This document shows positions 1-64,000 of a DNA stretch of 64,000 bases, in pieces. The stretch spans positions 434,001 to 498,000 of the forward strand of contig NZ_CP019699.1 in the NCBI RefSeq assembly GCF_002005165.1, in the 5' to 3' direction. Within the stretch, counting starts at the first letter, position 1. Each line of letters begins with the position of its first letter. The notes below the pieces were generated by a model. It was not told where the DNA came from. It saw only the letters and a program-made list of their open reading frames with translations, and ran no database searches. This stretch comes from Novibacillus thermophilus (GTDB lineage: Bacteria > Bacillota > Bacilli > Thermoactinomycetales > Novibacillaceae). A program made the position numbers and the translations under genes.

Positions 1-8
1 ATTTTCGC

Positions 9-1634
9 ATGTGGAGTGGGTCGTTCGTGGCCATCAATGTAATGTGCACTTTGTACGTCGTTTCCGTGACAGTGTCCTCCATATGGATGGATCTGTCACG
101 CAATCAAGCCGTTCTGATGTGGTTCGCTTGCCTATTTTTGTGCAGCTTGTTCTTTGAAGATAAGGTTCCCGTTCTCCGTTACGTGCAAATTGCTTTCTTG
201 GCACTTTTTCACTGGAACAGTCAGTTGAATTGGTGCCAGCCCCTTTACATGTTTCTCGCTTTTAAGGAATGTTACCGCATTCAACATTTAACGCGCTCCA
301 TCGCACTTGCGTTTTTTATCGTCTCCATTTATTCGCTCATCCGTATCAGTTATGTTCCGGACACCCTTTACAACGTCTTAGTGACGTTTTTTGATGTCGT
401 CAATGTCCTCGTGATCGTGTTTGCCGTTCATTACGTTGTCAAAGTAGAACAGGAAAAACGGTCATTGTTCAGAGAGAAAAAGCACCTCTCCACTCACGAT
501 CCTTTGACAGGCCTGTTAAACTACCAAGAATATCACAGACAGCTGGCGACACTCTTAAAAAAAGGCGAACGCTTTGTCCTGCTCATCATCGACTGTATCG
601 ACTTAAAGTCGATGAACGACCAACAAGGATACCAGGGAGGCAACCGCATTTTGATCAAAATGGCGAATTACTTGCGGACCTTCTTTTCAGAGGCGTACAT
701 TATGGCCCACTATGGAGGGGATGAATTTGCTGTGGTCATAAGTGTGAAGGATCGGCGAAATCCGGTCGATGAGCTGACCCGACTGCTCGTCCACCAGCTT
801 CCGAGGGAGTTAAAGATTGGGGTAACATATGGATACGCCGTATATCCCGAGGACGGTGAAACGAAAGATGCGCTAATTTCGGCAGCGGAGCAAAAACTGT
901 TTAATATGAAGCGGGAGATGTGGCTGAAGAAAGAGGAACAAGAGTTACGTGCCGAAAAGCTCCGCGTGGTGGGGGAACTGGCAGCCGGACTTGCACACGA
1001 AATACGCAACCCTCTGACGACGCTGCGCGGCTTTCTGCAACTGTCCAAAAAAAACAACTTCGACATTTCACCGTACTATGAGTTGATGATGCAGGAAACA
1101 GAACGCGTCAGCGAGTTAACAGCAGAGTTTTTACAGTTTTCCAAAAAAAATGCTGCTGAATTCAAAGTTCAGGCCTTACAGGATTGCATTCAGCGCGTGG
1201 TTCACTTGCTGGAATCAGAGGCGACGTACCTGGGCCACGAATTGCATTGCACCTTAGTTCCGACGCCAGTCCTGGTGCTCATTGACAAGGATAAAATGGT
1301 CCAGCTTTTCATCAATTTGGTGCGCAATGCCTTTGATGCGATGGTGCAGCCGGGGACGGTGACGATCCGGCTGAGGCGGGACGGGGAGCACGGAGTAATC
1401 GAAGTGTGTGATACAGGCAGTGGCATTCCAGAAGAGCGGTTAAACGACATTTTTAATCCGTTTTATACGACGAAAGAGACGGGGACAGGATTGGGGTTGT
1501 CTATTTGCTACCAGATTGTACACCATCACAACGGAGCGATTGAAGTTGAGAGCAAAGTGGGGGAAGGGAGCACTTTTACGGTGAAGCTTCCCCTCGCGCA
1601 AAACGAACAGAGGCCACAGGCGCAGTCAAGCTAG
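9..1634 (+). CDS. Membrane GGDEF-histidine kinase hybrid (5' end possibly outside window)
   Basis: Sensor protein of at least 541 residues. Residues about 5-145 are strongly hydrophobic with several membrane spans. A GGDEF domain follows (about 160-310) with DPLTGLLN, a DLKSMND block and an exact YGGDEF motif. Then come a HisKA domain with the phospho-acceptor in LAHEIRNPLTTL (about 335) and a HATPase_c domain with NLVRNAFDAM (N box), DTGSGIPEE and TGTGLGLSI. The kinase half resembles sporulation-type sensor kinases of Bacilli. No inhibitory RxxD site precedes GGDEF. The two codons before the ATG at 9 are open, so the true start may lie upstream of the window. The stop codon overlaps tail-to-tail with the convergent trans-sulfuration gene in a CTAG. 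Whether the GGDEF part makes or senses c-di-GMP cannot be told from the sequence. Confidence 0.85.
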   Translation: MWSGSFVAINVMCTLYVVSVTVSSIWMDLSRNQAVLMWFACLFLCSLFFEDKVPVLRYVQIAFLALFHWNSQLNWCQPLYMFLAFKECYRIQHLTRSIALAFFIVSIYSLIRISYVPDTLYNVLVTFFDVVNVLVIVFAVHYVVKVEQEKRSLFREKKHLSTHDPLTGLLNYQEYHRQLATLLKKGERFVLLIIDCIDLKSMNDQQGYQGGNRILIKMANYLRTFFSEAYIMAHYGGDEFAVVISVKDRRNPVDELTRLLVHQLPRELKIGVTYGYAVYPEDGETKDALISAAEQKLFNMKREMWLKKEEQELRAEKLRVVGELAAGLAHEIRNPLTTLRGFLQLSKKNNFDISPYYELMMQETERVSELTAEFLQFSKKNAAEFKVQALQDCIQRVVHLLESEATYLGHELHCTLVPTPVLVLIDKDKMVQLFINLVRNAFDAMVQPGTVTIRLRRDGEHGVIEVCDTGSGIPEERLNDIFNPFYTTKETGTGLGLSICYQIVHHHNGAIEVESKVGEGSTFTVKLPLAQNEQRPQAQSS

Positions 1635-2776
1635 CTCTCTGCTGCGCTGGCAGCGTCAAGGGCGTTGTCGAATGCTGATATGATGTCTTCCGCATCTTCA
1701 ATCCCCACTGAAATGCGGACGAGGTTCGACGTTATGCCCAGCCGGTCCCGCATGTCAGCCGAAAGGGTGCGGTGCGACGTTCCGGCGGGATACGATACGG
1801 ACGTATCAACGCCGGCCAGTGTGGGAACGATTTTGATCCATGACAGCGATTTAAAAAATGATGCCACATCACACGCGTCCGCTAGTTCCATGCTGACGAT
1901 GGCCCCGTTGCCCTTTGCCGATACGCCTTTCGGATAGTACACGCGTTTGACAGAAGGGTGCCGTTTCAAATGTTCAGCCAGCGTCGCAGCATTTTTTGCT
2001 TGACGTTCCATGCGGACGCTCAATGTTTTCAACCCGCGGCAAGCGAGCCAAGCTTCAAACGGGCTCAAGCTTGAGCCAAAGTTGACGACTTTCTCTTTCG
2101 CTGAAGCCATCACGTCTTCGTTTCCGACGAGAACGCCTGCGGTGACGTCACTGTGTCCGCCGATAAATTTTGTCGCGCTGTGGACGACTAAGTCTACCCC
2201 CATTTCGTACGGACGGATGAAATAGGGTGTCGCAAACGTATTGTCGATCATCGTTTTCAACTGGTGGGACTGGGCCAGTTGGACGATATGTTCGATTTGT
2301 TCCACACGCAGCAACGGGTTCGTGATCGATTCGGAATACAGGAGGACGGTGTTCGGGCGAATGGCCCGCTTCACTTGTTCGAGATCGGCAAACGGGACGA
2401 ACGAAACGTCAATGCCAAACGCAGTCAGCTCCCGTGACAGAAGCGTGTATGTGCCGCCGTACACGTCTTCGCTGGCGACGATGTGGTCCCCGCCTTTGGC
2501 TACGGATAAAACGCCTGCTAAAATGGCAGACAGACCGGAAGAGGTCGCAACCCCTTTCGGCGCGCCTTCCAATCGGGCTACACCTTGGCCGAGATCTTGT
2601 GTGTTCGGGTTGTTAACCCGGGTGTAGTAAAAGTGATCGGTTTTTTGGAACGCGGCCTCCATTTCCTCTAAATCTTTAAATACAAAGGCGGACGTTTGGT
2701 AGACGGGACTGGCCTTGCTTCGAACGGATGCTGATATCTCTTGTTGAAAGTGCACAGTCTGGGTATCGAATTTCAA
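1631..2776 (-). CDS. PLP-dependent trans-sulfuration enzyme (cystathionine gamma-synthase/lyase family)
   Basis: Fold-type I PLP enzyme of the Cys/Met metabolism family, 381 residues, the usual length. The PLP lysine is in HSATKFIGGHSDV; SGLSAILAGVLS and the YPAGTSH segment near the C-terminus are also typical. A longer reading frame runs back to 2902 inside hemY, but the TTG at 2776 (protein LKFDTQTVHF) is preceded by AGGAGGG at about 10 bases and gives the normal N-terminus, so I chose it. It follows hemY by 34 bases and is probably the last gene of the haem operon. The sequence does not separate cystathionine gamma-synthase, gamma-lyase, O-acetylhomoserine sulfhydrylase or methionine gamma-lyase. 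No haem link is known to me; co-transcription may be incidental. Confidence 0.85.
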   Translation of the reverse strand: MKFDTQTVHFQQEISASVRSKASPVYQTSAFVFKDLEEMEAAFQKTDHFYYTRVNNPNTQDLGQGVARLEGAPKGVATSSGLSAILAGVLSVAKGGDHIVASEDVYGGTYTLLSRELTAFGIDVSFVPFADLEQVKRAIRPNTVLLYSESITNPLLRVEQIEHIVQLAQSHQLKTMIDNTFATPYFIRPYEMGVDLVVHSATKFIGGHSDVTAGVLVGNEDVMASAKEKVVNFGSSLSPFEAWLACRGLKTLSVRMERQAKNAATLAEHLKRHPSVKRVYYPKGVSAKGNGAIVSMELADACDVASFFKSLSWIKIVPTLAGVDTSVSYPAGTSHRTLSADMRDRLGITSNLVRISVGIEDAEDIISAFDNALDAASAAES

Positions 2777-2810
2777 TTTCGACTCTCCCTCCTCTAGAAC
2801 CAGAGAATTA

Positions 2811-4217
2811 TCACTGAGCCATAACGTACCGGAGTGTTTGCTCTGCAGCTGTTTTACCTTGCTGGATGCAGTCTGGGATGCCGATTCCTTCGTAAGCGGC
2901 ACCGGCCAACACGATCCCGGGAAAATGGGTGTCGAGGTGACGCTTTAATTTTTCCACACGCGATCGGTGACCGACGGTGTATTGGGGCATGGCGTCCTTC
3001 CAGCGGGTGATGCGGCAAAATTCCGGATCTCCGCTGATGTCCAATATGCGCTTCAAGTCATGCAGGACAGATGTGATAATGGCGTCGTCCGATTGATCGA
3101 CGATGCTGTCGTCCCCGGCACGTCCGACATAGCAGCGAATCAGCGCTTTCCCGTCTGGCGTGGTGTGGGGCCATTTTTTGTGTGTCCACGTGCAGGCAGT
3201 GATGGTGTAATTTTCTTTTCGGGGAACGACGAACCCTGTTCCTTCGTGCTCCAGACGAACAGACGTTTTCGAATAAGCAAGAACAACAGTGGCAACGGAG
3301 GTCGGAGCTACATCGGCCAAGGTGTGAGAAGCAGAAGGGGGTTTAAGCACTTTACTGGCGATTGGACCCGGTACTGCCAAGATGACCGCGTCTGTGTGTA
3401 GGTGGCGGCCGTCACTCAAGTGCAAACGATAGCCCTCCCCATCTTTTTCAATAGATTGAAGGGCAACGCTTTTCATGACTGACTGTCGAGGAAGCTCGCT
3501 TTCAATCGCCTCGACCATTGACTGCAACCCGGTTTTCAAAGTGAGGAACTGCCCTTTCGGTTTCTCCTTGCGCGTCGACAGCTTCCTCGACTGTTTCATG
3601 GCCAAGATGAGACTGCGATGCTCTTTTTCCAGCTTGTAAAACTGGGGAAACGTGGACATGAGACTCAACTTGTCGATATCTCCGGCGTAAATACCGGACA
3701 GTAGCGGTTCGATCAAATGATCGACAGCTTCATTGCCGAGACGGCGTCGGAAGAAATGCCCGACCGACTGGTCCCCGGACATGTTTGAGCGGGGCAGGAT
3801 CAGATCGAAAGCTGCCCGGACCTTTCCCGCTGGAGAAAACAAGCTTGACCTCACGAAAGGGAGGAGGCGAGTGGGAACGCCCATGACAGCCCCTTCCGGG
3901 ATGGGGCAGAGCCGGTTTCGGTGCAAAATGTACGATTGTCCTGTACGGTTGCGGACGAGCTGATTCTCCATGCCGAGATCTTTCACCAGTTCAACGGCAC
4001 TGGCTTTTCTGGCCAAAAAAGAGTCCGGTCCCTTTTCCATGACAAACCCGTTGTGAACGTCAGTCTGCACCTTTCCGCCTAAACGGTTGCTGGCTTCTAA
4101 CAGGGTAAAGTCAAGGGACAGGGACTGCCTGGCGATTCCCTTTTGTAAATAGTAAGCGGCGGTCAGTCCGGTGATACCGCCGCCGACAATGGTCAAGTGA
4201 CGTCGTTTTCTGTTCAT
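2811..4217 (-). CDS. hemY: Protoporphyrinogen/coproporphyrinogen III oxidase (HemY/CgoX)
   Basis: Flavoprotein of 468 residues. It starts with a dinucleotide-binding motif [17 protein letters not shown] and ends with the family C-terminal FAD segment ([19 protein letters not shown]). In Gram-positives this enzyme oxidises coproporphyrinogen III to coproporphyrin III before iron insertion. Its ATG overlaps the hemH stop (ATGA), implying translational coupling within hemE-hemH-hemY. No hemQ/chdC is visible in the window, so the last decarboxylase of the coproporphyrin route must lie elsewhere. Confidence 0.95.
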
Positions 4218-5164
4218 TGTCGATCCTTTTCCACGTCAGCTAGTTTTTTAGCGATGGCGTCGGCAAGGGCGTCGATAAACAGCGGATCACTGTTGGGCAT
4301 GGACGGACGGTAGTAGTTTGCCCCCAGTTCATCTGTCACGACTTTACATTCGTAATCGTTGTCGTAGAGTACCTCCAGGTGGTCAGCAACGAATCCGACG
4401 GGACAGTAAATGAACGATGTGTACCCCTCGTGCTCGAACAAGTCGCGCGTCAAGTCTTGTACGTCGGGTCCAAGCCACGGCTCCGGTGTTTGACCTTCAC
4501 TTTGCCAACCGACAGCGTAATGGACGATGTTTGCTTCCTGGGCGATGAGATCGGCCGTCTCTTTCAGTTGGTCTGGATACGGGTCCCCTTCTTGCAAAAT
4601 TTTTTCCGGCAAACTGTGTGCAGAGAAGATGACGACCGTTCGCTCACGCTCCTGTTCCGGGATGCTGGCCATCGTTTGGTTAATCTGCTCTGACCAGTAA
4701 CGGATAAATTTCGGTTCGTCGTACCAACTCTCAACGGAGTAAATTTCAGGTCCTCCCAGTTGTTGCGCCTTTTCGTGGGCTCGTCCGTTGTAAGACTTTA
4801 CGCTGAACGATGAGTAATGAGGGGCGAGCACGATGCTCACGGCCTTTTCTATCCCGTCGCGGTGCATGTCGTGGACAGCGTCCTCGATAAACGGGGAAAT
4901 GTGCTTCAATCCTAAATAACGTTTGAACGTTTTGTCTTCAAACCGTTCATTCAGTCTCTTTTCCAGCGCGTTGGCCTGTTCCTCTGTGATGCGCGCCAAA
5001 GGGGAGACGCCGCCGATAGCTTCGTAGCGTTCTTTTAAATCTTGCAAAAGGTCTTCCGGAGGTTTTCTCCCGTGACGGATGTGGGTATAATACGGCTCGA
5101 TGTCCTCAGGAGTGCGCGGTGTTCCGTACGCCATCACCAAAAGGCCGAGGGTTTGTTTAGACAT
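4214..5164 (-). CDS. hemH: Ferrochelatase (coproporphyrin ferrochelatase, CpfC/HemH)
   Basis: Inserts ferrous iron into the porphyrin. 316 residues from the ATG at 5164, which has AGAAGGAG eight bases upstream; an in-frame extension to 5209 has no ribosome site of its own. Family signatures are the N-terminal [11 protein letters not shown], the conserved HSLPEK segment (about residue 185) and the acidic C-terminal part around [17 protein letters not shown]. It sits between hemE (49 bases) and hemY (4-base overlap), the classic Bacillus hemEHY order. Confidence 0.95.
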
Positions 5165-5212
5165 GTCTTCAACTCCTTCTAGAGGTCGTTCTACATCGTG
5201 GGCATCCACGAA

Positions 5213-6262
5213 TCAATGTCCGATTGATTTGTTTGCACTGTATTCGTGTACAAAGTGCGTCAGTTTTTGCATCGTTTCGACTTTGACGTCGGGGAAAATA
5301 CCGTGTCCCAAGTTAAAAATGTAACCGGGATGTTCCATGCCTTCATCTAGTATTTGCTTCGCGCGTTCTTCAATCATGTCCCAAGGCGCCAACAGTAACG
5401 ACGGGTCCAAGTTTCCTTGCAGCGATTTGGTGATGCCTCGCTTTCTCGCTGCGCGAATCGATGTGCGCCAGTCCAGTCCAAGAACGTCAACGGGGAGTCG
5501 ATTCCACTCGTCCAGCAGATGTCCGGCACCGACGCCGAAGTAAATGGTCGGCACTCCCGTCTCCCGCAGCGTGTCGAAGATGTACTCCATGACGGGGGCG
5601 ATATAGATGCGGTAGTCGTCTGCATTTAAGGCGCCGACCCATGAATCGAATACTTTGACGGCGTGGGCACCGGCTGAAACCTGGGCTTTTAGATACGCGA
5701 TCGTCACATTTCCCAGTTTTTGCATTAACGCTTGCCACCCGTCGTGTTCGGTGTACATGAACGCTTTTGTCTTGTGGTAGTTTTTGGACGGTCCTCCCTC
5801 AATCATGTAGCTGGCCAGCGTAAACGGCGCTCCAGCGAAGCCGATGAGGGGGACGGACAGCTGTTCGCGCAACATGCCCACTGCCTCTAAAATGTACGGC
5901 ACGTGTTCCTCCGGATGAAAGGGGCGGAGCTGTTCTACGTCTTTTGGAGATCGGATCGGATTGGCGATGACGGGACCGGTTCCTGATTCAATCTCCACAT
6001 CGATTCCAATCGGCTTCAAAGGGGTCATGATGTCGGCGAACAAAATCGCCGCATCCACAGACAGTTGTTCGACCGGAAGCCGCGTCACTTCCGCGCACAC
6101 TTCTGGGATTTGGTTCATTTCGAAGAAAGAGTACTTCTCCCGTATGTTTAAGTACTCCGGTTGATACCGTCCGGCTTGGCGCATGTACCACACCGGAACG
6201 TAGGGGGTCGGCTCTCCGCGGCACGCCCTGAGAAATGTGTCGTTAAACGGCTGGTCACCCAT
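5213..6262 (-). CDS. hemE: Uroporphyrinogen decarboxylase
   Basis: Decarboxylates the four acetate side chains of uroporphyrinogen III. Signatures are [15 protein letters not shown] near residue 25 and [17 protein letters not shown] in the middle. Length about 349 residues is normal. Two starts are close together: GTG at 6268 and ATG at 6262. The ATG has AAAGG at nine bases while the GTG has it at three, so ATG is preferred. First gene of the haem operon, with a strong promoter about 60 bases upstream. Confidence 0.95.
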
Positions 6263-6322
6263 GGCCACACACCTTTCTTATCTAGCAAGCCTCTACTTAA
6301 TACAATATCCTTATACTCGCCA

Positions 6323-6351
6323 AATATATAGAGGGTACGCGCAACTGTCAA
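6323..6351 (-). promoter_or_regulatory. SigA-type promoter of the hemEHY operon
   Basis: Reading the minus strand there is a perfect -35 TTGACA (6351-6346), a 17-base spacer and a -10 TATATT (6328-6323). The predicted start is roughly 50 bases before the hemE ATG. No terminator or riboswitch is evident in the leader. Confidence 0.75.
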
Positions 6352-6469
6352 AAATTCGTCTCAAACGCTGTACATGACGGAACGCCCCGAAACGGGGCGC
6401 CGACTGTTCGTAACGGATGTTAAATTGTAGTCACCTCTTCGTGTATAATGGATAGCGAGGTGAAACACT

Positions 6470-6613
6470 GTGGCGAAAAAGAAGTCTAGAGAAAAGTACA
6501 AGCCAGATCCAGTGGCGACATTAATGACAGATCTCAAACGGACAGGCATTTGGATCGTCGTCTCGGTTGCCGTCGTCGCCGCCTTTGCCGTCGTCATCGA
6601 AAGTGTCTTGTAA
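6470..6613 (+). CDS. Small single-span membrane protein (47 aa)
   Basis: Starts with GTG at 6470 behind a GAGGTG ribosome site at eight bases, with a TATAAT box at 6444-6449. The protein begins with a basic segment (MAKKKSREKYKPDP), has a short polar linker TLMTDLKRTG, and ends with one 22-residue hydrophobic helix rich in Val and Ala followed by ESVL. It is therefore predicted to be N-in with the basic tail in the cytoplasm. I do not recognise a named family. It is divergent from hemE and convergent with the mechanosensitive channel gene. Confidence 0.65.
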   Translation: MAKKKSREKYKPDPVATLMTDLKRTGIWIVVSVAVVAAFAVVIESVL

Positions 6614-6654
6614 TCTGAGGTTCATCGCATTGCGTTCGATTCGTGAAAGGTCAG

Positions 6655-7563
6655 TCAGCTTTCTTGTCGCTCTGCATAAAGTTTCTCTATTGGGAGCGGC
6701 AGTCCGTTGTCTCCCTGGGAGCCGAAGAGGACGCGCCGCGGGTAGGAGATCTGGATGTTTTGCGATTTAAATGTGTAAATGATCGCTTTTCGCATTGCCC
6801 GTTCCACAAACCAGTACTGCTCTGGGACGGTGACTGCCATCATCGTGTAGTGCACGCCTTCACGGTCCAAATTCGTGATGCCGTAGACGGAAGGCTTTTC
6901 CAAAAAGTAAGGTTCATATTTTTCGAACAAATCGTGACAAATATTGTCTAAGGTTTGTTCCACAACTTTTTGGTTTTCTTCATACGGCACGACGACGGAC
7001 ACGAGGGGACGCATTCTGTCGCGATTGTAGTTCGTTATTTGGGAAATCTCCCCGTTGCTCAAGTAGTGCAGACGCTCGTTCCACTCGCGGATCTTGGTCA
7101 CTCTCAGTCCGATCTCTTCTACGGTTCCGCTTATTTTTCCGTTGACTTCTACGTAGTCGCCGACGTGCAGTTGGTTTTCAAAGATGAGAAAGAAACCGGT
7201 GATGACATCTTTCACTAAGTTTTGTGCGCCGAAGCCGATGGCCAGTCCGACGATGCCGGCCCCGGCAAAAATGGGCATCAAATCGACGCCAAAGTTCAAC
7301 AGGATAGTGACTGCCGCTACAAAGTAAACGACGTAGCGTACAACTGATTTTAACAGCTTGGAAAGTGTTGCTGCTCTTTTTTCATCGATGTGTCTCAACT
7401 TAAACAGCCGATCGATCCAGTTTCCGCTGTAGCGAAGAATAATGTACGAGATGACGACAATGACCGCAGTCTTTAGAACTGGGACGATATACGTCGTCAG
7501 CGGATCGTAACTTTCAAAGTGTTGTTGGATGAAGTTTAGCAGATGGCCACTCATGTCTTCCAC
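6655..7563 (-). CDS. MscS-family small-conductance mechanosensitive channel
   Basis: 302 residues. Three hydrophobic helices lie at about 25-45, 70-90 and 95-125. The third contains the Gly/Ala-rich pore pattern GAGIVGLAIGFGAQNLVKD typical of MscS TM3, followed by the beta domain (GDYVEVNGKISGTVEEIGLR). It acts as an osmotic safety valve in the cytoplasmic membrane and resembles Bacillus YkuT. The GTG at 7563 has GGAG eight bases upstream, and is preferred to the ATG at 7554. A TATAAT box reads at 7618-7613 on the minus strand. Confidence 0.9.
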   Translation of the reverse strand: MEDMSGHLLNFIQQHFESYDPLTTYIVPVLKTAVIVVISYIILRYSGNWIDRLFKLRHIDEKRAATLSKLLKSVVRYVVYFVAAVTILLNFGVDLMPIFAGAGIVGLAIGFGAQNLVKDVITGFFLIFENQLHVGDYVEVNGKISGTVEEIGLRVTKIREWNERLHYLSNGEISQITNYNRDRMRPLVSVVVPYEENQKVVEQTLDNICHDLFEKYEPYFLEKPSVYGITNLDREGVHYTMMAVTVPEQYWFVERAMRKAIIYTFKSQNIQISYPRRVLFGSQGDNGLPLPIEKLYAERQES

Positions 7564-7748
7564 TCATGTCACTCCAAACAATGTCTTTTTAAACTCCTTC
7601 AGACTACACCCCATTATAACAAAAAAGATTCGAGGGATGACACCCGGTGTCAAGCATTTAGCAGTGGCAAGAATCGTGCTACACTAGTAATGTCTTCTAA
7701 TGTTGGTTAATGGATCACATTGAATATAAAGAGCAGAGGGTGTCCTTG

Positions 7749-9080
7749 ATGAGACCGGTCATCCCCTTGACGTTTATGATCAGTTTAGTCGTGGCGGGTT
7801 GTTCGTTGTTAGGAATCGGGCAGCACGACGAATGGCAGACGGAAAACGTCCAGTTTGATCGCATAGACGTGTACAGCTTTGAACAAGACCGCCTTACGTT
7901 TACGGGAACGCGTGACGGTGAGACATCCGTCTACGTTTACGATATGAAGGCTAAAACTTTGATTCGCAAGGAGAACAGTGTGAACTGGGTTCAGTCGAGA
8001 GACCAGGTTTATTACTTGGGCGAACACGGAAAATTGACGTTAAACCGGGAAGGCGGGAGAGAACGCCTCGTGTTGACGAACCCAGACGGCATGGAAAAAG
8101 AGGTCTTACACGTGTCGCAAGGCCTATCGATCCGACTGTCCGTTTCCCCGAACGGCAAATACATCGTCTATTGGACAGAGGACGAGGGTGAAACAGAAGT
8201 TCACGTTTACGATGTCGTGCGGGATAGGCACACCTTGCTACAGAATATGTCTGGAACGCTGAAAAACGATGACGTGCAGTGGTCGGCGAACGGCGGATAC
8301 GTCATGTTGAAGCAAAGGGACGTATACCGTGTGACAGTTGCAGAAAAAGTGCTCACCCTCGAAAAAGCGGCAAGCGCCAGTTGGTCTCCTGTTCGTGATC
8401 AGTTGGTTGTACTGGAACGGGACCAAGACGGAGTTAAACTTCCTAGAGAGGCAGACAAAAATTACGGGCACCGCGTTGTGACATTCGACTTGTCCAGTGG
8501 GGAAAAATTCGAGTTGTATCCTGCAGAAGGGGAAAAGCTTGAAATGCCTCCCCTCGTTTTGGACGAGGTTGTTTGGGACGACAGCGGGCGACTGTTTGCT
8601 TTTTCTACCGGATCAGTGAACGGGGGAGAAGTGACGTATGACAAAGTACACATCATGGACCCACAAGGCGGATTTCACCACGTCGAGAACGAACAAAATT
8701 TACGTCCTTCCACTGTGGAAGACTTGACGTTCAGTCCGGACGGCACCTTTTTTTCGTATACGGCGAACGGACTGCTTAAAGTGCTGTACATTCCGACCCA
8801 ACAGAGTAAAGTGTACGACGTGTACACGCAGTTAAAGGACGACTATCGCTACCTCGCGTACAAAGCGAATGAGGCGTGGATACTGGGAAGTCACGAAATT
8901 AAAAGACTGGGCAAGGGCTTAGAGGAAAAAACGGTCTACCGCTCGTCTCATGAGCTCTTACAATTTTTCATCTCCGACAGCGGCGACCATCTCCTCGTCG
9001 TTGAACGGGTAGGCGATCACTTTCAGTTAAAGTTAGAACCGGTCCTTGAGGATGCAGAGGAGACGGAGCCGGTCTCTTAA
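7749..9080 (+). CDS. Lipoprotein with predicted beta-propeller repeats
   Basis: 443 residues from the ATG at 7749, which has AGAGGG eight bases upstream and opens a lipoprotein signal (hydrophobic stretch ending LVVAGC, acylated Cys about residue 18). The body has repeats of the TolB/WD40-like kind: LSVSPNGKYIVYWTEDEG, VQWSANGGYVMLKQ, VVWDDSGRLFAFST and LTFSPDGTFFSYTA, each a strand pair with a SPDG-like turn. It should sit on the outer face of the membrane. I know no specific function; a role as a binding or sensing scaffold is a guess. It lies just upstream of mutY, separated by a possible terminator over its stop codon. Confidence 0.75.
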   Translation: MRPVIPLTFMISLVVAGCSLLGIGQHDEWQTENVQFDRIDVYSFEQDRLTFTGTRDGETSVYVYDMKAKTLIRKENSVNWVQSRDQVYYLGEHGKLTLNREGGRERLVLTNPDGMEKEVLHVSQGLSIRLSVSPNGKYIVYWTEDEGETEVHVYDVVRDRHTLLQNMSGTLKNDDVQWSANGGYVMLKQRDVYRVTVAEKVLTLEKAASASWSPVRDQLVVLERDQDGVKLPREADKNYGHRVVTFDLSSGEKFELYPAEGEKLEMPPLVLDEVVWDDSGRLFAFSTGSVNGGEVTYDKVHIMDPQGGFHHVENEQNLRPSTVEDLTFSPDGTFFSYTANGLLKVLYIPTQQSKVYDVYTQLKDDYRYLAYKANEAWILGSHEIKRLGKGLEEKTVYRSSHELLQFFISDSGDHLLVVERVGDHFQLKLEPVLEDAEETEPVS

Positions 9081-9093
9081 CCGGTGCTTTTTT
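9068..9093 (+). terminator. Short hairpin terminator over the lipoprotein stop codon
   Basis: CCGGT (9069-9073) pairs with ACCGG (9080-9084) around the stop codon and is followed by a T-run at 9087-9093. The stem is only five base pairs, so it may be weak and allow read-through into mutY. Confidence 0.45.
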
Positions 9094-9120
9094 ATTAATG
9101 TTTTGTAGGGAGCGACTGTT

Positions 9121-10188
9121 ATGGCATCGAGACGTGAAGAATACCCGTTACCGGATGGGGTCCGAAAGGCGGCGATACAACAAAATTTGCTCGACTGGTT
9201 TAAAGAAAATAAACGCGATCTGCCGTGGCGGCGCGATCGTGATCCGTATAAAGTGTGGGTCTCCGAGATCATGTTGCAGCAAACCCAGGTTGATACGGTT
9301 ACACCGTACTTCAACCGCTTTATGAAACAATTCCCAACTGTGTTTGATTTAGCTGCTGCGTCGGAAGATGAGGTAATGAAAGCGTGGGAGGGCCTCGGCT
9401 ATTACGCTCGCGCGCGAAATCTGCACAGGGCAGTGCGTGACGTCGTTGCACATTACGGAGGGACGGTTCCGGACAACAAAGACGACATCGCCAGGTTAAA
9501 AGGTGTCGGGCCTTACACGGCAGGTGCGATTCTAAGTATTGCGTACGGCAAGGCAGAGCCAGCCGTTGACGGAAACGTCATGCGCGTCATATCCCGCTTG
9601 TTCGCCATTGATGACGACATAACTAGACCCGCGACACGGACGAAGATGGAGCAGCTCGTGCGCTACTTAATCCCTGAGGAAGACCCTGGTGCGTTTAACG
9701 AAGGGTTGATGGAATTGGGGGCGCTCGTATGTACCCCGCAAAACCCGGCGTGCCTCATCTGTCCCCTTCTCGGTGAGTGCGTGGGCAGGGAACAGGGCGT
9801 TCACGAAGAACTGCCCGTGAAGAAGACAAACAAACGGGTGAAGGCAGTGTCGCTATCGTGCGGAGTCGTCGTAAACGAAGGGCGCGTTTTGCTCCGACAA
9901 AGACCGGAACGCGGCCTGCTGGCCGGGATGTGGGAATTCCCGAATGGTGAGCAGACAGAAGTGTCCCGGTTACTACCTGAGCTGAACGTGATGTGGCAAG
10001 AAGAGCCGCTGGGACGAGTGACGCACACGTTTAGCCACGTGCAGTGGAGGCTGTCCGTGTACCGCGGTGAGGCAGAGAGGCGTGACGTGACGTTGCCGTC
10101 ACGGTGCCGGTGGGTCGACATAAGAGCGTTACCGGACTACGCCTTTCCGCGCGTATTTCACAAAGTCCGGGAGTTAGCGGGGATTTAA
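9121..10188 (+). CDS. mutY: A/G-specific adenine glycosylase MutY
   Basis: Removes adenine opposite 8-oxoguanine. 355 residues. The helix-hairpin-helix motif LKGVGPYTAGAILSIAYGK is followed by the catalytic Asp in PAVDGNVMRV. The [4Fe-4S] cluster ligands are C-x6-C-x2-C-x5-C in CTPQNPACLICPLLGEC (about 202-218). A C-terminal NUDIX-like domain (about 235-350) with LLAGMWEFPNGE recognises 8-oxoG. AGGGAGC precedes the ATG at 9121. Confidence 0.95.
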   Translation: MASRREEYPLPDGVRKAAIQQNLLDWFKENKRDLPWRRDRDPYKVWVSEIMLQQTQVDTVTPYFNRFMKQFPTVFDLAAASEDEVMKAWEGLGYYARARNLHRAVRDVVAHYGGTVPDNKDDIARLKGVGPYTAGAILSIAYGKAEPAVDGNVMRVISRLFAIDDDITRPATRTKMEQLVRYLIPEEDPGAFNEGLMELGALVCTPQNPACLICPLLGECVGREQGVHEELPVKKTNKRVKAVSLSCGVVVNEGRVLLRQRPERGLLAGMWEFPNGEQTEVSRLLPELNVMWQEEPLGRVTHTFSHVQWRLSVYRGEAERRDVTLPSRCRWVDIRALPDYAFPRVFHKVRELAGI

Positions 10189-10259
10189 ACGCGAGAGATG
10201 CGATGTGGGGTGACGGATGCGCTGAACTGAAGCGGTTGACAGGAGGAAATACTGGCCGA

Positions 10260-11330
10260 TTACGTTAAAAACAGTTGCGCCACGTATACAGTCATGACCG
10301 CGCCTGCTACGACGACGAGGATCTGCTTTTGCACGAGTGCCAGTGCGACCGCAACAGCTCCCGCTGCCAGCCCGACCCACGGATGCTCTGGGATGACGGT
10401 CAAGATGCCGGGAAAGATGAGGGCCCCCAACGCGGCGTACGGCACGAACTGCAACCACTCTTTCAGCCACCACGGCAAGGTGAGGTCTTTCAGCAAGAGC
10501 ATGGGCAAGAGGCGCGGAAGGAATGTGACCAGTGCCATGCCGGCGACGATCCACCAGTAATTATCCGGCACGATGATCCCCTCCTTTTTTCCGAACAGGA
10601 TAACGCCGAGTGTTGACGCGACGACGGTGGCGACAATGATTCCCCAGCCGCCGCTCAATCCTGGCAGCCATTCGCTGCCCCACGCGATTCCGGCACTGAT
10701 CAGGGCGACGGCTCCGATCTTCCACGAACGCCGTACGGACGGAACGAGCAGTCCGATAAACATGGCGTACAAGGCCACGCCGAGACTGGTAGCTAAGGTA
10801 ACGGGAATCCATTGAGCGAATAGGCTGCCGACAACGGTTCCGGCAAACCACCAGCTGTACGCGATCAGCATGATGCCGCCCAAATACGCTGGAGACAGCG
10901 TGGCCCCCTTTTTGTTCGGAACGTCGCTGTCCGACACAGTGGACACGACAAACGTCTCGTCTGTAATGCCGAAGGAGAGGATGGAAGACCATTTGCTCGT
11001 TGCCTTCAATCGCTCGGCGATGACGGTACTCATGAGCAAATGGCGCAAGTTCAGTATAAACGTCGTCACGACGATCTCGGCCATCCCGGTTCCCGCTGCC
11101 ATTAATTCCAGCGCGACGAACTGACTGGCACCGGCAAAGACGAAAAGGGACATGGCGGCTGCCTGCCACACATTCAAACCGACGCTTACCGCAATGAGGC
11201 CGAATGTCGTTGCAATGGCGAAGTACCCGACGGCGATGGGTAAGCCTTTCATCAATCCTGCTCGAAAAAGGGTCCATCCACTCTGTTCAGCTTGTCCTAA
11301 AGGCGTTGCCTTAGTCAATGTAAACCTCAC
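10260..11330 (-). CDS. azlC: AzlC-AzlD branched-chain amino acid exporter subunits fused in one frame
   Basis: One 356-residue reading frame. Residues about 20-245 are AzlC-like (LPIAVGYFAIATTFGL, FAGASQFVALELM) and about 255-356 are AzlD-like (WWIVAGMALVTFLPRLLPML). These are normally two overlapping genes whose products form an LIV exporter. Start is GTG at 11330 with GAGAGG eight bases before. At the junction the minus strand reads G GAA AAA AGG AGG GG: a run of six A, an AGGAGGGG ribosome site and a GTG seven bases on, exactly where a separate azlD would start. One more A would give an AzlC ending at TAA 10563-10561 overlapping an independent azlD. So this is a true fusion, a slippage site or an indel error (see findings). 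Confidence 0.85.
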   Translation of the reverse strand: MRFTLTKATPLGQAEQSGWTLFRAGLMKGLPIAVGYFAIATTFGLIAVSVGLNVWQAAAMSLFVFAGASQFVALELMAAGTGMAEIVVTTFILNLRHLLMSTVIAERLKATSKWSSILSFGITDETFVVSTVSDSDVPNKKGATLSPAYLGGIMLIAYSWWFAGTVVGSLFAQWIPVTLATSLGVALYAMFIGLLVPSVRRSWKIGAVALISAGIAWGSEWLPGLSGGWGIIVATVVASTLGVILFGKKEGIIVPDNYWWIVAGMALVTFLPRLLPMLLLKDLTLPWWLKEWLQFVPYAALGALIFPGILTVIPEHPWVGLAAGAVAVALALVQKQILVVVAGAVMTVYVAQLFLT

Positions 11331-11408
11331 AGCTGCAGCCTCTCCCGCTTACATAATTTGTCATATAACCCCATTAAATTCCATAAAACGTGTTCTGTCG
11401 CCCGGCCA

Positions 11409-11426
11409 GACAAAAAAATTTTTGTC
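11409..11426. promoter_or_regulatory. 18-bp palindrome just downstream of the likely azlC transcription start
   Basis: GACAAAAA-AA-TTTTTGTC, eight-base perfect arms. On the minus strand a TATAAT (11445-11440) with a TTGAA-type -35 about 15-16 bases upstream would start azlC transcription near 11433, so this palindrome would cover about +7 to +24 and could be an operator. It is not a CodY box by eye. Confidence 0.45.
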
Positions 11427-11491
11427 ACAATTTCGCCTTATTATAACAAATAGGTTGCGCTTTCAAAAAGTCGCGACAAATAAAAGAAAAA

Positions 11492-11520
11492 TTGAAATAA
11501 CGATACATGTCCTGTAAACT
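11492..11520 (+). promoter_or_regulatory. Likely promoter of the GNAT gene
   Basis: TTGAAA (11492-11497), a 17-base spacer and TAAACT (11515-11520) precede the acetyltransferase start at 11565. It is four to five of six at each box, so moderate support only. Confidence 0.45.
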
Positions 11521-11564
11521 TAAATTGTGAACGGAAAGTGAACGGGAAGAGGAGGGGATACACC

Positions 11565-12014
11565 ATGACGCGCATTCGCTCTTTTAAACTTTCTGATCAT
11601 CGTGATGTCATGAAGATTTGGTCCCGGACGGCTACAAAAGAAAGAGAGGCCAAAACGTTACAAATGTTGGTTCAACAGCTAGCTTGTGATCGCGACCTCG
11701 TCGTAGTGGCTGAAGAGGATGGTGAAGTGGTCGGTGCCATCATGGGAACGAAGGATGGCAGCAGGGGGTATTTTTACTGTTTGGCCGTCAACCCCGACTT
11801 TCAATCGAGGGGAATAGGTCGCCAGCTTGTGGAAGAACTGGAACGTCGTTTTTACCAGAAAGGTGCTAAGCGGCTGTTGATTATGGTTGACGAAGGTACA
11901 GAAAAACTAATGAGTTTTTACCGTCACCTCGGATTTACGCAGACGTGTTCAAGTCTGTTGGAGAGAAAAGTGTACTGCCGATTCGATCCGGAAATCCCTT
12001 CCTTTTCTGTGTAA
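11565..12014 (+). CDS. GNAT-family N-acetyltransferase
   Basis: 149 residues from the ATG at 11565, which has AGGAGGGG seven bases upstream. A GNAT fold is clear from VGAIMGTKDGSRGYFYCLAV (beta4) followed by the acetyl-CoA pyrophosphate loop QSRGIGRQLVEELE and the C-terminal FYRHLGFTQ segment. Similar to YpeA/RimI-like small acetyltransferases; the acceptor is unknown. It is a monocistronic gene directly upstream of the proB T-box promoter. Confidence 0.85.
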   Translation: MTRIRSFKLSDHRDVMKIWSRTATKEREAKTLQMLVQQLACDRDLVVVAEEDGEVVGAIMGTKDGSRGYFYCLAVNPDFQSRGIGRQLVEELERRFYQKGAKRLLIMVDEGTEKLMSFYRHLGFTQTCSSLLERKVYCRFDPEIPSFSV

Positions 12015-12018
12015 GTGC

Positions 12019-12047
12019 TTGACATAACGCTGTTATGACTGCATAAT
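12019..12047 (+). promoter_or_regulatory. Promoter of proB-proA-proC with palindrome in the spacer
   Basis: TTGACA (12019-12024), 17-base spacer and CATAAT (12042-12047). Within the spacer is a perfect inverted repeat CATAAC-GCT-GTTATG (12023-12037), which could be a repressor site acting on top of the T-box control. Confidence 0.7.
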
Positions 12048-12049
12048 AC

Positions 12050-12357
12050 TTTAATAATACAATGGATGAATACGTTGAATGCAATGAAGGGACCAGTAGA
12101 GGGTTTAACCTGTCAGAGAGCCAACTTCACCGGCTGAGAGAGTTGGCCAGAAGTGAACCTTCGAACCCATCCCGGATGCAGGCAGTGATTGAAACTGACT
12201 CAGGCACCGCCCTGTTATCAACGGACGCCGTCTGCTTGCGGCTGAAACGCTTTTAACAGCCTTTAGACGGTGAATGAGTGAACAGCGCCAGCTGTTTACA
12301 AAGGTGGTACCGCGGAAGCAACCCTTTCGTCCTTTGAGGAACGAGAGGGTTTTTTTT
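12050..12357 (+). promoter_or_regulatory. T-box leader, proline-type (specifier CCU)
   Basis: Leader RNA of proBAC. The T-box core AGGTGGTACCGCGG lies at 12302-12315 and is followed by an intrinsic terminator, the standard antiterminator/terminator switch. The Stem I region starts with an AGTA segment (12091-12094) and carries GTGAA followed by CCT (12158-12160) on the opposite side, where the loop-E GAA and the specifier codon are expected. CCU is a proline codon, fitting the genes downstream. Uncharged tRNA-Pro would bind and allow read-through. Reading frames inside the leader are not genes. Confidence 0.92.
12320..12357 (+). terminator. T-box regulated intrinsic terminator before proB
   Basis: AACCCTTTCGT (12320-12330) pairs with ACGAGAGGGTT (12341-12351), 11 base pairs with one wobble, followed by T-rich sequence to 12357. 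It competes with the antiterminator formed by the T-box core. Confidence 0.9.
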
Positions 12358-12395
12358 ATATCGGTGTTTTTCTAACTGCGAAGAGGTGTGTCAAA

Positions 12396-13511
12396 GTGCG
12401 TAAACAGACGGTTGTCATTAAAATCGGCAGTTCTTCGCTGACGCATGTGACGGGAGAAGTGTCCGTCGACAAACTGTCACACATCGTCCAACAAGTGGCT
12501 ACTCTTAAAAAAGTGGGTCATAAAGTGGTGATCGTCTCATCAGGTGCCGTCGCGTGCGGGTTCCGCCTGCTCAAACTGAACGGGCGTCCCCGGACCATTC
12601 GAGAAAAACAGGCTGCTGCCGCCGTCGGACAGGGAATTTTAATTCAACATTACCGACAACTGTTTCGCCAAAGCAGAATGGAAATTGCACAAGTCCTCCT
12701 AAACCGGAGTGACTTTTCCGATAGACAACGCTACATGAATGCATTGAGCACACTGGATCTGTTGTTGGTTCGCGATATTGTTCCCGTGATTAACGAAAAC
12801 GATTCGGTGGCAGTGGAAGAAATTCGCTGGGGAGACAACGATTTCCTCGCCGCCCAAGTGGCTGGGCTTTTACAGGCAGATTGGCTGGTGCTCGTCACGT
12901 CAGCTGATGGGGTGTATACGTACAACCCGGAAATGGACCCCGAAGCGAAGCCTATCCCGTACATCAGCTCAGTTTCGCAGGAATTACTTGAACGAATGGA
13001 CTGGACACACAGCAAATTCGGGACGGGCGGGATGCGCTCGAAGCTCGAGGCTGCTTCCCATGCCTCAGACTTTGGGACGAACGTTTACGTTGGAAAAGCG
13101 AAACCTGGGGACACGTGGCTCTTGGACGTTCTGGAAGGCAGAGGGACGGGGACTTACATTGGGACGCATGAGCCTCCTCCAAGCCGCAAGCGCCAGTGGA
13201 TCGGATTTCATTCCGACATCAGTGGACGACTCACAGTTGACGAAGGGGCAGAACGGGCGTTGGAACGCGAACACCGCAGTCTGTTGCCGTGCGGCGTCGT
13301 TTCCGTCGAAGGCCAGTTTGAGGAGGGGGAAGTCGTCGAAGTGGTGAATAAGAGGGGAATGACAATCGGGAGAGGCGTCGTCAACATGCCTTCCCGCGTA
13401 CTGGAGCAGGCGAAAGGGATGCAGACGAAAGACATTGTATCCAGGTGGAAGGGCGTACCTGAAGAAGTCATTCACCGGGACAACTGGGTTCAAACTTCTG
13501 TTAAATCTTGA
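12396..13511 (+). CDS. proB: Glutamate 5-kinase
   Basis: First step of proline synthesis, ATP-dependent phosphorylation of glutamate. 371 residues. The amino acid kinase domain (1-260) shows KIGSSSLTH, VSSGAVACG, INENDSVAVEE, WGDNDFLAAQV and GTGGMRSKLEAA. A PUA domain occupies about 275-355. Starts with GTG at 12396 after AGAGGTG. Translation reads straight into proA: the proB TGA (13509-13511) lies 17 bases before the proA start. Confidence 0.95.
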   Translation: MRKQTVVIKIGSSSLTHVTGEVSVDKLSHIVQQVATLKKVGHKVVIVSSGAVACGFRLLKLNGRPRTIREKQAAAAVGQGILIQHYRQLFRQSRMEIAQVLLNRSDFSDRQRYMNALSTLDLLLVRDIVPVINENDSVAVEEIRWGDNDFLAAQVAGLLQADWLVLVTSADGVYTYNPEMDPEAKPIPYISSVSQELLERMDWTHSKFGTGGMRSKLEAASHASDFGTNVYVGKAKPGDTWLLDVLEGRGTGTYIGTHEPPPSRKRQWIGFHSDISGRLTVDEGAERALEREHRSLLPCGVVSVEGQFEEGEVVEVVNKRGMTIGRGVVNMPSRVLEQAKGMQTKDIVSRWKGVPEEVIHRDNWVQTSVKS

Positions 13512-13528
13512 AACGGGGGAGATCAGGC

Positions 13529-14794
13529 GTGAGTGAGGTTCGGGAAAAAGCAGAGTTAGCCAAGAAGAGTTCAGCACAGTTAGCAGTATTGACGACAGAG
13601 CAAAAAAACGAGGCGTTGTCCAGTATTGCGCGGTCGATAGAGCGTCACGCGGACCGCGTCTTAGAGGCAAATGAACAAGATGTGCAAAAAGGGATCGACA
13701 GCGGGTTGTCCAAGGCGCTCCTCGACCGGCTGCAGCTTACGGACGCCAGATTGAAGGATATGGTCAAAGGGCTGGAGACCCTGATCGAACTGCCAGACCC
13801 CGTCGGTGAGGTGTTAGAGTCGTGGGAGCGGGATGACGGGTTAAAAATCGAAAAAGTGCGGGTGCCGCTGGGCGTGATTGGCATGGTCTACGAAGCGCGG
13901 CCGAACGTGACAGTCGACGCGACTGGATTGGGTTTGAAGACCGGGAATGCGATGCTCTTGCGCGGCAGCTCGTCTGCTCGCCACTCCAACACCGCGTTAG
14001 TGGACGTCATCCGTCACGGCCTCGAGGAGACAGATGTCCCGGTGGATGCCGTTCATCTGGTGGAATCCGCCGAACGGAGTTCTGTGCAGGAGATGCTCAC
14101 GCTGAACGACCTCGTCGACGTGATCATTCCCCGCGGTGGAGCTGCCCTCATTCAGCGCGTCGTCCGTGAATCGAGCGTCCCGGTGTTAGAAACGGGGGCG
14201 GGTATATGCCATATTTACATTGACTGCGACGCACGTGCAGAAATGGCACAAGACATTGTGGTCAACGCCAAAACAGACCGCCCTGCCGTCTGCAATGCTG
14301 TCGAAACTGTGCTTGTCCACACATCGTGGGCTGAGCGCCATTTGCGCTCTCTCTTGGAGCTATTGAGAGAGCGCGGCGTCGATGTGCGCGGCTGTCCCCG
14401 TACCCAATCCCTCGCCCCTTTCGTCAAGCAGGCGACAGAAGAAGACTGGGACATGGAGTACTTGGATATGGTCCTTTCCTTCAAAGTGGTGGACAGTTTG
14501 CGCGAGGCGGTCGCTCACATCCATCAGCACGGAACACGACACTCTGAGGGGATTGTGACAGATAACCGTGAGACAGCGGAAGCTTTTTTACAGCAAGTCG
14601 ATGCGGCCTGTGTGTACCACAACGCGTCCACGCGGTTTACAGACGGTTTTGAATTCGGGTTCGGAGCAGAGATCGGCATCAGCACGCAAAAACTGCACGC
14701 GCGCGGGCCGATGGGCTTACCGCAATTAACGTCTTACAAATATGTGTTGCGCGGAGACGGGCACATACGCGGAGGAGGTCCGACGTCATGTTAA
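13529..14794 (+). CDS. proA: Gamma-glutamyl phosphate reductase
   Basis: NADPH-dependent reduction of gamma-glutamyl phosphate to glutamate semialdehyde. 421 residues from the GTG at 13529, preceded by GGGGGAG seven bases away; an upstream in-frame TTG at 13508 lacks a site. The aldehyde dehydrogenase fold shows the catalytic Cys in NAKTDRPAVCNAVETVLVH, with GVIGMVYEARPNVTVDA and the C-terminal GPMGLPQLTSYKYV. The stop overlaps the proC start (ATGTTAA). Confidence 0.95.
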   Translation: MSEVREKAELAKKSSAQLAVLTTEQKNEALSSIARSIERHADRVLEANEQDVQKGIDSGLSKALLDRLQLTDARLKDMVKGLETLIELPDPVGEVLESWERDDGLKIEKVRVPLGVIGMVYEARPNVTVDATGLGLKTGNAMLLRGSSSARHSNTALVDVIRHGLEETDVPVDAVHLVESAERSSVQEMLTLNDLVDVIIPRGGAALIQRVVRESSVPVLETGAGICHIYIDCDARAEMAQDIVVNAKTDRPAVCNAVETVLVHTSWAERHLRSLLELLRERGVDVRGCPRTQSLAPFVKQATEEDWDMEYLDMVLSFKVVDSLREAVAHIHQHGTRHSEGIVTDNRETAEAFLQQVDAACVYHNASTRFTDGFEFGFGAEIGISTQKLHARGPMGLPQLTSYKYVLRGDGHIRGGGPTSC

Positions 14795-15627
14795 AGCAAA
14801 CGATGTGTTTCATCGGGGCCGGCTCCATGGCTGAAGCGATAATAGCCGGTCTGCTGGAGAAACAGTTGACTGTGAAAGAGAACATTAGCGTGTTCAACAA
14901 AAGGGATCAAAGCCGGTTACAAAAGCTGAGACAGCGGTTCGGAGTCCGCTGTCCAGAAAATAAAGGAGAAGCCGTCACAAGTGCGGACATTGTTTTTCTA
15001 GCCGTCAAACCGAAGGACGTCCACGACGCCATGGCGCAGTGGGGCCCGTATCTGAAAGCTAGGAAGCACCTACTGGTGTCAGTCGTTGCCGGTATGACTA
15101 CCTCTCACTTAGAAACGTACGTCGAAGAAGGAGTTCCGGTCGTCCGTACGATGCCCAATACATCGTGTACCGTCGGGCAGTCGGCCACTGGTGTCGCGCC
15201 GGGCCGATGGGCAGGTGAAGGGCATCGGCGATTGGTGGAACAGCTGTTTCGCTCTGTCGGAACTGTGGTGACCCTCGAGGAAGAGCTGCTCGACACGGTT
15301 ACGGGACTTGCCGGGAGTGGGCCTGCCTATGTTTACTACCTCGTTGAAGCGATGGAAAAGGCCGGCATCGAAGCGGGTCTCCGCCCGGATATCGCCCGCC
15401 AACTGACGGTACAGACGTTGCACGGTGCGGCGGAGATGCTCGTGAAAACAGCGGAAGAACCGGCGTTGCTGCGAGAAAAAATCACATCCCCTGGTGGGAC
15501 GACCTCTGCCGGATTAGAAGTGCTCAAGTCCCGCGACTTCACTGGAGTCGTACGAGACGCAGTGTTTTCCGCCCGTAATCGCGCTAAACAGTTGTCGGAG
15601 GAGTTGACGGCCTCCCCTGTCAAGTAA
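14788..15627 (+). CDS. proC: Pyrroline-5-carboxylate reductase
   Basis: Final step of proline synthesis. 279 residues. N-terminal Rossmann motif CFIGAGSMAEAIIAGLL, mid-region VRTMPNTSCTVGQ, and the C-terminal family signature around SPGGTTSAGLEVL. Its ATG overlaps the proA stop by seven bases, with GGAGGAGG upstream. Having all three proline genes under one T-box makes the whole route respond to charged tRNA-Pro. Confidence 0.95.
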   Translation: MLKQTMCFIGAGSMAEAIIAGLLEKQLTVKENISVFNKRDQSRLQKLRQRFGVRCPENKGEAVTSADIVFLAVKPKDVHDAMAQWGPYLKARKHLLVSVVAGMTTSHLETYVEEGVPVVRTMPNTSCTVGQSATGVAPGRWAGEGHRRLVEQLFRSVGTVVTLEEELLDTVTGLAGSGPAYVYYLVEAMEKAGIEAGLRPDIARQLTVQTLHGAAEMLVKTAEEPALLREKITSPGGTTSAGLEVLKSRDFTGVVRDAVFSARNRAKQLSEELTASPVK

Positions 15628-15656
15628 TGCAGATACGACTGCTACGGCAAATTGAC

Positions 15657-15692
15657 AACCCGTTCCACGTAGTGCTGGTGGAGCGGGTTTTT
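15657..15692 (+). terminator. Terminator of the proBAC operon
   Basis: AACCCGTTCCAC (15657-15668) pairs with GTGGAGCGGGTT (15678-15689), 12 base pairs with one wobble, followed by a T-run. Confidence 0.9.
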
Positions 15693-15778
15693 GCGTGGAA
15701 GCGAAAATCAGGTTTAAAAACCGCCTGAACCTGGCAATAAATAGGGACAACTGGAAGTACTGAGCGGAGTGAGGTTAG

Positions 15779-16303
15779 GTGAAGAAAGCGTTATTCCTAA
15801 TGCGCTTAAGTATTGCCGCAGTGTTTGTATTCGTTTTAGTGTTCGCCGTCAACCAGCTCGGTTTTGCCTTTTCTGTCGTCAACGGCACGTCGATGGAACC
15901 GACTTTACAAGACGGCGACCGGTTGTTCATCAACAAATTTTACTTTTTAGTCAACACACCCCACCGAAAAGACGTCGTCACGTTTGAAGATCCGCAGCAA
16001 GAAGGGCGATACCTCGTCAAACGAGTTGTTGGCATTCCGGGAGATACCGTGGAAGTCCGCGACGGAACTCTGTACGTCAATGGTAAGAAAGTCACAGAAC
16101 AGTACATTGATACCAGCATCGAAGACGGGAACTTCGGTCCGGTCAAAGTTCAGCCGGGAACGGTGTTCGTCATGGGAGATAACCGTCACAAGTACGCGAG
16201 TCGCGACAGTCGCTACGAAAGTGTCGGCCTCGTCCCGTTTGACCTGTTGGAAGGGAAAGTCGAATTTATTATTTGGCGTCCATCTCTCATGACACATTTG
16301 TAG
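15779..16303 (+). CDS. lepB: Type I signal peptidase
   Basis: Cleaves Sec/Tat signal peptides on the outer face of the membrane. 174 residues with one N-terminal anchor (about 5-28), catalytic Ser in NGTSMEPTLQDGD (box B), the Lys general base in YLVKRVVGIPGD (box D) and MGDNRHKYASRDSR (box E). GTG start at 15779 after GAGTGAGG. It is SipS/SipT-like in length. It is followed by 289 bases without a gene before codY, in which I see no clear feature. Confidence 0.9.
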   Translation: MKKALFLMRLSIAAVFVFVLVFAVNQLGFAFSVVNGTSMEPTLQDGDRLFINKFYFLVNTPHRKDVVTFEDPQQEGRYLVKRVVGIPGDTVEVRDGTLYVNGKKVTEQYIDTSIEDGNFGPVKVQPGTVFVMGDNRHKYASRDSRYESVGLVPFDLLEGKVEFIIWRPSLMTHL

Positions 16304-16592
16304 TAAGCGGTTCCTATTTATTCATAAAATTATCACATTTTAGTTGTTGACCGAGTAAAGATTCTGGTAAAATGACCTTTTAGTGATAATCGTTTACCTA
16401 TTCAAAATAAGGCGTCTTTCGTAAGCTCTACCGTAGGCCGTTGCGAAATTTTCCGATTTTAATGTATAAAGGAAAAAAAATACGGCAATAAAGTTGGTAA
16501 ATGTTCAAAAATTAGATGTAACGATTGACCAAAGATTGCGATAATATGAGGGGTAGAATTTTGTCGAATTTTGTAGGAGGTTCAGAAATTCA

Positions 16593-17369
16593 ATGAAATT
16601 GTTGGACAAGACACGGCGCATTAACAAATTGTTACAAAAAAACGTCGGATACCACGTCAACTTCGATGACGTCGCAGACGTTTTAAAAGATGTGATCGGT
16701 GCCAACGTATACGTCGTCGATCCAGACGGTAAACTGCTCGGCATCGCCATTCACCACGAGATTGCCAGTGAACGCATGCAGCAGTACATGCGCGATCGGC
16801 AATTTCCGAGAGAGTACAGCGAACAACTGATGGATGTAGAAAAAACGTCTTCCAACATCAGTGTCGATGATCCGTTAACCGCATACCCAGTGGAAATGAG
16901 CGATATGTTTAAAGAAGGGTATACGACTGTCGTCCCGATCATTGGCGGAGGCGACCACTTAGGAACGTTAGTGCTGTCTCGGTTGAAAGAGAAATTCGTC
17001 GATGACGACCTGATCTTGGCAGAGTACGGCGCCACCGTCGTCGGGCTGGAAATCTTGCGCGAGCGGGCTGGAAAAATCGAAGAAGAAGCGCGCAGCAAAG
17101 CAGTCGTCCAAATGGCTATCAATTCGCTCTCCTTTAGCGAATCGGAAGCCGTCGAACACATCTTCGACGAATTGGACGGGCTTGAAGGCCTTCTCGTCGC
17201 CAGTAAAATCGCCGACCGTGTCGGCATTACCCGTTCCGTCATCGTTAACGCCCTGCGCAAGCTCGAGAGTGCTGGGGTGATCGAATCTCGTTCCCTGGGG
17301 ATGAAAGGGACTTACATTAAGATCTTGAACCCGAACTTAGTCCCGGCTTTAAGAAAAGCGCGGAGTTAA
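16593..17369 (+). CDS. codY: Global transcriptional repressor CodY
   Basis: GTP- and branched-chain amino acid-sensing regulator of Firmicutes. 258 residues: N-terminal GAF domain (1-155) with [15 protein letters not shown] and [16 protein letters not shown], and a C-terminal winged helix with [27 protein letters not shown] precedes the ATG. In Bacillus and relatives codY follows xerC-hslV-hslU (codV-clpQ-clpY); here it stands alone between lepB and an IclR gene, so that context has been broken up. Confidence 0.95.
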
Positions 17370-17449
17370 GATGTACCTGCGACCGTTCAAGGATGAATCG
17401 TAGGTCTTAAAAGGCGCCTATCGTTATTTGTGAACATCTAGTAGTTTTG

Positions 17450-17483
17450 AAAGAGCAAGGGAGAGACCTCCTTGCTCTTTTTT
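17450..17483 (+). terminator. Terminator of codY
   Basis: AAGAGCAAGG (17451-17460) pairs with CCTTGCTCTT (17470-17479), then a T-run. Strong intrinsic terminator. Confidence 0.9.
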
Positions 17484-17485
17484 CG

Positions 17486-17520
17486 TTGACAGATGACGGC
17501 TCTCAAGATAAGCTAATCTT
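17486..17520 (+). promoter_or_regulatory. Possible iclR promoter and autoregulatory palindrome
   Basis: A perfect TTGACA (17486-17491) lies just after the codY terminator; at 17 bases the -10 would be a poor TAAGCT. This region is covered by a near-palindrome AAGATAAGCTAATCTT (17505-17520, 14 of 16 symmetric), a plausible operator for autoregulation by the IclR protein. Confidence 0.4.
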
Positions 17521-17556
17521 GGATTACAATTTTATCCAGTGAATGGAGATATTGCT

Positions 17557-18345
17557 ATGACTGAAGAAAAATTAGTAAACGCCGTCGTTCGGTCGTTAAA
17601 CATTCTTGAAACTTTAGCTGATGAAGAAGAAGGGCTCGGGATTACCGAGATTAGTCAAAGGTTGGGACTGGCAAAGAGTACGACCCACAGGTTGATGATG
17701 ACGCTACATCATAAAGGATATGTTGTGCAAGATGAGAAGACAGAGAATTACAAACTCGGACTAAAAATACTATCCCTTTATTCTTCTTTGCTTGAAAACT
17801 TAAGTTTAAGGAAAGTCGCCCACAAACACATGGAAGAGCTCGCAAACAAAGTGGGAGAAACTGTCCATCTCGTGATACGCGACGATTGTGAAGTCGTCTA
17901 TATCGACAAAGTTGAAAGCTCTAAAAATACGATTCGGGTGGCTTCACAAATTGGAAAGAGAGCGTATATGCATTCTACTGCTGTTGGAAAAGTACTGCTT
18001 TCAGAACTGAGCTGGGCTGAAGTCGAACATATCATTCGGGAAAAAGGGTTGCCGAGGTTTACAAAAAATACGATCACTGAACCAGGAGAACTGAAGCGCC
18101 ACCTGCAAAATATTAAAAATAACGGGTGGGCGATAGATAATGTTGAAAACGAAGAAGGCATTCGATGCATCGCTGCACCTATTCGGGACAGATCAGGAAA
18201 AATTGTAGCTGCTATTAGCATTTCCGGTCCGGTTTTTAGAGTGACGGAGGAACGGATTCAATATGATTTAATACCGTCGATCACCAGAACGATTAAATTA
18301 ATGTCGAATGAGTTGGGGTACAATATTGGCAAAATTCGCGCTTAA
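17557..18345 (+). CDS. IclR-family transcriptional regulator
   Basis: 262 residues from the ATG at 17557 (GGAG at eight bases; the ATG at 17539 lacks a site). N-terminal winged helix (about 5-65) with ITEISQRLGLAKSTTHRLM and wing GYVVQDEKTENYKLG. The C-terminal IclR effector domain has VHLVIRDDCEVVYIDKV, MHSTAVGKVLLSEL, and the EEGIRCIAAPIRDRSGKIVAAISISGP run around residues 210-240. It marks the start of the AT-richer segment and most likely controls the ridA operon from which an insertion sequence now separates it. A KdgR-like role on kdgK-kdgA is an alternative. Confidence 0.88.
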   Translation: MTEEKLVNAVVRSLNILETLADEEEGLGITEISQRLGLAKSTTHRLMMTLHHKGYVVQDEKTENYKLGLKILSLYSSLLENLSLRKVAHKHMEELANKVGETVHLVIRDDCEVVYIDKVESSKNTIRVASQIGKRAYMHSTAVGKVLLSELSWAEVEHIIREKGLPRFTKNTITEPGELKRHLQNIKNNGWAIDNVENEEGIRCIAAPIRDRSGKIVAAISISGPVFRVTEERIQYDLIPSITRTIKLMSNELGYNIGKIRA

Positions 18346-18615
18346 CATACCTCCTTAAGGCCTGAGCCGAGGAGGTATTTCATCGTGAATAAAAATGGAC
18401 CGAATCCACCGAGAAAAAACCGTTACTTTCTAAGGAATTTTAAGCGCCATAGCGATAACGTCTGCTTTATTTCCGAAACCAGAGTATACCCCTTTTTAAT
18501 TCATTTGTGTTTCAAGTTTATGAAAGCCCGAGGTTCTTACAATGTTGAGTTTGAGTCAAGTATTTATAGGCAGTTTTTTTAACACCTTAAATTTGAAAGC
18601 GGATTCAAACCCTTA
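18346..18615. other. Non-coding remnant between iclR and the insertion sequence
   Basis: Holds a hairpin ATACCTCC (18347-18354)/GGAGGTAT (18371-18378) just after the iclR stop; its 3' arm is a good ribosome site nine bases before a GTG at 18385. The 65-codon frame that follows (to 18582) is basic, has no recognisable domain and no homologue I know. It could be the 5' remnant of a gene cut by the insertion, or nothing. There is no T-run, so the hairpin is not a clear terminator. Confidence 0.4.
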
Positions 18616-18646
18616 GGATACTCTCTTGGTAAGAATTTTGCCTTTT

Positions 18647-19990
18647 TTAAAAGCCAGACAACTCTTTTAATGCTTTGTAAACTGGTATGTTAGCTTTTCT
18701 TTTTAGATATAGAACATTGTCTCTAGTGGCTTCACCAATTGTGCTCGTAACTTTTTCTTTATAGTATCTTGGTGGGTTCTTTTCCACCTTTGTTTCAGTC
18801 CATTTTTCAATCCTGCCAAATAGTGTTTTTAAGGTCAATTTATCCAAGTAAGCTACCAAACCAGTGAACATGGCACTTACACCTTTATCCACCCAACTAC
18901 GGCCATTTTTAAGTCTTTTGGCAAATACACTCATGGTTCCTTCTGCACTACCCATCGGACGCATTCCTGTTGTATCTATACCCTGTTCTTTAAGCCAGTT
19001 ACGATAATCTCCCAAGGCTTCTGGATATTTCTCTAATTGGCGAATAAATGCTTCTAGACGTTCCTCTTGCTCATCATCCTCTAGCGTTCCGACTGCACTG
19101 TTAAGCTCTGTAAGCAATTTCTCATAATCATATGATGCAAGCGCCTTACGAATTGGACGATAACGTGGGTGATGACGGAACAAACTTCGAATCTCCCGTG
19201 CCACATGGAAACGATCAAGCGAAAAGAATGCACGATCTTTGAAATAGTCACGACAAGTTGTAATCCAATTTGCACCATCTCCATTTATTACCAACTTATG
19301 AAAGGTTGGATCATACTCAAAGTTTTCGATGAGAAAGTCCTCAAACGCCTCCCAAAATGGCTGGTTCCCTTCATGTACGAAATGGCGTTTATTCTTCAGT
19401 CTTACTCGTTTCCCATTGACTTCCCAGCCTTGATGAACTGCGGCTATTTTCTCTTCTTTTCCCTTTTTTCGTTTACCTTGACGTTTTACAAACAAACCAT
19501 CGACCTCTACAAATAATACAGGTTGATGTACATGCTCACGCTTTTTTGGAATACTCGAAACTTGTAATAAGTGTTGACGGATTGCCTCATGACTAATAAC
19601 CCGATAGCCTAAAAGGGTTTCTAACGTACTGGCTGCTTTTCGATAGGAAGGTCCCTGAACAGCTAATTCAATAGCTACCTCCTCAATCAATGGGCTAAAA
19701 GAACCTGCATCCTCAAACTCTAAATAACGATCAAGGAGAAAAACATATTCCCCTGTCTCCCGGTCACGGTAATAATTACGATTTAATTCAATCTCTCCGA
19801 AGAGACTAGTTATATGATATTTTCTTTTATCAATGAGTCGATAGCGTTTTTTATCTCGTTCTTCTGCAATCTGCTTGTCCATGTCCTCTAATAGTGTTTT
19901 CATGACCTTTGAGAAGGTTTCCTGTAATTGCCTCCAAACTAATTGCTCAATCTGTTTTAAATTTGGATATACTGTGTTATTCTTTTGCAT
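18647..19990 (-). CDS. ISLre2-family transposase (UPF0236)
   Basis: 447 residues, full length for the family. Recognisable features are the N-terminal KKRYRLIDKRKYHITSLFGE block, FVEVDGLFVKRQGKRKKGKE, LVINGDGANWITTCRDYF with an acidic residue, FSLDRFHVAREIRSLF, and the C-terminal MGSAEGTMSVFAKRLKNGRSW. No internal stop is present, so it may be active. The ATG at 19990 has AAAGGAG nine bases upstream, and that ribosome site lies inside an inverted repeat with the end of the element. Confidence 0.9.
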   Translation of the reverse strand: MQKNNTVYPNLKQIEQLVWRQLQETFSKVMKTLLEDMDKQIAEERDKKRYRLIDKRKYHITSLFGEIELNRNYYRDRETGEYVFLLDRYLEFEDAGSFSPLIEEVAIELAVQGPSYRKAASTLETLLGYRVISHEAIRQHLLQVSSIPKKREHVHQPVLFVEVDGLFVKRQGKRKKGKEEKIAAVHQGWEVNGKRVRLKNKRHFVHEGNQPFWEAFEDFLIENFEYDPTFHKLVINGDGANWITTCRDYFKDRAFFSLDRFHVAREIRSLFRHHPRYRPIRKALASYDYEKLLTELNSAVGTLEDDEQEERLEAFIRQLEKYPEALGDYRNWLKEQGIDTTGMRPMGSAEGTMSVFAKRLKNGRSWVDKGVSAMFTGLVAYLDKLTLKTLFGRIEKWTETKVEKNPPRYYKEKVTSTIGEATRDNVLYLKRKANIPVYKALKELSGF

Positions 19991-19993
19991 GAG

Positions 19994-20054
19994 GGGTTAC
20001 TCCTTTGTTTGTGATTTAGTTTTGGTTGACTAAGATTCTACCAAGGAGTAACCC
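19994..20054 (-). promoter_or_regulatory. Inverted repeat that could sequester the transposase ribosome site
   Basis: GGGTTACTCCTT (19994-20005, plus strand) is a perfect 12-base inverted copy of AAGGAGTAACCC at the right end (20043-20054). In a transcript entering from outside, the terminal repeat would pair with the segment containing the AAGGAG ribosome site of the transposase (20005-20000). Confidence 0.6.
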
Positions 20055-20102
20055 TCTTTTTCATGTTATTTGCTTATTAACTACCGCGCTTTCGCTTGGT
20101 GG

Positions 20103-20150
20103 CCCCCTCATTTGTTGAGCGTTCTAACGTTCCCTCAACAAATGAGGGGG
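20103..20150. repeat. Perfect 17-bp inverted repeat (large hairpin)
   Basis: CCCCCTCATTTGTTGAG (20103-20119) and its exact complement CTCAACAAATGAGGGGG (20134-20150) with a 14-base loop that itself contains CGTT-CT-AACG. It lies just outside the ISLre2 right end. The following TTAAATTTTG is not a clean T-run. It could be a bidirectional terminator or a remnant of another mobile element. Confidence 0.75.
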
Positions 20151-20198
20151 TTAAATTTTGCCCACAATAATTTTACTCATACAATGTTGACGGAAGCG

Positions 20199-20226
20199 TT
20201 GACATATTTAGAAAATAGTATACAAT
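20199..20226 (+). promoter_or_regulatory. Promoter of the ridA operon
   Basis: TTGACA (20199-20204), 16-base spacer and TACAAT (20221-20226). The spacer overlaps a sequence, CATATTTAGAAAATA (20203-20217), matching 11 of 15 positions of the CodY consensus. Confidence 0.8.
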
Positions 20227-20240
20227 AGTTACGTATTAAA

Positions 20241-20255
20241 TAGAACACAGTTCTA
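20241..20255. promoter_or_regulatory. Palindromic operator candidate downstream of the ridA promoter
   Basis: TAGAAC-ACA-GTTCTA, a perfect inverted repeat beginning about eight bases after the expected transcription start. Its size and shape fit an IclR-family operator; the IclR gene at 17557 is the natural candidate. Confidence 0.5.
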
Positions 20256-20410
20256 CTATAAGGAACATGATTTAAAAATCAACACCCTATTCCTTGTGTT
20301 GAAACCATTTTATGATATAGAAGGAATGATAAATTCTAGACACAACGAAAGGTTTAGCTTTAAGTCTTTCGGAATTGGAACAAACTAGAAAAAAGGAAGG
20401 AGTTAAAGTG

Positions 20411-20875
20411 ATGGGAAGTATTGAAGAAAGGTTAAATGCAATGGGTATCACGTTGCCTTCGGCACCAAAGCCAGCAGCTGTATACATACCGGTTCAACAA
20501 ACTGGTAACCTCTTATTTACCTCGGGACAAGATTGTAGAAAAGATGGGAAGCTGATTTATGAAGGAAAAGTTGGACGAGATCTCACAATTGAACAGGGCC
20601 AGGAAGCCGCTCGGCAAACGATCATAAATTGCTTAGCGGTTTTAAAAAAGCATATAGGCGATTTAGACAAAATAACAAAAATCGTAAAAGTGTTAGGTTT
20701 TGTTAATAGTGCTCCGGGTTTTGTTGAACAGCCGTACGTTATAAATGGGGCTTCGGAATTTCTTGAAAAGGTTTTTGGCGAAAAAGGTAAACATGCTCGT
20801 TCTGCTGTAGCCGCAAATGAATTACCCTTTAATACACCAGTTGAAATTGAGATGATTGTCGAATTAGATGATTAA
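20411..20875 (+). CDS. RidA family (YjgF/YER057c/UK114) enamine/imine deaminase-like protein
   Basis: 154 residues from the ATG at 20411 (AAGGAG eight bases upstream). It has LLFTSGQDCRKDGKLIYEGKVG and TIEQGQEAARQTIINCLAVLK near the N-terminus and HARSAVAANELPFNTPVEIEM at the end, where canonical RidA has the catalytic Arg in a similar ARSAV segment. It is longer than RidA proper (about 125-130), closer to the YjgH/Rid2-like subgroups. Family members hydrolyse reactive enamines such as 2-aminoacrylate. First gene of an operon with a symporter and D-amino-acid enzymes, where such intermediates are expected. Confidence 0.88.
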   Translation: MGSIEERLNAMGITLPSAPKPAAVYIPVQQTGNLLFTSGQDCRKDGKLIYEGKVGRDLTIEQGQEAARQTIINCLAVLKKHIGDLDKITKIVKVLGFVNSAPGFVEQPYVINGASEFLEKVFGEKGKHARSAVAANELPFNTPVEIEMIVELDD

Positions 20876-20925
20876 CCACTCGTTGCAGTTTTTTTCAGCA
20901 TGTTTACAAAGGGAGCGGAGAAGTT

Positions 20926-22389
20926 ATGGGAAATCCAATCGTTTACTTGGCAGTTTTCCTCGTATTTATTGGATTGATGTTGGTTATAGGGATCCTCGTC
21001 TCTCGACACATTAAAAGCGGTGAAGATTTTTTGATGGGAGGAAGGGGATTATCTTCATTTCTTTTAATCGGAACTACTGTAGCTACTCTTGTAGGTACTG
21101 GTTCAAGTATGGGGGCGGTTCAATATGCCTTTACAAATGGTTGGGCAGGAGCCCTATACGGGATAGGAGGAGCTATTGGTATCTTTGTTTTGCTCCTACT
21201 TTTTGGGGATGTCAGAAGATTTAGTTTCATGACATATTCCGAAGAATTAAGCTATTACTTTGGAGCGAGTAAATTAATTAAAGGATTAACCTCGGTTCTG
21301 TTATATATCGCGTCTATTGGTTGGTTAGGAGCACATATTTTAGGTGGAAGTTTATATTTATCGTGGATAACAGGGATCGATCCTGTTACAGCTAAAATGT
21401 TGACAGCTATCGGGTTCGCTGGTTTCACCATTATCGGGGGTTATTTGTCGGTTGTTATCACTGACACGATTCAAGGGTTCATTTTGTTCTTTGGATTTAT
21501 TTTTCTAACATTGCTATCCCTCGTTAAAATCGGTGGATATTCTGTCATATCTGAAAATCTGCCCAATGAAATGGTATCTTTCTTGGGAACACAACAGATC
21601 GGATGGATTCCGGCAATATCGTTAATTGTTGTAATAGCGGTTGGTGTTTTGGCGACGCCTTCTTACCGCCAACGAATATATTCGAGTAAAGATGTCTCAA
21701 CGGTCAAAAAAGGTTTTATTGTTTCGGGTTTTCTCTTTGCAATCTTTTCGATATTTCCATCTATCTCAGGTATGGCTGCAAGAATTCTAAATCCCGATTT
21801 AGAGTCAGGGTATGCATTCCCTTACTTGGCAACGGAAGTTTTTCCGCTATGGATCGGTGCCATTATTCTGATTTCGGGATTAAGCGCTACGATGTCTTCT
21901 GGAAGTTCTGATTTTATTGCAGCCGTCACTATACTGCTAAGGGATGTTTACCAAGTACTTACAGGAAAACTTCCCCGAAAAGAACATATAGTGAAATACT
22001 CGCGAATTTCTTTAGTGATAACTATTGTTTTGGCTCTTATCTTGACAATCGGTTCGAGCAACATTATTGATTATATTTCTAACTTTATTTCAACGGTCAT
22101 GTCTGGTCTGTTTGTTGCTTCAGTTTTGGGAAAATTTTGGTCGAGGGCCAATTGGCAAGGGGGACTCGCCAGTATGATTGGCGGCTCTTTAACATCCACC
22201 ATCATCTTGATGAACGATTCGCTTCTTGCTTATTGGGGGAACCCAATTTTGCCGTCATTGGCGGGGGCGTTTATATTTGGAATACTAGTCAGTTTAATAA
22301 CACCAAAAAATAACGTTACTAAGCAAGAAGCCTTAAGAAAGTTAAGTGAGGAAAGAGCGGTTATGGATACCGGTACGGAGAATATTTAG
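20926..22389 (+). CDS. Sodium:solute symporter (SSS family)
   Basis: 487 residues with about 13 hydrophobic helices. SSS features are the first helix followed by KSGEDFLMGGRGL, TTVATLVGTGSSMGAVQYAF and GGYLSVVITDTIQGFILFFG. It imports a small solute with Na+. Given the operon, N-acyl-D-amino acids or D-amino acids are likely substrates, but this is inference. It is 50 bases after ridA with AGGGAGCGGAG upstream, and 19 bases before the next gene. Confidence 0.9.
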   Translation: MGNPIVYLAVFLVFIGLMLVIGILVSRHIKSGEDFLMGGRGLSSFLLIGTTVATLVGTGSSMGAVQYAFTNGWAGALYGIGGAIGIFVLLLLFGDVRRFSFMTYSEELSYYFGASKLIKGLTSVLLYIASIGWLGAHILGGSLYLSWITGIDPVTAKMLTAIGFAGFTIIGGYLSVVITDTIQGFILFFGFIFLTLLSLVKIGGYSVISENLPNEMVSFLGTQQIGWIPAISLIVVIAVGVLATPSYRQRIYSSKDVSTVKKGFIVSGFLFAIFSIFPSISGMAARILNPDLESGYAFPYLATEVFPLWIGAIILISGLSATMSSGSSDFIAAVTILLRDVYQVLTGKLPRKEHIVKYSRISLVITIVLALILTIGSSNIIDYISNFISTVMSGLFVASVLGKFWSRANWQGGLASMIGGSLTSTIILMNDSLLAYWGNPILPSLAGAFIFGILVSLITPKNNVTKQEALRKLSEERAVMDTGTENI

Positions 22390-22408
22390 CTATAAGGGGA
22401 ACGTAAAT

Positions 22409-23500
22409 ATGTTTGAAACACCATCCATTATCGTTGACGAAGACAAGGTTCGGAAAAATATAAAGAAGATGGCGGAAATTGCTAAAAAAAGAGGGGTTCG
22501 ATTACGCCCTCATGTAAAAACACACAAGATACCCAAAATTGCAAAGATGCAAATAGAAGCCGGTGCTGTCGGGATCACAGTTGCAAAGACAACTGAAGCA
22601 GAAGTGATGGCATCAGCAGGAATTAATGATATATTTGTTGCCTACCCGATCGTTACCGATGCCAAAATTGATAGAGTATTGGAACTGAGTAAGAAGATTC
22701 GTCTAATTGTAGGTGTTGACAGTATTGAAGGAGCAAGAAAATTATCTGATAAGGCAAAAATGAACAATCAGCATATTGAAGTAAGGTTGGAAGTGGATAC
22801 AGGTTTAAGGAGAACAGGTGTCAAGTATGAGAAAGCAGTAGACCTGGCCAAAGAGATTTCTATTTTAGACAATGTTAATTTAACCGGTATTTATACATAT
22901 AAAGGGGCTTTGTTTAAAGGAAGGCCGACATTGGACCTGTATAAGGCTGGATTAGAAGAAGGAGAATTAATGGCCGCACTAGCAAAGCGACTGAGAAAAG
23001 ACGGGCTTGAAATTAAAGATGTTAGTGGTGGGTCCACACCGACTGCTGAAAACGTTGCACAAGTGGAGGGAATCACAGAGATTCGTCCCGGAACTTATGT
23101 TTTTAATGACAGAATGCAAATGGGATATAAGGTTTGTCGTTTTGAAGATTGTGCGGCGAAGGTAGTGGCGACAGTAGTAAGCATACCGTCAGAAGATCTA
23201 CTAGTCATTGATGGAGGAAGTAAAACGTTTGCCACAGATGTACAACCGAATTCTGAACCTTTAAAATTGGACGGTTTTGGAGAATGTGCAAACCATCATG
23301 AAGGGGTGTTAGAGAGGTTAACAGAAGAGCACGGGATGGTTAGAGTTCCACCGGGACAAAGCTTCCAAGTTGGTGATACAATCGAGATCATTCCAAATCA
23401 TATTTGCAGCACGATTAATCTCCATGACGCTGTTTATTTTAAAAAGGAAGACGGTTCTTTAGAAAAGCTGGCTGTTTCCGCCCGTGGAAAACTATATTAA
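22409..23500 (+). CDS. D-threonine aldolase/D-serine dehydratase-like PLP enzyme
   Basis: Fold-type III PLP protein of 363 residues from the ATG at 22409 (AGGGG at about eight bases). The PLP lysine is in LRPHVKTHKIPKIAK near residue 37; the C-terminal domain has NHICSTINLHD, whose His-x-Cys is the zinc ligand pair of eukaryotic-type D-serine dehydratase. These enzymes either cleave D-threonine to glycine and acetaldehyde or dehydrate D-serine through 2-aminoacrylate. Lies between the symporter and the deacylase. Confidence 0.85.
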   Translation: MFETPSIIVDEDKVRKNIKKMAEIAKKRGVRLRPHVKTHKIPKIAKMQIEAGAVGITVAKTTEAEVMASAGINDIFVAYPIVTDAKIDRVLELSKKIRLIVGVDSIEGARKLSDKAKMNNQHIEVRLEVDTGLRRTGVKYEKAVDLAKEISILDNVNLTGIYTYKGALFKGRPTLDLYKAGLEEGELMAALAKRLRKDGLEIKDVSGGSTPTAENVAQVEGITEIRPGTYVFNDRMQMGYKVCRFEDCAAKVVATVVSIPSEDLLVIDGGSKTFATDVQPNSEPLKLDGFGECANHHEGVLERLTEEHGMVRVPPGQSFQVGDTIEIIPNHICSTINLHDAVYFKKEDGSLEKLAVSARGKLY

Positions 23501-23558
23501 AATGGAAAATTTTATTATGGGAAGATGTGATTTTGTTCTAGTCAGGGAGCGAAATTGA

Positions 23559-25166
23559 ATGCTTGATTACGTATTAAAAAACGGCCGAATTGTTGATGGG
23601 ACTGGAAACCCATGGTTTATCGGAGATATTGCGATTAAAGACGGTAGGATCGTGCAAGTTGGTAGAGTTGAAACGGAAAGCAAAGAAGAAATTGATGTTG
23701 GACAACATATCATTTCTCCGGGCTTTATCGATGGTCATTGCCATTCTGATTTAATGATTTTGGATCATCCAGACTCCCGTATAAAATTGGAACAAGGTGT
23801 TACTACAGAAGTAGTAGGAAATTGCGGCTTGGCTCCGGCCCCTTTTTTTCCGCAATTCGGAAACCAACTCCAGGCGTATGTTGAACCAGTATTAGGTAAG
23901 ACAAACCGGGAATGGAATTGGCACACTGTGGAAGATTATATGAACGTTTTGGCATCAGTTAACCCTTCTGAAAATGTATCGACCTATGTCGCACACGGTG
24001 CGTTGAGAATCGCAGTCATGGGCTTTGAAAAAAGACCTGCCAGACCTGCTGAGGTAGAAAAAATGAAGGTGTTACTTGAAGACGGTTTAAAGGCCGGGGC
24101 GATTGGTTTGTCGATTGGATTGCTTTACGCTCCTGGTAGTTATACAAGCAAGGAGGAGCTTGCAGAACTTTGCACTGTTCTGTCGAAATATAACGGATTG
24201 CTTGCTACACATGTTCGTGGTGAAGGAAACAATTTAGTTCCATCAATACAAGAAGTTCTCTGGATTGCTGAAAAGAGTGGAGTCCAACTGCATATCAGCC
24301 ATCTGAAAGCTGCCGGTAAACGTAATTGGGGTAAGGTGTTAGATGCGATTGAAATGATTGAAGACGCAAGGAACAGGGGGATGGATGTAACCTGTGACGT
24401 TTATCCTTATTCAGCTGGTTCTACCATGTTGACCACACTGTTACCCCCTTGGTCACTGGAAGGAGGAATACAAAGAACAATAGAAAGACTAAAAGATAAA
24501 GTGACAAGAGAAGAAATTAAAAATGAGTTAAACCGTGAACAAGAGGACTGGGATAATCTCGTTGCATCTACAGGTTGGGAAAGCGTATTTGTCTCTTCAG
24601 TCCAAACTAGTAAAAATAAAGTGTTTGAAGGAAAGAATATCGCGGATATCAGTCGATCAACCGGAAAGGATCCTATTGACCAAATGATGGATTTACTAAT
24701 TGAGGAGTTCGGCAATGTTTCCATCGTTTTTTTCCACATGTCGGACACTGACTTGAAGTCTGTCATAAAATATGATAAATCGTTAATTGCTTCAGACAGT
24801 CTCACTTGCTCAACGGGAAAACCACATCCCAGGCTGTTTGGAACTTTCCCCAGAATTTTTTCTAAATACGTTCGTGAAGAAAAAATTCTCAAGTTGGAAG
24901 ATGCCGTAAGAAAGATGACATCTTTTCCTGCCAAACGGTTTAATCTCGGCAAACGCGGACTTTTAGTTCCTGGTTATATAGCAGACATTACTGTTTTTGA
25001 CGAAGACCGCATTGCGGATAGGGCCACCTATGAACATCCTACTCAGTATCCGGATGGGATATCGTACGTATTTGTCAATGGCACCAAAACTAAAGAATTC
25101 AATACCTATACGAAAAGAAGAAGTGGTAAGGTTGTATTTTCTGAAACGATTTGTGTGGATGGCTGA
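23559..25166 (+). CDS. N-acyl-D-amino-acid deacylase (D-aminoacylase)
   Basis: Amidohydrolase of 535 residues. Metal-site motifs are SPGFIDGHCHSDL (HxH near residue 60) and VVGNCGLAPAP with the D-aminoacylase-type Cys; LHISHLKAAGKRNWGK supplies a further His. The C-terminal part KRGLLVPGYIADITVFDEDRI closes the beta-sandwich. It hydrolyses N-acyl-D-amino acids to a fatty or acetic acid and the D-amino acid. Probably the last gene of the ridA operon; kdgK begins 57 bases later with clearly higher GC. Confidence 0.9.
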   Translation: MLDYVLKNGRIVDGTGNPWFIGDIAIKDGRIVQVGRVETESKEEIDVGQHIISPGFIDGHCHSDLMILDHPDSRIKLEQGVTTEVVGNCGLAPAPFFPQFGNQLQAYVEPVLGKTNREWNWHTVEDYMNVLASVNPSENVSTYVAHGALRIAVMGFEKRPARPAEVEKMKVLLEDGLKAGAIGLSIGLLYAPGSYTSKEELAELCTVLSKYNGLLATHVRGEGNNLVPSIQEVLWIAEKSGVQLHISHLKAAGKRNWGKVLDAIEMIEDARNRGMDVTCDVYPYSAGSTMLTTLLPPWSLEGGIQRTIERLKDKVTREEIKNELNREQEDWDNLVASTGWESVFVSSVQTSKNKVFEGKNIADISRSTGKDPIDQMMDLLIEEFGNVSIVFFHMSDTDLKSVIKYDKSLIASDSLTCSTGKPHPRLFGTFPRIFSKYVREEKILKLEDAVRKMTSFPAKRFNLGKRGLLVPGYIADITVFDEDRIADRATYEHPTQYPDGISYVFVNGTKTKEFNTYTKRRSGKVVFSETICVDG

Positions 25167-25222
25167 TGTCACGTTGTAGAAATAGACGAGTACTTTAAAT
25201 GGCGGAGGTTTAGTATAGAAGT

Positions 25223-26172
25223 ATGGACGTCGTGACGCTAGGAGAATCGATGGTATTGCTCACCCCGACAACAACAGGCCCGCTCCGCTACGCCCACACC
25301 TTTTCCCGCGGACTGGGAGGCGCCGAAAGTAACGTCGCCATCGGACTGGCCCGACTGGGAAAGAAAGCGGGCTGGATGAGTAGAGTGGGAAATGATGAAT
25401 TGGGCGAATACGTCGTCTCCACCATTCGCGGCGAAGGAGTCGATACGTCGGCTGTAAAGCGCGACCCCCACGCGCCGACGGGGCTGTACTTGAAAGAACG
25501 GCGCACGCCCGATCAACTCCGCGTGTATTACTACCGCCGGGGTTCGGCGGCCAGTCGCCTCATGCCGGGCGATTTGGACGAAGCGTACATGAGACAGGCG
25601 AACGTATTACACTTGACCGGCATTACTCCCTCCTTGAGCGAATCGTGCCGGGAAGCGGTGGAGCACGCTTTTGCCATCGCCCTCCGTCATCAGCTCACCG
25701 TGTCATTCGACCCGAACATTCGCCTGAAATTGTGGACTCTCGAAGAGGCTGGTCCCGTCTTGCGCCGCTTCATTTCCCAGTCGGACATTGTGCTGCCCGG
25801 GTTAGAAGAAGGGAAGTGGCTGTACAGTGAAACGGATCCGGAACGTTTGGCGGAGAAGATACTGGACACCGGCCCCCATGTGTGCGTAGTGAAACTGGGA
25901 GCCCGGGGGCGTACTTTGCGACGAGGGACGGGGAGAAAGGGTTTGTCCCCGGGCTGAAATTTCGCGATGTCGTCGACCCGGTGGGAGCGGGGGACGGGTT
26001 TGCGGCGGGGTTGCTGGCCGGGTACGTGGAAGGAAAAACGTGGCGAGAAGCGGTTGAGATGGGGAACAAAGTCGGGGGGATCGTCACCCAATTTGCAGGG
26101 GACATGGAAGGATTGCCGACAAAGGAAGAGTTGGAAGCTGTAGACGCGGAACGAGAAGATGTCATGCGATAG
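25223..26172 (+). pseudogene. kdgK: 2-keto-3-deoxygluconate kinase, frameshifted
   Basis: PfkB-family sugar kinase in two frames. The first (25223-25957) runs from MDVVTLGESMVLLTP through GGAESNVAIGLARLGKKAG and VSFDPNIRLKLW to CVVKLGARG. The second carries AYFATRDGEKGFVPG and the signature DVVDPVGAGDGFAAGLLAGY with the catalytic Asp. They join if one G is added to the GGGGG at 25905-25909, giving about 316 residues, the normal length. So a single base is missing, as a real mutation or a homopolymer error. With kdgA, 12 bases downstream, it would phosphorylate and cleave KDG from pectin and hexuronates. Confidence 0.85.
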
Positions 26173-26184
26173 GAGGTCAGAATC

Positions 26185-26814
26185 GTGAAGCAGAGATTAC
26201 TCCGTCAGTTGTACGAACAGCGCATCGTCGCCATCATTCGCGGCATCACCGGGGAAGGGTTGGACAGTCTCGTCGGCACCTTGGTGGAGAGCGGCATTCG
26301 CATCATGGAGGTGACGGTCGACACCCCCGGGGTGTACGACAAAATCCAGCGAATCAAAGACGAGTACGGCGACGAAGTGGCCGTAGGAGCGGGGACGGTG
26401 TTGGACAGCGAAACAGCGCGCACCGCCATCAGTGCGGGAGCGGAGTTTCTCGTATCCCCGTCGCTCAATGTGGACGTGATCAAAACAGCGAAGCGTTACG
26501 GGAAGGCGGTCTTTCCCGGATGTATGACGCCGACAGAGATCGTGCAGGCGTTTGAGGCTGGGGCCGATGTGATCAAAGTGTTTCCGGCCAGTGTGGTAGG
26601 GCCGCGGTATTTCCGCGAGTTGTCGGGGCCGTTGGGCCACATTCCGCTCATGCCCACCGGCGGGGTCAACCTAGACAACGCCTGGGACTATGTGGAGGCC
26701 GGTGCAGCTGCTGTCGGCCTTGGAAGCGCCCTGGTCGGGCGCGGCGGACGGCAGGTGGACCTGGCGGACGTGAAAGAGAGAGCCCAGGCGTTTCGTGGAT
26801 TGGTGAGGAACTAA
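26185..26814 (+). CDS. kdgA: 2-dehydro-3-deoxyphosphogluconate (KDPG/KHG) aldolase
   Basis: Splits KDPG to pyruvate and glyceraldehyde 3-phosphate. 209 residues, GTG start after AGGAGGT. Family features: IVAIIRGITGEG at the N-terminus, EVTVDTPG, GAGTVLDSETARTAISAGA, the Schiff-base Lys in DVIKVFPASVVGP and the phosphate loop MPTGGVNLDNA. Its stop (TAA 26812-26814) overlaps the stop of the convergent AEC gene with no terminator between. Confidence 0.93.
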   Translation: MKQRLLRQLYEQRIVAIIRGITGEGLDSLVGTLVESGIRIMEVTVDTPGVYDKIQRIKDEYGDEVAVGAGTVLDSETARTAISAGAEFLVSPSLNVDVIKTAKRYGKAVFPGCMTPTEIVQAFEAGADVIKVFPASVVGPRYFRELSGPLGHIPLMPTGGVNLDNAWDYVEAGAAAVGLGSALVGRGGRQVDLADVKERAQAFRGLVRN

Positions 26815-27734
26815 AATAGAATCCGCACAAAGTAGATCGTAGCCGAGACGGTGACGGAGCTGAGCAAGGTAGAAAATATAACGGCCTGTGTGGCGAACGC
26901 CGGCTCGTTTTCATACTCCTGGGCAATGATGGAGCTGTTGACGGAGGTCGGCATAGCCGATGAGATGATGAGAGCCTGGGCGACGACGCCGTCAAGGTGT
27001 AGCAGGAGCACGAGTGAAAAGGCGATGACTGGTCCGCACACGAGACGGATGAAAACACTGGCATACACTGAAAAAAGGTGCTCCGAAAAACGCAGTTGAG
27101 CCATTTGTGCACCAAGGGTGAGTAAAGCGATGGCAATCATCGCATCTGCACTGTACTGAGCGGGCGTCTCGATGAATGCAGGCAATTGGATATTGGTGAC
27201 ATTCAACCCGACGCCAAATAAGACGGCGTACAATACTGGCATTTTAAAGTAGCCGAGGGCTGCTTTCAGCTTTCCGCCGTTAATCGCTTTGAGGACAAAG
27301 ATGCCGTAGGAGAAGGTTAGAATGTTTTGGAAGGTTAGGATCAAAATTTGGATAGACAGAGCGAACGGGTCGTGTCTGAACACGAGGTCGTTAACTGGTA
27401 CGCCGTAATTGCCCGAGTTGTAAAAGAGAACGCTGTTGGAGAAAGCGACTTTCATACTTTTGTTATAATGAAACAACAGGCTGGCCAAAAGTGAAAATAC
27501 GTAGAGCGAGACAATGAACAAGGCGAAAAAAATGAAAACCTGTTGAAATACATCCCAAGACAGTTTTGCCTCGTAAAGTTTAACAAAGATGATGCCAGGA
27601 ACGAGGAAATAAATATTTATTTTTGCTAAAGTGTACAAATCGAGTGAAAATTTACGCTGCAGTGCGGCGCCGATGCCGATCAAAACAAATACAGGTAAAA
27701 TGATGTCGAGCATGATAGTGATGAATGCGTTCAT
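26811..27734 (-). CDS. AEC-family transporter (auxin efflux carrier/malate permease type)
   Basis: 307 residues from the ATG at 27734 (AAAGGA nine bases upstream); a 41-residue extension to 27857 is polar and unlike the family. About ten hydrophobic helices in two halves; LPVFVLIGIGAAL starts the first, FYNSGNYGVPV follows, and ISSAMPTSVNSSIIAQEYEN starts the second, as in AEC proteins. It exports or imports organic anions or sugar acids; the substrate is unknown. It is oriented against kdgA and transcribed towards it. Confidence 0.85.
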   Translation of the reverse strand: MNAFITIMLDIILPVFVLIGIGAALQRKFSLDLYTLAKINIYFLVPGIIFVKLYEAKLSWDVFQQVFIFFALFIVSLYVFSLLASLLFHYNKSMKVAFSNSVLFYNSGNYGVPVNDLVFRHDPFALSIQILILTFQNILTFSYGIFVLKAINGGKLKAALGYFKMPVLYAVLFGVGLNVTNIQLPAFIETPAQYSADAMIAIALLTLGAQMAQLRFSEHLFSVYASVFIRLVCGPVIAFSLVLLLHLDGVVAQALIISSAMPTSVNSSIIAQEYENEPAFATQAVIFSTLLSSVTVSATIYFVRILF

Positions 27735-27819
27735 TCCACATGGTCCTTTCTCCGGTGCTGATCCGACACTCTTAAACGTAAGTGTATCACACCTGTTACT
27801 CCCGGGGCCTTGCGACGAT

Positions 27820-27855
27820 GAAAAAGAAAAGGAGGCGAACCACATGTTTCGCCTC
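27820..27855 (-). terminator. Terminator of the Gfo-DUF993-Gfo operon
   Basis: On the minus strand GAGGCGAA (27855-27848) pairs with TTCGCCTC (27839-27832), followed by CTTTTCTTTTT. It ends transcription 40 bases after the last dehydrogenase gene. Confidence 0.8.
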
Positions 27856-27896
27856 AATCGTTTTATTTGGACACGCTTTTTTAGAAGTCTTGAGAT

Positions 27897-28889
27897 TCAC
27901 CGGCTCAATTCCACCACTCTGTTTTCGTCGGCAGATTGACGTGCCCTCAGACAGATTTCAGTGACGTAAAACGAATCTTCTGCGCCGATGAGACACTCTT
28001 TATGGCCGCGGATGTGCTGTACAAAATCTTGAAATATATTCCCCGGGTCCTTCGGTTCCAATTTTCGAACCCCTTCCACGCCGCTTATTACGTGCACATC
28101 CCCGTTTCGCACCTCAACGACCCCTTTTGTTCCAGCTACGCGAATGCGGTCGTCTCCGTGTGAGGGGGCCGTTTCAGGACGCAAGTAATCGATAGAAGCA
28201 GAAGCGAACACGCCATCTTCCATCGTAAAGTGACAAAGGGCCGTCGTCTCCAGTTCTCCGTGGTCCTGGTTGCCCTGACGTGAGTGGGATGCAAAGACAG
28301 AGCGAAAGCGTTTGGCGGAAAACCAGTAAATCCAGTCAATGGCGTGGCTTCCCACCCAAGGGATGGTTCCGCCGTACGAGTGTCTGTGTTTGAAAAACGG
28401 GGGTCTACTTCCCAGGCGGTACGATTTTTGTGTGTGGATTAAGCGCGGTTTTCCAATGTCTCCAGATCTGATTACGCTCCACGCAGTGTAAAACGCAGGC
28501 GCGTACCTTAAACCGTGCATCGCTGCTAGGTGGCAGCCGGACTCTTCGTAAGCTCTATACAACGCCTCCAAATCCTTTAAAGTGGTGGCAATCGGTTTCT
28601 CTATGAACAGGTGAGCCCCCCGCTTGAGCGCCGCTATCCCAACGTGCGCGTGATCGGAAAAAAAGTTGTCGACAACGACGACGTCAGGTCGCTGTTCATC
28701 CAGCATCTTCGTGTAATCGTCAAAAACAGGCGGTGCGTAGCCGTCTTTGTGCAGCTCGTGCACTAACGGAGAAATATCTTCCCCCTTTGAACCGGGGGAG
28801 ACTCCGCAGATTTGAAGCTCGTCTTCCGTTTTTATGCCGTTCACGGCGTATTTCCAATGTCCGGAAGCTCCGATAAACGCCACTTTCAC
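27897..28889 (-). CDS. Gfo/Idh/MocA-family oxidoreductase
   Basis: 330 residues. N-terminal NAD(P)-binding domain with VAFIGASGHWKYAV (a variant GxGxxG), VVVDNFFSDHAHVGIAAL, and the family signature HLFIEKPIATTLKDLEAL with the catalytic EKP lysine. The C-terminal domain has HSYGGTIPWVGSHAIDWIYW with the conserved His. Start GTG at 28889 with AAGGAGGG about seven bases before. Third gene of a minus-strand operon with DUF993 and a second dehydrogenase; probably oxidises or epimerises a sugar or sugar-acid derivative. Confidence 0.88.
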   Translation of the reverse strand: MKVAFIGASGHWKYAVNGIKTEDELQICGVSPGSKGEDISPLVHELHKDGYAPPVFDDYTKMLDEQRPDVVVVDNFFSDHAHVGIAALKRGAHLFIEKPIATTLKDLEALYRAYEESGCHLAAMHGLRYAPAFYTAWSVIRSGDIGKPRLIHTQKSYRLGSRPPFFKHRHSYGGTIPWVGSHAIDWIYWFSAKRFRSVFASHSRQGNQDHGELETTALCHFTMEDGVFASASIDYLRPETAPSHGDDRIRVAGTKGVVEVRNGDVHVISGVEGVRKLEPKDPGNIFQDFVQHIRGHKECLIGAEDSFYVTEICLRARQSADENRVVELSR

Positions 28890-28930
28890 GTCTAGCCCTC
28901 CTTGAGGAACCGTTTCAAATCAACATCCCC

Positions 28931-30100
28931 TTACGATGAAGAGACGCCCGCTAAGGAAAGCGCGAGGTTCATTCGCTGAACGGCCAACTCCGGATCACGT
29001 AACAGACCGGCCTTGTCGGCTAGTACAAAAAGCTCTGCGAGATGGATGATAGAACGGGCGCCTTCCGCTCCGCCTATCATGCGGAAATGGGGTTGATGGC
29101 CGTTTAAGTAAGCCAAAAAGACGATGCCCGTTTTATAGGCGTAAGTCGGTTTTTGAAAAATGTGCCGCGCCAGGGGGACGGTCTTGTCTAAAATGGCGTG
29201 GTAACGGTCGACGTCTCCTGCATCTAAGGCGAGGAGCGCTGCAGCTGCTGCCGGAGCAATGGCATCGAAAATACCGAGCAGCGCGTCACTGTACCCCTCT
29301 TCATCTCCCCGTATGAGTTCAGGATAATGGAAGTCGTCACCGGTGTACATGCGGACACCCGGGGGAAGGAGCCTGCGCATGTGTATTTCTCGATGTTTAT
29401 CGAGTAGGGATATTTTGATTCCGTCAATTTTTTCCCGGTGTTCCCGGATAATGTCCAAACAGACGTCCATGGCGGCATCCAGATCCCGGTGCCCCCAATA
29501 TCCGGTCAAGGCTGGATCAAACATGTCTCCCAGCCAGTGCAAGATGACCGGTCGGGAAACTTGTGTCAATATGTTTCCGTACACGCGGCGATAATCTTCC
29601 GGACTTTTTGCGCACGCTGCCAGGGCGCGACTGGCCATAATAATGATTTGACCGCCCTGTGCTTCTACGAATTCGCACTGTTCTTCATAGGCTGCTTCTA
29701 CTTCCTCCAGCCGGACGCCGTGATGCGGCGTTAGCTGGTCCGTCCCGGCCCCACAGGCAATTCGTCCTCCCACCGTTTTTGCTTCAGCAGCCGATCGCTG
29801 TATGAGCTCCTTTGCCCGGTCCCAACGGAGTCCCATCCCTCTCTGGGCGGTGTCCATTGCTTCCGCCACGGCAAATCCGTGAGACCACAGGTGATGTCTG
29901 TATGCCAGCGTACCTTCCCAGTCGATTTTTGATTCGTGAAGGGGATCTGTATCCGCGAACGGGTCGCAAACGACATGAGCCGCTGCAAAGGCGACCCGCT
30001 TTTGGAACCGTTCCGTCGGTGTTGTGAACGGACGCGCCTGTTGCAAGTGATACGTGTACAAAGTCCCCCCCTCACGGGGTAACGTCACTGTGTACGCCAT
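28931..30100 (-). CDS. DUF993 family protein (DHDPS-like TIM barrel)
   Basis: 389 residues, matching DUF993, a family related to dihydrodipicolinate synthase/KDG aldolases. Visible are VAFAAAHVVCDPFADTDP, WEGTLAYRHHLWSHGFAVA (an aldolase-like first strand and helix), VILHWLGDMFDPAL and the Lys in IDGIKISLLDKHRE at the place of the Schiff-base lysine. AAAGGAGGGGG precedes the ATG. No reaction is established for the family as far as I know; aldolase or dehydratase chemistry on a keto-sugar is inferred. Flanked on both sides by Gfo/Idh/MocA dehydrogenases. Confidence 0.8.
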   Translation of the reverse strand: MAYTVTLPREGGTLYTYHLQQARPFTTPTERFQKRVAFAAAHVVCDPFADTDPLHESKIDWEGTLAYRHHLWSHGFAVAEAMDTAQRGMGLRWDRAKELIQRSAAEAKTVGGRIACGAGTDQLTPHHGVRLEEVEAAYEEQCEFVEAQGGQIIIMASRALAACAKSPEDYRRVYGNILTQVSRPVILHWLGDMFDPALTGYWGHRDLDAAMDVCLDIIREHREKIDGIKISLLDKHREIHMRRLLPPGVRMYTGDDFHYPELIRGDEEGYSDALLGIFDAIAPAAAAALLALDAGDVDRYHAILDKTVPLARHIFQKPTYAYKTGIVFLAYLNGHQPHFRMIGGAEGARSIIHLAELFVLADKAGLLRDPELAVQRMNLALSLAGVSSS

Positions 30101-30114
30101 CGTGTCCCCCTCCT

Positions 30115-31266
30115 TTAAATTTTGAGTTCTGGAACATCAACCCAGCGGCGCTCGTGCCAGGATTGAAGGGCTAATTCTGACAGTTGCGTGCCTTTCGCCC
30201 CTTCCAGCAAATCCCACGGGAAGGGATCATCGTTGACGACGTGTTTGAGAAACGCTTCCCACTGCACCTTGAAGGCGTTGTCGAACACTTGATTGTCTGG
30301 CACGTATTCCCACTGTTCTTTGAAATCGAACGGATTGGGAATATCCGGATTCCAGGTCGGTCTCGGCGTGTTGACCCGATGCTGCGTTTTGCAGTCTCTG
30401 AGGCCGGCGACCGCACTGCCTTCTGTCCCGTCTACCTGGATTGTGAGCAAATCTTCCCTGTTGACGCGGACAGCCCAGGAAGAATTGCACTGGACAATAA
30501 TCCCTCCGTCCAGCTCAAATGTGGCGTACGCCGCGTCATCTGCCGTACACGTGTAGCTTTGCCCCTGTTCGTCGACGCGTTTGGGGATGTGTGTCGCACC
30601 GAGGGATGAAACGGCGCGCACATTTCCGAACAAGTTGTCTAAAATGTAGCGCCAGTGGGCAAACATGTCGACAATCATCCCACCGCCGTCTTCTTTCCGG
30701 TAATTCCAGGAGGGACGCTGGGAAGGCTGCCAATCCCCTTCAAATACCCAATAACCGAATTCCATCCTAACGGATAAAATGTGGCCAAAAAAGCCGGAGT
30801 CGATGAGGCGCTTTAATTTGATCAGTCCCGGAAGGAACAGCTTATCTTGAACGACACCGTTTTTGACGCCGGCTTCACGGGCCAGCTGAGCCAGTTCCAG
30901 CGCACTGTGGAGGTCAGTGGCTGTAGGCTTTTCACAGTAGATGTGCTTTCCATATTTGATGGCCTTTTTGATACTGTCTGCTCTTAAACGAGTCGTTTGC
31001 GAGTCAAAGTAAATAGTGTTGGCTGGATCTTTCAGACACTGGTCCAGATCTGTGCTCCAACGGGAGAGGCCGTGTTTTTCGGCCAGGGCTTGCAGCTTTT
31101 TTTCATTGCGTCCCACGAGTATCGGTTCCGGCATGATGACATCTTCATTGGGGAGGAGGACTCCCCCTTGTTCCCGAATCGCCAGTATGGAGCGAATAAG
31201 ATGCTGGTTCGTTCCCATACGCCCGGTAACCCCATTCATCACAATCCCTACAGTGTGGGTAGCCAC
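30115..31266 (-). CDS. Gfo/Idh/MocA-family oxidoreductase
   Basis: 383 residues from the GTG at 31266, which has AAAGGAG eight bases upstream; the ATG at 31290 encodes a short extension overlapping that site. The N-terminal motif VGIVMNGVTGRMGTNQHL replaces the usual GxGxxG. The signature HIYCEKPTATDLHSAL carries the catalytic Lys, and DGGGMIVDMFAHWRYIL holds the conserved C-terminal-domain His. First gene of the operon with the DUF993 gene, 14 bases downstream, and the second dehydrogenase. Divergent from the AraC regulator across about 130 bases. Confidence 0.88.
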   Translation of the reverse strand: MATHTVGIVMNGVTGRMGTNQHLIRSILAIREQGGVLLPNEDVIMPEPILVGRNEKKLQALAEKHGLSRWSTDLDQCLKDPANTIYFDSQTTRLRADSIKKAIKYGKHIYCEKPTATDLHSALELAQLAREAGVKNGVVQDKLFLPGLIKLKRLIDSGFFGHILSVRMEFGYWVFEGDWQPSQRPSWNYRKEDGGGMIVDMFAHWRYILDNLFGNVRAVSSLGATHIPKRVDEQGQSYTCTADDAAYATFELDGGIIVQCNSSWAVRVNREDLLTIQVDGTEGSAVAGLRDCKTQHRVNTPRPTWNPDIPNPFDFKEQWEYVPDNQVFDNAFKVQWEAFLKHVVNDDPFPWDLLEGAKGTQLSELALQSWHERRWVDVPELKI

Positions 31267-31398
31267 GTGAAAAACTCCTTTCGCGTTCATTTGTTTAAGA
31301 TTCTAGTAATGAAAGGCGGCACTGTCTTATGAATATGGGAAATACATTCTTATAATCAGAACCGTTTCTCCTTGAAAGGGAAAGGAGGAAACTATAGA

Positions 31399-32250
31399 AT
31401 GATGAAAAGACTGTTGTGGGGAATTGGGGTTATGGCCTTTCAGCACATCGAATTGCCGTCGTGTGGCATCTCGCTTTACGAGAGCAAGCATAAAGAAAAA
31501 GATCGGGTACGTGAGCACCATCATGCCGTTCATCAAATACTGTACGCCATTGAAGGTAGGGGAAGGATTACGATTGACCGCAGTTCTTACGAAGTCGCGC
31601 AAGACAATGCTGTTGTGATTGCCCCGTACACGAGACATTCCGTCATTTCGGACTCCCGCTTAACCTTACTGGTGCTCGCTTTTGACGAAAAATCTTTAGA
31701 CTCTTTTGTGCAGAGAGACATCATGAACAAATTTTTTAAGAAATCGCGGTATTTCACATTAAACCCGATGGTGAGCGGGGAGTTAAGGCAATTTCTAAGG
31801 AAAATACTGTTTGAACAGTCCCAGCGTTTTCCTTTGGGCAGCTACGCCATTAAAATACATTTACTGCACTTCTTGCTGGTGCTCGCTCGCTTTCAGGAGG
31901 CCCCCCAACATACGGACACGAATACGCTAAGGGCTGAACGGATCAAACACTATATCGAAACGTTATACTACGAACCGCTGACGGCTAAAGATATTTCGTC
32001 CAGATTAGGGATTAGCACACGCTACGTCAACAATATTTTCAAAGAACAGTACCACATGACGCCCATGCAGTATTTGGCCGAAGTGAGGATTCAAACGGCT
32101 AAGAAACTGCTCGCGGAGACAGATAAAGATATTGCCACGATATGCTTCGAGGTCGGGTATGAAAATCTGTCCACCTTTTACCGCGTTTTTAAAAAAACCG
32201 TGAATATGTCGCCGAATCGTTACCGGCAGTTGTACCAGCCTGTTGATTAG
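31399..32250 (+). CDS. AraC-family transcriptional regulator with N-terminal cupin
   Basis: 283 residues if translation starts at the ATG 31399, the one with AAAGGAGG about ten bases upstream; the ATG at 31432 would match the usual N-terminus MAFQHIELPSC but has a poorer site. The cupin domain has REHHHAVHQILYAIEGRG. The two C-terminal HTH motifs are LTAKDISSRLGISTRYVNNIF and DIATICFEVGYENLSTFYRVF, ending MSPNRYRQL. It is divergent from the Gfo-DUF993-Gfo operon, which it probably controls in response to a sugar. A TATAAT lies at 31351-31356 with a weak -35. Confidence 0.88.
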   Translation: MMKRLLWGIGVMAFQHIELPSCGISLYESKHKEKDRVREHHHAVHQILYAIEGRGRITIDRSSYEVAQDNAVVIAPYTRHSVISDSRLTLLVLAFDEKSLDSFVQRDIMNKFFKKSRYFTLNPMVSGELRQFLRKILFEQSQRFPLGSYAIKIHLLHFLLVLARFQEAPQHTDTNTLRAERIKHYIETLYYEPLTAKDISSRLGISTRYVNNIFKEQYHMTPMQYLAEVRIQTAKKLLAETDKDIATICFEVGYENLSTFYRVFKKTVNMSPNRYRQLYQPVD

Positions 32251-32253
32251 CGT

Positions 32254-32320
32254 TTGTTGACATAAATGTTTTCGTTTATAATTTGCTGTAAACGCAACCA
32301 TACGGTCATTTCACCGTATG
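32254..32320 (+). promoter_or_regulatory. Leader of the first sensor kinase: -10 box, cre-like site and hairpin
   Basis: A perfect TATAAT (32277-32282) with TTGTTG at 17 bases (32254-32259) or TTGACA at 14 bases. TGTTTTCGTTTATA (32267-32280) read on the other strand matches a catabolite-response element at 12 of 14 positions. A perfect inverted repeat CATACGGT-CATTTC-ACCGTATG (32299-32320) sits directly before the ribosome site. Confidence 0.5.
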
Positions 32321-32333
32321 AAGGGGGAGGGTA

Positions 32334-34061
32334 ATGAGAATATGTGTAAAAACGATCTATAAGAGACTTAAAATTAAGCAAAAAATATTTTGGATGACGT
32401 TTTTTTTAATGCTGATGATTGGCGTGTACAGCCTGATCGCATTTCATTACGTGACGGAGTTGTATCAAGGACAAATCTATGACGAGGCTGCGGAAACGTT
32501 AAACATCTCTTCAAATCTAGTGGACAATGAATTGAGAGAGTTGGAACAGCTCTCTTTCCAAATGATTACCGACGACAGAATTCAGACGTATTTGCAGTTC
32601 CTCAACCGCTCTGAGCACAATTATGAGGCACACAGAATGACCACTTTAATGCAGTCTAGAATTCTCCACTACGAGCAACAGGAGAAGTATATTGTGGCGA
32701 TCCAAGTATTGAGCGGCGAAGGTTCGACGTATACGATTGGCGATGAGAGGCCCGCTTTTGAAAAGCGTACAGAGTGGCTGTCTGCGGCCTCTCGCGCCGA
32801 GGGCCGAATTGTTTGGCTCCCCGTGCCGGGAGAAGAAAACGTTGTCGTCGCCTTGAGAGAAATCAGGGCGATGGAAAATGTCAGCATGGAGCATTTAGGG
32901 TATGTCTTGATTTACATGGACATGAAAAAATTAGTAGATGAAACGTTGAACTTATCCCCTGGGAAGCATTTTCTCATCAGTTTACAGGATGAACCTGTTT
33001 TTTCGACCGACGAGGCATTCGTCGACTTGACTCATAACCGACAGCCACCGGGCAAAGGTTACGAGATTGTACCGTTTCAAAGCGGAAGGTATCTCGTGGC
33101 ATACAGTATGTCGAGCTCCCAGCCCCTAACCTACTTTAACATTTTGCCATATGAAGTGATCGCCGAAAAAACTGGGATGGTCAAAAATGCGATGCTCTTT
33201 ATTTTCATGATGGTCTTTCTTTTGGCCCTCGCCATCGGTCACAAAGTTTCCCACGGCATTACGCGGCCGCTTGAAAACTTAACTTTGAGAATGAAAAAAG
33301 TTCAGGAAGGGCAGTTCGATACGGTAGAGTCCCGTTTTGAGCACGACTCTGAGGACGAGACAGCCCAATTGCACCGCAATTTTCGGACGATGCTGGAGCA
33401 AATCAACACCTTGATTAAAGAAAATTATGAAAAACAGCTCATCATAAAGGAGACAGAGTACCGAGCGCTACAGTCGCAAATCAACCCTCATTTTCTCTAC
33501 AACACGTTGAATTCCGTGACTTGGATGGCGAAAGTCAACAAGCAGGAACAAATAGCGTCCGTCGTCGAATCCCTTGGAAATATGATGAGGAGCATTGTCA
33601 GCAAAAAGGAGCCGCTGATCCAGATCGGTGAAGAACTCCAAATTGTAAAAGATTACGTTAACATTCAACGTGTTCGGTATAAAGAGAGGTTACAGTTTTG
33701 TTTGGAAGTCGACCCGGGACTGGAGCAGTTTTTCATTCCCAAGCTGACCATTCAGCCGATTGTCGAAAACGCGATTCTGCACGGCGTGGGAGCCGTCACG
33801 AAAGGGAAGGTGTCGGTTTCTGTCCTTTCTCGCCAAAAAGACATTTTTGTCGTTGTCGAAGACGACGGACCGGGAATGAATGAAGCGACCGTTCAAGACA
33901 TTTTTGCTGGAAAGGTGAAGTCGAAAGGGACAGGAATCGGGTTGAAAAATATCCATGATCGGCTCCAGTTGATTTTTGGTGAACGGTACGGCATCGAGGT
34001 CGAAAGCGAACTCGAAAACGGAACAAAAGTCATGTTCAACATCCCGTATGAGAAGAGGTGA
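32334..34061 (+). CDS. Two-component sensor histidine kinase, YesM type
   Basis: 575 residues. TM1 about 20-40, extracellular sensor domain about 45-280, TM2 about 285-305, a HAMP linker with ITRPLENLTLRMKKVQEG, the His_kinase domain with phospho-acceptor in LQSQINPHFLYNTLNSV, and HATPase_c with PIVENAILHG, EDDGPGMNEA and GTGIGLKNIHDRL. This class senses extracellular sugars or their binding proteins and pairs with AraC-type regulators; the partner starts five bases after the stop. The position before a rhamnogalacturonan lyase points to pectin sensing. AGGGGGAGGG precedes the ATG closely. Confidence 0.92.
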   Translation: MRICVKTIYKRLKIKQKIFWMTFFLMLMIGVYSLIAFHYVTELYQGQIYDEAAETLNISSNLVDNELRELEQLSFQMITDDRIQTYLQFLNRSEHNYEAHRMTTLMQSRILHYEQQEKYIVAIQVLSGEGSTYTIGDERPAFEKRTEWLSAASRAEGRIVWLPVPGEENVVVALREIRAMENVSMEHLGYVLIYMDMKKLVDETLNLSPGKHFLISLQDEPVFSTDEAFVDLTHNRQPPGKGYEIVPFQSGRYLVAYSMSSSQPLTYFNILPYEVIAEKTGMVKNAMLFIFMMVFLLALAIGHKVSHGITRPLENLTLRMKKVQEGQFDTVESRFEHDSEDETAQLHRNFRTMLEQINTLIKENYEKQLIIKETEYRALQSQINPHFLYNTLNSVTWMAKVNKQEQIASVVESLGNMMRSIVSKKEPLIQIGEELQIVKDYVNIQRVRYKERLQFCLEVDPGLEQFFIPKLTIQPIVENAILHGVGAVTKGKVSVSVLSRQKDIFVVVEDDGPGMNEATVQDIFAGKVKSKGTGIGLKNIHDRLQLIFGERYGIEVESELENGTKVMFNIPYEKR

Positions 34062-34065
34062 GACC

Positions 34066-35628
34066 GTGTACAAAGTGTTGCTGGCAGATGACGACGAAAC
34101 AGTCCTCGAAGGCATGTCTCATTTGGTGGGGTGGAAAGACTTAGGAACTGAACTTGTCGGAACTGCGACAAGTGGACAGACAGCTTACGATCAAATATTA
34201 GAAAAAACGCCCGACATCGTCATCAGTGACATCAAGATGCCGGGGATGAGCGGCTTAGAATTGATTGAAAAAGTGAGCAATGAGGAGCTTTCATTTATCA
34301 TTCTTTCCGGATATGAAGAATTCGACTTTGCCAAGACAGCGATGCAGTACGGGGTTAAACACTACTTGATCAAGCCGTGCAATGAACGCAAAATAGAGAA
34401 CGTGCTCCGCGAAGTGGTGCAGGAGCTAGACGAAAAAAGGCGCCATGAACGTTACGTCCAGAAAATATTGAAAGAATTTGAAAGGGTTAAGCCTCACATC
34501 GGAGAGCAGTTTTTAAAGGAATGCATCACCAGAAAAACGCGTGATGCCCGAACGTGGGCTGACTTTGCCCAGCTGCTTGAGGTGGAGCTGAAAATCGAAA
34601 AGTGTCGATTGATGGTCTTTAACATTGAAGGGACGCATGACATTGAACATGTCATGTCATTGAACAATTTAGTGAAAGGTGTGTTGAACCAGAGGAATAA
34701 AGCCTACTTAAACGCGGCAATGGGAGGACACGTTGTCGCATTAATAGAGGAGGTCGAGGTAGAAGACCTTATCGCATGGCTGGAAGAGGTTCAACACCTC
34801 TTTAAAAGATACCACCGGTTAAACATGACAATTGGGATCAGCCGTTCAGCTAGCGTTGAACACGTACACGCGCTGTATAAGGAAGCGAAAGGTTACTTGA
34901 ACTACCGATTTCATCTAGGATACGGCAGCATCGTCACACCCCAAAACGCTCCTGCGGAGAAACGGCTCAGTGACGTTAAATTTAACCACGCTCATCTCGC
35001 AGCAGCGATTCAAAGCGGGGATCTGAAAGAGGTCGACTGTTGCCTTCACAGCTTTTTCGACACACTCAAACAGGAGAAAGTCGAGGAGCGTTTAGTCAAA
35101 GCGTATGCATTGGAAATTTACTCGACGATCGTCCAACAGACGAACAAAGAAAAGATGGATTTATCCATTAAACAGGCTGCGTCATTTGAAAGGTTTGACA
35201 CTCTCTCGGCCATACGCACATTTTTGACGCAAAAAGCGCGGGACGTGACGGAAGCGATCGGTGAAGCTCAGCACAGCCGCAAAAATAAAATCGTACAGCA
35301 AATGTTGATGTACGTGGACCAGCACTACGCTGACGAGTCGTTAACCTTGTCCAAGTTGGCCGGTGAAGTGTTTTACATGAACGCGGATTATCTCGGCAAG
35401 ATATTTAAACATGAGACAGGCTACAAATTTTCCACGTATCTCATGAAGATAAGGATAGAGCAGGCAAAAAAACTAATCCGGAACCAATTTAAAGTGTCCA
35501 AAGTGGCGGAACAAGTTGGATTTGGCAACAACCCCCAATACTTCAGCAAAGTGTTCAAAAAGTGGACGGGGTACACCCCTTCAGCCTACAAAAGGATGTG
35601 CCACTCAAAAACTTTTGTTGAAGCCTGA
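34066..35628 (+). CDS. Response regulator with AraC-type output, YesN type
   Basis: 520 residues from the GTG at 34066 (AGAGGTG upstream); a longer frame overlapping the kinase has no site. The receiver domain (1-120) has ADDDETVLEGM, the phosphorylated Asp in DIVISDIKMPGMSGLEL and Lys in YLIKPCNER. A long middle region follows, then two HTH motifs near the C-terminus: LTLSKLAGEVFYMNADYLGKI and KVSKVAEQVGFGNNPQYFSKVF, ending WTGYTPSAYKR. It should activate the downstream binding-protein and lyase genes. Confidence 0.92.
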   Translation: MYKVLLADDDETVLEGMSHLVGWKDLGTELVGTATSGQTAYDQILEKTPDIVISDIKMPGMSGLELIEKVSNEELSFIILSGYEEFDFAKTAMQYGVKHYLIKPCNERKIENVLREVVQELDEKRRHERYVQKILKEFERVKPHIGEQFLKECITRKTRDARTWADFAQLLEVELKIEKCRLMVFNIEGTHDIEHVMSLNNLVKGVLNQRNKAYLNAAMGGHVVALIEEVEVEDLIAWLEEVQHLFKRYHRLNMTIGISRSASVEHVHALYKEAKGYLNYRFHLGYGSIVTPQNAPAEKRLSDVKFNHAHLAAAIQSGDLKEVDCCLHSFFDTLKQEKVEERLVKAYALEIYSTIVQQTNKEKMDLSIKQAASFERFDTLSAIRTFLTQKARDVTEAIGEAQHSRKNKIVQQMLMYVDQHYADESLTLSKLAGEVFYMNADYLGKIFKHETGYKFSTYLMKIRIEQAKKLIRNQFKVSKVAEQVGFGNNPQYFSKVFKKWTGYTPSAYKRMCHSKTFVEA

Positions 35629-35648
35629 CAGAGCTGGTTTGTCCTGCG

Positions 35649-35686
35649 GATCGCCTTTGAAAAACAAAGGCGGTCTGTTTTTTTTG
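35649..35686 (+). terminator. Terminator after the first response regulator
   Basis: GATCGCCTTTG (35649-35659), loop of five A, CAAAGGCGGTC (35665-35675) with one wobble pair, then a run of eight T. Confidence 0.9.
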
Positions 35687-35804
35687 TTACAATGACGTAT
35701 CGAATTTTTGCACATAAACAACCGGATTAATACATTAACGTAGCAATCGACCTCTAATAAACTAAAAATGGGAAATGTAAAAAAATTGACAAGGGGGAAA
35801 ATAA

Positions 35805-37112
35805 TTGAAGAAGTGGATAGTGTTTTGTCTGTCATTAATGTTAGCGCTATCTTTAGTCGCTTGTGGGAACTCATCAGGCGATGACGGAGACGCAGCGGCC
35901 GATGGAGGAGAGGGGGATGGGAACACACAAAAGAACATCACGCTGCGTGTCGCGTGGTGGGGTTCACAAACCCGTCACGACAGCACTTTAGAGGTCATTA
36001 AAATGTATGAAGAAGAAAACCCGAACGTCAAGATTGAATCTGAATTTACCGGCTTTGACGGATACTGGGAGAAGATGTCGGCCCAAGCAGCAGGAAATAA
36101 TTTACCGGATGTGATGCAACAAAACTTTGGTGAATATTTGACGCAGTATGCCGATAAAGAATTGTTAGCTGACATGAATGAATTTGTGGATGACGGTACG
36201 ATCGATTTAAGTCAATTTGACGAGCTCATCGTTGATTCGGGTGTCGTGGACGGGAAATTGCTGGGGATTCCCTTAGGTATGAACGCGTATGCGGCTATGT
36301 ACGATCCGGAGATGATCGAATCGGCTGGTGCAGAACTTCCAGACATGGATTGGACATGGGACGATTTTAAAGACATCGCGGGAAAAGTTGCGGAGACATA
36401 CGACTACGGTTCAGGTGCGATCGACGATGGGATTCGAAACGGTTTTGACTACTTTTCCAGGCAACGCGGCCAAGCGATATTTAATGACGACGGGACAGGT
36501 TTAGGGTACGAGGACGACGTGTTAATCGACTACTGGAATCTCTTGTTAGAGCTGCAAGATGAAGGGATCACGCCCCCGCCGGACGTCGCCCTTGAACATC
36601 AGGACGTCGAAAATTCCCTTTTAGCCCACGGAAAGGCTGCTTTTCAGTTCCGTTGGTCTAACCAAGGAGTCGCCATCGCTTCGTCTGCCGGAAAAGATCT
36701 GAAAATGGCGACGGTTCCAGGCGGTCCGGAAGCGATGTTTGTGAAGCCCGCCATGTTTTTTTCCATCAGCGAAACATCGGATAAAAAAGAAGAGGCGGCA
36801 AAATTCATCAACTTTTTCGTAAACAACGTCGAAGCACAAAGAGCACAAAAACTGGATCGGGGAGTGCCGCCTTCGTCCGTTGTCAGAGACGAGATGAGAT
36901 CTGAGGTAAGCACGATGGACCAAGAGATTTTTGAATACGTGGACTACATTCTTGAGAACGGAAGTCCGATTGACAAGTCGTATCCTGTCGAAGCAGCTGA
37001 AGTGTTCGTCCTGATGGAGGAATTTAACGAGCGCGTGCTGTACAAAGAGCTTGCACCGGAGGATGCAGCCAAACAGTTCAGGGAACAGGCAGAAGCGTTG
37101 ATTTCCAAATAG
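35805..37112 (+). CDS. Sugar ABC transporter substrate-binding lipoprotein (YesO-like)
   Basis: 435 residues, TTG start after AAGGGGGA. Lipoprotein signal with LSLVACG, acylated Cys about residue 20, then an acidic Gly-rich linker. Family 1 solute-binding domain with NITLRVAWWGSQTRHD, FTGFDGYWEKMSAQAAG and LPDVMQQNFGEYLTQY. It is about 70% identical by eye over most of its length to the protein at 48705. No permease genes follow it; the next gene is the rhamnogalacturonan lyase. It may feed the permeases at 50062 and 51026. Confidence 0.9.
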   Translation: MKKWIVFCLSLMLALSLVACGNSSGDDGDAAADGGEGDGNTQKNITLRVAWWGSQTRHDSTLEVIKMYEEENPNVKIESEFTGFDGYWEKMSAQAAGNNLPDVMQQNFGEYLTQYADKELLADMNEFVDDGTIDLSQFDELIVDSGVVDGKLLGIPLGMNAYAAMYDPEMIESAGAELPDMDWTWDDFKDIAGKVAETYDYGSGAIDDGIRNGFDYFSRQRGQAIFNDDGTGLGYEDDVLIDYWNLLLELQDEGITPPPDVALEHQDVENSLLAHGKAAFQFRWSNQGVAIASSAGKDLKMATVPGGPEAMFVKPAMFFSISETSDKKEEAAKFINFFVNNVEAQRAQKLDRGVPPSSVVRDEMRSEVSTMDQEIFEYVDYILENGSPIDKSYPVEAAEVFVLMEEFNERVLYKELAPEDAAKQFREQAEALISK

Positions 37113-37261
37113 TCACATCAGCCGATTGACAACAACGGCACTGGAGAGAAAGTGGCGGGCAAAACAACAAACAGGATGACCGGCTATTGTCAAGATTAAT
37201 AGAGGTTGAAGCGTGCGGTGGATAAACCGTAGCTGGATAAAAACAAGGAGCGTGGTGATTC

Positions 37262-39807
37262 ATGCTTTTCAAAAGACGTTCATTGATCGTCTTTGTGACG
37301 GCCCTCATATGTTCGAGTGCGATTGTCGGACCGACTTTTGCTCAGGACGGTGGCACGGGTGCGGAAAACGGCACTCAACTGGAATACCTTGACAGAGGGC
37401 TCATCGCTGTTCCGACTTCGGAAGGGGTGTTTCTAAGTTGGAGGTTGTTGGCGAACGAGGTGACGGGTAACACTGAAGAAGGCTTGACAGGCGCGAATTT
37501 CAATGTTTACCGTGACGGAACGCTGATCGCAACCGTTGAGGACAGTACCAACTACTTAGACCGCGAAGGGACGGGGGTTTCTCAATACCGTGTCACTTCA
37601 GTCGTCGACGGACGAGAAGTGGACAAAAGTGTTTCCGTCACCCCTTGGGATCACGCATACTACGATTTGCCGTTGCAAAAACCGGCTGACGGTGTAACGC
37701 CTGCGGGAGAAGAGTATACGTATTCTGCCAACGACATGAGCGTCGGGGATGTAAACGGTGATGGACAATATGAATTTTTTGTCAAGTGGGACCCGTCAAA
37801 CTCTAAAGACGTCTCACAAAAGGGGTATACCGGCAATGTGTACATTGATTGCTACACGTTTGACGGAACGCTGCTGTATAGAATTGACTTAGGGGTTAAT
37901 ATTCGAGCAGGGGCGCACTACACGCAATTCTTAGTTTACGATTTTGATGGGGACGGTTTGGCAGAGCTGATGTTCAAAACAGCTCCTGGAACAAAAGTTA
38001 TAAAATACGATCAGCACGGTAATGTCATGTCCGAAAAGTATATTACGATGCCCCAAGAAGACATTGAGGCTGGATTTAGCCACAGTGACGACTACCGGAT
38101 GAACAGCGAAGATTATTACCGTCACCTCGTTCGCGTGTTTATGAATTGGCATGAACACGAGGAAGTGGTGAAGGGACATTGGCCGGAGACACTTGAAGAG
38201 TGCTTCGGGATCGAAAAGCAGTACGACTATCCGCTGACAAGGGAGGACGCCGAGGAGCTGGTTGACTACTTTATGGATGTCTACGCCCCGAGTCGAAGCA
38301 GTCGCAATGACTTGAGGACATTCGAAGGGTTTATATTGGATGGACCTGAATACTTGACAGTGTTTGACGGCACAACAGGCGACGAACTGGAGACGATCCC
38401 CTATAAACCCGGCCGTTATGACGACGGTCTGATGTGGGGCGACTACGCCATGTCGCGCATTGAGCCTGGAAACCGTGTCGACCGGTTTCTGGCCGGAGTG
38501 GCTTACCTTGACGGAGAAAAACCGTACGCGGTCTTTGCACGTGGCTACTATACGAGAACGACTCTCGTCTCTTACAGCTGGGACGGCAAACACTTGAAGG
38601 AGCACTGGTACGTGGACAGCGGATGGACGCCTATGACCAATCCGTTTAATGACAGTCCCCATGGAAGGGACGGTACCGATCCTGAATTCGGGACGATTAC
38701 AACTCAAGGGAACCATTCGCTCAGCGTGGCAGATGTGGACGATGACGGGAAGCATGAAATTGTATACGGCAGTGCGACGATAGACCATGACGGCTCCCTG
38801 TTGTACAGTTCAATGGATGTCATGCCGCCAGAAAGTGCCGATCCCGGAACGGTAGCGCGTCTTGGGCACGGTGACGCGCTCCACGTTGCTGATATCGATC
38901 CAGCTAGACCGGGACTGGAGATTTTCGGGGTTCATGAGGGAGGTGTCTGGGCGCCTTACGGTTATTCGTTGCGGGATGCCCGGACAGGAGAAGTGATTTA
39001 CGGCGGTTATACGGGAAGGGACACTGGGCGCGGCATGGTCGGCGACGTTGACCCTGACCGGAGAGGGCTGGAAACGTGGGCGGTCGGATTGTGGACAGCA
39101 GACGGGGAGAAATTGAGTGACGACATGCCGGGAACCAACATGAATATTAAGTGGGGGCGGACATGACGACCCAAATTGTCAACGGCGCCCTGGATGAGAC
39201 TCCTACCATCGATGATTGGAAGAAAGGGAGACTGCTCACGGCGACAGGCACCAGGACGAATAATCACACGAAAGGCAACCCTTCTCTCGTCGCCGATATA
39301 TTCGGTGACTGGCGGGAAGAGCTGCTGGTGCGGACCGTCGACAGCTCTGCCGTTCGCATTTACGTCAGCACAGAAGTAACGGATCGAAAATTGTACACTT
39401 TGATGCACGACCCTCAGTACAGAACGGGCATTGCTTGGCAAAACACGGCTTATAACCAACCGTCGTACCCCAGTTTCTACTTTGCCTCTGACATCGACTG
39501 GTCCAACGTTCCGATACCCGATTATTGGACACCGGGTTCCAAGCCCTCCAGTCAAGGCATGAAAACACTCGTCGAACGGTTCAGAGAAGCAGGGGAAATC
39601 GCAAACGATAGCGTTGCCCGTTCTTTCAAAGTGCACTTAATCTCAGTGGAGCACTTCGAGAAAAGTGGACAGAAAGACAAAGTGGTCAAACACTTAGAAG
39701 GATTTCAGCGGTTACTCGACCGCCAGTTTGACAACGCTTTGATCTCAGAGAAAGCGTATCGGGTGCTCCAGGCTCAAGCTGATGTCGTCATCGGGAAGTG
39801 GCAATAG
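37262..39807 (+). pseudogene. Secreted rhamnogalacturonan lyase (PL11, YesW/YesX-like), frameshifted
   Basis: Signal peptide of about 28 residues (LIVFVTALICSSAIVGPTFA) followed by the PL11 beta-propeller: YLDRGLIAVPTSEGVFLSWRLL, calcium-type loops VGDVNGDGQYEFFVKWDPSN and YDFDGDGLAELMFKTAPGT, and HNHSLSVADVDDDG-like repeats. The frame stops at 39166; the continuation (TTQIVNGALDETP, GNPSLVADIFGDWREELL, YNQPSYPSFYF) is in the next frame. Adding one G to the GGGGG at 39153-39157 joins them into about 848 residues. The C-terminus has an extra helical domain of about 85 residues (MKTLVERFREAGEI to VIGKWQ), FIMAH-like. It would cut the rhamnose-galacturonate backbone of RG-I outside the cell. Confidence 0.88.
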
Positions 39808-39833
39808 AAGGTTCAGGAGGGAATGGTGATTAG

Positions 39834-40145
39834 ATGGCGCGCTATATATTTCTCATGAATTGCAAGCCCGGATTTGAAGAGGAGTACAAAAAGAGGCACA
39901 AAGCCGTACATCCGGAAATGTTGAAAGCGTTGAAAGAAGTCGGGATCAGCAATTACAGTATATTCATGGATGGAACGAAGCTGTACGCTTACTTAGAAGT
40001 CGACGACTTCCACAGGGCGATGGCAGATTTGGAAAAGCATCCCGCCAACCGACGCTGGCAAAAATTTATGAGCGACATTTTAGAACAAGAAAACGGCGGG
40101 CCAAAGATGACGCTGATCCCAGAAGAAGTTTTCCACCTGGACTAG
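39834..40145 (+). CDS. rhaM: L-rhamnose mutarotase family protein
   Basis: 103 residues, the exact size of RhaM. Contains YKKRHKAVHPEMLKALKEVG with the catalytic His, YSIFMDGTKLYAYLEV and the terminal Trp-rich NRRWQKFMSDIL. It interconverts alpha and beta L-rhamnopyranose in the cytoplasm. It follows the lyase by 26 bases, consistent with rhamnose released from RG-I. AGGAGGG lies about 14 bases before the ATG, a long spacing. Confidence 0.9.
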   Translation: MARYIFLMNCKPGFEEEYKKRHKAVHPEMLKALKEVGISNYSIFMDGTKLYAYLEVDDFHRAMADLEKHPANRRWQKFMSDILEQENGGPKMTLIPEEVFHLD

Positions 40146-40170
40146 GGGGTGTCTGGCGGGGCATTATTAT

Positions 40171-40207
40171 CCGCTTCCCTTCGTCAGGGAAGCGGTGTGC
40201 TTTTTTA
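40171..40207. terminator. Bidirectional terminator between rhaM and the GDSL esterase
   Basis: CCGCTTCCCT (40171-40180), loop TCGTC, AGGGAAGCGG (40186-40195), then GTGTGC and a T-run on the plus strand. It can serve both convergent genes, though the T-run supports the plus-strand direction best. Confidence 0.85.
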
Positions 40208-41506
40208 TTTAAACAACGACAAGTTAACAGCTTCCGCCATCGCTTTGTACCCTTTGTCGTTCGGATGGAGATGGTCTCCAGAATCAAATTCCGGCTTTAA
40301 CCGGAGGGGGTTCTCAGGGTCGCGCAGAGCTTTGTCGAAATCAATGACACCGTCAAAGTAACCGCCCGTGCGAATCCAACGGTTCACTTCTTGACGCGTT
40401 TGCTCCCCTTCCTCCGTATAATAACCTTCAATAGTAGTACCTTCGAAGGGAGTTAAAGTACCGCCGTAAACTTTTAAGCCGGATGCGTGGACTTGATCGA
40501 CGATTTGTTTCATTCCGGCGATGATCTTGTTTGCGTCGAATGTATGCGGTTCGTGCCCAATATCGTTGATGCCCTCCAAAAGAATGACGTGAGTTGCGCC
40601 CGATTGGGTCAAGACATCCCGATCTAACCGGGCCAGGGCATTTACGCCGTACACAGGAGAATCGCGCAGAATTTTATTGCCGGAGATACCAGAATTGAGA
40701 ACAGAATACTGTCTTCCTTTACCTTGCCGTTGAATTCTTTCTGCCAAGTAATCCGGCCATCGATGGTTGGCATTCAGCGTCGAACTGTGGCCGTCGGTAA
40801 TCGAATCTCCAAGCGTGACAATCGCCCCTTTGACCGATGGTTGAGCTAACACGTCGACAGCTTCCAAGTAGAACCATCCCTCGACTTCAGTCTTATAGGC
40901 GACCCCATTTAACTCTGCCGTATGGTCACCGGAGATGGAAATATAGGAGGTTTGTCGGGACAATCTGTGCCACGTTGAAGGGCCGGTCTCGCCGGGGAAA
41001 TAGACGCTTACGGTTAAATCTTCTCCGTATGATACAGGAAGCTTGACGGGGTCACTTAAAGCTCGTGCACCTGCGGGAACAGTGATAGATTCTGTGCCTC
41101 CAAACGTCACATCGCGCAATGTACCTGGCCGTATGTGTGATCCCTTTTTCGTTTTGGCAACGGTCACTTTTCCAATCGTTAAAGGATTTTCGCCAAAAGC
41201 ATTCGAGAATTTTAGACGAATTGCCTTTCCGCTTAGATGAGGGTGGACAATCATGCGCACCGTCTCGTTATTGAACCCACGATGAGATACGCCCTCTCCA
41301 TGCGGTTGTTGTGGGCTCGCTGACCAAGTTCCGATCCAGTGGCCATTTTTGTGACGGGTACTGTTGACAGGGCTGGACATGTCGTCATGGTGCATGGCCT
41401 GTACAGAGTTTGTACCATTCGGCTTGGGAACCGTGAGCAAACCAAACAGACTTCCCATAAGCAAGAGAAAAACTGTCAGGAGAGTAAAATGTCGATGCCA
41501 CCTCAT
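40205..41506 (-). CDS. Secreted SGNH/GDSL-type esterase
   Basis: 433 residues with an N-terminal signal (FTLLTVFLLLMGSLFGLL) and no lipobox. A beta-rich domain (about 55-225, starting GHWIGTWSASPQQPHG) precedes the hydrolase domain with the four SGNH blocks: VTLGDSITDG (catalytic Ser), NSGISGNKIL, LLEGINDIGHE and GDHLHPNDKG (Asp and His). AGGAGTG precedes the ATG. Position next to the rhamnogalacturonan lyase suggests a pectin or rhamnogalacturonan acetylesterase, but it is longer than RhgT/YesT and of a different architecture. Convergent with rhaM. Confidence 0.88.
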   Translation of the reverse strand: MRWHRHFTLLTVFLLLMGSLFGLLTVPKPNGTNSVQAMHHDDMSSPVNSTRHKNGHWIGTWSASPQQPHGEGVSHRGFNNETVRMIVHPHLSGKAIRLKFSNAFGENPLTIGKVTVAKTKKGSHIRPGTLRDVTFGGTESITVPAGARALSDPVKLPVSYGEDLTVSVYFPGETGPSTWHRLSRQTSYISISGDHTAELNGVAYKTEVEGWFYLEAVDVLAQPSVKGAIVTLGDSITDGHSSTLNANHRWPDYLAERIQRQGKGRQYSVLNSGISGNKILRDSPVYGVNALARLDRDVLTQSGATHVILLEGINDIGHEPHTFDANKIIAGMKQIVDQVHASGLKVYGGTLTPFEGTTIEGYYTEEGEQTRQEVNRWIRTGGYFDGVIDFDKALRDPENPLRLKPEFDSGDHLHPNDKGYKAMAEAVNLSLFK

Positions 41507-41653
41507 GTTTAAACACTCCTAAAAGTATTATATTAAAATTATATTTTATATTTTACTTATTTAAAATTTAATATCAATAATCAGATTCTGTTCGAGTTCT
41601 TCCTATTTTTAATGCAAATATTTAGACATTCTTGTATTTTGTATCAAAAATAC

Positions 41654-41669
41654 TTGACACCACTGGTGT
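41654..41669. promoter_or_regulatory. TTGACA-overlapping palindrome upstream of the IS4 element
   Basis: TTGACACCACTGGTGT: inverted repeat ACACCA-C-TGGTGT (41657-41669) overlapping a TTGACA (41654-41659). A similar arrangement, TTGACACACTTTGTGT, forms the GH42 promoter at 43098. The two may be copies of one operator. The surrounding 41507-41717 is very AT-rich and otherwise without recognisable features. Confidence 0.4.
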
Positions 41670-41717
41670 TGCATTAATTAAATCCGATGATTCATAATAC
41701 CCTCAATGTTCACATTT

Positions 41718-42974
41718 CGGTTGTCCAACTGACAAAAAAATCCTTTACAATGGATGTACAGGGTGGTTCCTGTCCAAATCCAACGTAAAGGATACCGTTA
41801 TGGACAAGAATACACTGATTTCATCATTTGGTAAATGGGTGGCACCCATTAATTTTTCCCATTTTGAAAAACAAGTTGCCGCCACCAATCAGGACAATAC
41901 ACCAAGAAGCTCACGACAAAGGCTTATCTGATGCTTTTCCTGTATGCACATCTTCAGGAAGAAGAGAGTTTACGCGCAATTTCGGATGCCGTACTCGATG
42001 AAGATTTGGGGCAGGCACTCGGACTCGATGGGATTAGCGCTTCCCAATTGTCTCGAAAGAATAGGGAAGTGGATCCATCGCTGATGGCCAATGTGTTTCT
42101 TCATCTCGTTCAGCAAATCCATCGGCACAAACAAGGCAAGAAACGGGTGGATCTACCGGTCAAAATCATTGACTCCAGCACCATTCCTTTAAGTTTAAGC
42201 CGCTATAAATGGGCCACTTTTCGCAAGACGAAGGCCGGTGTCAAATTACACTTACGCCTTGTCTTTATGGACAAAGGAACGGTCTATCCGGAAAAGGCCA
42301 TCGTTACACCGGCTAACATCCACGACCGTACCCAATTGGAGGTTCTCATAGACGAAAAAGAAGCGATGTACGTTTTTGATCGCGGTTATGTCGACTACGA
42401 GAGATTTGACCGCTATTGTGATAAAGGGACTTTCTTCGCTTCGCGTCTGAAGAAAAACGCGGTGATCCGCACCCTTGAAACGTTTTCCGTCGCGGAAGAA
42501 AGCCCCATTATGTCAGATTCGATGGTCGTCATCGGTACCCCTCAGAAACGAACGGAAAATGTATTCCGGCTCATTGAAACCGTTGATTCGAAAGGCAATG
42601 TCATTCGCCTTGTGACCAATCGTTTTGACCTGAGCGCCGAAGAAATCGGTGACATCTATCGTTCGCGTTGGGCGATCGAGCTGTTTTTCAAGTGGCTTAA
42701 GCAACACGTGCGAATCAAAACCTTTTTCGGAACGAGTGAGGAAGCCATCCAAAACCAGATTTTCATGGCACTCATCGCCTACTGTCTGCTTGTTCTCGTG
42801 CAAATGGAGACCAAAGCGAAGCAGTCCATCTTGCAATTAAAACGATGGTTAAAATCTTTTCTTTGGAAATCCTATGAAAAATGGTTTCACCGCATCCAAT
42901 TTCGTTCGATGAGGCGAAAGAGAAAACTCTCGACATAAGCGTGTTTGTCGTTGTCACTCTAGGACTAACTGTAT
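41718..42974 (+). mobile_element. IS4-family insertion sequence (degraded transposase frame)
   Basis: A transposase gene with matching flanks: CGGTTGTCCAACTGACAA on the left (41718-41735) and, reading inwards from the right, CAGTTAGTCCTAGAGTGACAA, similar with gaps. Ends are approximate and no target duplication was identified. It lies in the divergent intergenic region between the GDSL esterase and the GH42 gene. Confidence 0.7.
41800..42938 (+). pseudogene. IS4-family transposase, frameshifted near its N-terminus
   Basis: The first frame starts at ATG 41800 (MDKNTLISSFGKWVAPIN) and stops at about 41928; the rest (to 42938) is in another frame. Reading GACAATAC (41893-41900) with one more A restores NQDKYTKKLTTKAYLMLFLY, so one base is missing at 41896-41897. 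The main part has KIIDSSTIPLSLSRYKWATF (first Asp), MYVFDRGYVDYERFD (second Asp, YREK-like region before) and IGDIYRSRWAIELFFKWLKQ with the YxxRWxIE-type Glu, the DDE triad of IS4. Probably inactive as it stands, unless the indel is a sequence error. Confidence 0.85.
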
Positions 42975-43097
42975 AATATTACCAAATGGGCAGCACCACC
43001 TTTTATGCGGTATTTGTCTTTTTAGCCCTATTAGATGAAATATGGATAACTGAATATTCAATCAAGTAATTGCCAAGTTTTATGCAACAGTAGTGAC

Positions 43098-43126
43098 TTG
43101 ACACACTTTGTGTAAACGGATACTAT
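43098..43126 (+). promoter_or_regulatory. GH42 promoter with operator-like repeat and cre-like spacer
   Basis: TTGACA (43098-43103), 17-base spacer and TACTAT (43121-43126). An inverted repeat ACACA-CTT-TGTGT overlaps the -35, and TGTAAACGGATACT (43111-43124) in the spacer matches a catabolite-response element at 12 of 14 positions. So the promoter may carry both specific and carbon catabolite control. Confidence 0.65.
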
Positions 43127-43183
43127 AAAGTAAATTAAATTAATTAATTTATTTATGTGAAGTTAAAAACGGAGGGGCTGCTT

Positions 43184-45199
43184 ATGAAGTCGGACAGTGT
43201 ACTGCCTTCCATATGTTACGGCGGCGATTATAATCCGGAACAGTGGCCGGAAGAAGTTTGGCATGAAGATGCGCAATTGATGCGAAAAGCGGGTGTCAAT
43301 CTCATATCCGTAGGCATATTCGGCTGGAGTAAACTTGAACCCCAGGAAGGCAAATATGATTTTGGTTGGCTGGATACCGTGATGGACATCTTGTACAAAC
43401 ACGGCGTGTACGTCAACTTGGCAACGGCAACAGCCACCACCCCCGCCTGGTTCGTCAAAAAGTATCCCGACTCACTACCGGTGGATAGAAACGGTGTTCG
43501 CTCCTTCAACGGGAGCAGACAGCACTACTGCCCCAACCATCCTCACCTACTCGAACATATGAAGACACTGGTGCGGGCTTTGGCGGAACATTTCAAAGAG
43601 CATCCCGCGTTGAAAATGTGGCACGTCAACAACGAATATGCCTGTCATGTTTCCAGATGTTACTGTGAAAACTGCGCCCGGTCCTTCAGAACGTGGTTAC
43701 AAGAGCGGTACCAAAGTATCGAACGTTTAAACGAGTGTTGGGGGACCAATTTTTGGGGGCAGCGGTATAACGATTGGGAAGAAATCAACCCGCCCAGAAA
43801 AACCCCAACGTTTGTCAACCCCTCTCAAGAATTGGATTACTACCGTTTCATGAATGATGCGATTTTTAAGCTGTTCGCTGCTGAAAAGGAAATTTTGCGG
43901 GAGATCACGCCAGACGTTCCTCTTTCAACGAACTTTATGTCTTCCTTTAAACCTTTAGATTATTTCAGTTGGGCCCAAGAAGTCGATATCGTCACGTGGG
44001 ATTCCTATCCCGACCCGAGGGAAGGGTTGCCCATCAATCACGCGATGATGAGTGACTTAATGCGCAGTTTGCGTGGAGGACAACCGTTTTTGTTAATGGA
44101 ACAGGTGACTTCCCACGTCAACTGGCGGGACATTAATGTGCCTAAGCCTCCAGGGGTGATGCGCCTGTGGAGTTACTCAACCATCGGCCGGGGAGCGGAT
44201 GGCATTATGTTTTTCCAATGGAGGCAGAGCCGTGCCGGGGCGGAAAAATTCCACGGGGCTATGGTTTCCCATTCCGGTGACGATCAAAGCCGGGTTTACC
44301 GCGAGGTTAAAGAGTTAGGGCATGAGTTGCAAAAGTTGGACGAGCTGGTCGGATCGCGGGTGAAGTCTGAGGTGGCTATTCTTTTTGACTGGGAAAATTG
44401 GTGGGCCGTTGAGCTGGATTCTAAACCTCACAACAAGCTGAACTACATTTCAATCGTCGAAGATTACTACCGTGAATTGTATAAACGAAACATTCGTGTT
44501 GATTTTGCCCGTCCTCAAGACGACGTGTCCGCGTATAAAGTCGTCATTGCTCCCCTCCTGTACATGATGAAAGAGGGAGAAGAGGAAAATCTCAAACGAT
44601 ACGTGCGCGATGGCGGGACACTGCTCGTTTCTTTTTTCAGCGGCATCGTGAATGAAAATGACCACGTTCACCTGGGAGGCTACCCTGCTCCCTTGCGGGA
44701 CATTTTGGGAATATGCGTGGAAGAATGGGTTCCGTTTGCAGAAGAACAGTCCAACTTCTTGCAGGACGGAGGCGAGACGTACCGATGCACGACCTGGGCT
44801 GATATCATCCGTTTGGAAGGGGCAGAACCGCTTGCGCTATTTGGCGAGGAATGGTATGTGGGGAGCCCGGCGGTTACCGTTCACCGATTTGGCAAGGGCA
44901 AAGGAATTTACGTCGGAACCCGTCCTGAGTCTCGTTACTTGGGTCGGCTCATGGAATCTATATTGAAGGAACGAGACATTACCCCTGCCCTTCAGGTGCC
45001 GGCCAAGGTGGAGGTAACGGAAAGATACACCGACAAAGAGCGTTATGTCGTGATTGTCAACCACAATGCCCACCCGGTTCGGATTACACTTCCGGCCGAT
45101 GAAACGTTTCTCAACGTCTTTAACGGAAAAAAGCATGATAAAGAGCTGACTGTCAAAGGGATAGACGCCGTGGTGCTCAAAAAGAGACGAAGGACGTAG
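43184..45199 (+). CDS. Beta-galactosidase, glycoside hydrolase family 42 (YesZ/GanA-like)
   Basis: 671 residues from the ATG at 43184 (GGAGGGG six bases upstream). The TIM barrel starts YGGDYNPEQWPEEVW and VNLISVGIFGWSKLEP; the acid/base Glu is in MWHVNNEYACH and the nucleophile Glu in FLLMEQVTS. Zinc-type cysteines are in HYCPNH and CYCENCARSF. A trimerisation domain and a small C-terminal beta domain follow. No signal peptide, so it acts on imported oligosaccharides, probably galactan side chains of RG-I. Followed by a complete binding protein and permease set. Confidence 0.93.
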   Translation: MKSDSVLPSICYGGDYNPEQWPEEVWHEDAQLMRKAGVNLISVGIFGWSKLEPQEGKYDFGWLDTVMDILYKHGVYVNLATATATTPAWFVKKYPDSLPVDRNGVRSFNGSRQHYCPNHPHLLEHMKTLVRALAEHFKEHPALKMWHVNNEYACHVSRCYCENCARSFRTWLQERYQSIERLNECWGTNFWGQRYNDWEEINPPRKTPTFVNPSQELDYYRFMNDAIFKLFAAEKEILREITPDVPLSTNFMSSFKPLDYFSWAQEVDIVTWDSYPDPREGLPINHAMMSDLMRSLRGGQPFLLMEQVTSHVNWRDINVPKPPGVMRLWSYSTIGRGADGIMFFQWRQSRAGAEKFHGAMVSHSGDDQSRVYREVKELGHELQKLDELVGSRVKSEVAILFDWENWWAVELDSKPHNKLNYISIVEDYYRELYKRNIRVDFARPQDDVSAYKVVIAPLLYMMKEGEEENLKRYVRDGGTLLVSFFSGIVNENDHVHLGGYPAPLRDILGICVEEWVPFAEEQSNFLQDGGETYRCTTWADIIRLEGAEPLALFGEEWYVGSPAVTVHRFGKGKGIYVGTRPESRYLGRLMESILKERDITPALQVPAKVEVTERYTDKERYVVIVNHNAHPVRITLPADETFLNVFNGKKHDKELTVKGIDAVVLKKRRRT

Positions 45200-45319
45200 A
45201 GCGACAACACTTTATGTCACGTGCCAATCGAGTTCTAAATGATGGAGGTGGTTGCCTGATCACATCTACTCAATCTCGTATCAATCGGTTGTTCTAACCC
45301 ACTAAGGAGGGTGACTAAA

Positions 45320-46624
45320 ATGAACAAACGTTATTTGTCGGTTTTCTTAACGGCGAGTCTTCTTCTCCCTCTGTTAAGCGCTTGCGGAGGGGGAGAAGGC
45401 GATCAAGAAGAATCAAATGTGAGCGGAGACGGTTTTTCCGGTGAAATTACGGTCGCTTCGTGGAACGTCGCCGCAGACGCTCTGACAGATGCAGCTGAAA
45501 CGTTCATGGAGCAACATCCTGATGCCACGATTCACGTTGAGTACGTCACTAGCGATTATGACAGCATTATCCCACCCCTTACAGCCGGCCAGGGTGCTCC
45601 AGACGTTATTCAAGTTCAACAACGGGACTTTCCAAACTTTTTAGAGATATTCCCGAATCAATTTGTCGATTTAACTGAAACGTTAGATGGACGGGAAAAC
45701 GAGTTTGCTGAAGTTGCCCTCAATTTGACACAAAAAGATGGACGTATATTCGCTCTGCCCTGGGATCTTGGGCCTGTCGCCGTGTATTATCGTAAAGATT
45801 TTTACGAAAACGCAGGCGTGAATCCTGAAACGATCACCACTTGGGACAAGTTTATTAAAGCCGGGAAAAAAATACAGGAAGCTAATGACGGAGTGAAAAT
45901 GCTGGCTCTGAGTTTGAGTTCTGATGATATTGCCGAGATGTACAGAAAGCTGATGAATCAATTGGGAGCACAGTATTACGATGAAGATGGACGTATACAG
46001 TTTGCGACTGAGGAGAACATTAAAGCGATTGAAATGTACAAACGGTTTGTAGATGAAGATTTGGTCATGGATGCACCTACGTGGGACGACCGCATCCGCG
46101 CTTTTGTCAACGATCAAGTTGCGACGGTGGTTGATCCCGTTTGGTATGCCGGCACCATTAAAACCCAAGCAGAGGATCAAAAAGGGTTATGGGGATTAAT
46201 GCCATTGCCGGCTTTTGAAGAGGGTGGACCGAATCAAGCCCACTCCGGAGGTTCAGTGTTGGCGGTTACAACTCAGTCTGACGATCAGGAGCTGGCATGG
46301 AATTTTATAGAGTTTGCTCTCATGACGAACGAAGGACAAGATATTCAGATGAAATACGGTTTATTTCCTTCATGGCAACCTTATTATGACACTGACAATT
46401 TTAAAGTCGAAGATGAGTACTTTGGGATTGCGTTATCTGAGTTTTTTGGAGAACTCTCTACAGATATTCCGCCATTAGAATACGGTGCCCATTACATGGA
46501 TATTAACAATGCCATCGTCGATGCTTTAGGGGAAATTGTCATTGACGGCAAAGACATCACGGAGGCGCTTAGAGATGCTGAACAGAAAGCTGCGCGAGAC
46601 ACCGGCTTGGAGATTGCCAACTAA
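45320..46624 (+). CDS. Sugar ABC transporter substrate-binding lipoprotein (MalE-like)
   Basis: 434 residues from the ATG at 45320, with AAGGAGGGTG seven bases upstream. Lipoprotein signal LLPLLSACGG, Cys about residue 22, then an acidic linker. Family 1 domain with ITVASWNVAADALTDAAE, APDVIQVQQRDFPNFLE and ALPWDLGPVAVYYRKDFYE. It differs clearly from the three YesO-like proteins in the window and goes with the two permease genes downstream and the GH42 gene upstream. Substrate probably a galacto-oligosaccharide (inference). Confidence 0.9.
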   Translation: MNKRYLSVFLTASLLLPLLSACGGGEGDQEESNVSGDGFSGEITVASWNVAADALTDAAETFMEQHPDATIHVEYVTSDYDSIIPPLTAGQGAPDVIQVQQRDFPNFLEIFPNQFVDLTETLDGRENEFAEVALNLTQKDGRIFALPWDLGPVAVYYRKDFYENAGVNPETITTWDKFIKAGKKIQEANDGVKMLALSLSSDDIAEMYRKLMNQLGAQYYDEDGRIQFATEENIKAIEMYKRFVDEDLVMDAPTWDDRIRAFVNDQVATVVDPVWYAGTIKTQAEDQKGLWGLMPLPAFEEGGPNQAHSGGSVLAVTTQSDDQELAWNFIEFALMTNEGQDIQMKYGLFPSWQPYYDTDNFKVEDEYFGIALSEFFGELSTDIPPLEYGAHYMDINNAIVDALGEIVIDGKDITEALRDAEQKAARDTGLEIAN

Positions 46625-46631
46625 AAACTTC

Positions 46632-46660
46632 ACCCCCTCCTCGGTTACCTGGGAGGGGGT
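46632..46660 (+). terminator. Intercistronic GC-rich hairpin after the binding-protein gene
   Basis: ACCCCCTCC (46632-46640) pairs with GGAGGGGGT (46652-46660), nine perfect base pairs and no T-run. It more likely protects the binding-protein mRNA or slows polymerase than fully terminates, giving more binding protein than permease. Confidence 0.6.
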
Positions 46661-46692
46661 AAGTACGGATATTGGGGGGGGGTGAACAAAGC

Positions 46693-47622
46693 GTGGCAGC
46701 AGTGCCAAGAGTAAGAAGGAGACAGGGTCCAGACTTACATCTAGACGAAAAGGGGGACAGAACATACTGGCTCAACTGGAGCCCGTATGTCTTTATTTCG
46801 CCGTTCTTTATCTTGTTTACGGTCTTTATGTTATACCCGATGCTTTACTCTTTGGTGCTCAGTTTCAGTGAATGGAGGGCCGGCGTAAGCACTTTTGTAG
46901 GGTTAGACAATTATCGGAAACTCCTTACAGACCCGCTGTTTTGGAAAGCTTTAGCCACTACCTGTTTAATTTTGTCAGTTCAAGTTCCGGTTATGCTCAT
47001 GTTAGCGACAGTAGTAGCAGCAGTATTAAACACTAACCATTTAAAGTTTAAAGGCGTGTTTAGATTGGCGTTTTTCATGCCAGTCTTAATCGATCTTGTC
47101 ACTTATGCCCTCGTATTTTCATTAATCTTTAATGAAAGTTACGGTATGATTAATCAATTAACCGCCTTGTTAGGCCTTGAGCCCATTCCGTGGTTTTCCG
47201 ACGGTTTTTGGGCTAAGGCTCTCATCATTGTGGCACTGACGTGGCGTTGGACCGGTTATAATTCTGTCATTATTCTCTCCGGTCTTCAAAATGTACCGAA
47301 TGATTTATATGAATCAGCCAGTATTGACGGAGCTGGAAAGGTTACCAGCTTCTTTAAGATAACCATCCCGATGTTAAAACCGGTTTTGTTGTTTTGTGCC
47401 GTTTTGTCCACAATTGGTACCTTGCAGCTGTTTGCCGAGCCCTTTGTTTTAACCGGAGGAGGACCAAGACACGAGACAACGACCGTCATTTTATATCTTT
47501 ACGATAAAGCGTTCGGTACGTTTGACTTTGGGCTTGCTTCAGCCGGTGCTTATGTCGTCACAACAATGATTGCCATGTTGTCCTATCTGCAAATTCGGAT
47601 GTCGAGGGGAGGGGAGATTTAG
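46693..47622 (+). CDS. Sugar ABC transporter permease (MalF-like)
   Basis: 309 residues from the GTG at 46693; upstream lies a run of nine G (46674-46682) ending in GGGGGTG, eight bases before. Six hydrophobic helices; the first is SPYVFISPFFILFTVFMLYP. The EAA loop that contacts the ATPase reads ESASIDGAGKVTSFFKITIPML. The stop overlaps the next permease start by one base. No ATP-binding gene is present; an MsmX-like ATPase elsewhere must serve it. Confidence 0.9.
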   Translation: MAAVPRVRRRQGPDLHLDEKGDRTYWLNWSPYVFISPFFILFTVFMLYPMLYSLVLSFSEWRAGVSTFVGLDNYRKLLTDPLFWKALATTCLILSVQVPVMLMLATVVAAVLNTNHLKFKGVFRLAFFMPVLIDLVTYALVFSLIFNESYGMINQLTALLGLEPIPWFSDGFWAKALIIVALTWRWTGYNSVIILSGLQNVPNDLYESASIDGAGKVTSFFKITIPMLKPVLLFCAVLSTIGTLQLFAEPFVLTGGGPRHETTTVILYLYDKAFGTFDFGLASAGAYVVTTMIAMLSYLQIRMSRGGEI

Positions 47623-48455
47623 TGAAGAGAGAGAGAAGGGAATTTAACACTATCCTGATATATATACTCGCTCTCGTAGGAGCTACAATTTCAGTTTTTC
47701 CGTTCTATTGGATGTTCACGGCGTCAACGTTAACTGAATCTGAAATTTTTAAAATCCCTCCAAATTTGATACCCAGCTCCCACTTTATGGATAACTTAGA
47801 TCAGCTGCAGAATGCCTGGCCCATATGGAGAGCCTTGTTTAACAGTGTTTTCGTTTCTGGTATTACAACGGTCTCCACAGTGTTTTTTTCAGCTTTAGCT
47901 GGTTTTGCCTTTGCCAAATATGAGTTTAAAGGTCGCGAACTGCTATTTTTTGTTGTGTTGTTAGTCATGATGGTGCCTACCCAAGTGATGTTGGTGCCAA
48001 TGTTTATCATCATGATGAATTTTGATTGGATCGACACGTATTATGCTTTAATTGTCCCATTTCTTGTCACTCCGTTCGGTGTCTTTTTAATGAGACAGCA
48101 GATGATGGGCTTACCTACAGAGTTAATTGAAGCGGCACGTATTGATGGATGTCAAGATATAGGCATTTTTTTCAAGATTGTGTTACCCATCATGAAACCA
48201 GCTTGTGCTGCCTTGGGTATTGTCACGTTTATGCAACAGTGGGGAAATTTTATTTGGCCATTAGTCGTCGTAAATTCAAAAGAAATGTACACCTTGCCTT
48301 TGATGTTGGCCATGATGGTGCAGCCAGGGCAAGTCGTTCAATATGGACCGATTATGGTAGGAGCCGTATTGGGATTGATTCCAATGTTATGCATATTTCT
48401 GATATTTCAAAAGTATTTTATTTCTGGTATCTTTAGCGGCTCTCTAAAAGGATAG
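47622..48455 (+). CDS. Sugar ABC transporter permease (MalG-like)
   Basis: 277 residues, GTG start sharing its G with the stop of the upstream permease gene. The first helix is ILIYILALVGATISVFPFYW, the EAA loop EAARIDGCQDIGIFFKIVLPIM, and the C-terminus is IFQKYFISGIFSGSLKG as in MalG/YesQ-type proteins. Forms the channel with the MalF-like partner. Confidence 0.92.
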   Translation: MKRERREFNTILIYILALVGATISVFPFYWMFTASTLTESEIFKIPPNLIPSSHFMDNLDQLQNAWPIWRALFNSVFVSGITTVSTVFFSALAGFAFAKYEFKGRELLFFVVLLVMMVPTQVMLVPMFIIMMNFDWIDTYYALIVPFLVTPFGVFLMRQQMMGLPTELIEAARIDGCQDIGIFFKIVLPIMKPACAALGIVTFMQQWGNFIWPLVVVNSKEMYTLPLMLAMMVQPGQVVQYGPIMVGAVLGLIPMLCIFLIFQKYFISGIFSGSLKG

Positions 48456-48537
48456 AATGGGAGAAACACTGGGACTTCCAACTAGAGTGAGATTTTCCAT
48501 GTCGGGTTTATGTTGAGCCATTTCAAAAATGTCTCTC

Positions 48538-48595
48538 AAGAGCGGGATTGAACTCCGTTCTGACTGAGGGTCTTGAAACGGGCTCTTTTTTTTTT
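48538..48595 (+). terminator. Terminator after the GH42 transporter operon
   Basis: AAGAGC (48538-48543) pairs with GCTCTT (48582-48587), with inner pairing CCGTT/AACGG, followed by nine or more T. Confidence 0.75.
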
Positions 48596-48704
48596 ATCCT
48601 CTGTTTTTTACATATTATCGTGCAGATTTGTGCATTAACAGTATCAAAATACTTCTTATAAAATAAAGGGCGTCGAAGGTTTACAGGAGGAGGAGAGAAA
48701 GCAG

Positions 48705-49982
48705 ATGAGAAAAATACTGTTAGTGTTAATGGCGCTGTTGATGGCGTTTTCATTGGCGGCGTGCTCCAGTAGCTCCGATGATGCAACAGCCGATCAAGAA
48801 GACGGCAACATTACTTTACGGGTCGCGTGGTGGGGGTCTCAAACGCGGCATGACAAAACGATGGAAGTTATAAAAATGTACGAAAAAGAAAATCCGCACG
48901 TGACCATTGAGACCGAATTTACCGGCTATGACGGATATTGGGAGAAAATGGCGGCCCAAGCGGCTGGCGGAAACCTTCCCGACGTTATTCAGCAAGACTT
49001 CGGAGAATACATGACCCAGTATTCGGAAAAAGGTCTCCTGGCCGATTTGGATGAGTTTGTTGACAATGGAACGATTGACGTGAGTCACTTTGATGACCTT
49101 TTAATCGATTCGGGGGTCATGGACGGACAGTTAAAGGGCATTCCCCTGGGCATGAATGCGTACGCCGTGATGTACGATCCGGAAATGCTTGAATCGGCTG
49201 GAATTGAACTTCCGTCAATGGAGTGGTCCTGGGACGAGTTTAAGGACATCGCGAAAAAAGCAGCCGAAGTCTATGATTACGGTTCAAGTGACTTCGCGGA
49301 CAACAGACACGGATTCGAAGTTTTTGCGAGACAACACGGACAAAGCCTTTTTACAGAAGATGGATCAGCTTTAGGATTTGATGACGAAGTGTTGACCGGT
49401 TATTGGAAGTTACTTCTTGAACTACAAGAGGAGGGAATCATTCCGCCCCCCGATGTGGCCCTTGAGTACGTGGAAGTCGAAAATTCTCTGCTCTCCCATG
49501 GAAAGGCTCCATTTCAGATCCGCTGGTCCAACCAAGCCGTCGCGGTTGCTTCCACTGTGGGAAAAGATTTAAAAATGGCGACGATACCTGGAGACGTGAA
49601 AGGATTGTTTGTGAAACCGGCGATGTTTTTCTCAATCAGTGAAACGTCCGACAAAAAGGAAGAAGCCGCAAAGTTTATTAACTTCTTTGTCAACAACGTG
49701 GAAGCGCAGAAAGTGCAAGAATTAGATCGCGGCGTTCCCCCTTCTTCAAACGTAAGGGAGGAAATGGTAGACAACTTGAGTGCCACGGACCGGGAAACGT
49801 TTGACTACATTGACTACTTACTCGAAAAGGCTAGTCCCATCGACAAAGGGTATCCCCTGCAAGCCGCTGAGGTGTTTAAGCTGTTCGATGATTTAACCGA
49901 ACGCGTTCTGTATCAGGAAATAACGCCTGAGAAAGGTGCAGAAGAATTTAGGACTCAGGCTGAAGAAATCATTTCGCAATAA
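48705..49982 (+). CDS. Sugar ABC transporter substrate-binding lipoprotein (YesO-like)
   Basis: 425 residues, ATG after GGAGGAGGAG. Lipobox LAACSS-type (LMAFSLAACS), Cys about residue 20. NITLRVAWWGSQTRHD, FTGYDGYWEKMAAQAAG and LPDVIQQDFGEYMTQY mirror the 35805 protein almost residue for residue. It heads an operon with two permeases and a Gfo/Idh/MocA dehydrogenase. Binds an oligosaccharide from pectin by comparison with YesO (rhamnogalacturonan/oligogalacturonide uptake). Confidence 0.9.
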   Translation: MRKILLVLMALLMAFSLAACSSSSDDATADQEDGNITLRVAWWGSQTRHDKTMEVIKMYEKENPHVTIETEFTGYDGYWEKMAAQAAGGNLPDVIQQDFGEYMTQYSEKGLLADLDEFVDNGTIDVSHFDDLLIDSGVMDGQLKGIPLGMNAYAVMYDPEMLESAGIELPSMEWSWDEFKDIAKKAAEVYDYGSSDFADNRHGFEVFARQHGQSLFTEDGSALGFDDEVLTGYWKLLLELQEEGIIPPPDVALEYVEVENSLLSHGKAPFQIRWSNQAVAVASTVGKDLKMATIPGDVKGLFVKPAMFFSISETSDKKEEAAKFINFFVNNVEAQKVQELDRGVPPSSNVREEMVDNLSATDRETFDYIDYLLEKASPIDKGYPLQAAEVFKLFDDLTERVLYQEITPEKGAEEFRTQAEEIISQ

Positions 49983-49992
49983 AAACTGGAGG

Positions 49993-50049
49993 AGCCGATC
50001 TTCACATTGGTATTAAAGCCATTAAGGTCGGCTCTTTTGCAGACAAAAG
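49993..50049 (+). terminator. Attenuator-like hairpin between binding protein and permease genes
   Basis: GAGCCGATCTT (49993-50003) pairs with AAGGTCGGCTC (50035-50045), 11 base pairs with one wobble and a 31-base loop, followed by TTTT. Likely gives partial termination so that the permeases are made in smaller amount than the binding protein. Confidence 0.7.
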
Positions 50050-50061
50050 GGTGACTGAAAG

Positions 50062-51000
50062 ATGCAAACGGAAACGACAAAACCGAGAGTGCTGAAAAGG
50101 CGAACGGGATTGAAGTGGTTGCATTCTGACAATGTGGTGGGCTATGTTTTCATCTTCCCTTTTATTTTCAGTTTTTGTGTGTTTACCATTTTTCCAATGC
50201 TCACGTCGTTATACATGTCTTTTACCGACTATGACCTCCTCGGAGCTCCCAGGTGGGTAGGCTTTGACAATTATGTCCACATGTTGACGAGCGACAGTAA
50301 ATTTTGGCAAGCGATGAAGGTCACGTTTTTTTACACGTTCACCGCTGTTCCGGGGAGACTGATATTTGCATTAATTGTCGCGCTGTTGTTGGTGAAAGTG
50401 ACCCGGTTCGCAGGCATGTACCGCACGGCTTTGTACATACCATCTATTATCGGAGGTAGTGTAGCTGTCGCAGTGATGTGGCGGCAGTTGTTCGGCAATG
50501 AAGGGGCCATTAATTCGTTCCTTGAATTGATGGGATTTGAACCAGTGAGTTGGCTGGGGAATGCGTCGACAGCCATCTGGACTCTGGTCGTTTTGTACGG
50601 CTGGCAGTTTGGTTCGTCCATGCTCATATTTTTGGCGGGTTTGAAAAACATTCCGCAGACGTACTATGAGGCGGCGAGTGTGGACGGTGCCAATGCGTGG
50701 CAACGATTTTACAAGATCACGATTCCGCTCCTTACGCCGGTTATTTTGTTTAACGTCGTCATGCAGACGATTCAAGGCTTTATGGCATTTACACCGAGCT
50801 ACATCATTACAGAAGGCGGACCGATGAACAGTACACTCCTGTACGTCCTCTACATGTTTGAGAGAGCTTTTACCTTTTTTGACATGGGTTACGCATCCGC
50901 TATGGCGTGGGTGATGTTAATCATTATCGCGATTTTGACGGCTCTCATCTTTAAGAGTTCTCCCTATTGGGTGCACTACGAGTCGGACAACTCTAGATAA
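50062..51000 (+). CDS. Sugar ABC transporter permease (YesP-like)
   Basis: 312 residues with six hydrophobic helices, the first VVGYVFIFPFIFSFCVFTIF. Periplasmic-facing loop FTDYDLLGAPRWVGFDNY is typical of this subfamily; the EAA loop reads EAASVDGANAWQRFYKITIP. AAAAGGGTG precedes the ATG by about eight bases. Works with the 51026 protein and the 48705 binding protein. Confidence 0.92.
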   Translation: MQTETTKPRVLKRRTGLKWLHSDNVVGYVFIFPFIFSFCVFTIFPMLTSLYMSFTDYDLLGAPRWVGFDNYVHMLTSDSKFWQAMKVTFFYTFTAVPGRLIFALIVALLLVKVTRFAGMYRTALYIPSIIGGSVAVAVMWRQLFGNEGAINSFLELMGFEPVSWLGNASTAIWTLVVLYGWQFGSSMLIFLAGLKNIPQTYYEAASVDGANAWQRFYKITIPLLTPVILFNVVMQTIQGFMAFTPSYIITEGGPMNSTLLYVLYMFERAFTFFDMGYASAMAWVMLIIIAILTALIFKSSPYWVHYESDNSR

Positions 51001-51025
51001 TTGACGGAAACGGAAGGTGAATAAC

Positions 51026-51871
51026 GTGAAGTTGAGCAGGCGGAAAAAGGCGAGAATCGCAAATCAGATCCTCCTATTCATCCTGACAGTCGTGATGCTG
51101 TACCCGATTCTTTGGATGGTCAGCAGCTCTTTAAAGGACAGTTCGTCCGTTTTTGTCGATGCTCACTCTCTGTGGCCGAAGGATTGGAAAATCAGCAATT
51201 ATATCGAAGGCTGGCAAGGGTTCGGAGGGATCAGCTTTTCCACGTTTTTTACGAACTCCTTTATTATCGTCACGGTTGCCACAATTGGGTCGATCGTATT
51301 TTCGACGATTATTGCGTACGGGTTTGCGCGTCTCCAATTCAGGGGGAAAACGTTTTGGTTTATCTGCATGATGGCCACCATGATGTTGCCGTTTGAGATC
51401 ATCATGGTACCGCAGTACATCATGTTTAACTGGGCCGGGCTGATCAACACGTACTATCCGATCATCCTCCCTTACTTTTTTGGATATCCGTTTTTTGTCT
51501 TCCTCATCATGCAATTTATACGCACGATCCCGAGGGAATTGGATGAAGCGGCTTACATTGACGGTTGCAACAAATTTACGATATTTTCCCGGATCATCGT
51601 TCCGTTGGTTCGACCGGCGGTAATGACGGCTACGATTTTTTCCCTTTACTGGCGCTGGGACGACTTTATGGGGCCGCTCATCTACTTAAACGATCCGAGC
51701 AAATATCCCGTCTCTCTCGCGTTGAAGCTGTTTTCCGACCCAGATAACGTGACGGACTGGGGTCAAATGTTTGCGATGTCGACAGCTAGCCTCATTCCAA
51801 TCTTTATCATCTTCTTGTTTTTCCAACGCTATATTGTAGAAGGAATCAGTACGACGGGATTGAAATCTTAG
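51026..51871 (+). CDS. Sugar ABC transporter permease (YesQ-like)
   Basis: 281 residues from the GTG at 51026 (GGAAGGTG six bases before); another GTG at 51017 overlaps that site. First helix ILLFILTVVMLYPILWMV, EAA loop EAAYIDGCNKFTIFSRIIVP, and C-terminal FFQRYIVEGISTTGLKS. It is close to the permease at 62132, indicating duplicated transporters. Confidence 0.92.
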   Translation: MKLSRRKKARIANQILLFILTVVMLYPILWMVSSSLKDSSSVFVDAHSLWPKDWKISNYIEGWQGFGGISFSTFFTNSFIIVTVATIGSIVFSTIIAYGFARLQFRGKTFWFICMMATMMLPFEIIMVPQYIMFNWAGLINTYYPIILPYFFGYPFFVFLIMQFIRTIPRELDEAAYIDGCNKFTIFSRIIVPLVRPAVMTATIFSLYWRWDDFMGPLIYLNDPSKYPVSLALKLFSDPDNVTDWGQMFAMSTASLIPIFIIFLFFQRYIVEGISTTGLKS

Positions 51872-51892
51872 AAAAGGGAGGTCGTTTGAACG

Positions 51893-53185
51893 ATGAAACG
51901 ATATGTCGTTTGCGGTGTGAGTAAACGTGCCATGGACATGTTTATCGCCCCGATCGTGCACACCTTTTCAGATAGGGGCGAACTGGTCGGATTGTTAGAC
52001 GTCGATGCCAGACGCTATCAAGTGTGCAAACAGCGCTTTCCTGAACTGTCTAACGTCCCGGAGTACCGTCCGGATGAATTTGACAGAATGATCCGCGAGA
52101 CGAATCCCGATGTGGCCATTGTGGCTGGACGGGACGACACACACGTCGATTACGTGATTCAAGGGCTCAAGGCTGGTTTGGACATCATTACAGAGAAGCC
52201 GATGGCGACGACGGCAGCGGATTGCCAGCGCATCATCGAAGCTGAATCACAAAGCAACGGACGGGTGACGGTCACGTTTAATTACCGCTACAACCCGATC
52301 CACATGAAAATTAAAGAATTGATTTCGTCCCGTCGCCTCGGCCGCGTTACATCGGTGGATTTGAATTGGTACATCGACACGTTCCACGGCTCGAGTTACT
52401 TTCAGCGCTGGAATCGGAAGCGGGCGTTTTCAGGCGGGTTGTCGGTCCACAAAAGTTCCCATCACTTTGACCTCGTGAACTGGTGGATAGATCAGAAGCC
52501 GATAGAGGTCTTCGCCTATGGCGCCCTCAACTATTACGGTCCGGAAGGGGAAATGAATCCTCGGAAGGTGAACGGTCGGTTTTGCGGGACGTGTGAAGAT
52601 CAGATGCATTGCCGGTATTACCGCCGCTGGAATACTCGCAGCGAGAGTTCCGACGTAGCCGATGACCACATCGCCGGGATGAAGCAACAGGGCAAGGAAC
52701 AGTATACAGGATACCGCCCGGACCAGTGCATCTTTGATGCAGAAATCGATATTGAAGATACGTACACAGCCACTGTCAAGTACGATCAAGGAGCTCTCCT
52801 CAGTTACTCCATCAATTTCTCTTGCCCTTATGAAGGATACCGTCTCGCCATAAACGGCACTGAAGGTCGGATTGAAACGATGGAGTACCACATGCCTGAA
52901 CGCGTCCCCTTTTCTGTTCCTGAGCAAACTGTGGACTTTTTTCCCCTTTTTGGGTCAAAAGAAGTGATACATGTCGTGAAGCGGGAAGGAGGGCACGGCG
53001 GAGGAGACCCGGCTTTGCTCGAAGATCTATTTCTGGGCGAAGACCCCACTCGGCCGTACCCCGTGCTGTCAGGAAGTCGGGACGGCGCTTATGCCGTCGC
53101 CACCGGGGAGGCCGTTTGGCGTTCGGTCGAAGAGCACCGGCCAGTACAGGTGGAAGCGTTACTGACCTGTAAATCGCAAACGTGA
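51893..53185 (+). CDS. Gfo/Idh/MocA-family oxidoreductase with cysteine-rich insert
   Basis: 430 residues. YVVCGVSKRAMDMFIAPIV at the N-terminus, VAIVAGRDDTHVDYVI, and the signature LDIITEKPMATTAADC. HKSSHHFDLVNWW supplies the catalytic-domain His. Between about 220 and 245 lies RFCGTCEDQMHCRYYRRW, three cysteines in a CGTC...C pattern plus a His, unusual for the family and possibly a metal site. GGGAGGT lies about nine bases before the ATG. Last gene of the 48705 operon, so it probably acts on the imported sugar. Confidence 0.88.
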   Translation: MKRYVVCGVSKRAMDMFIAPIVHTFSDRGELVGLLDVDARRYQVCKQRFPELSNVPEYRPDEFDRMIRETNPDVAIVAGRDDTHVDYVIQGLKAGLDIITEKPMATTAADCQRIIEAESQSNGRVTVTFNYRYNPIHMKIKELISSRRLGRVTSVDLNWYIDTFHGSSYFQRWNRKRAFSGGLSVHKSSHHFDLVNWWIDQKPIEVFAYGALNYYGPEGEMNPRKVNGRFCGTCEDQMHCRYYRRWNTRSESSDVADDHIAGMKQQGKEQYTGYRPDQCIFDAEIDIEDTYTATVKYDQGALLSYSINFSCPYEGYRLAINGTEGRIETMEYHMPERVPFSVPEQTVDFFPLFGSKEVIHVVKREGGHGGGDPALLEDLFLGEDPTRPYPVLSGSRDGAYAVATGEAVWRSVEEHRPVQVEALLTCKSQT

Positions 53186-53222
53186 GGACGTTCCCCCTAG
53201 AGATAAGGCTAAGCGTTTAAGA

Positions 53223-53245
53223 GATACCATGGAAGGAATGGTATC
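53223..53245 (+). promoter_or_regulatory. Hairpin presenting the ribosome site of the second sensor kinase
   Basis: Perfect inverted repeat GATACCAT (53223-53230) and ATGGTATC (53238-53245) with loop GGAAGGA, which is the ribosome-binding site; the start ATG follows directly at 53246. The loop would expose the site while the stem abuts the start codon. Confidence 0.65.
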
Positions 53246-54993
53246 ATGAAAAAAATAACGAGTGTCATCGTGGCCAGTTTTGTTGCGGTGAATGCGTTTT
53301 TTATCGCTGGCGTGAGTATTCTGTCCTACATAAAGTATACTAACTTTAGTTTTGATGAAATTAGTCAAACACATCTGGCCTCAATCAACGAGAAATGAAT
53401 GAAGTTTCTGCATTGGTGACGAGCGTCAGCGATGCCGCTATTTACATCGTCACGAACAGGTCCGTTTTACAAGCACTTTCACGGTCTCGGATCACCGATT
53501 ATGACGCCATCGTTGAGCAAAGGGAACTTTCCAAGCTGATGAATGACATCGCTAGCTTAAATCAATCGATCCATTCCATTGAACTGTACACAGACCGTTA
53601 CGAACTATTTCCAAAATTAAAGGAAGGGAGAATTTATCCTATTGAGGGATTAGAGAGTCAACGGTGGTTTAAACCGCTTGCCGACATGGATAACGGTTGG
53701 GTACCCAAACATCAATCAGTAAACGGGGAGCAGGAATTTGTAAGTTACATCCACTCTTTGCTTAATCTGCACGGAAAAACTGTGGGGTATGTGAAAGTCA
53801 ATGTTTTAATCGATACGGTCGAACAACTGCTCAGTGACCGAGACGGACTCCTCCTGGTGTTGGATTCCGGCGATCGCATCATTTTACAAAAGAATGTAGA
53901 ACCTTATGCGGAAGTGCTAGATGAAGTTGCCCGTGATGCCACACTTAAACAGACGTATGCCGAAATGTTTAACACGTATCAAACGGTCGAAAAGGACGGT
54001 AAGCAGTATTTGCTGATACTGTCTGAAAGGAGCAGCAAACATTGGCGCTTAGCTTATCTCATTTCTAGCGATTTTTTGTACACAGAAACAAAAAGAATCG
54101 GACTGTTTGTCATGGCATTGGGCGGCATGAGTTTGCTCTTATCCATTCCTGTCGTCTATTTCGTAGGGAAAAAGATTTTCAAACCGATTGACGACATCAT
54201 GGGCGGTTTGAAGGAAATTGAGAAAGGAAACTTTCTATTCCGCACTAAACCGCATTTTATTGAGGAGTTTAAATTGATTTCAGAAAATTTTAATAAAATG
54301 GCAGCCCAATTGGATCAAACGTTAAAGGAATTGGAACGTAAAAATCGGGCGAAACGAGAAGCGGAGATAAAAACACTACAACATCAAATTGCTCCGCATT
54401 TTTTGTACAACACGTTGGATGCCATTCATTGGAAGGCCCTTGATTATAAAGCGGAAGACATCAGTTATATGGTCAGCCAACTTAGCAAGATGTTTAGGAT
54501 CAGTCTCAGCGGCGGGGATATGTTTATCCCTTTAAGGGACGAAATGGAGCATGCGCGAAGTTACATGAATATTCAACGTGCAAGGTTGGGTGTCAACGTG
54601 ACATACAGTGAAAACGTTCCAGCGGAAATCAAAGACTTTTACGTCCCAAAAATCATGTTGCAGCCATTCATTGAAAACAGCTTCAAGCATGGGTTTCCTG
54701 ACCGTTCGAACCAAATCGCCAAAATAACGGTTGAGGCAAAAGTGAAGGCGGAAGATTTAGTGATCAACATTGTGGACAACGGCATCGGGTTACAGTCGGG
54801 TTGGGATCAAAAGGAGTCCAAAGGCATTGGCATACAGAATGTTCAAGAACGCATTAAGCTGTACTGTGGTCCAGCATACGGTGTAACGCTTTGTAACCGC
54901 AGTCAAGGCGGCACTGCTGTTCACATTCGGCTGCCGATCGTTCAAAACATAAAAGAGAAGATTCCGTCTGATGAAAGGAAGAAACCTTTATGA
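53246..54993 (+). pseudogene. Two-component sensor histidine kinase, YesM type, frameshifted near its N-terminus
   Basis: From ATG 53246 a first frame encodes the membrane anchor (MKKITSVIVASFVAVNAFF, then IAGVSILSY) and stops at 53395. The rest, from about 53380, is in another frame and lacks any ribosome site of its own. Adding one base around 53376-53386 (near GGCCTC) joins HLA to NQREMNEVSALVTS. The body has an extracellular sensor domain, TM2 (about LFVMALGGMSLLLSIPVVYF), HAMP, LQHQIAPHFLYNTLDAIHWK with the phospho-His, and HATPase_c with FIENSFKHG, DNGIGLQSG and GIGIQNVQERI. It is the partner of the regulator at 54990, whose ATG overlaps the kinase stop. Confidence 0.85.
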
Positions 54994-56610
54994 AATCGGT
55001 GTTCATCGTGGATGACGACCAAAATGTAATTAACGGCCTAAAAGAGCATATCCCCTGGCGTCAATTGAGTCTTAACGTGCAGGGGTCAGCTCTAAACGGT
55101 GGAGAAGCGTTGAAGAAAATTCGAGAGCGCAAGCCTGACATTGTCATTACAGATGTCTATATGCCTGCATTAAACGGGTTGGAACTGATTCAGAAGATAA
55201 GGAAAGAATTCCCCGACATACACGTGATCATATACAGCGCTTATGAAGACTTTGAAAACGCGCGACAAGCTATGAAATACGGTGTGCAGCACTTTCTGTT
55301 GAAACCTGCTGCTGTTTCCGAGTTTGAGTCGGTTTTGGACACTGTTGTAAACGAAATCAAAGTTGAGGAAAAACAAAACAAGTTATTGCAGTATGACCGC
55401 GAACAGATAGACAAGTACATCGGTCATGTGAGAGACTCCTTCTTTCGAGACATGCTTAACAAAAAACGCCATGAACTGCATATTTCAAAAGAAAAAGCTA
55501 GAGCTGTTGGGCATCCCGCTCAACTCCAAAGTAATCGTGGCAAGCATTTCAATGATCCGATCTCCGTATTTGAAAAAGTCCGATGAAAGAGAATGGCAGC
55601 TATTAAAATTTGGTGCCAGTAACATCATTTTAGAAACGATTGAACAGACCAGTATGGCGGAAATGTTCCATACACATCTCGTTGATTACTCTGATTCAAC
55701 GTTTGTCCTGATCTTTTTGTCTAACCGGTCAGACAGAATGGATGAAACCGTGATGAAAGTATCTGAACATATGATTACCAACATACTATCCATCCTAAAA
55801 CTGTCGCTGGCCATTGGGGTTGGCGGTGTAAAAGACGACATTCGCGAGATAAAGAATTCGTTTGTCGAAAGTCAGAGAGCTCTCGAAATGGCAGATTACG
55901 AAGAGATCAACCGGGTTTACTCGTATCGAGAAGTTAAAAGGGACTCGAGGGAATCATTTCAGTATCCGCTTGAGATCCTGAAGGAGATAAACGGCATCAT
56001 GAACCGCAAAGAGTGTGAGAACATTATGGACGGCTGGGCAAAACTTGAAGATTACTTATTAAAAAATAAAGCCCCGACGTTCATCGTACAGAATATTTGC
56101 GTCAGCCTCGTCAGTTCGTTACTCATACAGGAGTATTACGAAGAAAAAATAGATGACGATGGCCAAATGATCTCCGCGTACATTTCAGACATATACAACA
56201 TGCACTCGAAAAGACAGTTGTTCGACTGGATGAGACATTTGTTGATCAAGTGGTCGGAGAAATTGAAGGAACAGCTAACAGGGAAAAGAAGCCATTTCTT
56301 AATCCGCGAAGTAAAAGAGTACGTTCAACGACATTATGATCGGGAGATAAAGTTGGCAGAAATAGCTGAATTACTGCACGTAAACAAAAACTATTTATCT
56401 CAGCTGTTCAAAAAAGTGACAGGAGACACTTTCGTTTCGTATTTAAACAAGTACCGCATTGAAAAGGCGAAGACAAAATTAAGAGAAGGCCGCTATTTAA
56501 TTTATGAAATAAGTGAAATGGTGGGCTATCAGAACCCAACGTACTTCAGTCAGGTGTTTAAATCGATTACCGGTATGAGCCCTTCAGAATATGTGTCTAG
56601 AATAGGATGA
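54990..56610 (+). pseudogene. Response regulator with AraC-type output, YesN type, frameshifted
   Basis: The receiver domain is intact in the first frame: FIVDDDQNVINGL, phospho-Asp in DIVITDVYMPALNGLEL, Lys in HFLLKPAAVSE. The linker and AraC domain are in the next frame up to 56610, with EIAELLHVNKNYLSQLFKKV and EISEMVGYQNPTYFSQVFKS, ending SPSEYVSRIG. Removing one A from AAAAA at 55492-55496 joins ELHISKEK to LELLGIPLNSKV, a natural helix, giving about 539 residues. It overlaps the kinase stop by four bases. As read, the protein would lose its DNA-binding half. Confidence 0.87.
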
Positions 56611-56629
56611 GAGACTGCTGTTAAAACAT

Positions 56630-56691
56630 GTAACGCCGAAGAACGTGACCGAGAGTGACGAAACCTGGGGTTCTCTAAGGTTACTTTTTTT
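56630..56691 (+). terminator. Probable terminator after the second response regulator
   Basis: Outer stem GTAAC (56630-56634)/GTTAC (56680-56684) with inner AGAAC/GTTCT (56640-56644/56670-56674) and a run of T. The stem is interrupted, so support is moderate. Confidence 0.5.
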
Positions 56692-56719
56692 GAAAAACAT
56701 CTGATTTTTTTTTATTCCC

Positions 56720-56766
56720 CTCATGACGTAAACAGTATAAATTAAAGGGTGTCATCCCGTCATGAG
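56720..56766. promoter_or_regulatory. Spaced inverted repeat around the GH43 promoter
   Basis: CTCATGACG (56720-56728) and CGTCATGAG (56758-56766), perfect nine-base arms 29 bases apart. TATAAA (56736-56741) lies between them and the GH43 ribosome site follows the right arm. Could be a paired operator or a long hairpin in the leader. Confidence 0.5.
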
Positions 56767-56781
56767 TGGGAAGGTGTTCAT

Positions 56782-57678
56782 ATGCTCAAAAATCAAGACA
56801 TTCAGATCCGTGATCCCTTTGTCCTTCCGGATAACAGGGAAGGCAAGTACTATTTGTACGGAAGCACTGATACGAACGTTTGGGGAAAGGGAACGGGATT
56901 TAGTGTCTATGTCGGAACCGATCTAAAACATTGGCAAGGGCCTTTTCCAGTCTTCTCCCCAGACCGTGATTTTTATTCTGAAGAAAATTTTTGGGCTCCG
57001 GAAGTTCATCCGTTCCGCGGAAAGTATTATATGTTTGCCTCCTTTTTGCGAAAAGACAATAAAAGGAGAGGAACGGGGATACTGGTTGCAGACAGCCCGA
57101 TGGGACCTTTTGAGCCACACAGTGAAGGGCCTGTGACTCCGAAAGACTGGGATGCTTTGGATGGAACGTTTTTTGTCGATCCACAAGAACAGCCTTGGAT
57201 GATTTTTTGCCGTGAATGGGTACAAGTAGGGGACGGAGAGATTTGTGCCGTGAGATTGAGTCAAAACTTGAAAGAGACGTTAGAAAAGCCCCGGCGCCTT
57301 TTTCGCGCTTCGGAGGCTCCTTGGACGACCCCTTTCTATCATCCCACGAAAAGATCGGCCCAAGCGAATTACGTCACAGACGGTCCGTTTCTTTTTGTGT
57401 CTTCCAGCAAAAAGTTAATGATGTTGTGGTCCAGTTTCGTGAATGATAAGTACGCTTTGGGGGTTTCCCATTCTCTGACAGGTGACGTAACGGGTCCGTG
57501 GACACACGAGTCGTCCCCTCTTTTTAAAGAGGATGGAGGACACGGCATGTTATTTAAAACATTTGAAGGAAGTCTCAAACTAACCTTACATTGTCCAAAC
57601 CAGACACCGATGGAACGGCCGCTTTTTATAAACGTAGAAGAAGAAAATGGAAAGATAAAACGGTTAGACGAACAATAA
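56782..57678 (+). CDS. Glycoside hydrolase family 43 enzyme
   Basis: 298 residues from the ATG at 56782 (GGGAAGG eight bases upstream). Five-bladed propeller features: general-base Asp in IQIRDPFVLPDN, second Asp in DALDGTFFVDPQ, and Glu in RASEAPWTTPFY. FWAPEVHPFRGKYYMFAS is also typical. No signal peptide, so cytoplasmic. GH43 members act on arabinan, xylan or galactan side chains; arabinose removal from imported RG-I or arabinan fragments fits the neighbourhood but is not proven. Followed by the unassigned hydrolase 20 bases on. Confidence 0.88.
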   Translation: MLKNQDIQIRDPFVLPDNREGKYYLYGSTDTNVWGKGTGFSVYVGTDLKHWQGPFPVFSPDRDFYSEENFWAPEVHPFRGKYYMFASFLRKDNKRRGTGILVADSPMGPFEPHSEGPVTPKDWDALDGTFFVDPQEQPWMIFCREWVQVGDGEICAVRLSQNLKETLEKPRRLFRASEAPWTTPFYHPTKRSAQANYVTDGPFLFVSSSKKLMMLWSSFVNDKYALGVSHSLTGDVTGPWTHESSPLFKEDGGHGMLFKTFEGSLKLTLHCPNQTPMERPLFINVEEENGKIKRLDEQ

Positions 57679-57698
57679 AAAGCGTGAGGTGTTCCAAG

Positions 57699-59762
57699 TT
57701 GAAGACAGCTAAAATTGACAGAAAACAGTTGGTTGAGCGGCACCACCCATCCGTGGCTAAAGTCGATCCCTTGTCTCCGCTATCCGTTGGGAATGGGGAT
57801 TTTGCTTTTACTGCTGACATTACAGGGTTGCAAACGTTTCCAACCCACTATGGGGTTCCTTTGGGAACACAGTCCAACTGGGGATGGCATTCGACTGGGA
57901 AATCAGACCGTTTTAGTCTCGACGACCTTCAGATGCAGACGCTAGATACTTACGGGCGCGGGGTGCAATATCCGTTGTATCCCGGTAATAGGGGCGAGGT
58001 CTACCATTGGTTGAGGCAAAATCCGCACAGAATTCAACTGGGGCAGCTAGCGTTTTATCTTTTAAAGGAAAACGGAGAACAGGCGACGATCGCGGATGTA
58101 AGAGAGGTAGAGCAGGAGTTAAATCTTTGGGAGGGATGTCTCTACAGTCATTTTAAATTGGAAGGGCAGGAGGTACAGGTCGTGACAGTCTGCCATCCGG
58201 AGAAAGATGAAATAGGTGTCAAAGTCACATCCCCTTTAATTGTGAGAGAACAGTTAGGCATCGTATTGCGATTTCCGTCTCCACCTTTAGGATCACAAAA
58301 GTGGAAAGAAACAATTGATTTGAATTGGAACGAATGTGACCGACATCAGACCGTTTGGATAAAACGGTCTGGGAACGCGGCTTCATTTAAACGCATCATG
58401 GATGAAGACGAGTATGAAGTCGCTTGGGGGTGGAGCGAAGGCAGGTTAGTCCAAACGGGAGCTCACGAGTACACGCTAAATCCGGGCCCCTGCCACGAAC
58501 TGACCTTTACCGTGTCTTTTGCCTTAAGACAACCAGAATTGGGGTGTTTTCATGAGGTGCGAGAGGCGAGTAAAAGACACTGGGAGTGTTTCTGGTCTAC
58601 CGGTGGAGCTGTCGATTTCTCCATGAGTTCAGATCGGCGTGCCGTTGAGTTAGAGAGAAGGGTGATTCTCTCACAGTATTTGACTGCCATCCATTGCGGA
58701 GGATCTCTCCCTCCTCAAGAGACGGGTTTCATGTACAGCAGTTGGTTCGGTAAGTTTCATTTGGAGATGCACTGGTGGCACGCTGCGCACTTTCCTCTTT
58801 GGGGAAGGGGGCACATCTTGGAGAAAAGTTTACAGTGGTACTTATCGATCCTTCCCGTAGCGAAAAAATTAGCTGCATCCCAAGGTTATGAAGGAGCCAG
58901 GTGGCCTAAAATGGTCGGGCCCAACGGAAGGCAGAGCCCGTCTGAAATTGCTCCGGTTCTCATATGGCAACAGCCTCACCCTATTGTGCTGGCAGAGCTT
59001 TGTTATCAGAGCAACATGAAGAAAGAGACGTTGAGACGCTGGAAAGAGCTCGTCTTTGAAACTGCCGAGTTTATGGCTTCCTTTGCCGTTTGGGAACAGT
59101 CCCAAAACAGGTACGTCCTCGGCCCCCCGTTAATACCGGCTCAAGAGTGCCACAATCCGCAAGAAAGTAAAAATCCAACCTTTGAATTAGAGTATTGGGC
59201 GTTTGGATTGGAACTGGCGGTTAAATGGAAGAAACGGCTCGGTGAAGCTGTTCCTTCCGAGTGGATCAAAGTGGCCAAGGCGATTGCACACCCTCCGCAA
59301 CGAAACGGGATGTACCTCGCCCACGAAAATTGTCCCCTTACTTTTGAAAAGTACAACCGAGATCATCCTTCGATGGTCGGGGCTTTCGGAATGTTACCTG
59401 GGGAACGCATCGATCTGGATGTTATGAAGCGGACGTTGTCAAGAGTGCACAGGGAATGGAGATGGGAAACGGCGTGGGGTTGGGATTTTCCAATGTGTGC
59501 GATGACCGCCGCGAGATTAGGAGAGCGGCAACAGGCTGTAGATTTTTTGTTGATGGAAACGCCAAAAAACACCTATCTGCCCAACGGACACAATTACCAG
59601 GGAAAGCATTTAACGGCCTATTTGCCGGGCAACGGAGGACTGTTGACAGCTGTCGCCATGATGGCCAGTGGGTGGAGAGGGTCGACAACTGATGACGCCC
59701 CAGGTTTTCCGGACGATGGCAGTTGGGTCGTCCAATGGGAAAACCTTCAGCCTTTTTTGTGA
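57699..59762 (+). CDS. Uncharacterised probable six-hairpin glycosidase
   Basis: 687 residues from the TTG at 57699, with GAGGTG seven bases upstream; a longer frame overlapping the GH43 gene has no site. An N-terminal beta-rich part has HPSVAKVDPLSPLSVGNGDF and FPTHYGVPLGTQSNWGWH. The C-terminal half is helical and aromatic-rich: KFHLEMHWWHAAHFPLWGRG, GARWPKMVGPNGR, IWQQPHPIVLAELCYQS, WRWETAWGWDFPMCAMTAAR, in the style of (alpha/alpha)6 barrels of the GH65/GH95 sort. Candidate acids are the Glu in HLEMHWWH and the Asp/Glu in WETAWGWDF. I cannot assign a CAZy family. No signal peptide, so it would act on an imported saccharide. Confidence 0.7.
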   Translation: MKTAKIDRKQLVERHHPSVAKVDPLSPLSVGNGDFAFTADITGLQTFPTHYGVPLGTQSNWGWHSTGKSDRFSLDDLQMQTLDTYGRGVQYPLYPGNRGEVYHWLRQNPHRIQLGQLAFYLLKENGEQATIADVREVEQELNLWEGCLYSHFKLEGQEVQVVTVCHPEKDEIGVKVTSPLIVREQLGIVLRFPSPPLGSQKWKETIDLNWNECDRHQTVWIKRSGNAASFKRIMDEDEYEVAWGWSEGRLVQTGAHEYTLNPGPCHELTFTVSFALRQPELGCFHEVREASKRHWECFWSTGGAVDFSMSSDRRAVELERRVILSQYLTAIHCGGSLPPQETGFMYSSWFGKFHLEMHWWHAAHFPLWGRGHILEKSLQWYLSILPVAKKLAASQGYEGARWPKMVGPNGRQSPSEIAPVLIWQQPHPIVLAELCYQSNMKKETLRRWKELVFETAEFMASFAVWEQSQNRYVLGPPLIPAQECHNPQESKNPTFELEYWAFGLELAVKWKKRLGEAVPSEWIKVAKAIAHPPQRNGMYLAHENCPLTFEKYNRDHPSMVGAFGMLPGERIDLDVMKRTLSRVHREWRWETAWGWDFPMCAMTAARLGERQQAVDFLLMETPKNTYLPNGHNYQGKHLTAYLPGNGGLLTAVAMMASGWRGSTTDDAPGFPDDGSWVVQWENLQPFL

Positions 59763-59910
59763 GGCCAAGTGAACCCGTCATAACTTGAGACCTTACTTTT
59801 TTGTAATATTGTATAACTTCTGTTTATTCATTTGCCGTGATCTCCATTTTACAATTTTTTTAAAGGGGTGTCTAAAAAAAACACAAGGGTTGAGCAAGGA
59901 GGCCGCGATC

Positions 59911-61197
59911 GTGAAAAAAGTTGTATTACTCTGTCATCTGGTGTTGCTCGTGTTGTTATTGTGTGCCTGTAGCAACGATGAGGACGTATCTTCAAGCAGT
60001 GAAACCGCAGAAGACGATACGGTTGAACTGCGAATGGCCTGGTGGGGCGGGCAAGAAAGGCACGACCGGACGCTGCAGGTGATAGAACTATACGAAGAAA
60101 GGAACCCCCACGTCAAGATTGTGCCGGAATACTCAGGCCTTGACGGATATTTTGAAAAACTGTCCACCCAATTTGCGTCTGGAGATGCACCGGACATCAT
60201 TCAGTACGGGGGAAATTTGAACGATTACGTGTCAAAAGGGGTTGTATTGCCTCTGGATGATTATGTGGGCAATGAAATAGATGTAAGTCAACATGACCAG
60301 AGTATGATTGAGGCTGCAACGTTTGACGGAAAGTTTTACGGCGTCACGTTAGGGACAAACGCCTGGGGAGTACTTTTAAACAAAACGCTATTTGACAGAG
60401 CCAGGGTTGACATACCTGATGATGAGTGGACGTGGGAAGATTTTAAAGAGATTGCCGTCACATTAAGCGATTCTTTAGATGGAGCGTACGGAACAGAGTA
60501 TTTTGATCACAACGGCTTTGGAATCTTTATCGATCAAAAAGGTAAAGTGCTGCATGAAAACGGAGAACTCGGTTTCGAACAGGAGGATGTGGAAGACTGG
60601 TTCACCCTTTGGGAAGACTTTCGGAACAGCGGAGCAGTCGTGCCGCCTGACATTCAGGCAGCTTCATCGACTACACCTGAACAATCGATGATTGTAGCCG
60701 GTCAAGTGGCGATGCAGCTCATCCCCAGTAATCAATACGGGGCGTTTACGAATGCTTCTCAAGACGAGTTTGTCTTTCACAGTCACCCGTACGGCGATCT
60801 TGGGAGAAGCGGCGTTTCCATCAGACCGAGTCAATTTTTGGCAGGTTATTCTGAGACGAAGCACCCAGAAGAAGTCGCAAAATTTCTCGACTTCATGGTG
60901 AACGATGAAGAAGCTACAGCCATACTGGGAAGCGACAGAGGGGTGCCTGTCAATTCGGAAGTAAGGAGTCAGTTGATGTCTGAAGCGAGTGAAATCGATA
61001 AAGTGGTCTATGCGTATGTGGATTGGGTCAGTCGCACTTCAGATTCCCCTTACGTCCCCAATCTGCCAGCCTATAATGAGACGGAAGCGTTGTTCAAAAA
61101 GATGAGTGAGCAAATTGCTTTTGGGCAACTGTCAGTTCAAGAAGGAGCAGAGCGTTATTGGCAAGAATTGAATGAAGTCTTGGATGCAGCAAATTAA
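59911..61197 (+). CDS. Sugar ABC transporter substrate-binding lipoprotein (YesO-like, third copy)
   Basis: 428 residues from the GTG at 59911, with AAGGAGG eight bases upstream; the frame open to 59785 has no site and would bury the signal. Lipobox LLLCACS, Cys about residue 20. VELRMAWWGGQERHDRTLQV and YSGLDGYFEKLSTQFASG follow the pattern of the 35805 and 48705 proteins but are clearly more distant. Heads a transporter set with two permeases and the tartrate dehydratase-like gene. Confidence 0.9.
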   Translation: MKKVVLLCHLVLLVLLLCACSNDEDVSSSSETAEDDTVELRMAWWGGQERHDRTLQVIELYEERNPHVKIVPEYSGLDGYFEKLSTQFASGDAPDIIQYGGNLNDYVSKGVVLPLDDYVGNEIDVSQHDQSMIEAATFDGKFYGVTLGTNAWGVLLNKTLFDRARVDIPDDEWTWEDFKEIAVTLSDSLDGAYGTEYFDHNGFGIFIDQKGKVLHENGELGFEQEDVEDWFTLWEDFRNSGAVVPPDIQAASSTTPEQSMIVAGQVAMQLIPSNQYGAFTNASQDEFVFHSHPYGDLGRSGVSIRPSQFLAGYSETKHPEEVAKFLDFMVNDEEATAILGSDRGVPVNSEVRSQLMSEASEIDKVVYAYVDWVSRTSDSPYVPNLPAYNETEALFKKMSEQIAFGQLSVQEGAERYWQELNEVLDAAN

Positions 61198-61238
61198 CGT
61201 TGTGCTATCCCTTTTGAGGAGAGAGGTGTCAGGAGGAA

Positions 61239-62135
61239 GTGAGCCACACAAAAAAACATTACATCATTGCCTATCTCTTCTTGTTGCCGTGGTTTGTTGG
61301 CTTTTTCGGCCTCGTTTTGGGGCCGATGATCAGTTCCCTCTATTTGTCATTTACGGAGTACCGATTGTTAACGCCACCGGAGTGGATTGGCCTGCAGAAC
61401 TATACGGACATGTTCCGAGACAGCGACTTTATCAGTTCTGTTAAAGTGACCGCAGTGTTTGTATTGATTGGCGTTCCTTTACAGTTGTTAGTCGCGTTGT
61501 CGGTCGCACTCTTGTTGAATAAAGGCTTGAGCGGGATCGGGTTTTACCGAACAATTTACTACATTCCCTCTTTGCTGGGCGGGAGTGTGGCCATCGCGTT
61601 ACTGTGGAAGAACATATTCGGTACGGACGGTATTGTGAACGATTTCTTATCGCTATTTGGCGTTCAGGGGAGGGGATGGGTCTCCCACCCGGACTATGCG
61701 ATCTACACCCTCATCCTTTTGTCGGCGTGGCAATTTGGGTCTTCTATGGTCATTTTTCTTGCGGGACTAAAGCAAATACCGCCTGAGTTGTACGAAGCGG
61801 CCGCTGTAGATGGAGCGAATGGCTTCATGAAATTTAAGGACATTACGCTTCCGCTGTTATCTCCTGTCATTCTCTTTAATTTGGTCATGGTTTTAATCAA
61901 GTCTTTGCAGGCTTTTACGTCCGCTTACGTCGTCAGCGAAGGAACGGGTGGACCTGCCAACTCAACGTTATTTTACACACTGTACCTCTATCTAAAAGGG
62001 TTTTCCTTTTTTGACATGGGCTATGCCTCTGCCATGGCATGGCTGTTGCTGGTCGTGTTGGCGCTGTTGACCTTCATCATATTCTTGTCTTCTAAATATT
62101 GGGTTTACTATGAGTATGAGGGGAGATCATCGTGA
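61239..62135 (+). CDS. Sugar ABC transporter permease (YesP-like)
   Basis: 298 residues, GTG start very close (two bases) to AGGAGG, with a second site GAGAGGTG further up. First helix IIAYLFLLPWFVGFFGLVLG; FTEYRLLTPPEWIGLQNY; EAA loop EAAAVDGANGFMKFKDITLP. Strongly similar to the permease at 50062. The stop overlaps the next gene by four bases. Confidence 0.9.
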   Translation: MSHTKKHYIIAYLFLLPWFVGFFGLVLGPMISSLYLSFTEYRLLTPPEWIGLQNYTDMFRDSDFISSVKVTAVFVLIGVPLQLLVALSVALLLNKGLSGIGFYRTIYYIPSLLGGSVAIALLWKNIFGTDGIVNDFLSLFGVQGRGWVSHPDYAIYTLILLSAWQFGSSMVIFLAGLKQIPPELYEAAAVDGANGFMKFKDITLPLLSPVILFNLVMVLIKSLQAFTSAYVVSEGTGGPANSTLFYTLYLYLKGFSFFDMGYASAMAWLLLVVLALLTFIIFLSSKYWVYYEYEGRSS

Positions 62136-62971
62136 CGTTTGCGAAAGGTCAAAGACTGGTATTGCACCTGTTTTTACTCGCTTTCGGATTACTGATGATT
62201 TACCCGGTCGCGTGGATGTTTTTGAGTTCGTTGAAGCCCGAATACTTGATTTTTTCCGATCCGGGGTTGTGGCCAAAGGAGATCACGTTGGAACATTATG
62301 TGAAGGGCTGGCATGTCGTTCGAGATGCGACGTTTGGGATTTTTTTTAAAAACTCGTTTATTATCAGCCTTTTAGCTGTCATCGGGAATCTCGTGACGTG
62401 TTCAATGGCAGCTTACGCCTTTGCGAGAATGGACTTTCCGCTCAAAAGGCTCTTATTTGCTTTAATGTTAATGACGATTATGTTGCCGACGCACGTTACG
62501 TTGATCCCTCAGTACGCTATTTTTTATCAGTTGGATTGGATTGACACGTTCTTACCTTTAACCGTTCCAAAATTTCTTGCAACCGACGCCTTTTTTATTT
62601 TTTTAATGGTTCAATTTTTCAGGGGGATCCCAAAAGAATTAGATGACAGTGCAATCATTGACGGGTGCGGCCCCATTAAAATCTACTACAAGATTATTTT
62701 GCCGCTAGCGTCTCCCGCATTGCTGACGACCGCTATTTTTACGTTTATTTGGACGTGGGATGATTTTTTCAGTCAGATTATTTATATAAACTCGGTCCAC
62801 AACTTTACCGTGCCGCTAGGGTTGAGGTTGTTTTTAGACGCTCAGGGCGAGTCTTCCTGGGGTTCAGTGTTTGCCATGTCTGTTTTGTCTCTGTTGCCCA
62901 TCGTCGTCCTTTTTTTCTTTTTCCAGCGACACATTGTAGAGGGGATTGCCACGACAGGAATAAAAAGATGA
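62132..62971 (+). CDS. Sugar ABC transporter permease (YesQ-like)
   Basis: 279 residues, GTG start overlapping the stop of the upstream permease. First helix LHLFLLAFGLLMIYPVAWMF; DPGLWPKEITLEHYVKGWHV; EAA region with DSAIIDGCGPIKIYYKIILP; C-terminus FFQRHIVEGIATTGIKR, nearly the same as the 51026 protein. Completes the third permease pair of the window. Confidence 0.92.
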   Translation: MTFAKGQRLVLHLFLLAFGLLMIYPVAWMFLSSLKPEYLIFSDPGLWPKEITLEHYVKGWHVVRDATFGIFFKNSFIISLLAVIGNLVTCSMAAYAFARMDFPLKRLLFALMLMTIMLPTHVTLIPQYAIFYQLDWIDTFLPLTVPKFLATDAFFIFLMVQFFRGIPKELDDSAIIDGCGPIKIYYKIILPLASPALLTTAIFTFIWTWDDFFSQIIYINSVHNFTVPLGLRLFLDAQGESSWGSVFAMSVLSLLPIVVLFFFFQRHIVEGIATTGIKR

Positions 62972-63093
62972 GACAGAACGTGTTCTTACTGAGTAGGTTC
63001 CAAAATTGAGAATTTATTTCCTGGACTCATAAGATTTCAAAAAGGTCATGAGTTAGATTGGAAGTAGGGAAGTCGCAGGGAGAGGGTCGTAAA

Positions 63094-64000
63094 ATGAAAA
63101 TCGTCGATATTGTGGAAAGAACCGTGCCCATTCAGTCCAATATCCGCAATGCCTATATAGACTTCGGTAAAATGACGTGTTCGGTCGTGGCCATCGTCAC
63201 GGACGTCACGAAGAACGGAAAGAGAGTCGTCGGTTACGGATTTAATTCAAACGGGCGTTACGCCCCGACGGGACTGCTTCGGGAACGTTTCATTCCAAGG
63301 CTTCTAGAGGCAGATGCGGATGACATTTTAAACGATGACGGTACAAATTTAGATCCACACCGCATTTGGGACGTTTTAATGACCGGAGAGAAGCCGGGAG
63401 GGCACGGAGAGAGGTCTGTGGCTGTCGGCGTGCTGGATATGGCGGTTTGGGACATTGTCGCGAAGATCGAGGAAAAACCGCTGTATCAGGTGCTGGCTGA
63501 ACGCTACAGGAGCGGTGAAGTGGATGACAAAGTTTTTGTGTACGCAGCAGGAGGATACTATCAGCCCGGTAAAGACTTAAAACAACTCCAGGAAGAGATG
63601 AAACGCTACCTTGAGCTCGGGTATACCGTAGTCAAGATGAAGATTGGCGGAGCGCCGCTGGAAGACGATTTGCGGCGCATCGAGGCGGTGCTCGAGGTGG
63701 TGCCAGACGGCCAGTCGCTGGCGGTAGACGCGAACGGGCGTTTCGATTTGGAAACAGCTTTGCAGTACGCTGAAAAGCTGGAACCTTATAACCTCCGCTG
63801 GTACGAAGAGGCTGGAGATCCTCTCGATTACGAACTTCAGGCAATGTTAGTCAAGCATTACAGCGGGGCTACAGCGACAGGGGAAAATCTTTTTTCCGTT
63901 CAAGACGCACGCAACCTCATCCGTTACGGCGGGATGCGGCCGGCCCGGGACATTTTGCAATTTGATTGTGCGCTGAGTTACGGGTTGGTGGAGTACATGC
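63094..64000 (+). CDS. tarD: D(-)-tartrate dehydratase-like enolase-superfamily enzyme (3' end outside window)
   Basis: At least 302 residues, frame open at the window edge. ATG after AGGGAGAGGG. Matches the TarD subgroup of the mandelate racemase branch: IRNAYIDFGKMTCSVVAIVTD, GYGFNSNGRYAPTGL, GGHGERSVAVGVLDMAVWD, catalytic Lys pair in VVKMKIGGAP, metal ligands in DANGRFD, YEEAGDPLDYE and GENLFS, and LQFDCALSYGL. Characterised TarD dehydrates D-tartrate to oxaloacetate. Here, at the end of a pectin locus, either D-tartrate or a related sugar acid may be the substrate. It starts about 120 bases after the permease gene. Confidence 0.85.
   Translation, partial: MKIVDIVERTVPIQSNIRNAYIDFGKMTCSVVAIVTDVTKNGKRVVGYGFNSNGRYAPTGLLRERFIPRLLEADADDILNDDGTNLDPHRIWDVLMTGEKPGGHGERSVAVGVLDMAVWDIVAKIEEKPLYQVLAERYRSGEVDDKVFVYAAGGYYQPGKDLKQLQEEMKRYLELGYTVVKMKIGGAPLEDDLRRIEAVLEVVPDGQSLAVDANGRFDLETALQYAEKLEPYNLRWYEEAGDPLDYELQAMLVKHYSGATATGENLFSVQDARNLIRYGGMRPARDILQFDCALSYGLVEYM

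Follow-up and report, generated by a model that had tools for sequence, protein, structure and literature searches.

Oxidative cleavage of chitin ends in N-acetyl-D-glucosaminate (GlcNAc1A). The closest described system for its use is the ong cluster of Pseudoalteromonas prydzensis ACAM 620, in which ongIT is needed for growth on GlcNAc1A, not on GlcNAc, GlcN or MurNAc, the PLP enzyme OngC also acts on D-Ser and D-Thr, and the Rid protein OngD is essential, its role having been left open (Jiang et al. 2022, PMC9537276). That study reported the oxidative chitin pathway from Gammaproteobacteria, plus one betaproteobacterium, with kdgA also present in the ong clusters of Vibrio, Klebsiella and Serratia. 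Here we describe a putative operon of Novibacillus thermophilus, located in a window of 64,000 nucleotides (the whole stretch of DNA that was analysed), which probably degrades GlcNAc1A, or a very close 2-acetamido-aldonate, after uptake. A preliminary description of this DNA regarded four of the genes as a self-contained N-acyl-D-amino-acid pathway not previously described as one system; such a set is, in essence, already described as the ong cluster (PMC9537276).

Gene content and layout of the locus

The genes for Rid, an SSS symporter, a fold-III PLP enzyme and a deacylase are consecutive on the + strand at the positions given earlier (Table 1), with intergenic gaps of 50, 19 and 58 bp (Rid/SSS, SSS/PLP and PLP/deacylase). 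No strong terminators were found between the four genes, which may be co-transcribed; a promoter-like match lies between the ISLre2 element and the Rid gene. That the four are self-contained is not supported, since genes for a KDG kinase and for a KDPG aldolase come next on the same strand; these two, the upstream IclR-family regulator and the ISLre2 transposase are additions to the preliminary description. The GC content is 40-42% across the four genes and 59-61% for kinase and aldolase, so the two groups have separate histories. The transposase has no functional part in the pathway, and a search for target-site or terminal repeats of this copy gave nothing clear.

Table 1. Features of the Novibacillus locus (positions in the window)
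Feature	Position	Strand	Basis
Candidate operon regulator of the IclR family (KdgR/BhcR-like)	17539-18345	+	PF01614/PF09339
ISLre2-family transposase, between regulator and operon	18647-19990	-	NF033529, 282 bits, above cut-off
Sigma-70-like promoter, TTGACA-16-TACAAT, 11/12	20199-20226	+	Consensus match only
Rid, Rid1 type	20411-20875	+	PF14588/PF01042; ATG preceded by GGAAGGAG
SSS sodium:solute symporter, OngIT orthologue	20926-22389	+	PF00474
Fold-III PLP enzyme, predicted D-glucosaminate dehydratase (deaminating)	22409-23500	+	PF01168 + PF14031; ATG at 22409, searches run from 22406, one codon upstream
N-acyl-D-amino-acid deacylase family metallohydrolase, predicted N-acetylglucosaminate deacetylase	23559-25166	+	PF07969
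PfkB-family KDG kinase, frame broken	25223-26172	+	
KDPG/KHG aldolase (Eda family)	26185-26814	+	TIGR01182 above cut-off, PF01081

In this assembly the kinase frame breaks near 25902, frame 1 running to 25957 and similarity resuming in frame 3; the break lies beside a G run, and a sequencing error could account for it. The kinase matches the KDG/KDGal kinase model, below its cut-off, and has two intact paralogues elsewhere in the genome, 75-78% and 32-47% identical. The aldolase is 97% DNA-identical to a second genome copy near a galactonate dehydratase, and the kinase-aldolase pair has its closest relative within this genome at a site that also encodes an N-acyl deacylase, a further Rid and an ammonia lyase of the DgaE family.

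The IclR protein, the probable regulator of the operon, reaches 214 bits with the KdgR model, under that model's cut-off, and Fictibacillus, Pseudalkalibacillus and locus L033 likewise have IclR genes close to the set. In many loci of relatives the regulator is YheO-like and precedes the PLP gene; this kind of regulator has DauR-type members known from D-amino-acid metabolism.

Encoded proteins and the predicted pathway

On sequence identity, the SSS symporter is an orthologue of OngIT, the GlcNAc1A importer. Four ong-type loci were examined for this comparison (the ong clusters L153, L154 and L159 and the Klebsiella variant L158), and the symporter is 54% identical to that of Vibrio, 49% to that of Klebsiella and 44-47% to those of Pseudoalteromonas; identity to all others in the same collection drops sharply, to 28% or less. 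Genome G294 encodes a symporter 82% identical, beside D-glucosaminate-6-phosphate genes (DgaE/DgaF); downstream of it are a PTS of the chitobiose/cellobiose type, an EF_0837 deacetylase, DgaE and DgaF. No close relative of the symporter was found in phage records.

The His-x-Cys zinc pair previously noticed in the PLP enzyme is indeed present (PNHICST). Among the aligned solved relatives, D-threonine aldolases have His-x-Asp and D-threo-3-hydroxyaspartate dehydratases His-x-Cys, and by this alignment the pair marks dehydratase chemistry. D-glucosaminate itself has the D-threo arrangement at C2/C3. None of the solved fold-III enzymes compared (3wqc, D-threo-3-hydroxyaspartate dehydratase; 3anu, D-serine dehydratase; 4v15, D-threonine aldolase; 6qkb, BhcC) is close, the scores being 118-146 bits to all, with D-threonine aldolase and D-threo-3-hydroxyaspartate dehydratase outscoring D-serine dehydratase. 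Assignment as BhcC (3-hydroxy-D-aspartate aldolase) was rejected at 177 bits against an NCBIfam equivalog cut-off of 690, as was assignment as OngC, given an identity of only 23-26% to the ong PLP enzymes, which belong to the same superfamily and have the His-x-Cys pair in common with it.

The nearest solved structures to the deacylase are D-aminoacylase (1m7j) and N-acyl-D-glutamate deacylase (3gip), then 9g5m and PpOngB (9kb1), and the family metal ligands and catalytic Asp are kept (HxH, the Cys in GNCG, two His, and the Asp in SDS). It was not filed as OngB, to which it is about 32% identical, since it has Thr at the position of Ser292 and Gln298 finds no alignable counterpart; in PpOngB, S292T leaves 1.3% of the efficiency (PMC12017989). 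For Rid the nearest solved structures are 3d01, PA0814 (9bk9), 2otm and ACIAD3089 (9bkb), and its sequence places it in the Rid1 subfamily, to which both PA0814 and ACIAD3089 belong; in the alignment it retains the Arg and Glu of the imine-deaminase site.

In the pathway that we propose, the symporter would import GlcNAc1A with Na+, the D-aminoacylase-family enzyme would remove acetate to yield D-glucosaminate, and the zinc/PLP fold-III enzyme would eliminate the 3-OH, giving an enamine/imine and from it 2-keto-3-deoxygluconate (KDG) and ammonia. Rid1 would make hydrolysis of the imine faster and protect other PLP enzymes, while the PfkB kinase would convert KDG to KDPG, and the aldolase would cleave KDPG to pyruvate and glyceraldehyde-3-phosphate. 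The logic put forward earlier (uptake, deacylation, PLP beta-elimination and clearance of the enamine/imine by Rid) fits the gene anatomy, whereas its substrate, N-acyl-D-Ser/D-Thr, is not supported. The genome has no match for LPMO (PF03067) or GH20 (PF00728), and its only GH18 is one LysM-GH18 protein of spore-enzyme look; for these reasons we rejected GlcNAc1A production from chitin by the host itself, which would have to scavenge the substrate. A search of open-access literature, which is weak evidence for absence, found no report of GlcNAc1A use in Bacillota or of this cluster in Paenibacillus, and nothing for 'D-glucosaminate dehydratase'.

Recurrence of the gene set and alternative readings

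Conservation was assessed by comparing 80 loci of PLP orthologues (54-63% identity) with 33 loci of PLP relatives of at most 44% identity. A Rid gene of the window type lies within 9 kb in 70 of the 80 orthologue loci versus 5 of the 33 relatives (Fisher p ~2e-13), and the deacylase gene lies within that distance in 61-63 versus 3 (Fisher p ~2e-11), the loci in both tests being phylogenetically non-independent. The Rid/PLP/deacylase arrangement is not chance. A PLP-deacylase-Rid core recurs in 57 of the 80 named loci, and the full set is present in other orders: the seven functions appear as IclR-PLP-deacylase-Rid-Eda-KdgK-SSS in Fictibacillus and as KdgK-Eda-SSS-PLP-deacylase-Rid, with a divergent IclR gene, in Pseudalkalibacillus. 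KdgK and Eda were rejected as general companions of the core (3/80 orthologue versus 2-3/33 control loci); the argument is based on the symporter-type loci and the three different gene orders. Other neighbours of the core are sugar genes, namely a CUT1-type ABC transporter (29/80 loci), a NagK-like kinase (7 of the 80), uronate-to-KDG genes in Halobacillus and a GntP permease in L033. These neighbours favour the GlcNAc1A reading, as do the DgaE-type genes beside relatives of the symporter and of the kinase-aldolase pair; the non-orthologous enzymes, the scarcity of KdgK/Eda near the core, the GC break, the broken kinase frame, the missing LPMO and GH20 and the YheO-like regulators weigh against it.

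It is unlikely that the locus serves N-acyl-D-Ser/D-Thr, or N-acyl-D-amino acids more widely, with deacylation, dehydration by the PLP enzyme, removal of 2-aminoacrylate by Rid, and kinase and aldolase as unrelated neighbours. That pathway agrees with the D-aminoacylase-like residues of the deacylase and its best-scoring solved relatives, which are D-aminoacylases, with the GC break that sets kinase and aldolase apart, with the lack of nearby KdgK/Eda in most orthologue loci and with the YheO-type regulators ahead of the PLP gene in many of them; in Azospirillum, a deacylase-Rid-alanine-racemase-fold set occurs with a dipeptide ABC transporter. Nevertheless, the KDG kinase and KDPG aldolase would be superfluous for degradation of D-Ser/D-Thr, and the OngIT-type symporter, its relative beside DgaE/DgaF in G294, the occurrence of complete sets, KdgK and Eda included, in other genera and orders, and the sugar transporters and NagK-like kinases adjoining the core in other genera all argue against it. 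Because OngC acts on D-Ser and D-Thr as well, assays on these two alone would not be decisive.

The same chemistry on another 2-acetamido-aldonate, such as N-acetyl-D-galactosaminate (leading to KDGal) or an oxidised muropeptide sugar, seems quite improbable. The match of the kinase to a model that includes KDGal kinases, the annotation of KDGal kinase and KDPGal aldolase at the Klebsiella symporter locus and the aldolase copy near galactonate dehydratase are in its favour, whereas the work on OngIT of P. prydzensis shows GlcNAc1A, and Jiang et al. class the Klebsiella loci as GlcNAc1A clusters (PMC9537276). That the operon is decaying and without present function in Novibacillus, as the broken kinase frame and the ISLre2 element splitting off the regulator could suggest, is hardly credible, given four intact upstream genes, an intact aldolase, two intact kinase paralogues, a good promoter match after the insertion and a frame break beside a G run.

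Comparison with known systems

The deacylase shares its fold family and metal ligands with the D-aminoacylases of Alcaligenes (AfDam, 1m7j) and Bordetella (BbDam, 3gip), and these also have Thr at the OngB Ser292 position. However, its insertion (TLLPPWSLEGG...) differs from theirs and exceeds it in length, and, unlike AfDam and BbDam, it has operon partners that point to a sugar acid. With the solved fold-III enzymes (3wqc, 3anu, 4v15, 6qkb) the PLP enzyme has the two-domain family in common, and with the fold-III dehydratases the His-x-Cys pair. In the DgaE/DgaF route, an ammonia lyase and a KDPG aldolase take glucosaminate to central metabolites, as proposed for Novibacillus, but that route uses a phosphorylated compound, a SelA-like PLP enzyme and PTS uptake, instead of a fold-III enzyme.

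We lean towards the view that Bacillota, and some Actinobacteria, have an independently assembled GlcNAc1A pathway, in which the transporter is common with Gammaproteobacteria and deacetylase, dehydratase and Rid each come from other subfamilies. If so, the oxidative chitin pathway reaches Bacillota, which are widespread in soil and compost, and many genomes of Paenibacillus and Bacillus would have database labels such as D-aminoacylase and D-serine dehydratase corrected. Recruitment of Rid twice would imply a need for an imine-clearing step, which bears on the role of OngD, and a Rid partner of another subfamily in a second system offers a direct test of imine removal.

Compared with the ong cluster (Jiang et al. 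2022, PMC9537276), the Novibacillus locus has an orthologous SSS importer, and both systems have a D-aminoacylase-fold deacetylase, a fold-III PLP deaminase, a Rid and a KDG kinase. The deacetylase, PLP enzyme and Rid of Novibacillus belong to subfamilies other than those of ong, whose Rid is a 128-aa RidA type instead of Rid1, and an IclR-family gene is found in place of the RpiR repressor OngR. Unlike ong, the cluster is without GH20 (OngA) and TonB receptor, in a Gram-positive host whose genome is without AA10 LPMO. This ong-like match with non-orthologous enzymes looks like a parallel Bacillota version.

Gene content and history of the operon

The window carries an operon that probably serves the scavenging of N-acetyl-D-glucosaminate (GlcNAc1A), all of its reactions being predicted. 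The Rid, SSS symporter, PLP enzyme and N-acyl deacylase genes named in the preliminary description were all found, consecutive in this order on the + strand; its four-gene limit, however, was too short, since a PfkB kinase gene lies 56 bp past the deacylase gene and is followed by a KDPG/KHG aldolase (Eda) gene.

Features of the operon and its upstream flank (window positions)
Feature	Position	Strand	Basis or remark
IclR-family gene	17539-18345		upstream of operon
ISLre2 transposase	18647-19990		between IclR-family gene and operon
Rid protein, Rid1 type	20411-20875	+	profile matches
SSS symporter	20926-22389	+	profile matches
Fold-III PLP enzyme	22409-23500	+	profile matches; PNHICST
N-acyl deacylase	23559-25166	+	profile matches
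PfkB kinase	25223 to 26172		matches KDG kinase models; frame broken near 25902
KDPG/KHG aldolase	26185-26814		TIGR01182 above cut-off

The His-x-Cys pair reported earlier for the PLP enzyme is present, as PNHICST. Alignment with solved proteins places His-x-Asp at this position in D-threonine aldolases and His-x-Cys in D-threo-3-hydroxyaspartate dehydratases, so that a dehydratase reaction is more likely. The break in the 2-keto-3-deoxygluconate (KDG) kinase frame (25895-25910) adjoins a G run and may reflect either a sequencing error or true inactivation of the gene. Between the transposase and Rid genes, 20103-20150 holds a 17-bp perfect inverted repeat (CCCCCTCATTTGTTGAG) that may serve as terminator or operator.

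GC content is 40-42% in the first four genes and 59-61% in the kinase and aldolase genes, the change falling at 25166/25223. The aldolase gene shares 97% DNA identity over 626 bases with a copy about 53 kb downstream (G000:C1 513797-514435, same genome), in a cluster with galactonate dehydratase, pointing to recent duplication or gene conversion. At the protein level, kinase and aldolase are 75-79% identical to a pair near 770 kb, within a cluster at about 760394-770824 (L175:395-10825) comprising genes for Rid (48%), an SDR, a DgaE-family PLP lyase, an N-acyl deacylase (36%), a CUT1-type ABC transporter, a ROK-type regulator, a KDG kinase and a KDPG aldolase, which looks like another amino-sugar-acid pathway with similar logic. 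Given the GC break and these closest copies in other clusters, the kinase and aldolase genes have an origin distinct from that of the first four, their paralogous pair serving a cluster of the same logic.

Recurrence across genomes

Scanning a PLP orthologue alignment against genomes of 84,980 species gave 80 named loci (54-63% identity), the majority in Paenibacillus and others in Bacillus relatives, Fictibacillus, Halobacillus, Alicyclobacillus, Thermoactinomycetes and Rubrobacter-type Actinobacteria. Within 9 kb of the PLP gene, a window-type Rid gene occurred in 70 loci, a deacylase gene in 61-63 and both, completing the PLP-deacylase-Rid core, in 57. Among 33 control loci of PLP relatives (identity up to 44%), Rid occurred in 5 and the deacylase in 3 (p 2e-13 and 2e-11, values that overstate independence because the loci are related). 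The association exceeds chance, the contrast being large despite this kinship.

The KDG kinase (KdgK) and Eda recur with the core in differing orders: IclR-PLP-deacylase-Rid-Eda-KdgK-SSS in Fictibacillus terranigra, KdgK-Eda-SSS-PLP-deacylase-Rid with divergent IclR in Pseudalkalibacillus, and IclR-KdgK-Eda-(sugar-acid-dehydratase-like gene)-GntP-PLP-deacylase-Rid in locus L033. This argues that both are part of the set. Sugar genes also flank the core elsewhere: 29 of the 80 loci have CUT1-type ABC transporters and 7 have NagK-like kinases, while uronate-to-KDG genes adjoin it in Halobacillus. A YheO-like regulator (PF08348 + PF13309) lies upstream of the PLP gene in 36/80 (e.g., L128:8306-8962); the window has IclR. 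Thirteen loci (L092, L093, L116, L121, L124, L131, L133, L138, L140, L144, L146, L150, L151) have the PLP gene followed by Rid and lack the deacylase, some of them also carrying a NagK-like kinase or a GH4-like gene; this version may act on a substrate deacetylated beforehand.

Symporter and substrate

Searching the plasmid collection with the symporter gave ten matches at 44-54%, in Vibrio, Klebsiella and Pseudoalteromonas, the remainder reaching at most 28%. Neighbourhoods were examined for four of the ten. The loci of Pseudoalteromonas NC201, Pseudoalteromonas CF6-2 and Vibrio THAF191d are ong clusters, with genes for a PLP deaminase, an RpiR regulator, a D-aminoacylase, RidA, an SSS symporter, a sugar kinase and a GH20 enzyme, and in Vibrio additionally Eda. 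Klebsiella 176 has a deaminase, a deacylase (unannotated, detected by tblastn), RidA and an SSS symporter along with a KDGal kinase, a KDPGal aldolase and RpiR. The window symporter is 53% identical to that of Vibrio, the same level of identity as between the proteins of Pseudoalteromonas and Vibrio (50-57%). This relationship points to a substrate of the GlcNAc1A type. In Pseudoalteromonas prydzensis, deletion of the symporter gene ongIT abolished growth on GlcNAc1A and kept growth on GlcNAc, GlcN and MurNAc; the deacetylase yields glucosaminate, which the PLP enzyme turns into KDG and KdgK then into KDPG; OngD, the Rid protein of this cluster, is essential as well (PMC9537276).

Independent support comes from a relative of the same order (G294), with an LPMO (AA10) in its genome, whose symporter, 82% identical to the window's, precedes regulator, cellobiose/chitobiose-type PTS, MupG, EF_0837 deacetylase, DgaE-family ammonia lyase and DgaF aldolase (L163:8732-18902), genes that may form a phosphorylated route for oxidised chitobiose. 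Among 42 genomes of the order, all three symporter orthologues found adjoin enzymes of these kinds. Neither LPMO nor GH20 was found in the window organism's genome; the sugar acid would thus be supplied by other organisms and scavenged by the operon.

Comparison with the ong cluster

The operon is not simply ong. Its PLP enzyme shares 23-26% identity with OngC and its deacylase about 32% with OngB. Since YPYSAGSTML of the deacylase aligns with YPYAASSSTLDLNQ of Pseudoalteromonas OngB, the Ser292 position is Thr and a long insertion replaces Gln298; the two residues are important in PpOngB, and D-aminoacylases have Thr in place of Ser292 (PMC12017989). These residues, the GC history of kinase and aldolase, separate from that of the four genes, and the generally weak association of KdgK/Eda with the PLP gene (nearby in 3/80 loci) are why the D-Ser/D-Thr pathway first proposed for this locus is still considered, as an unlikely reading; GlcNAc1A scavenging, to which the symporter points, is preferred. 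The Rid1-type Rid protein of the window is close to PA0814 and ACIAD3089 and differs from OngD, which has 128 residues; as regulator the operon has IclR where ong has RpiR. We infer that a transporter common to different phyla was likely combined with enzymes from the superfamilies represented in ong, taken from other subfamilies.
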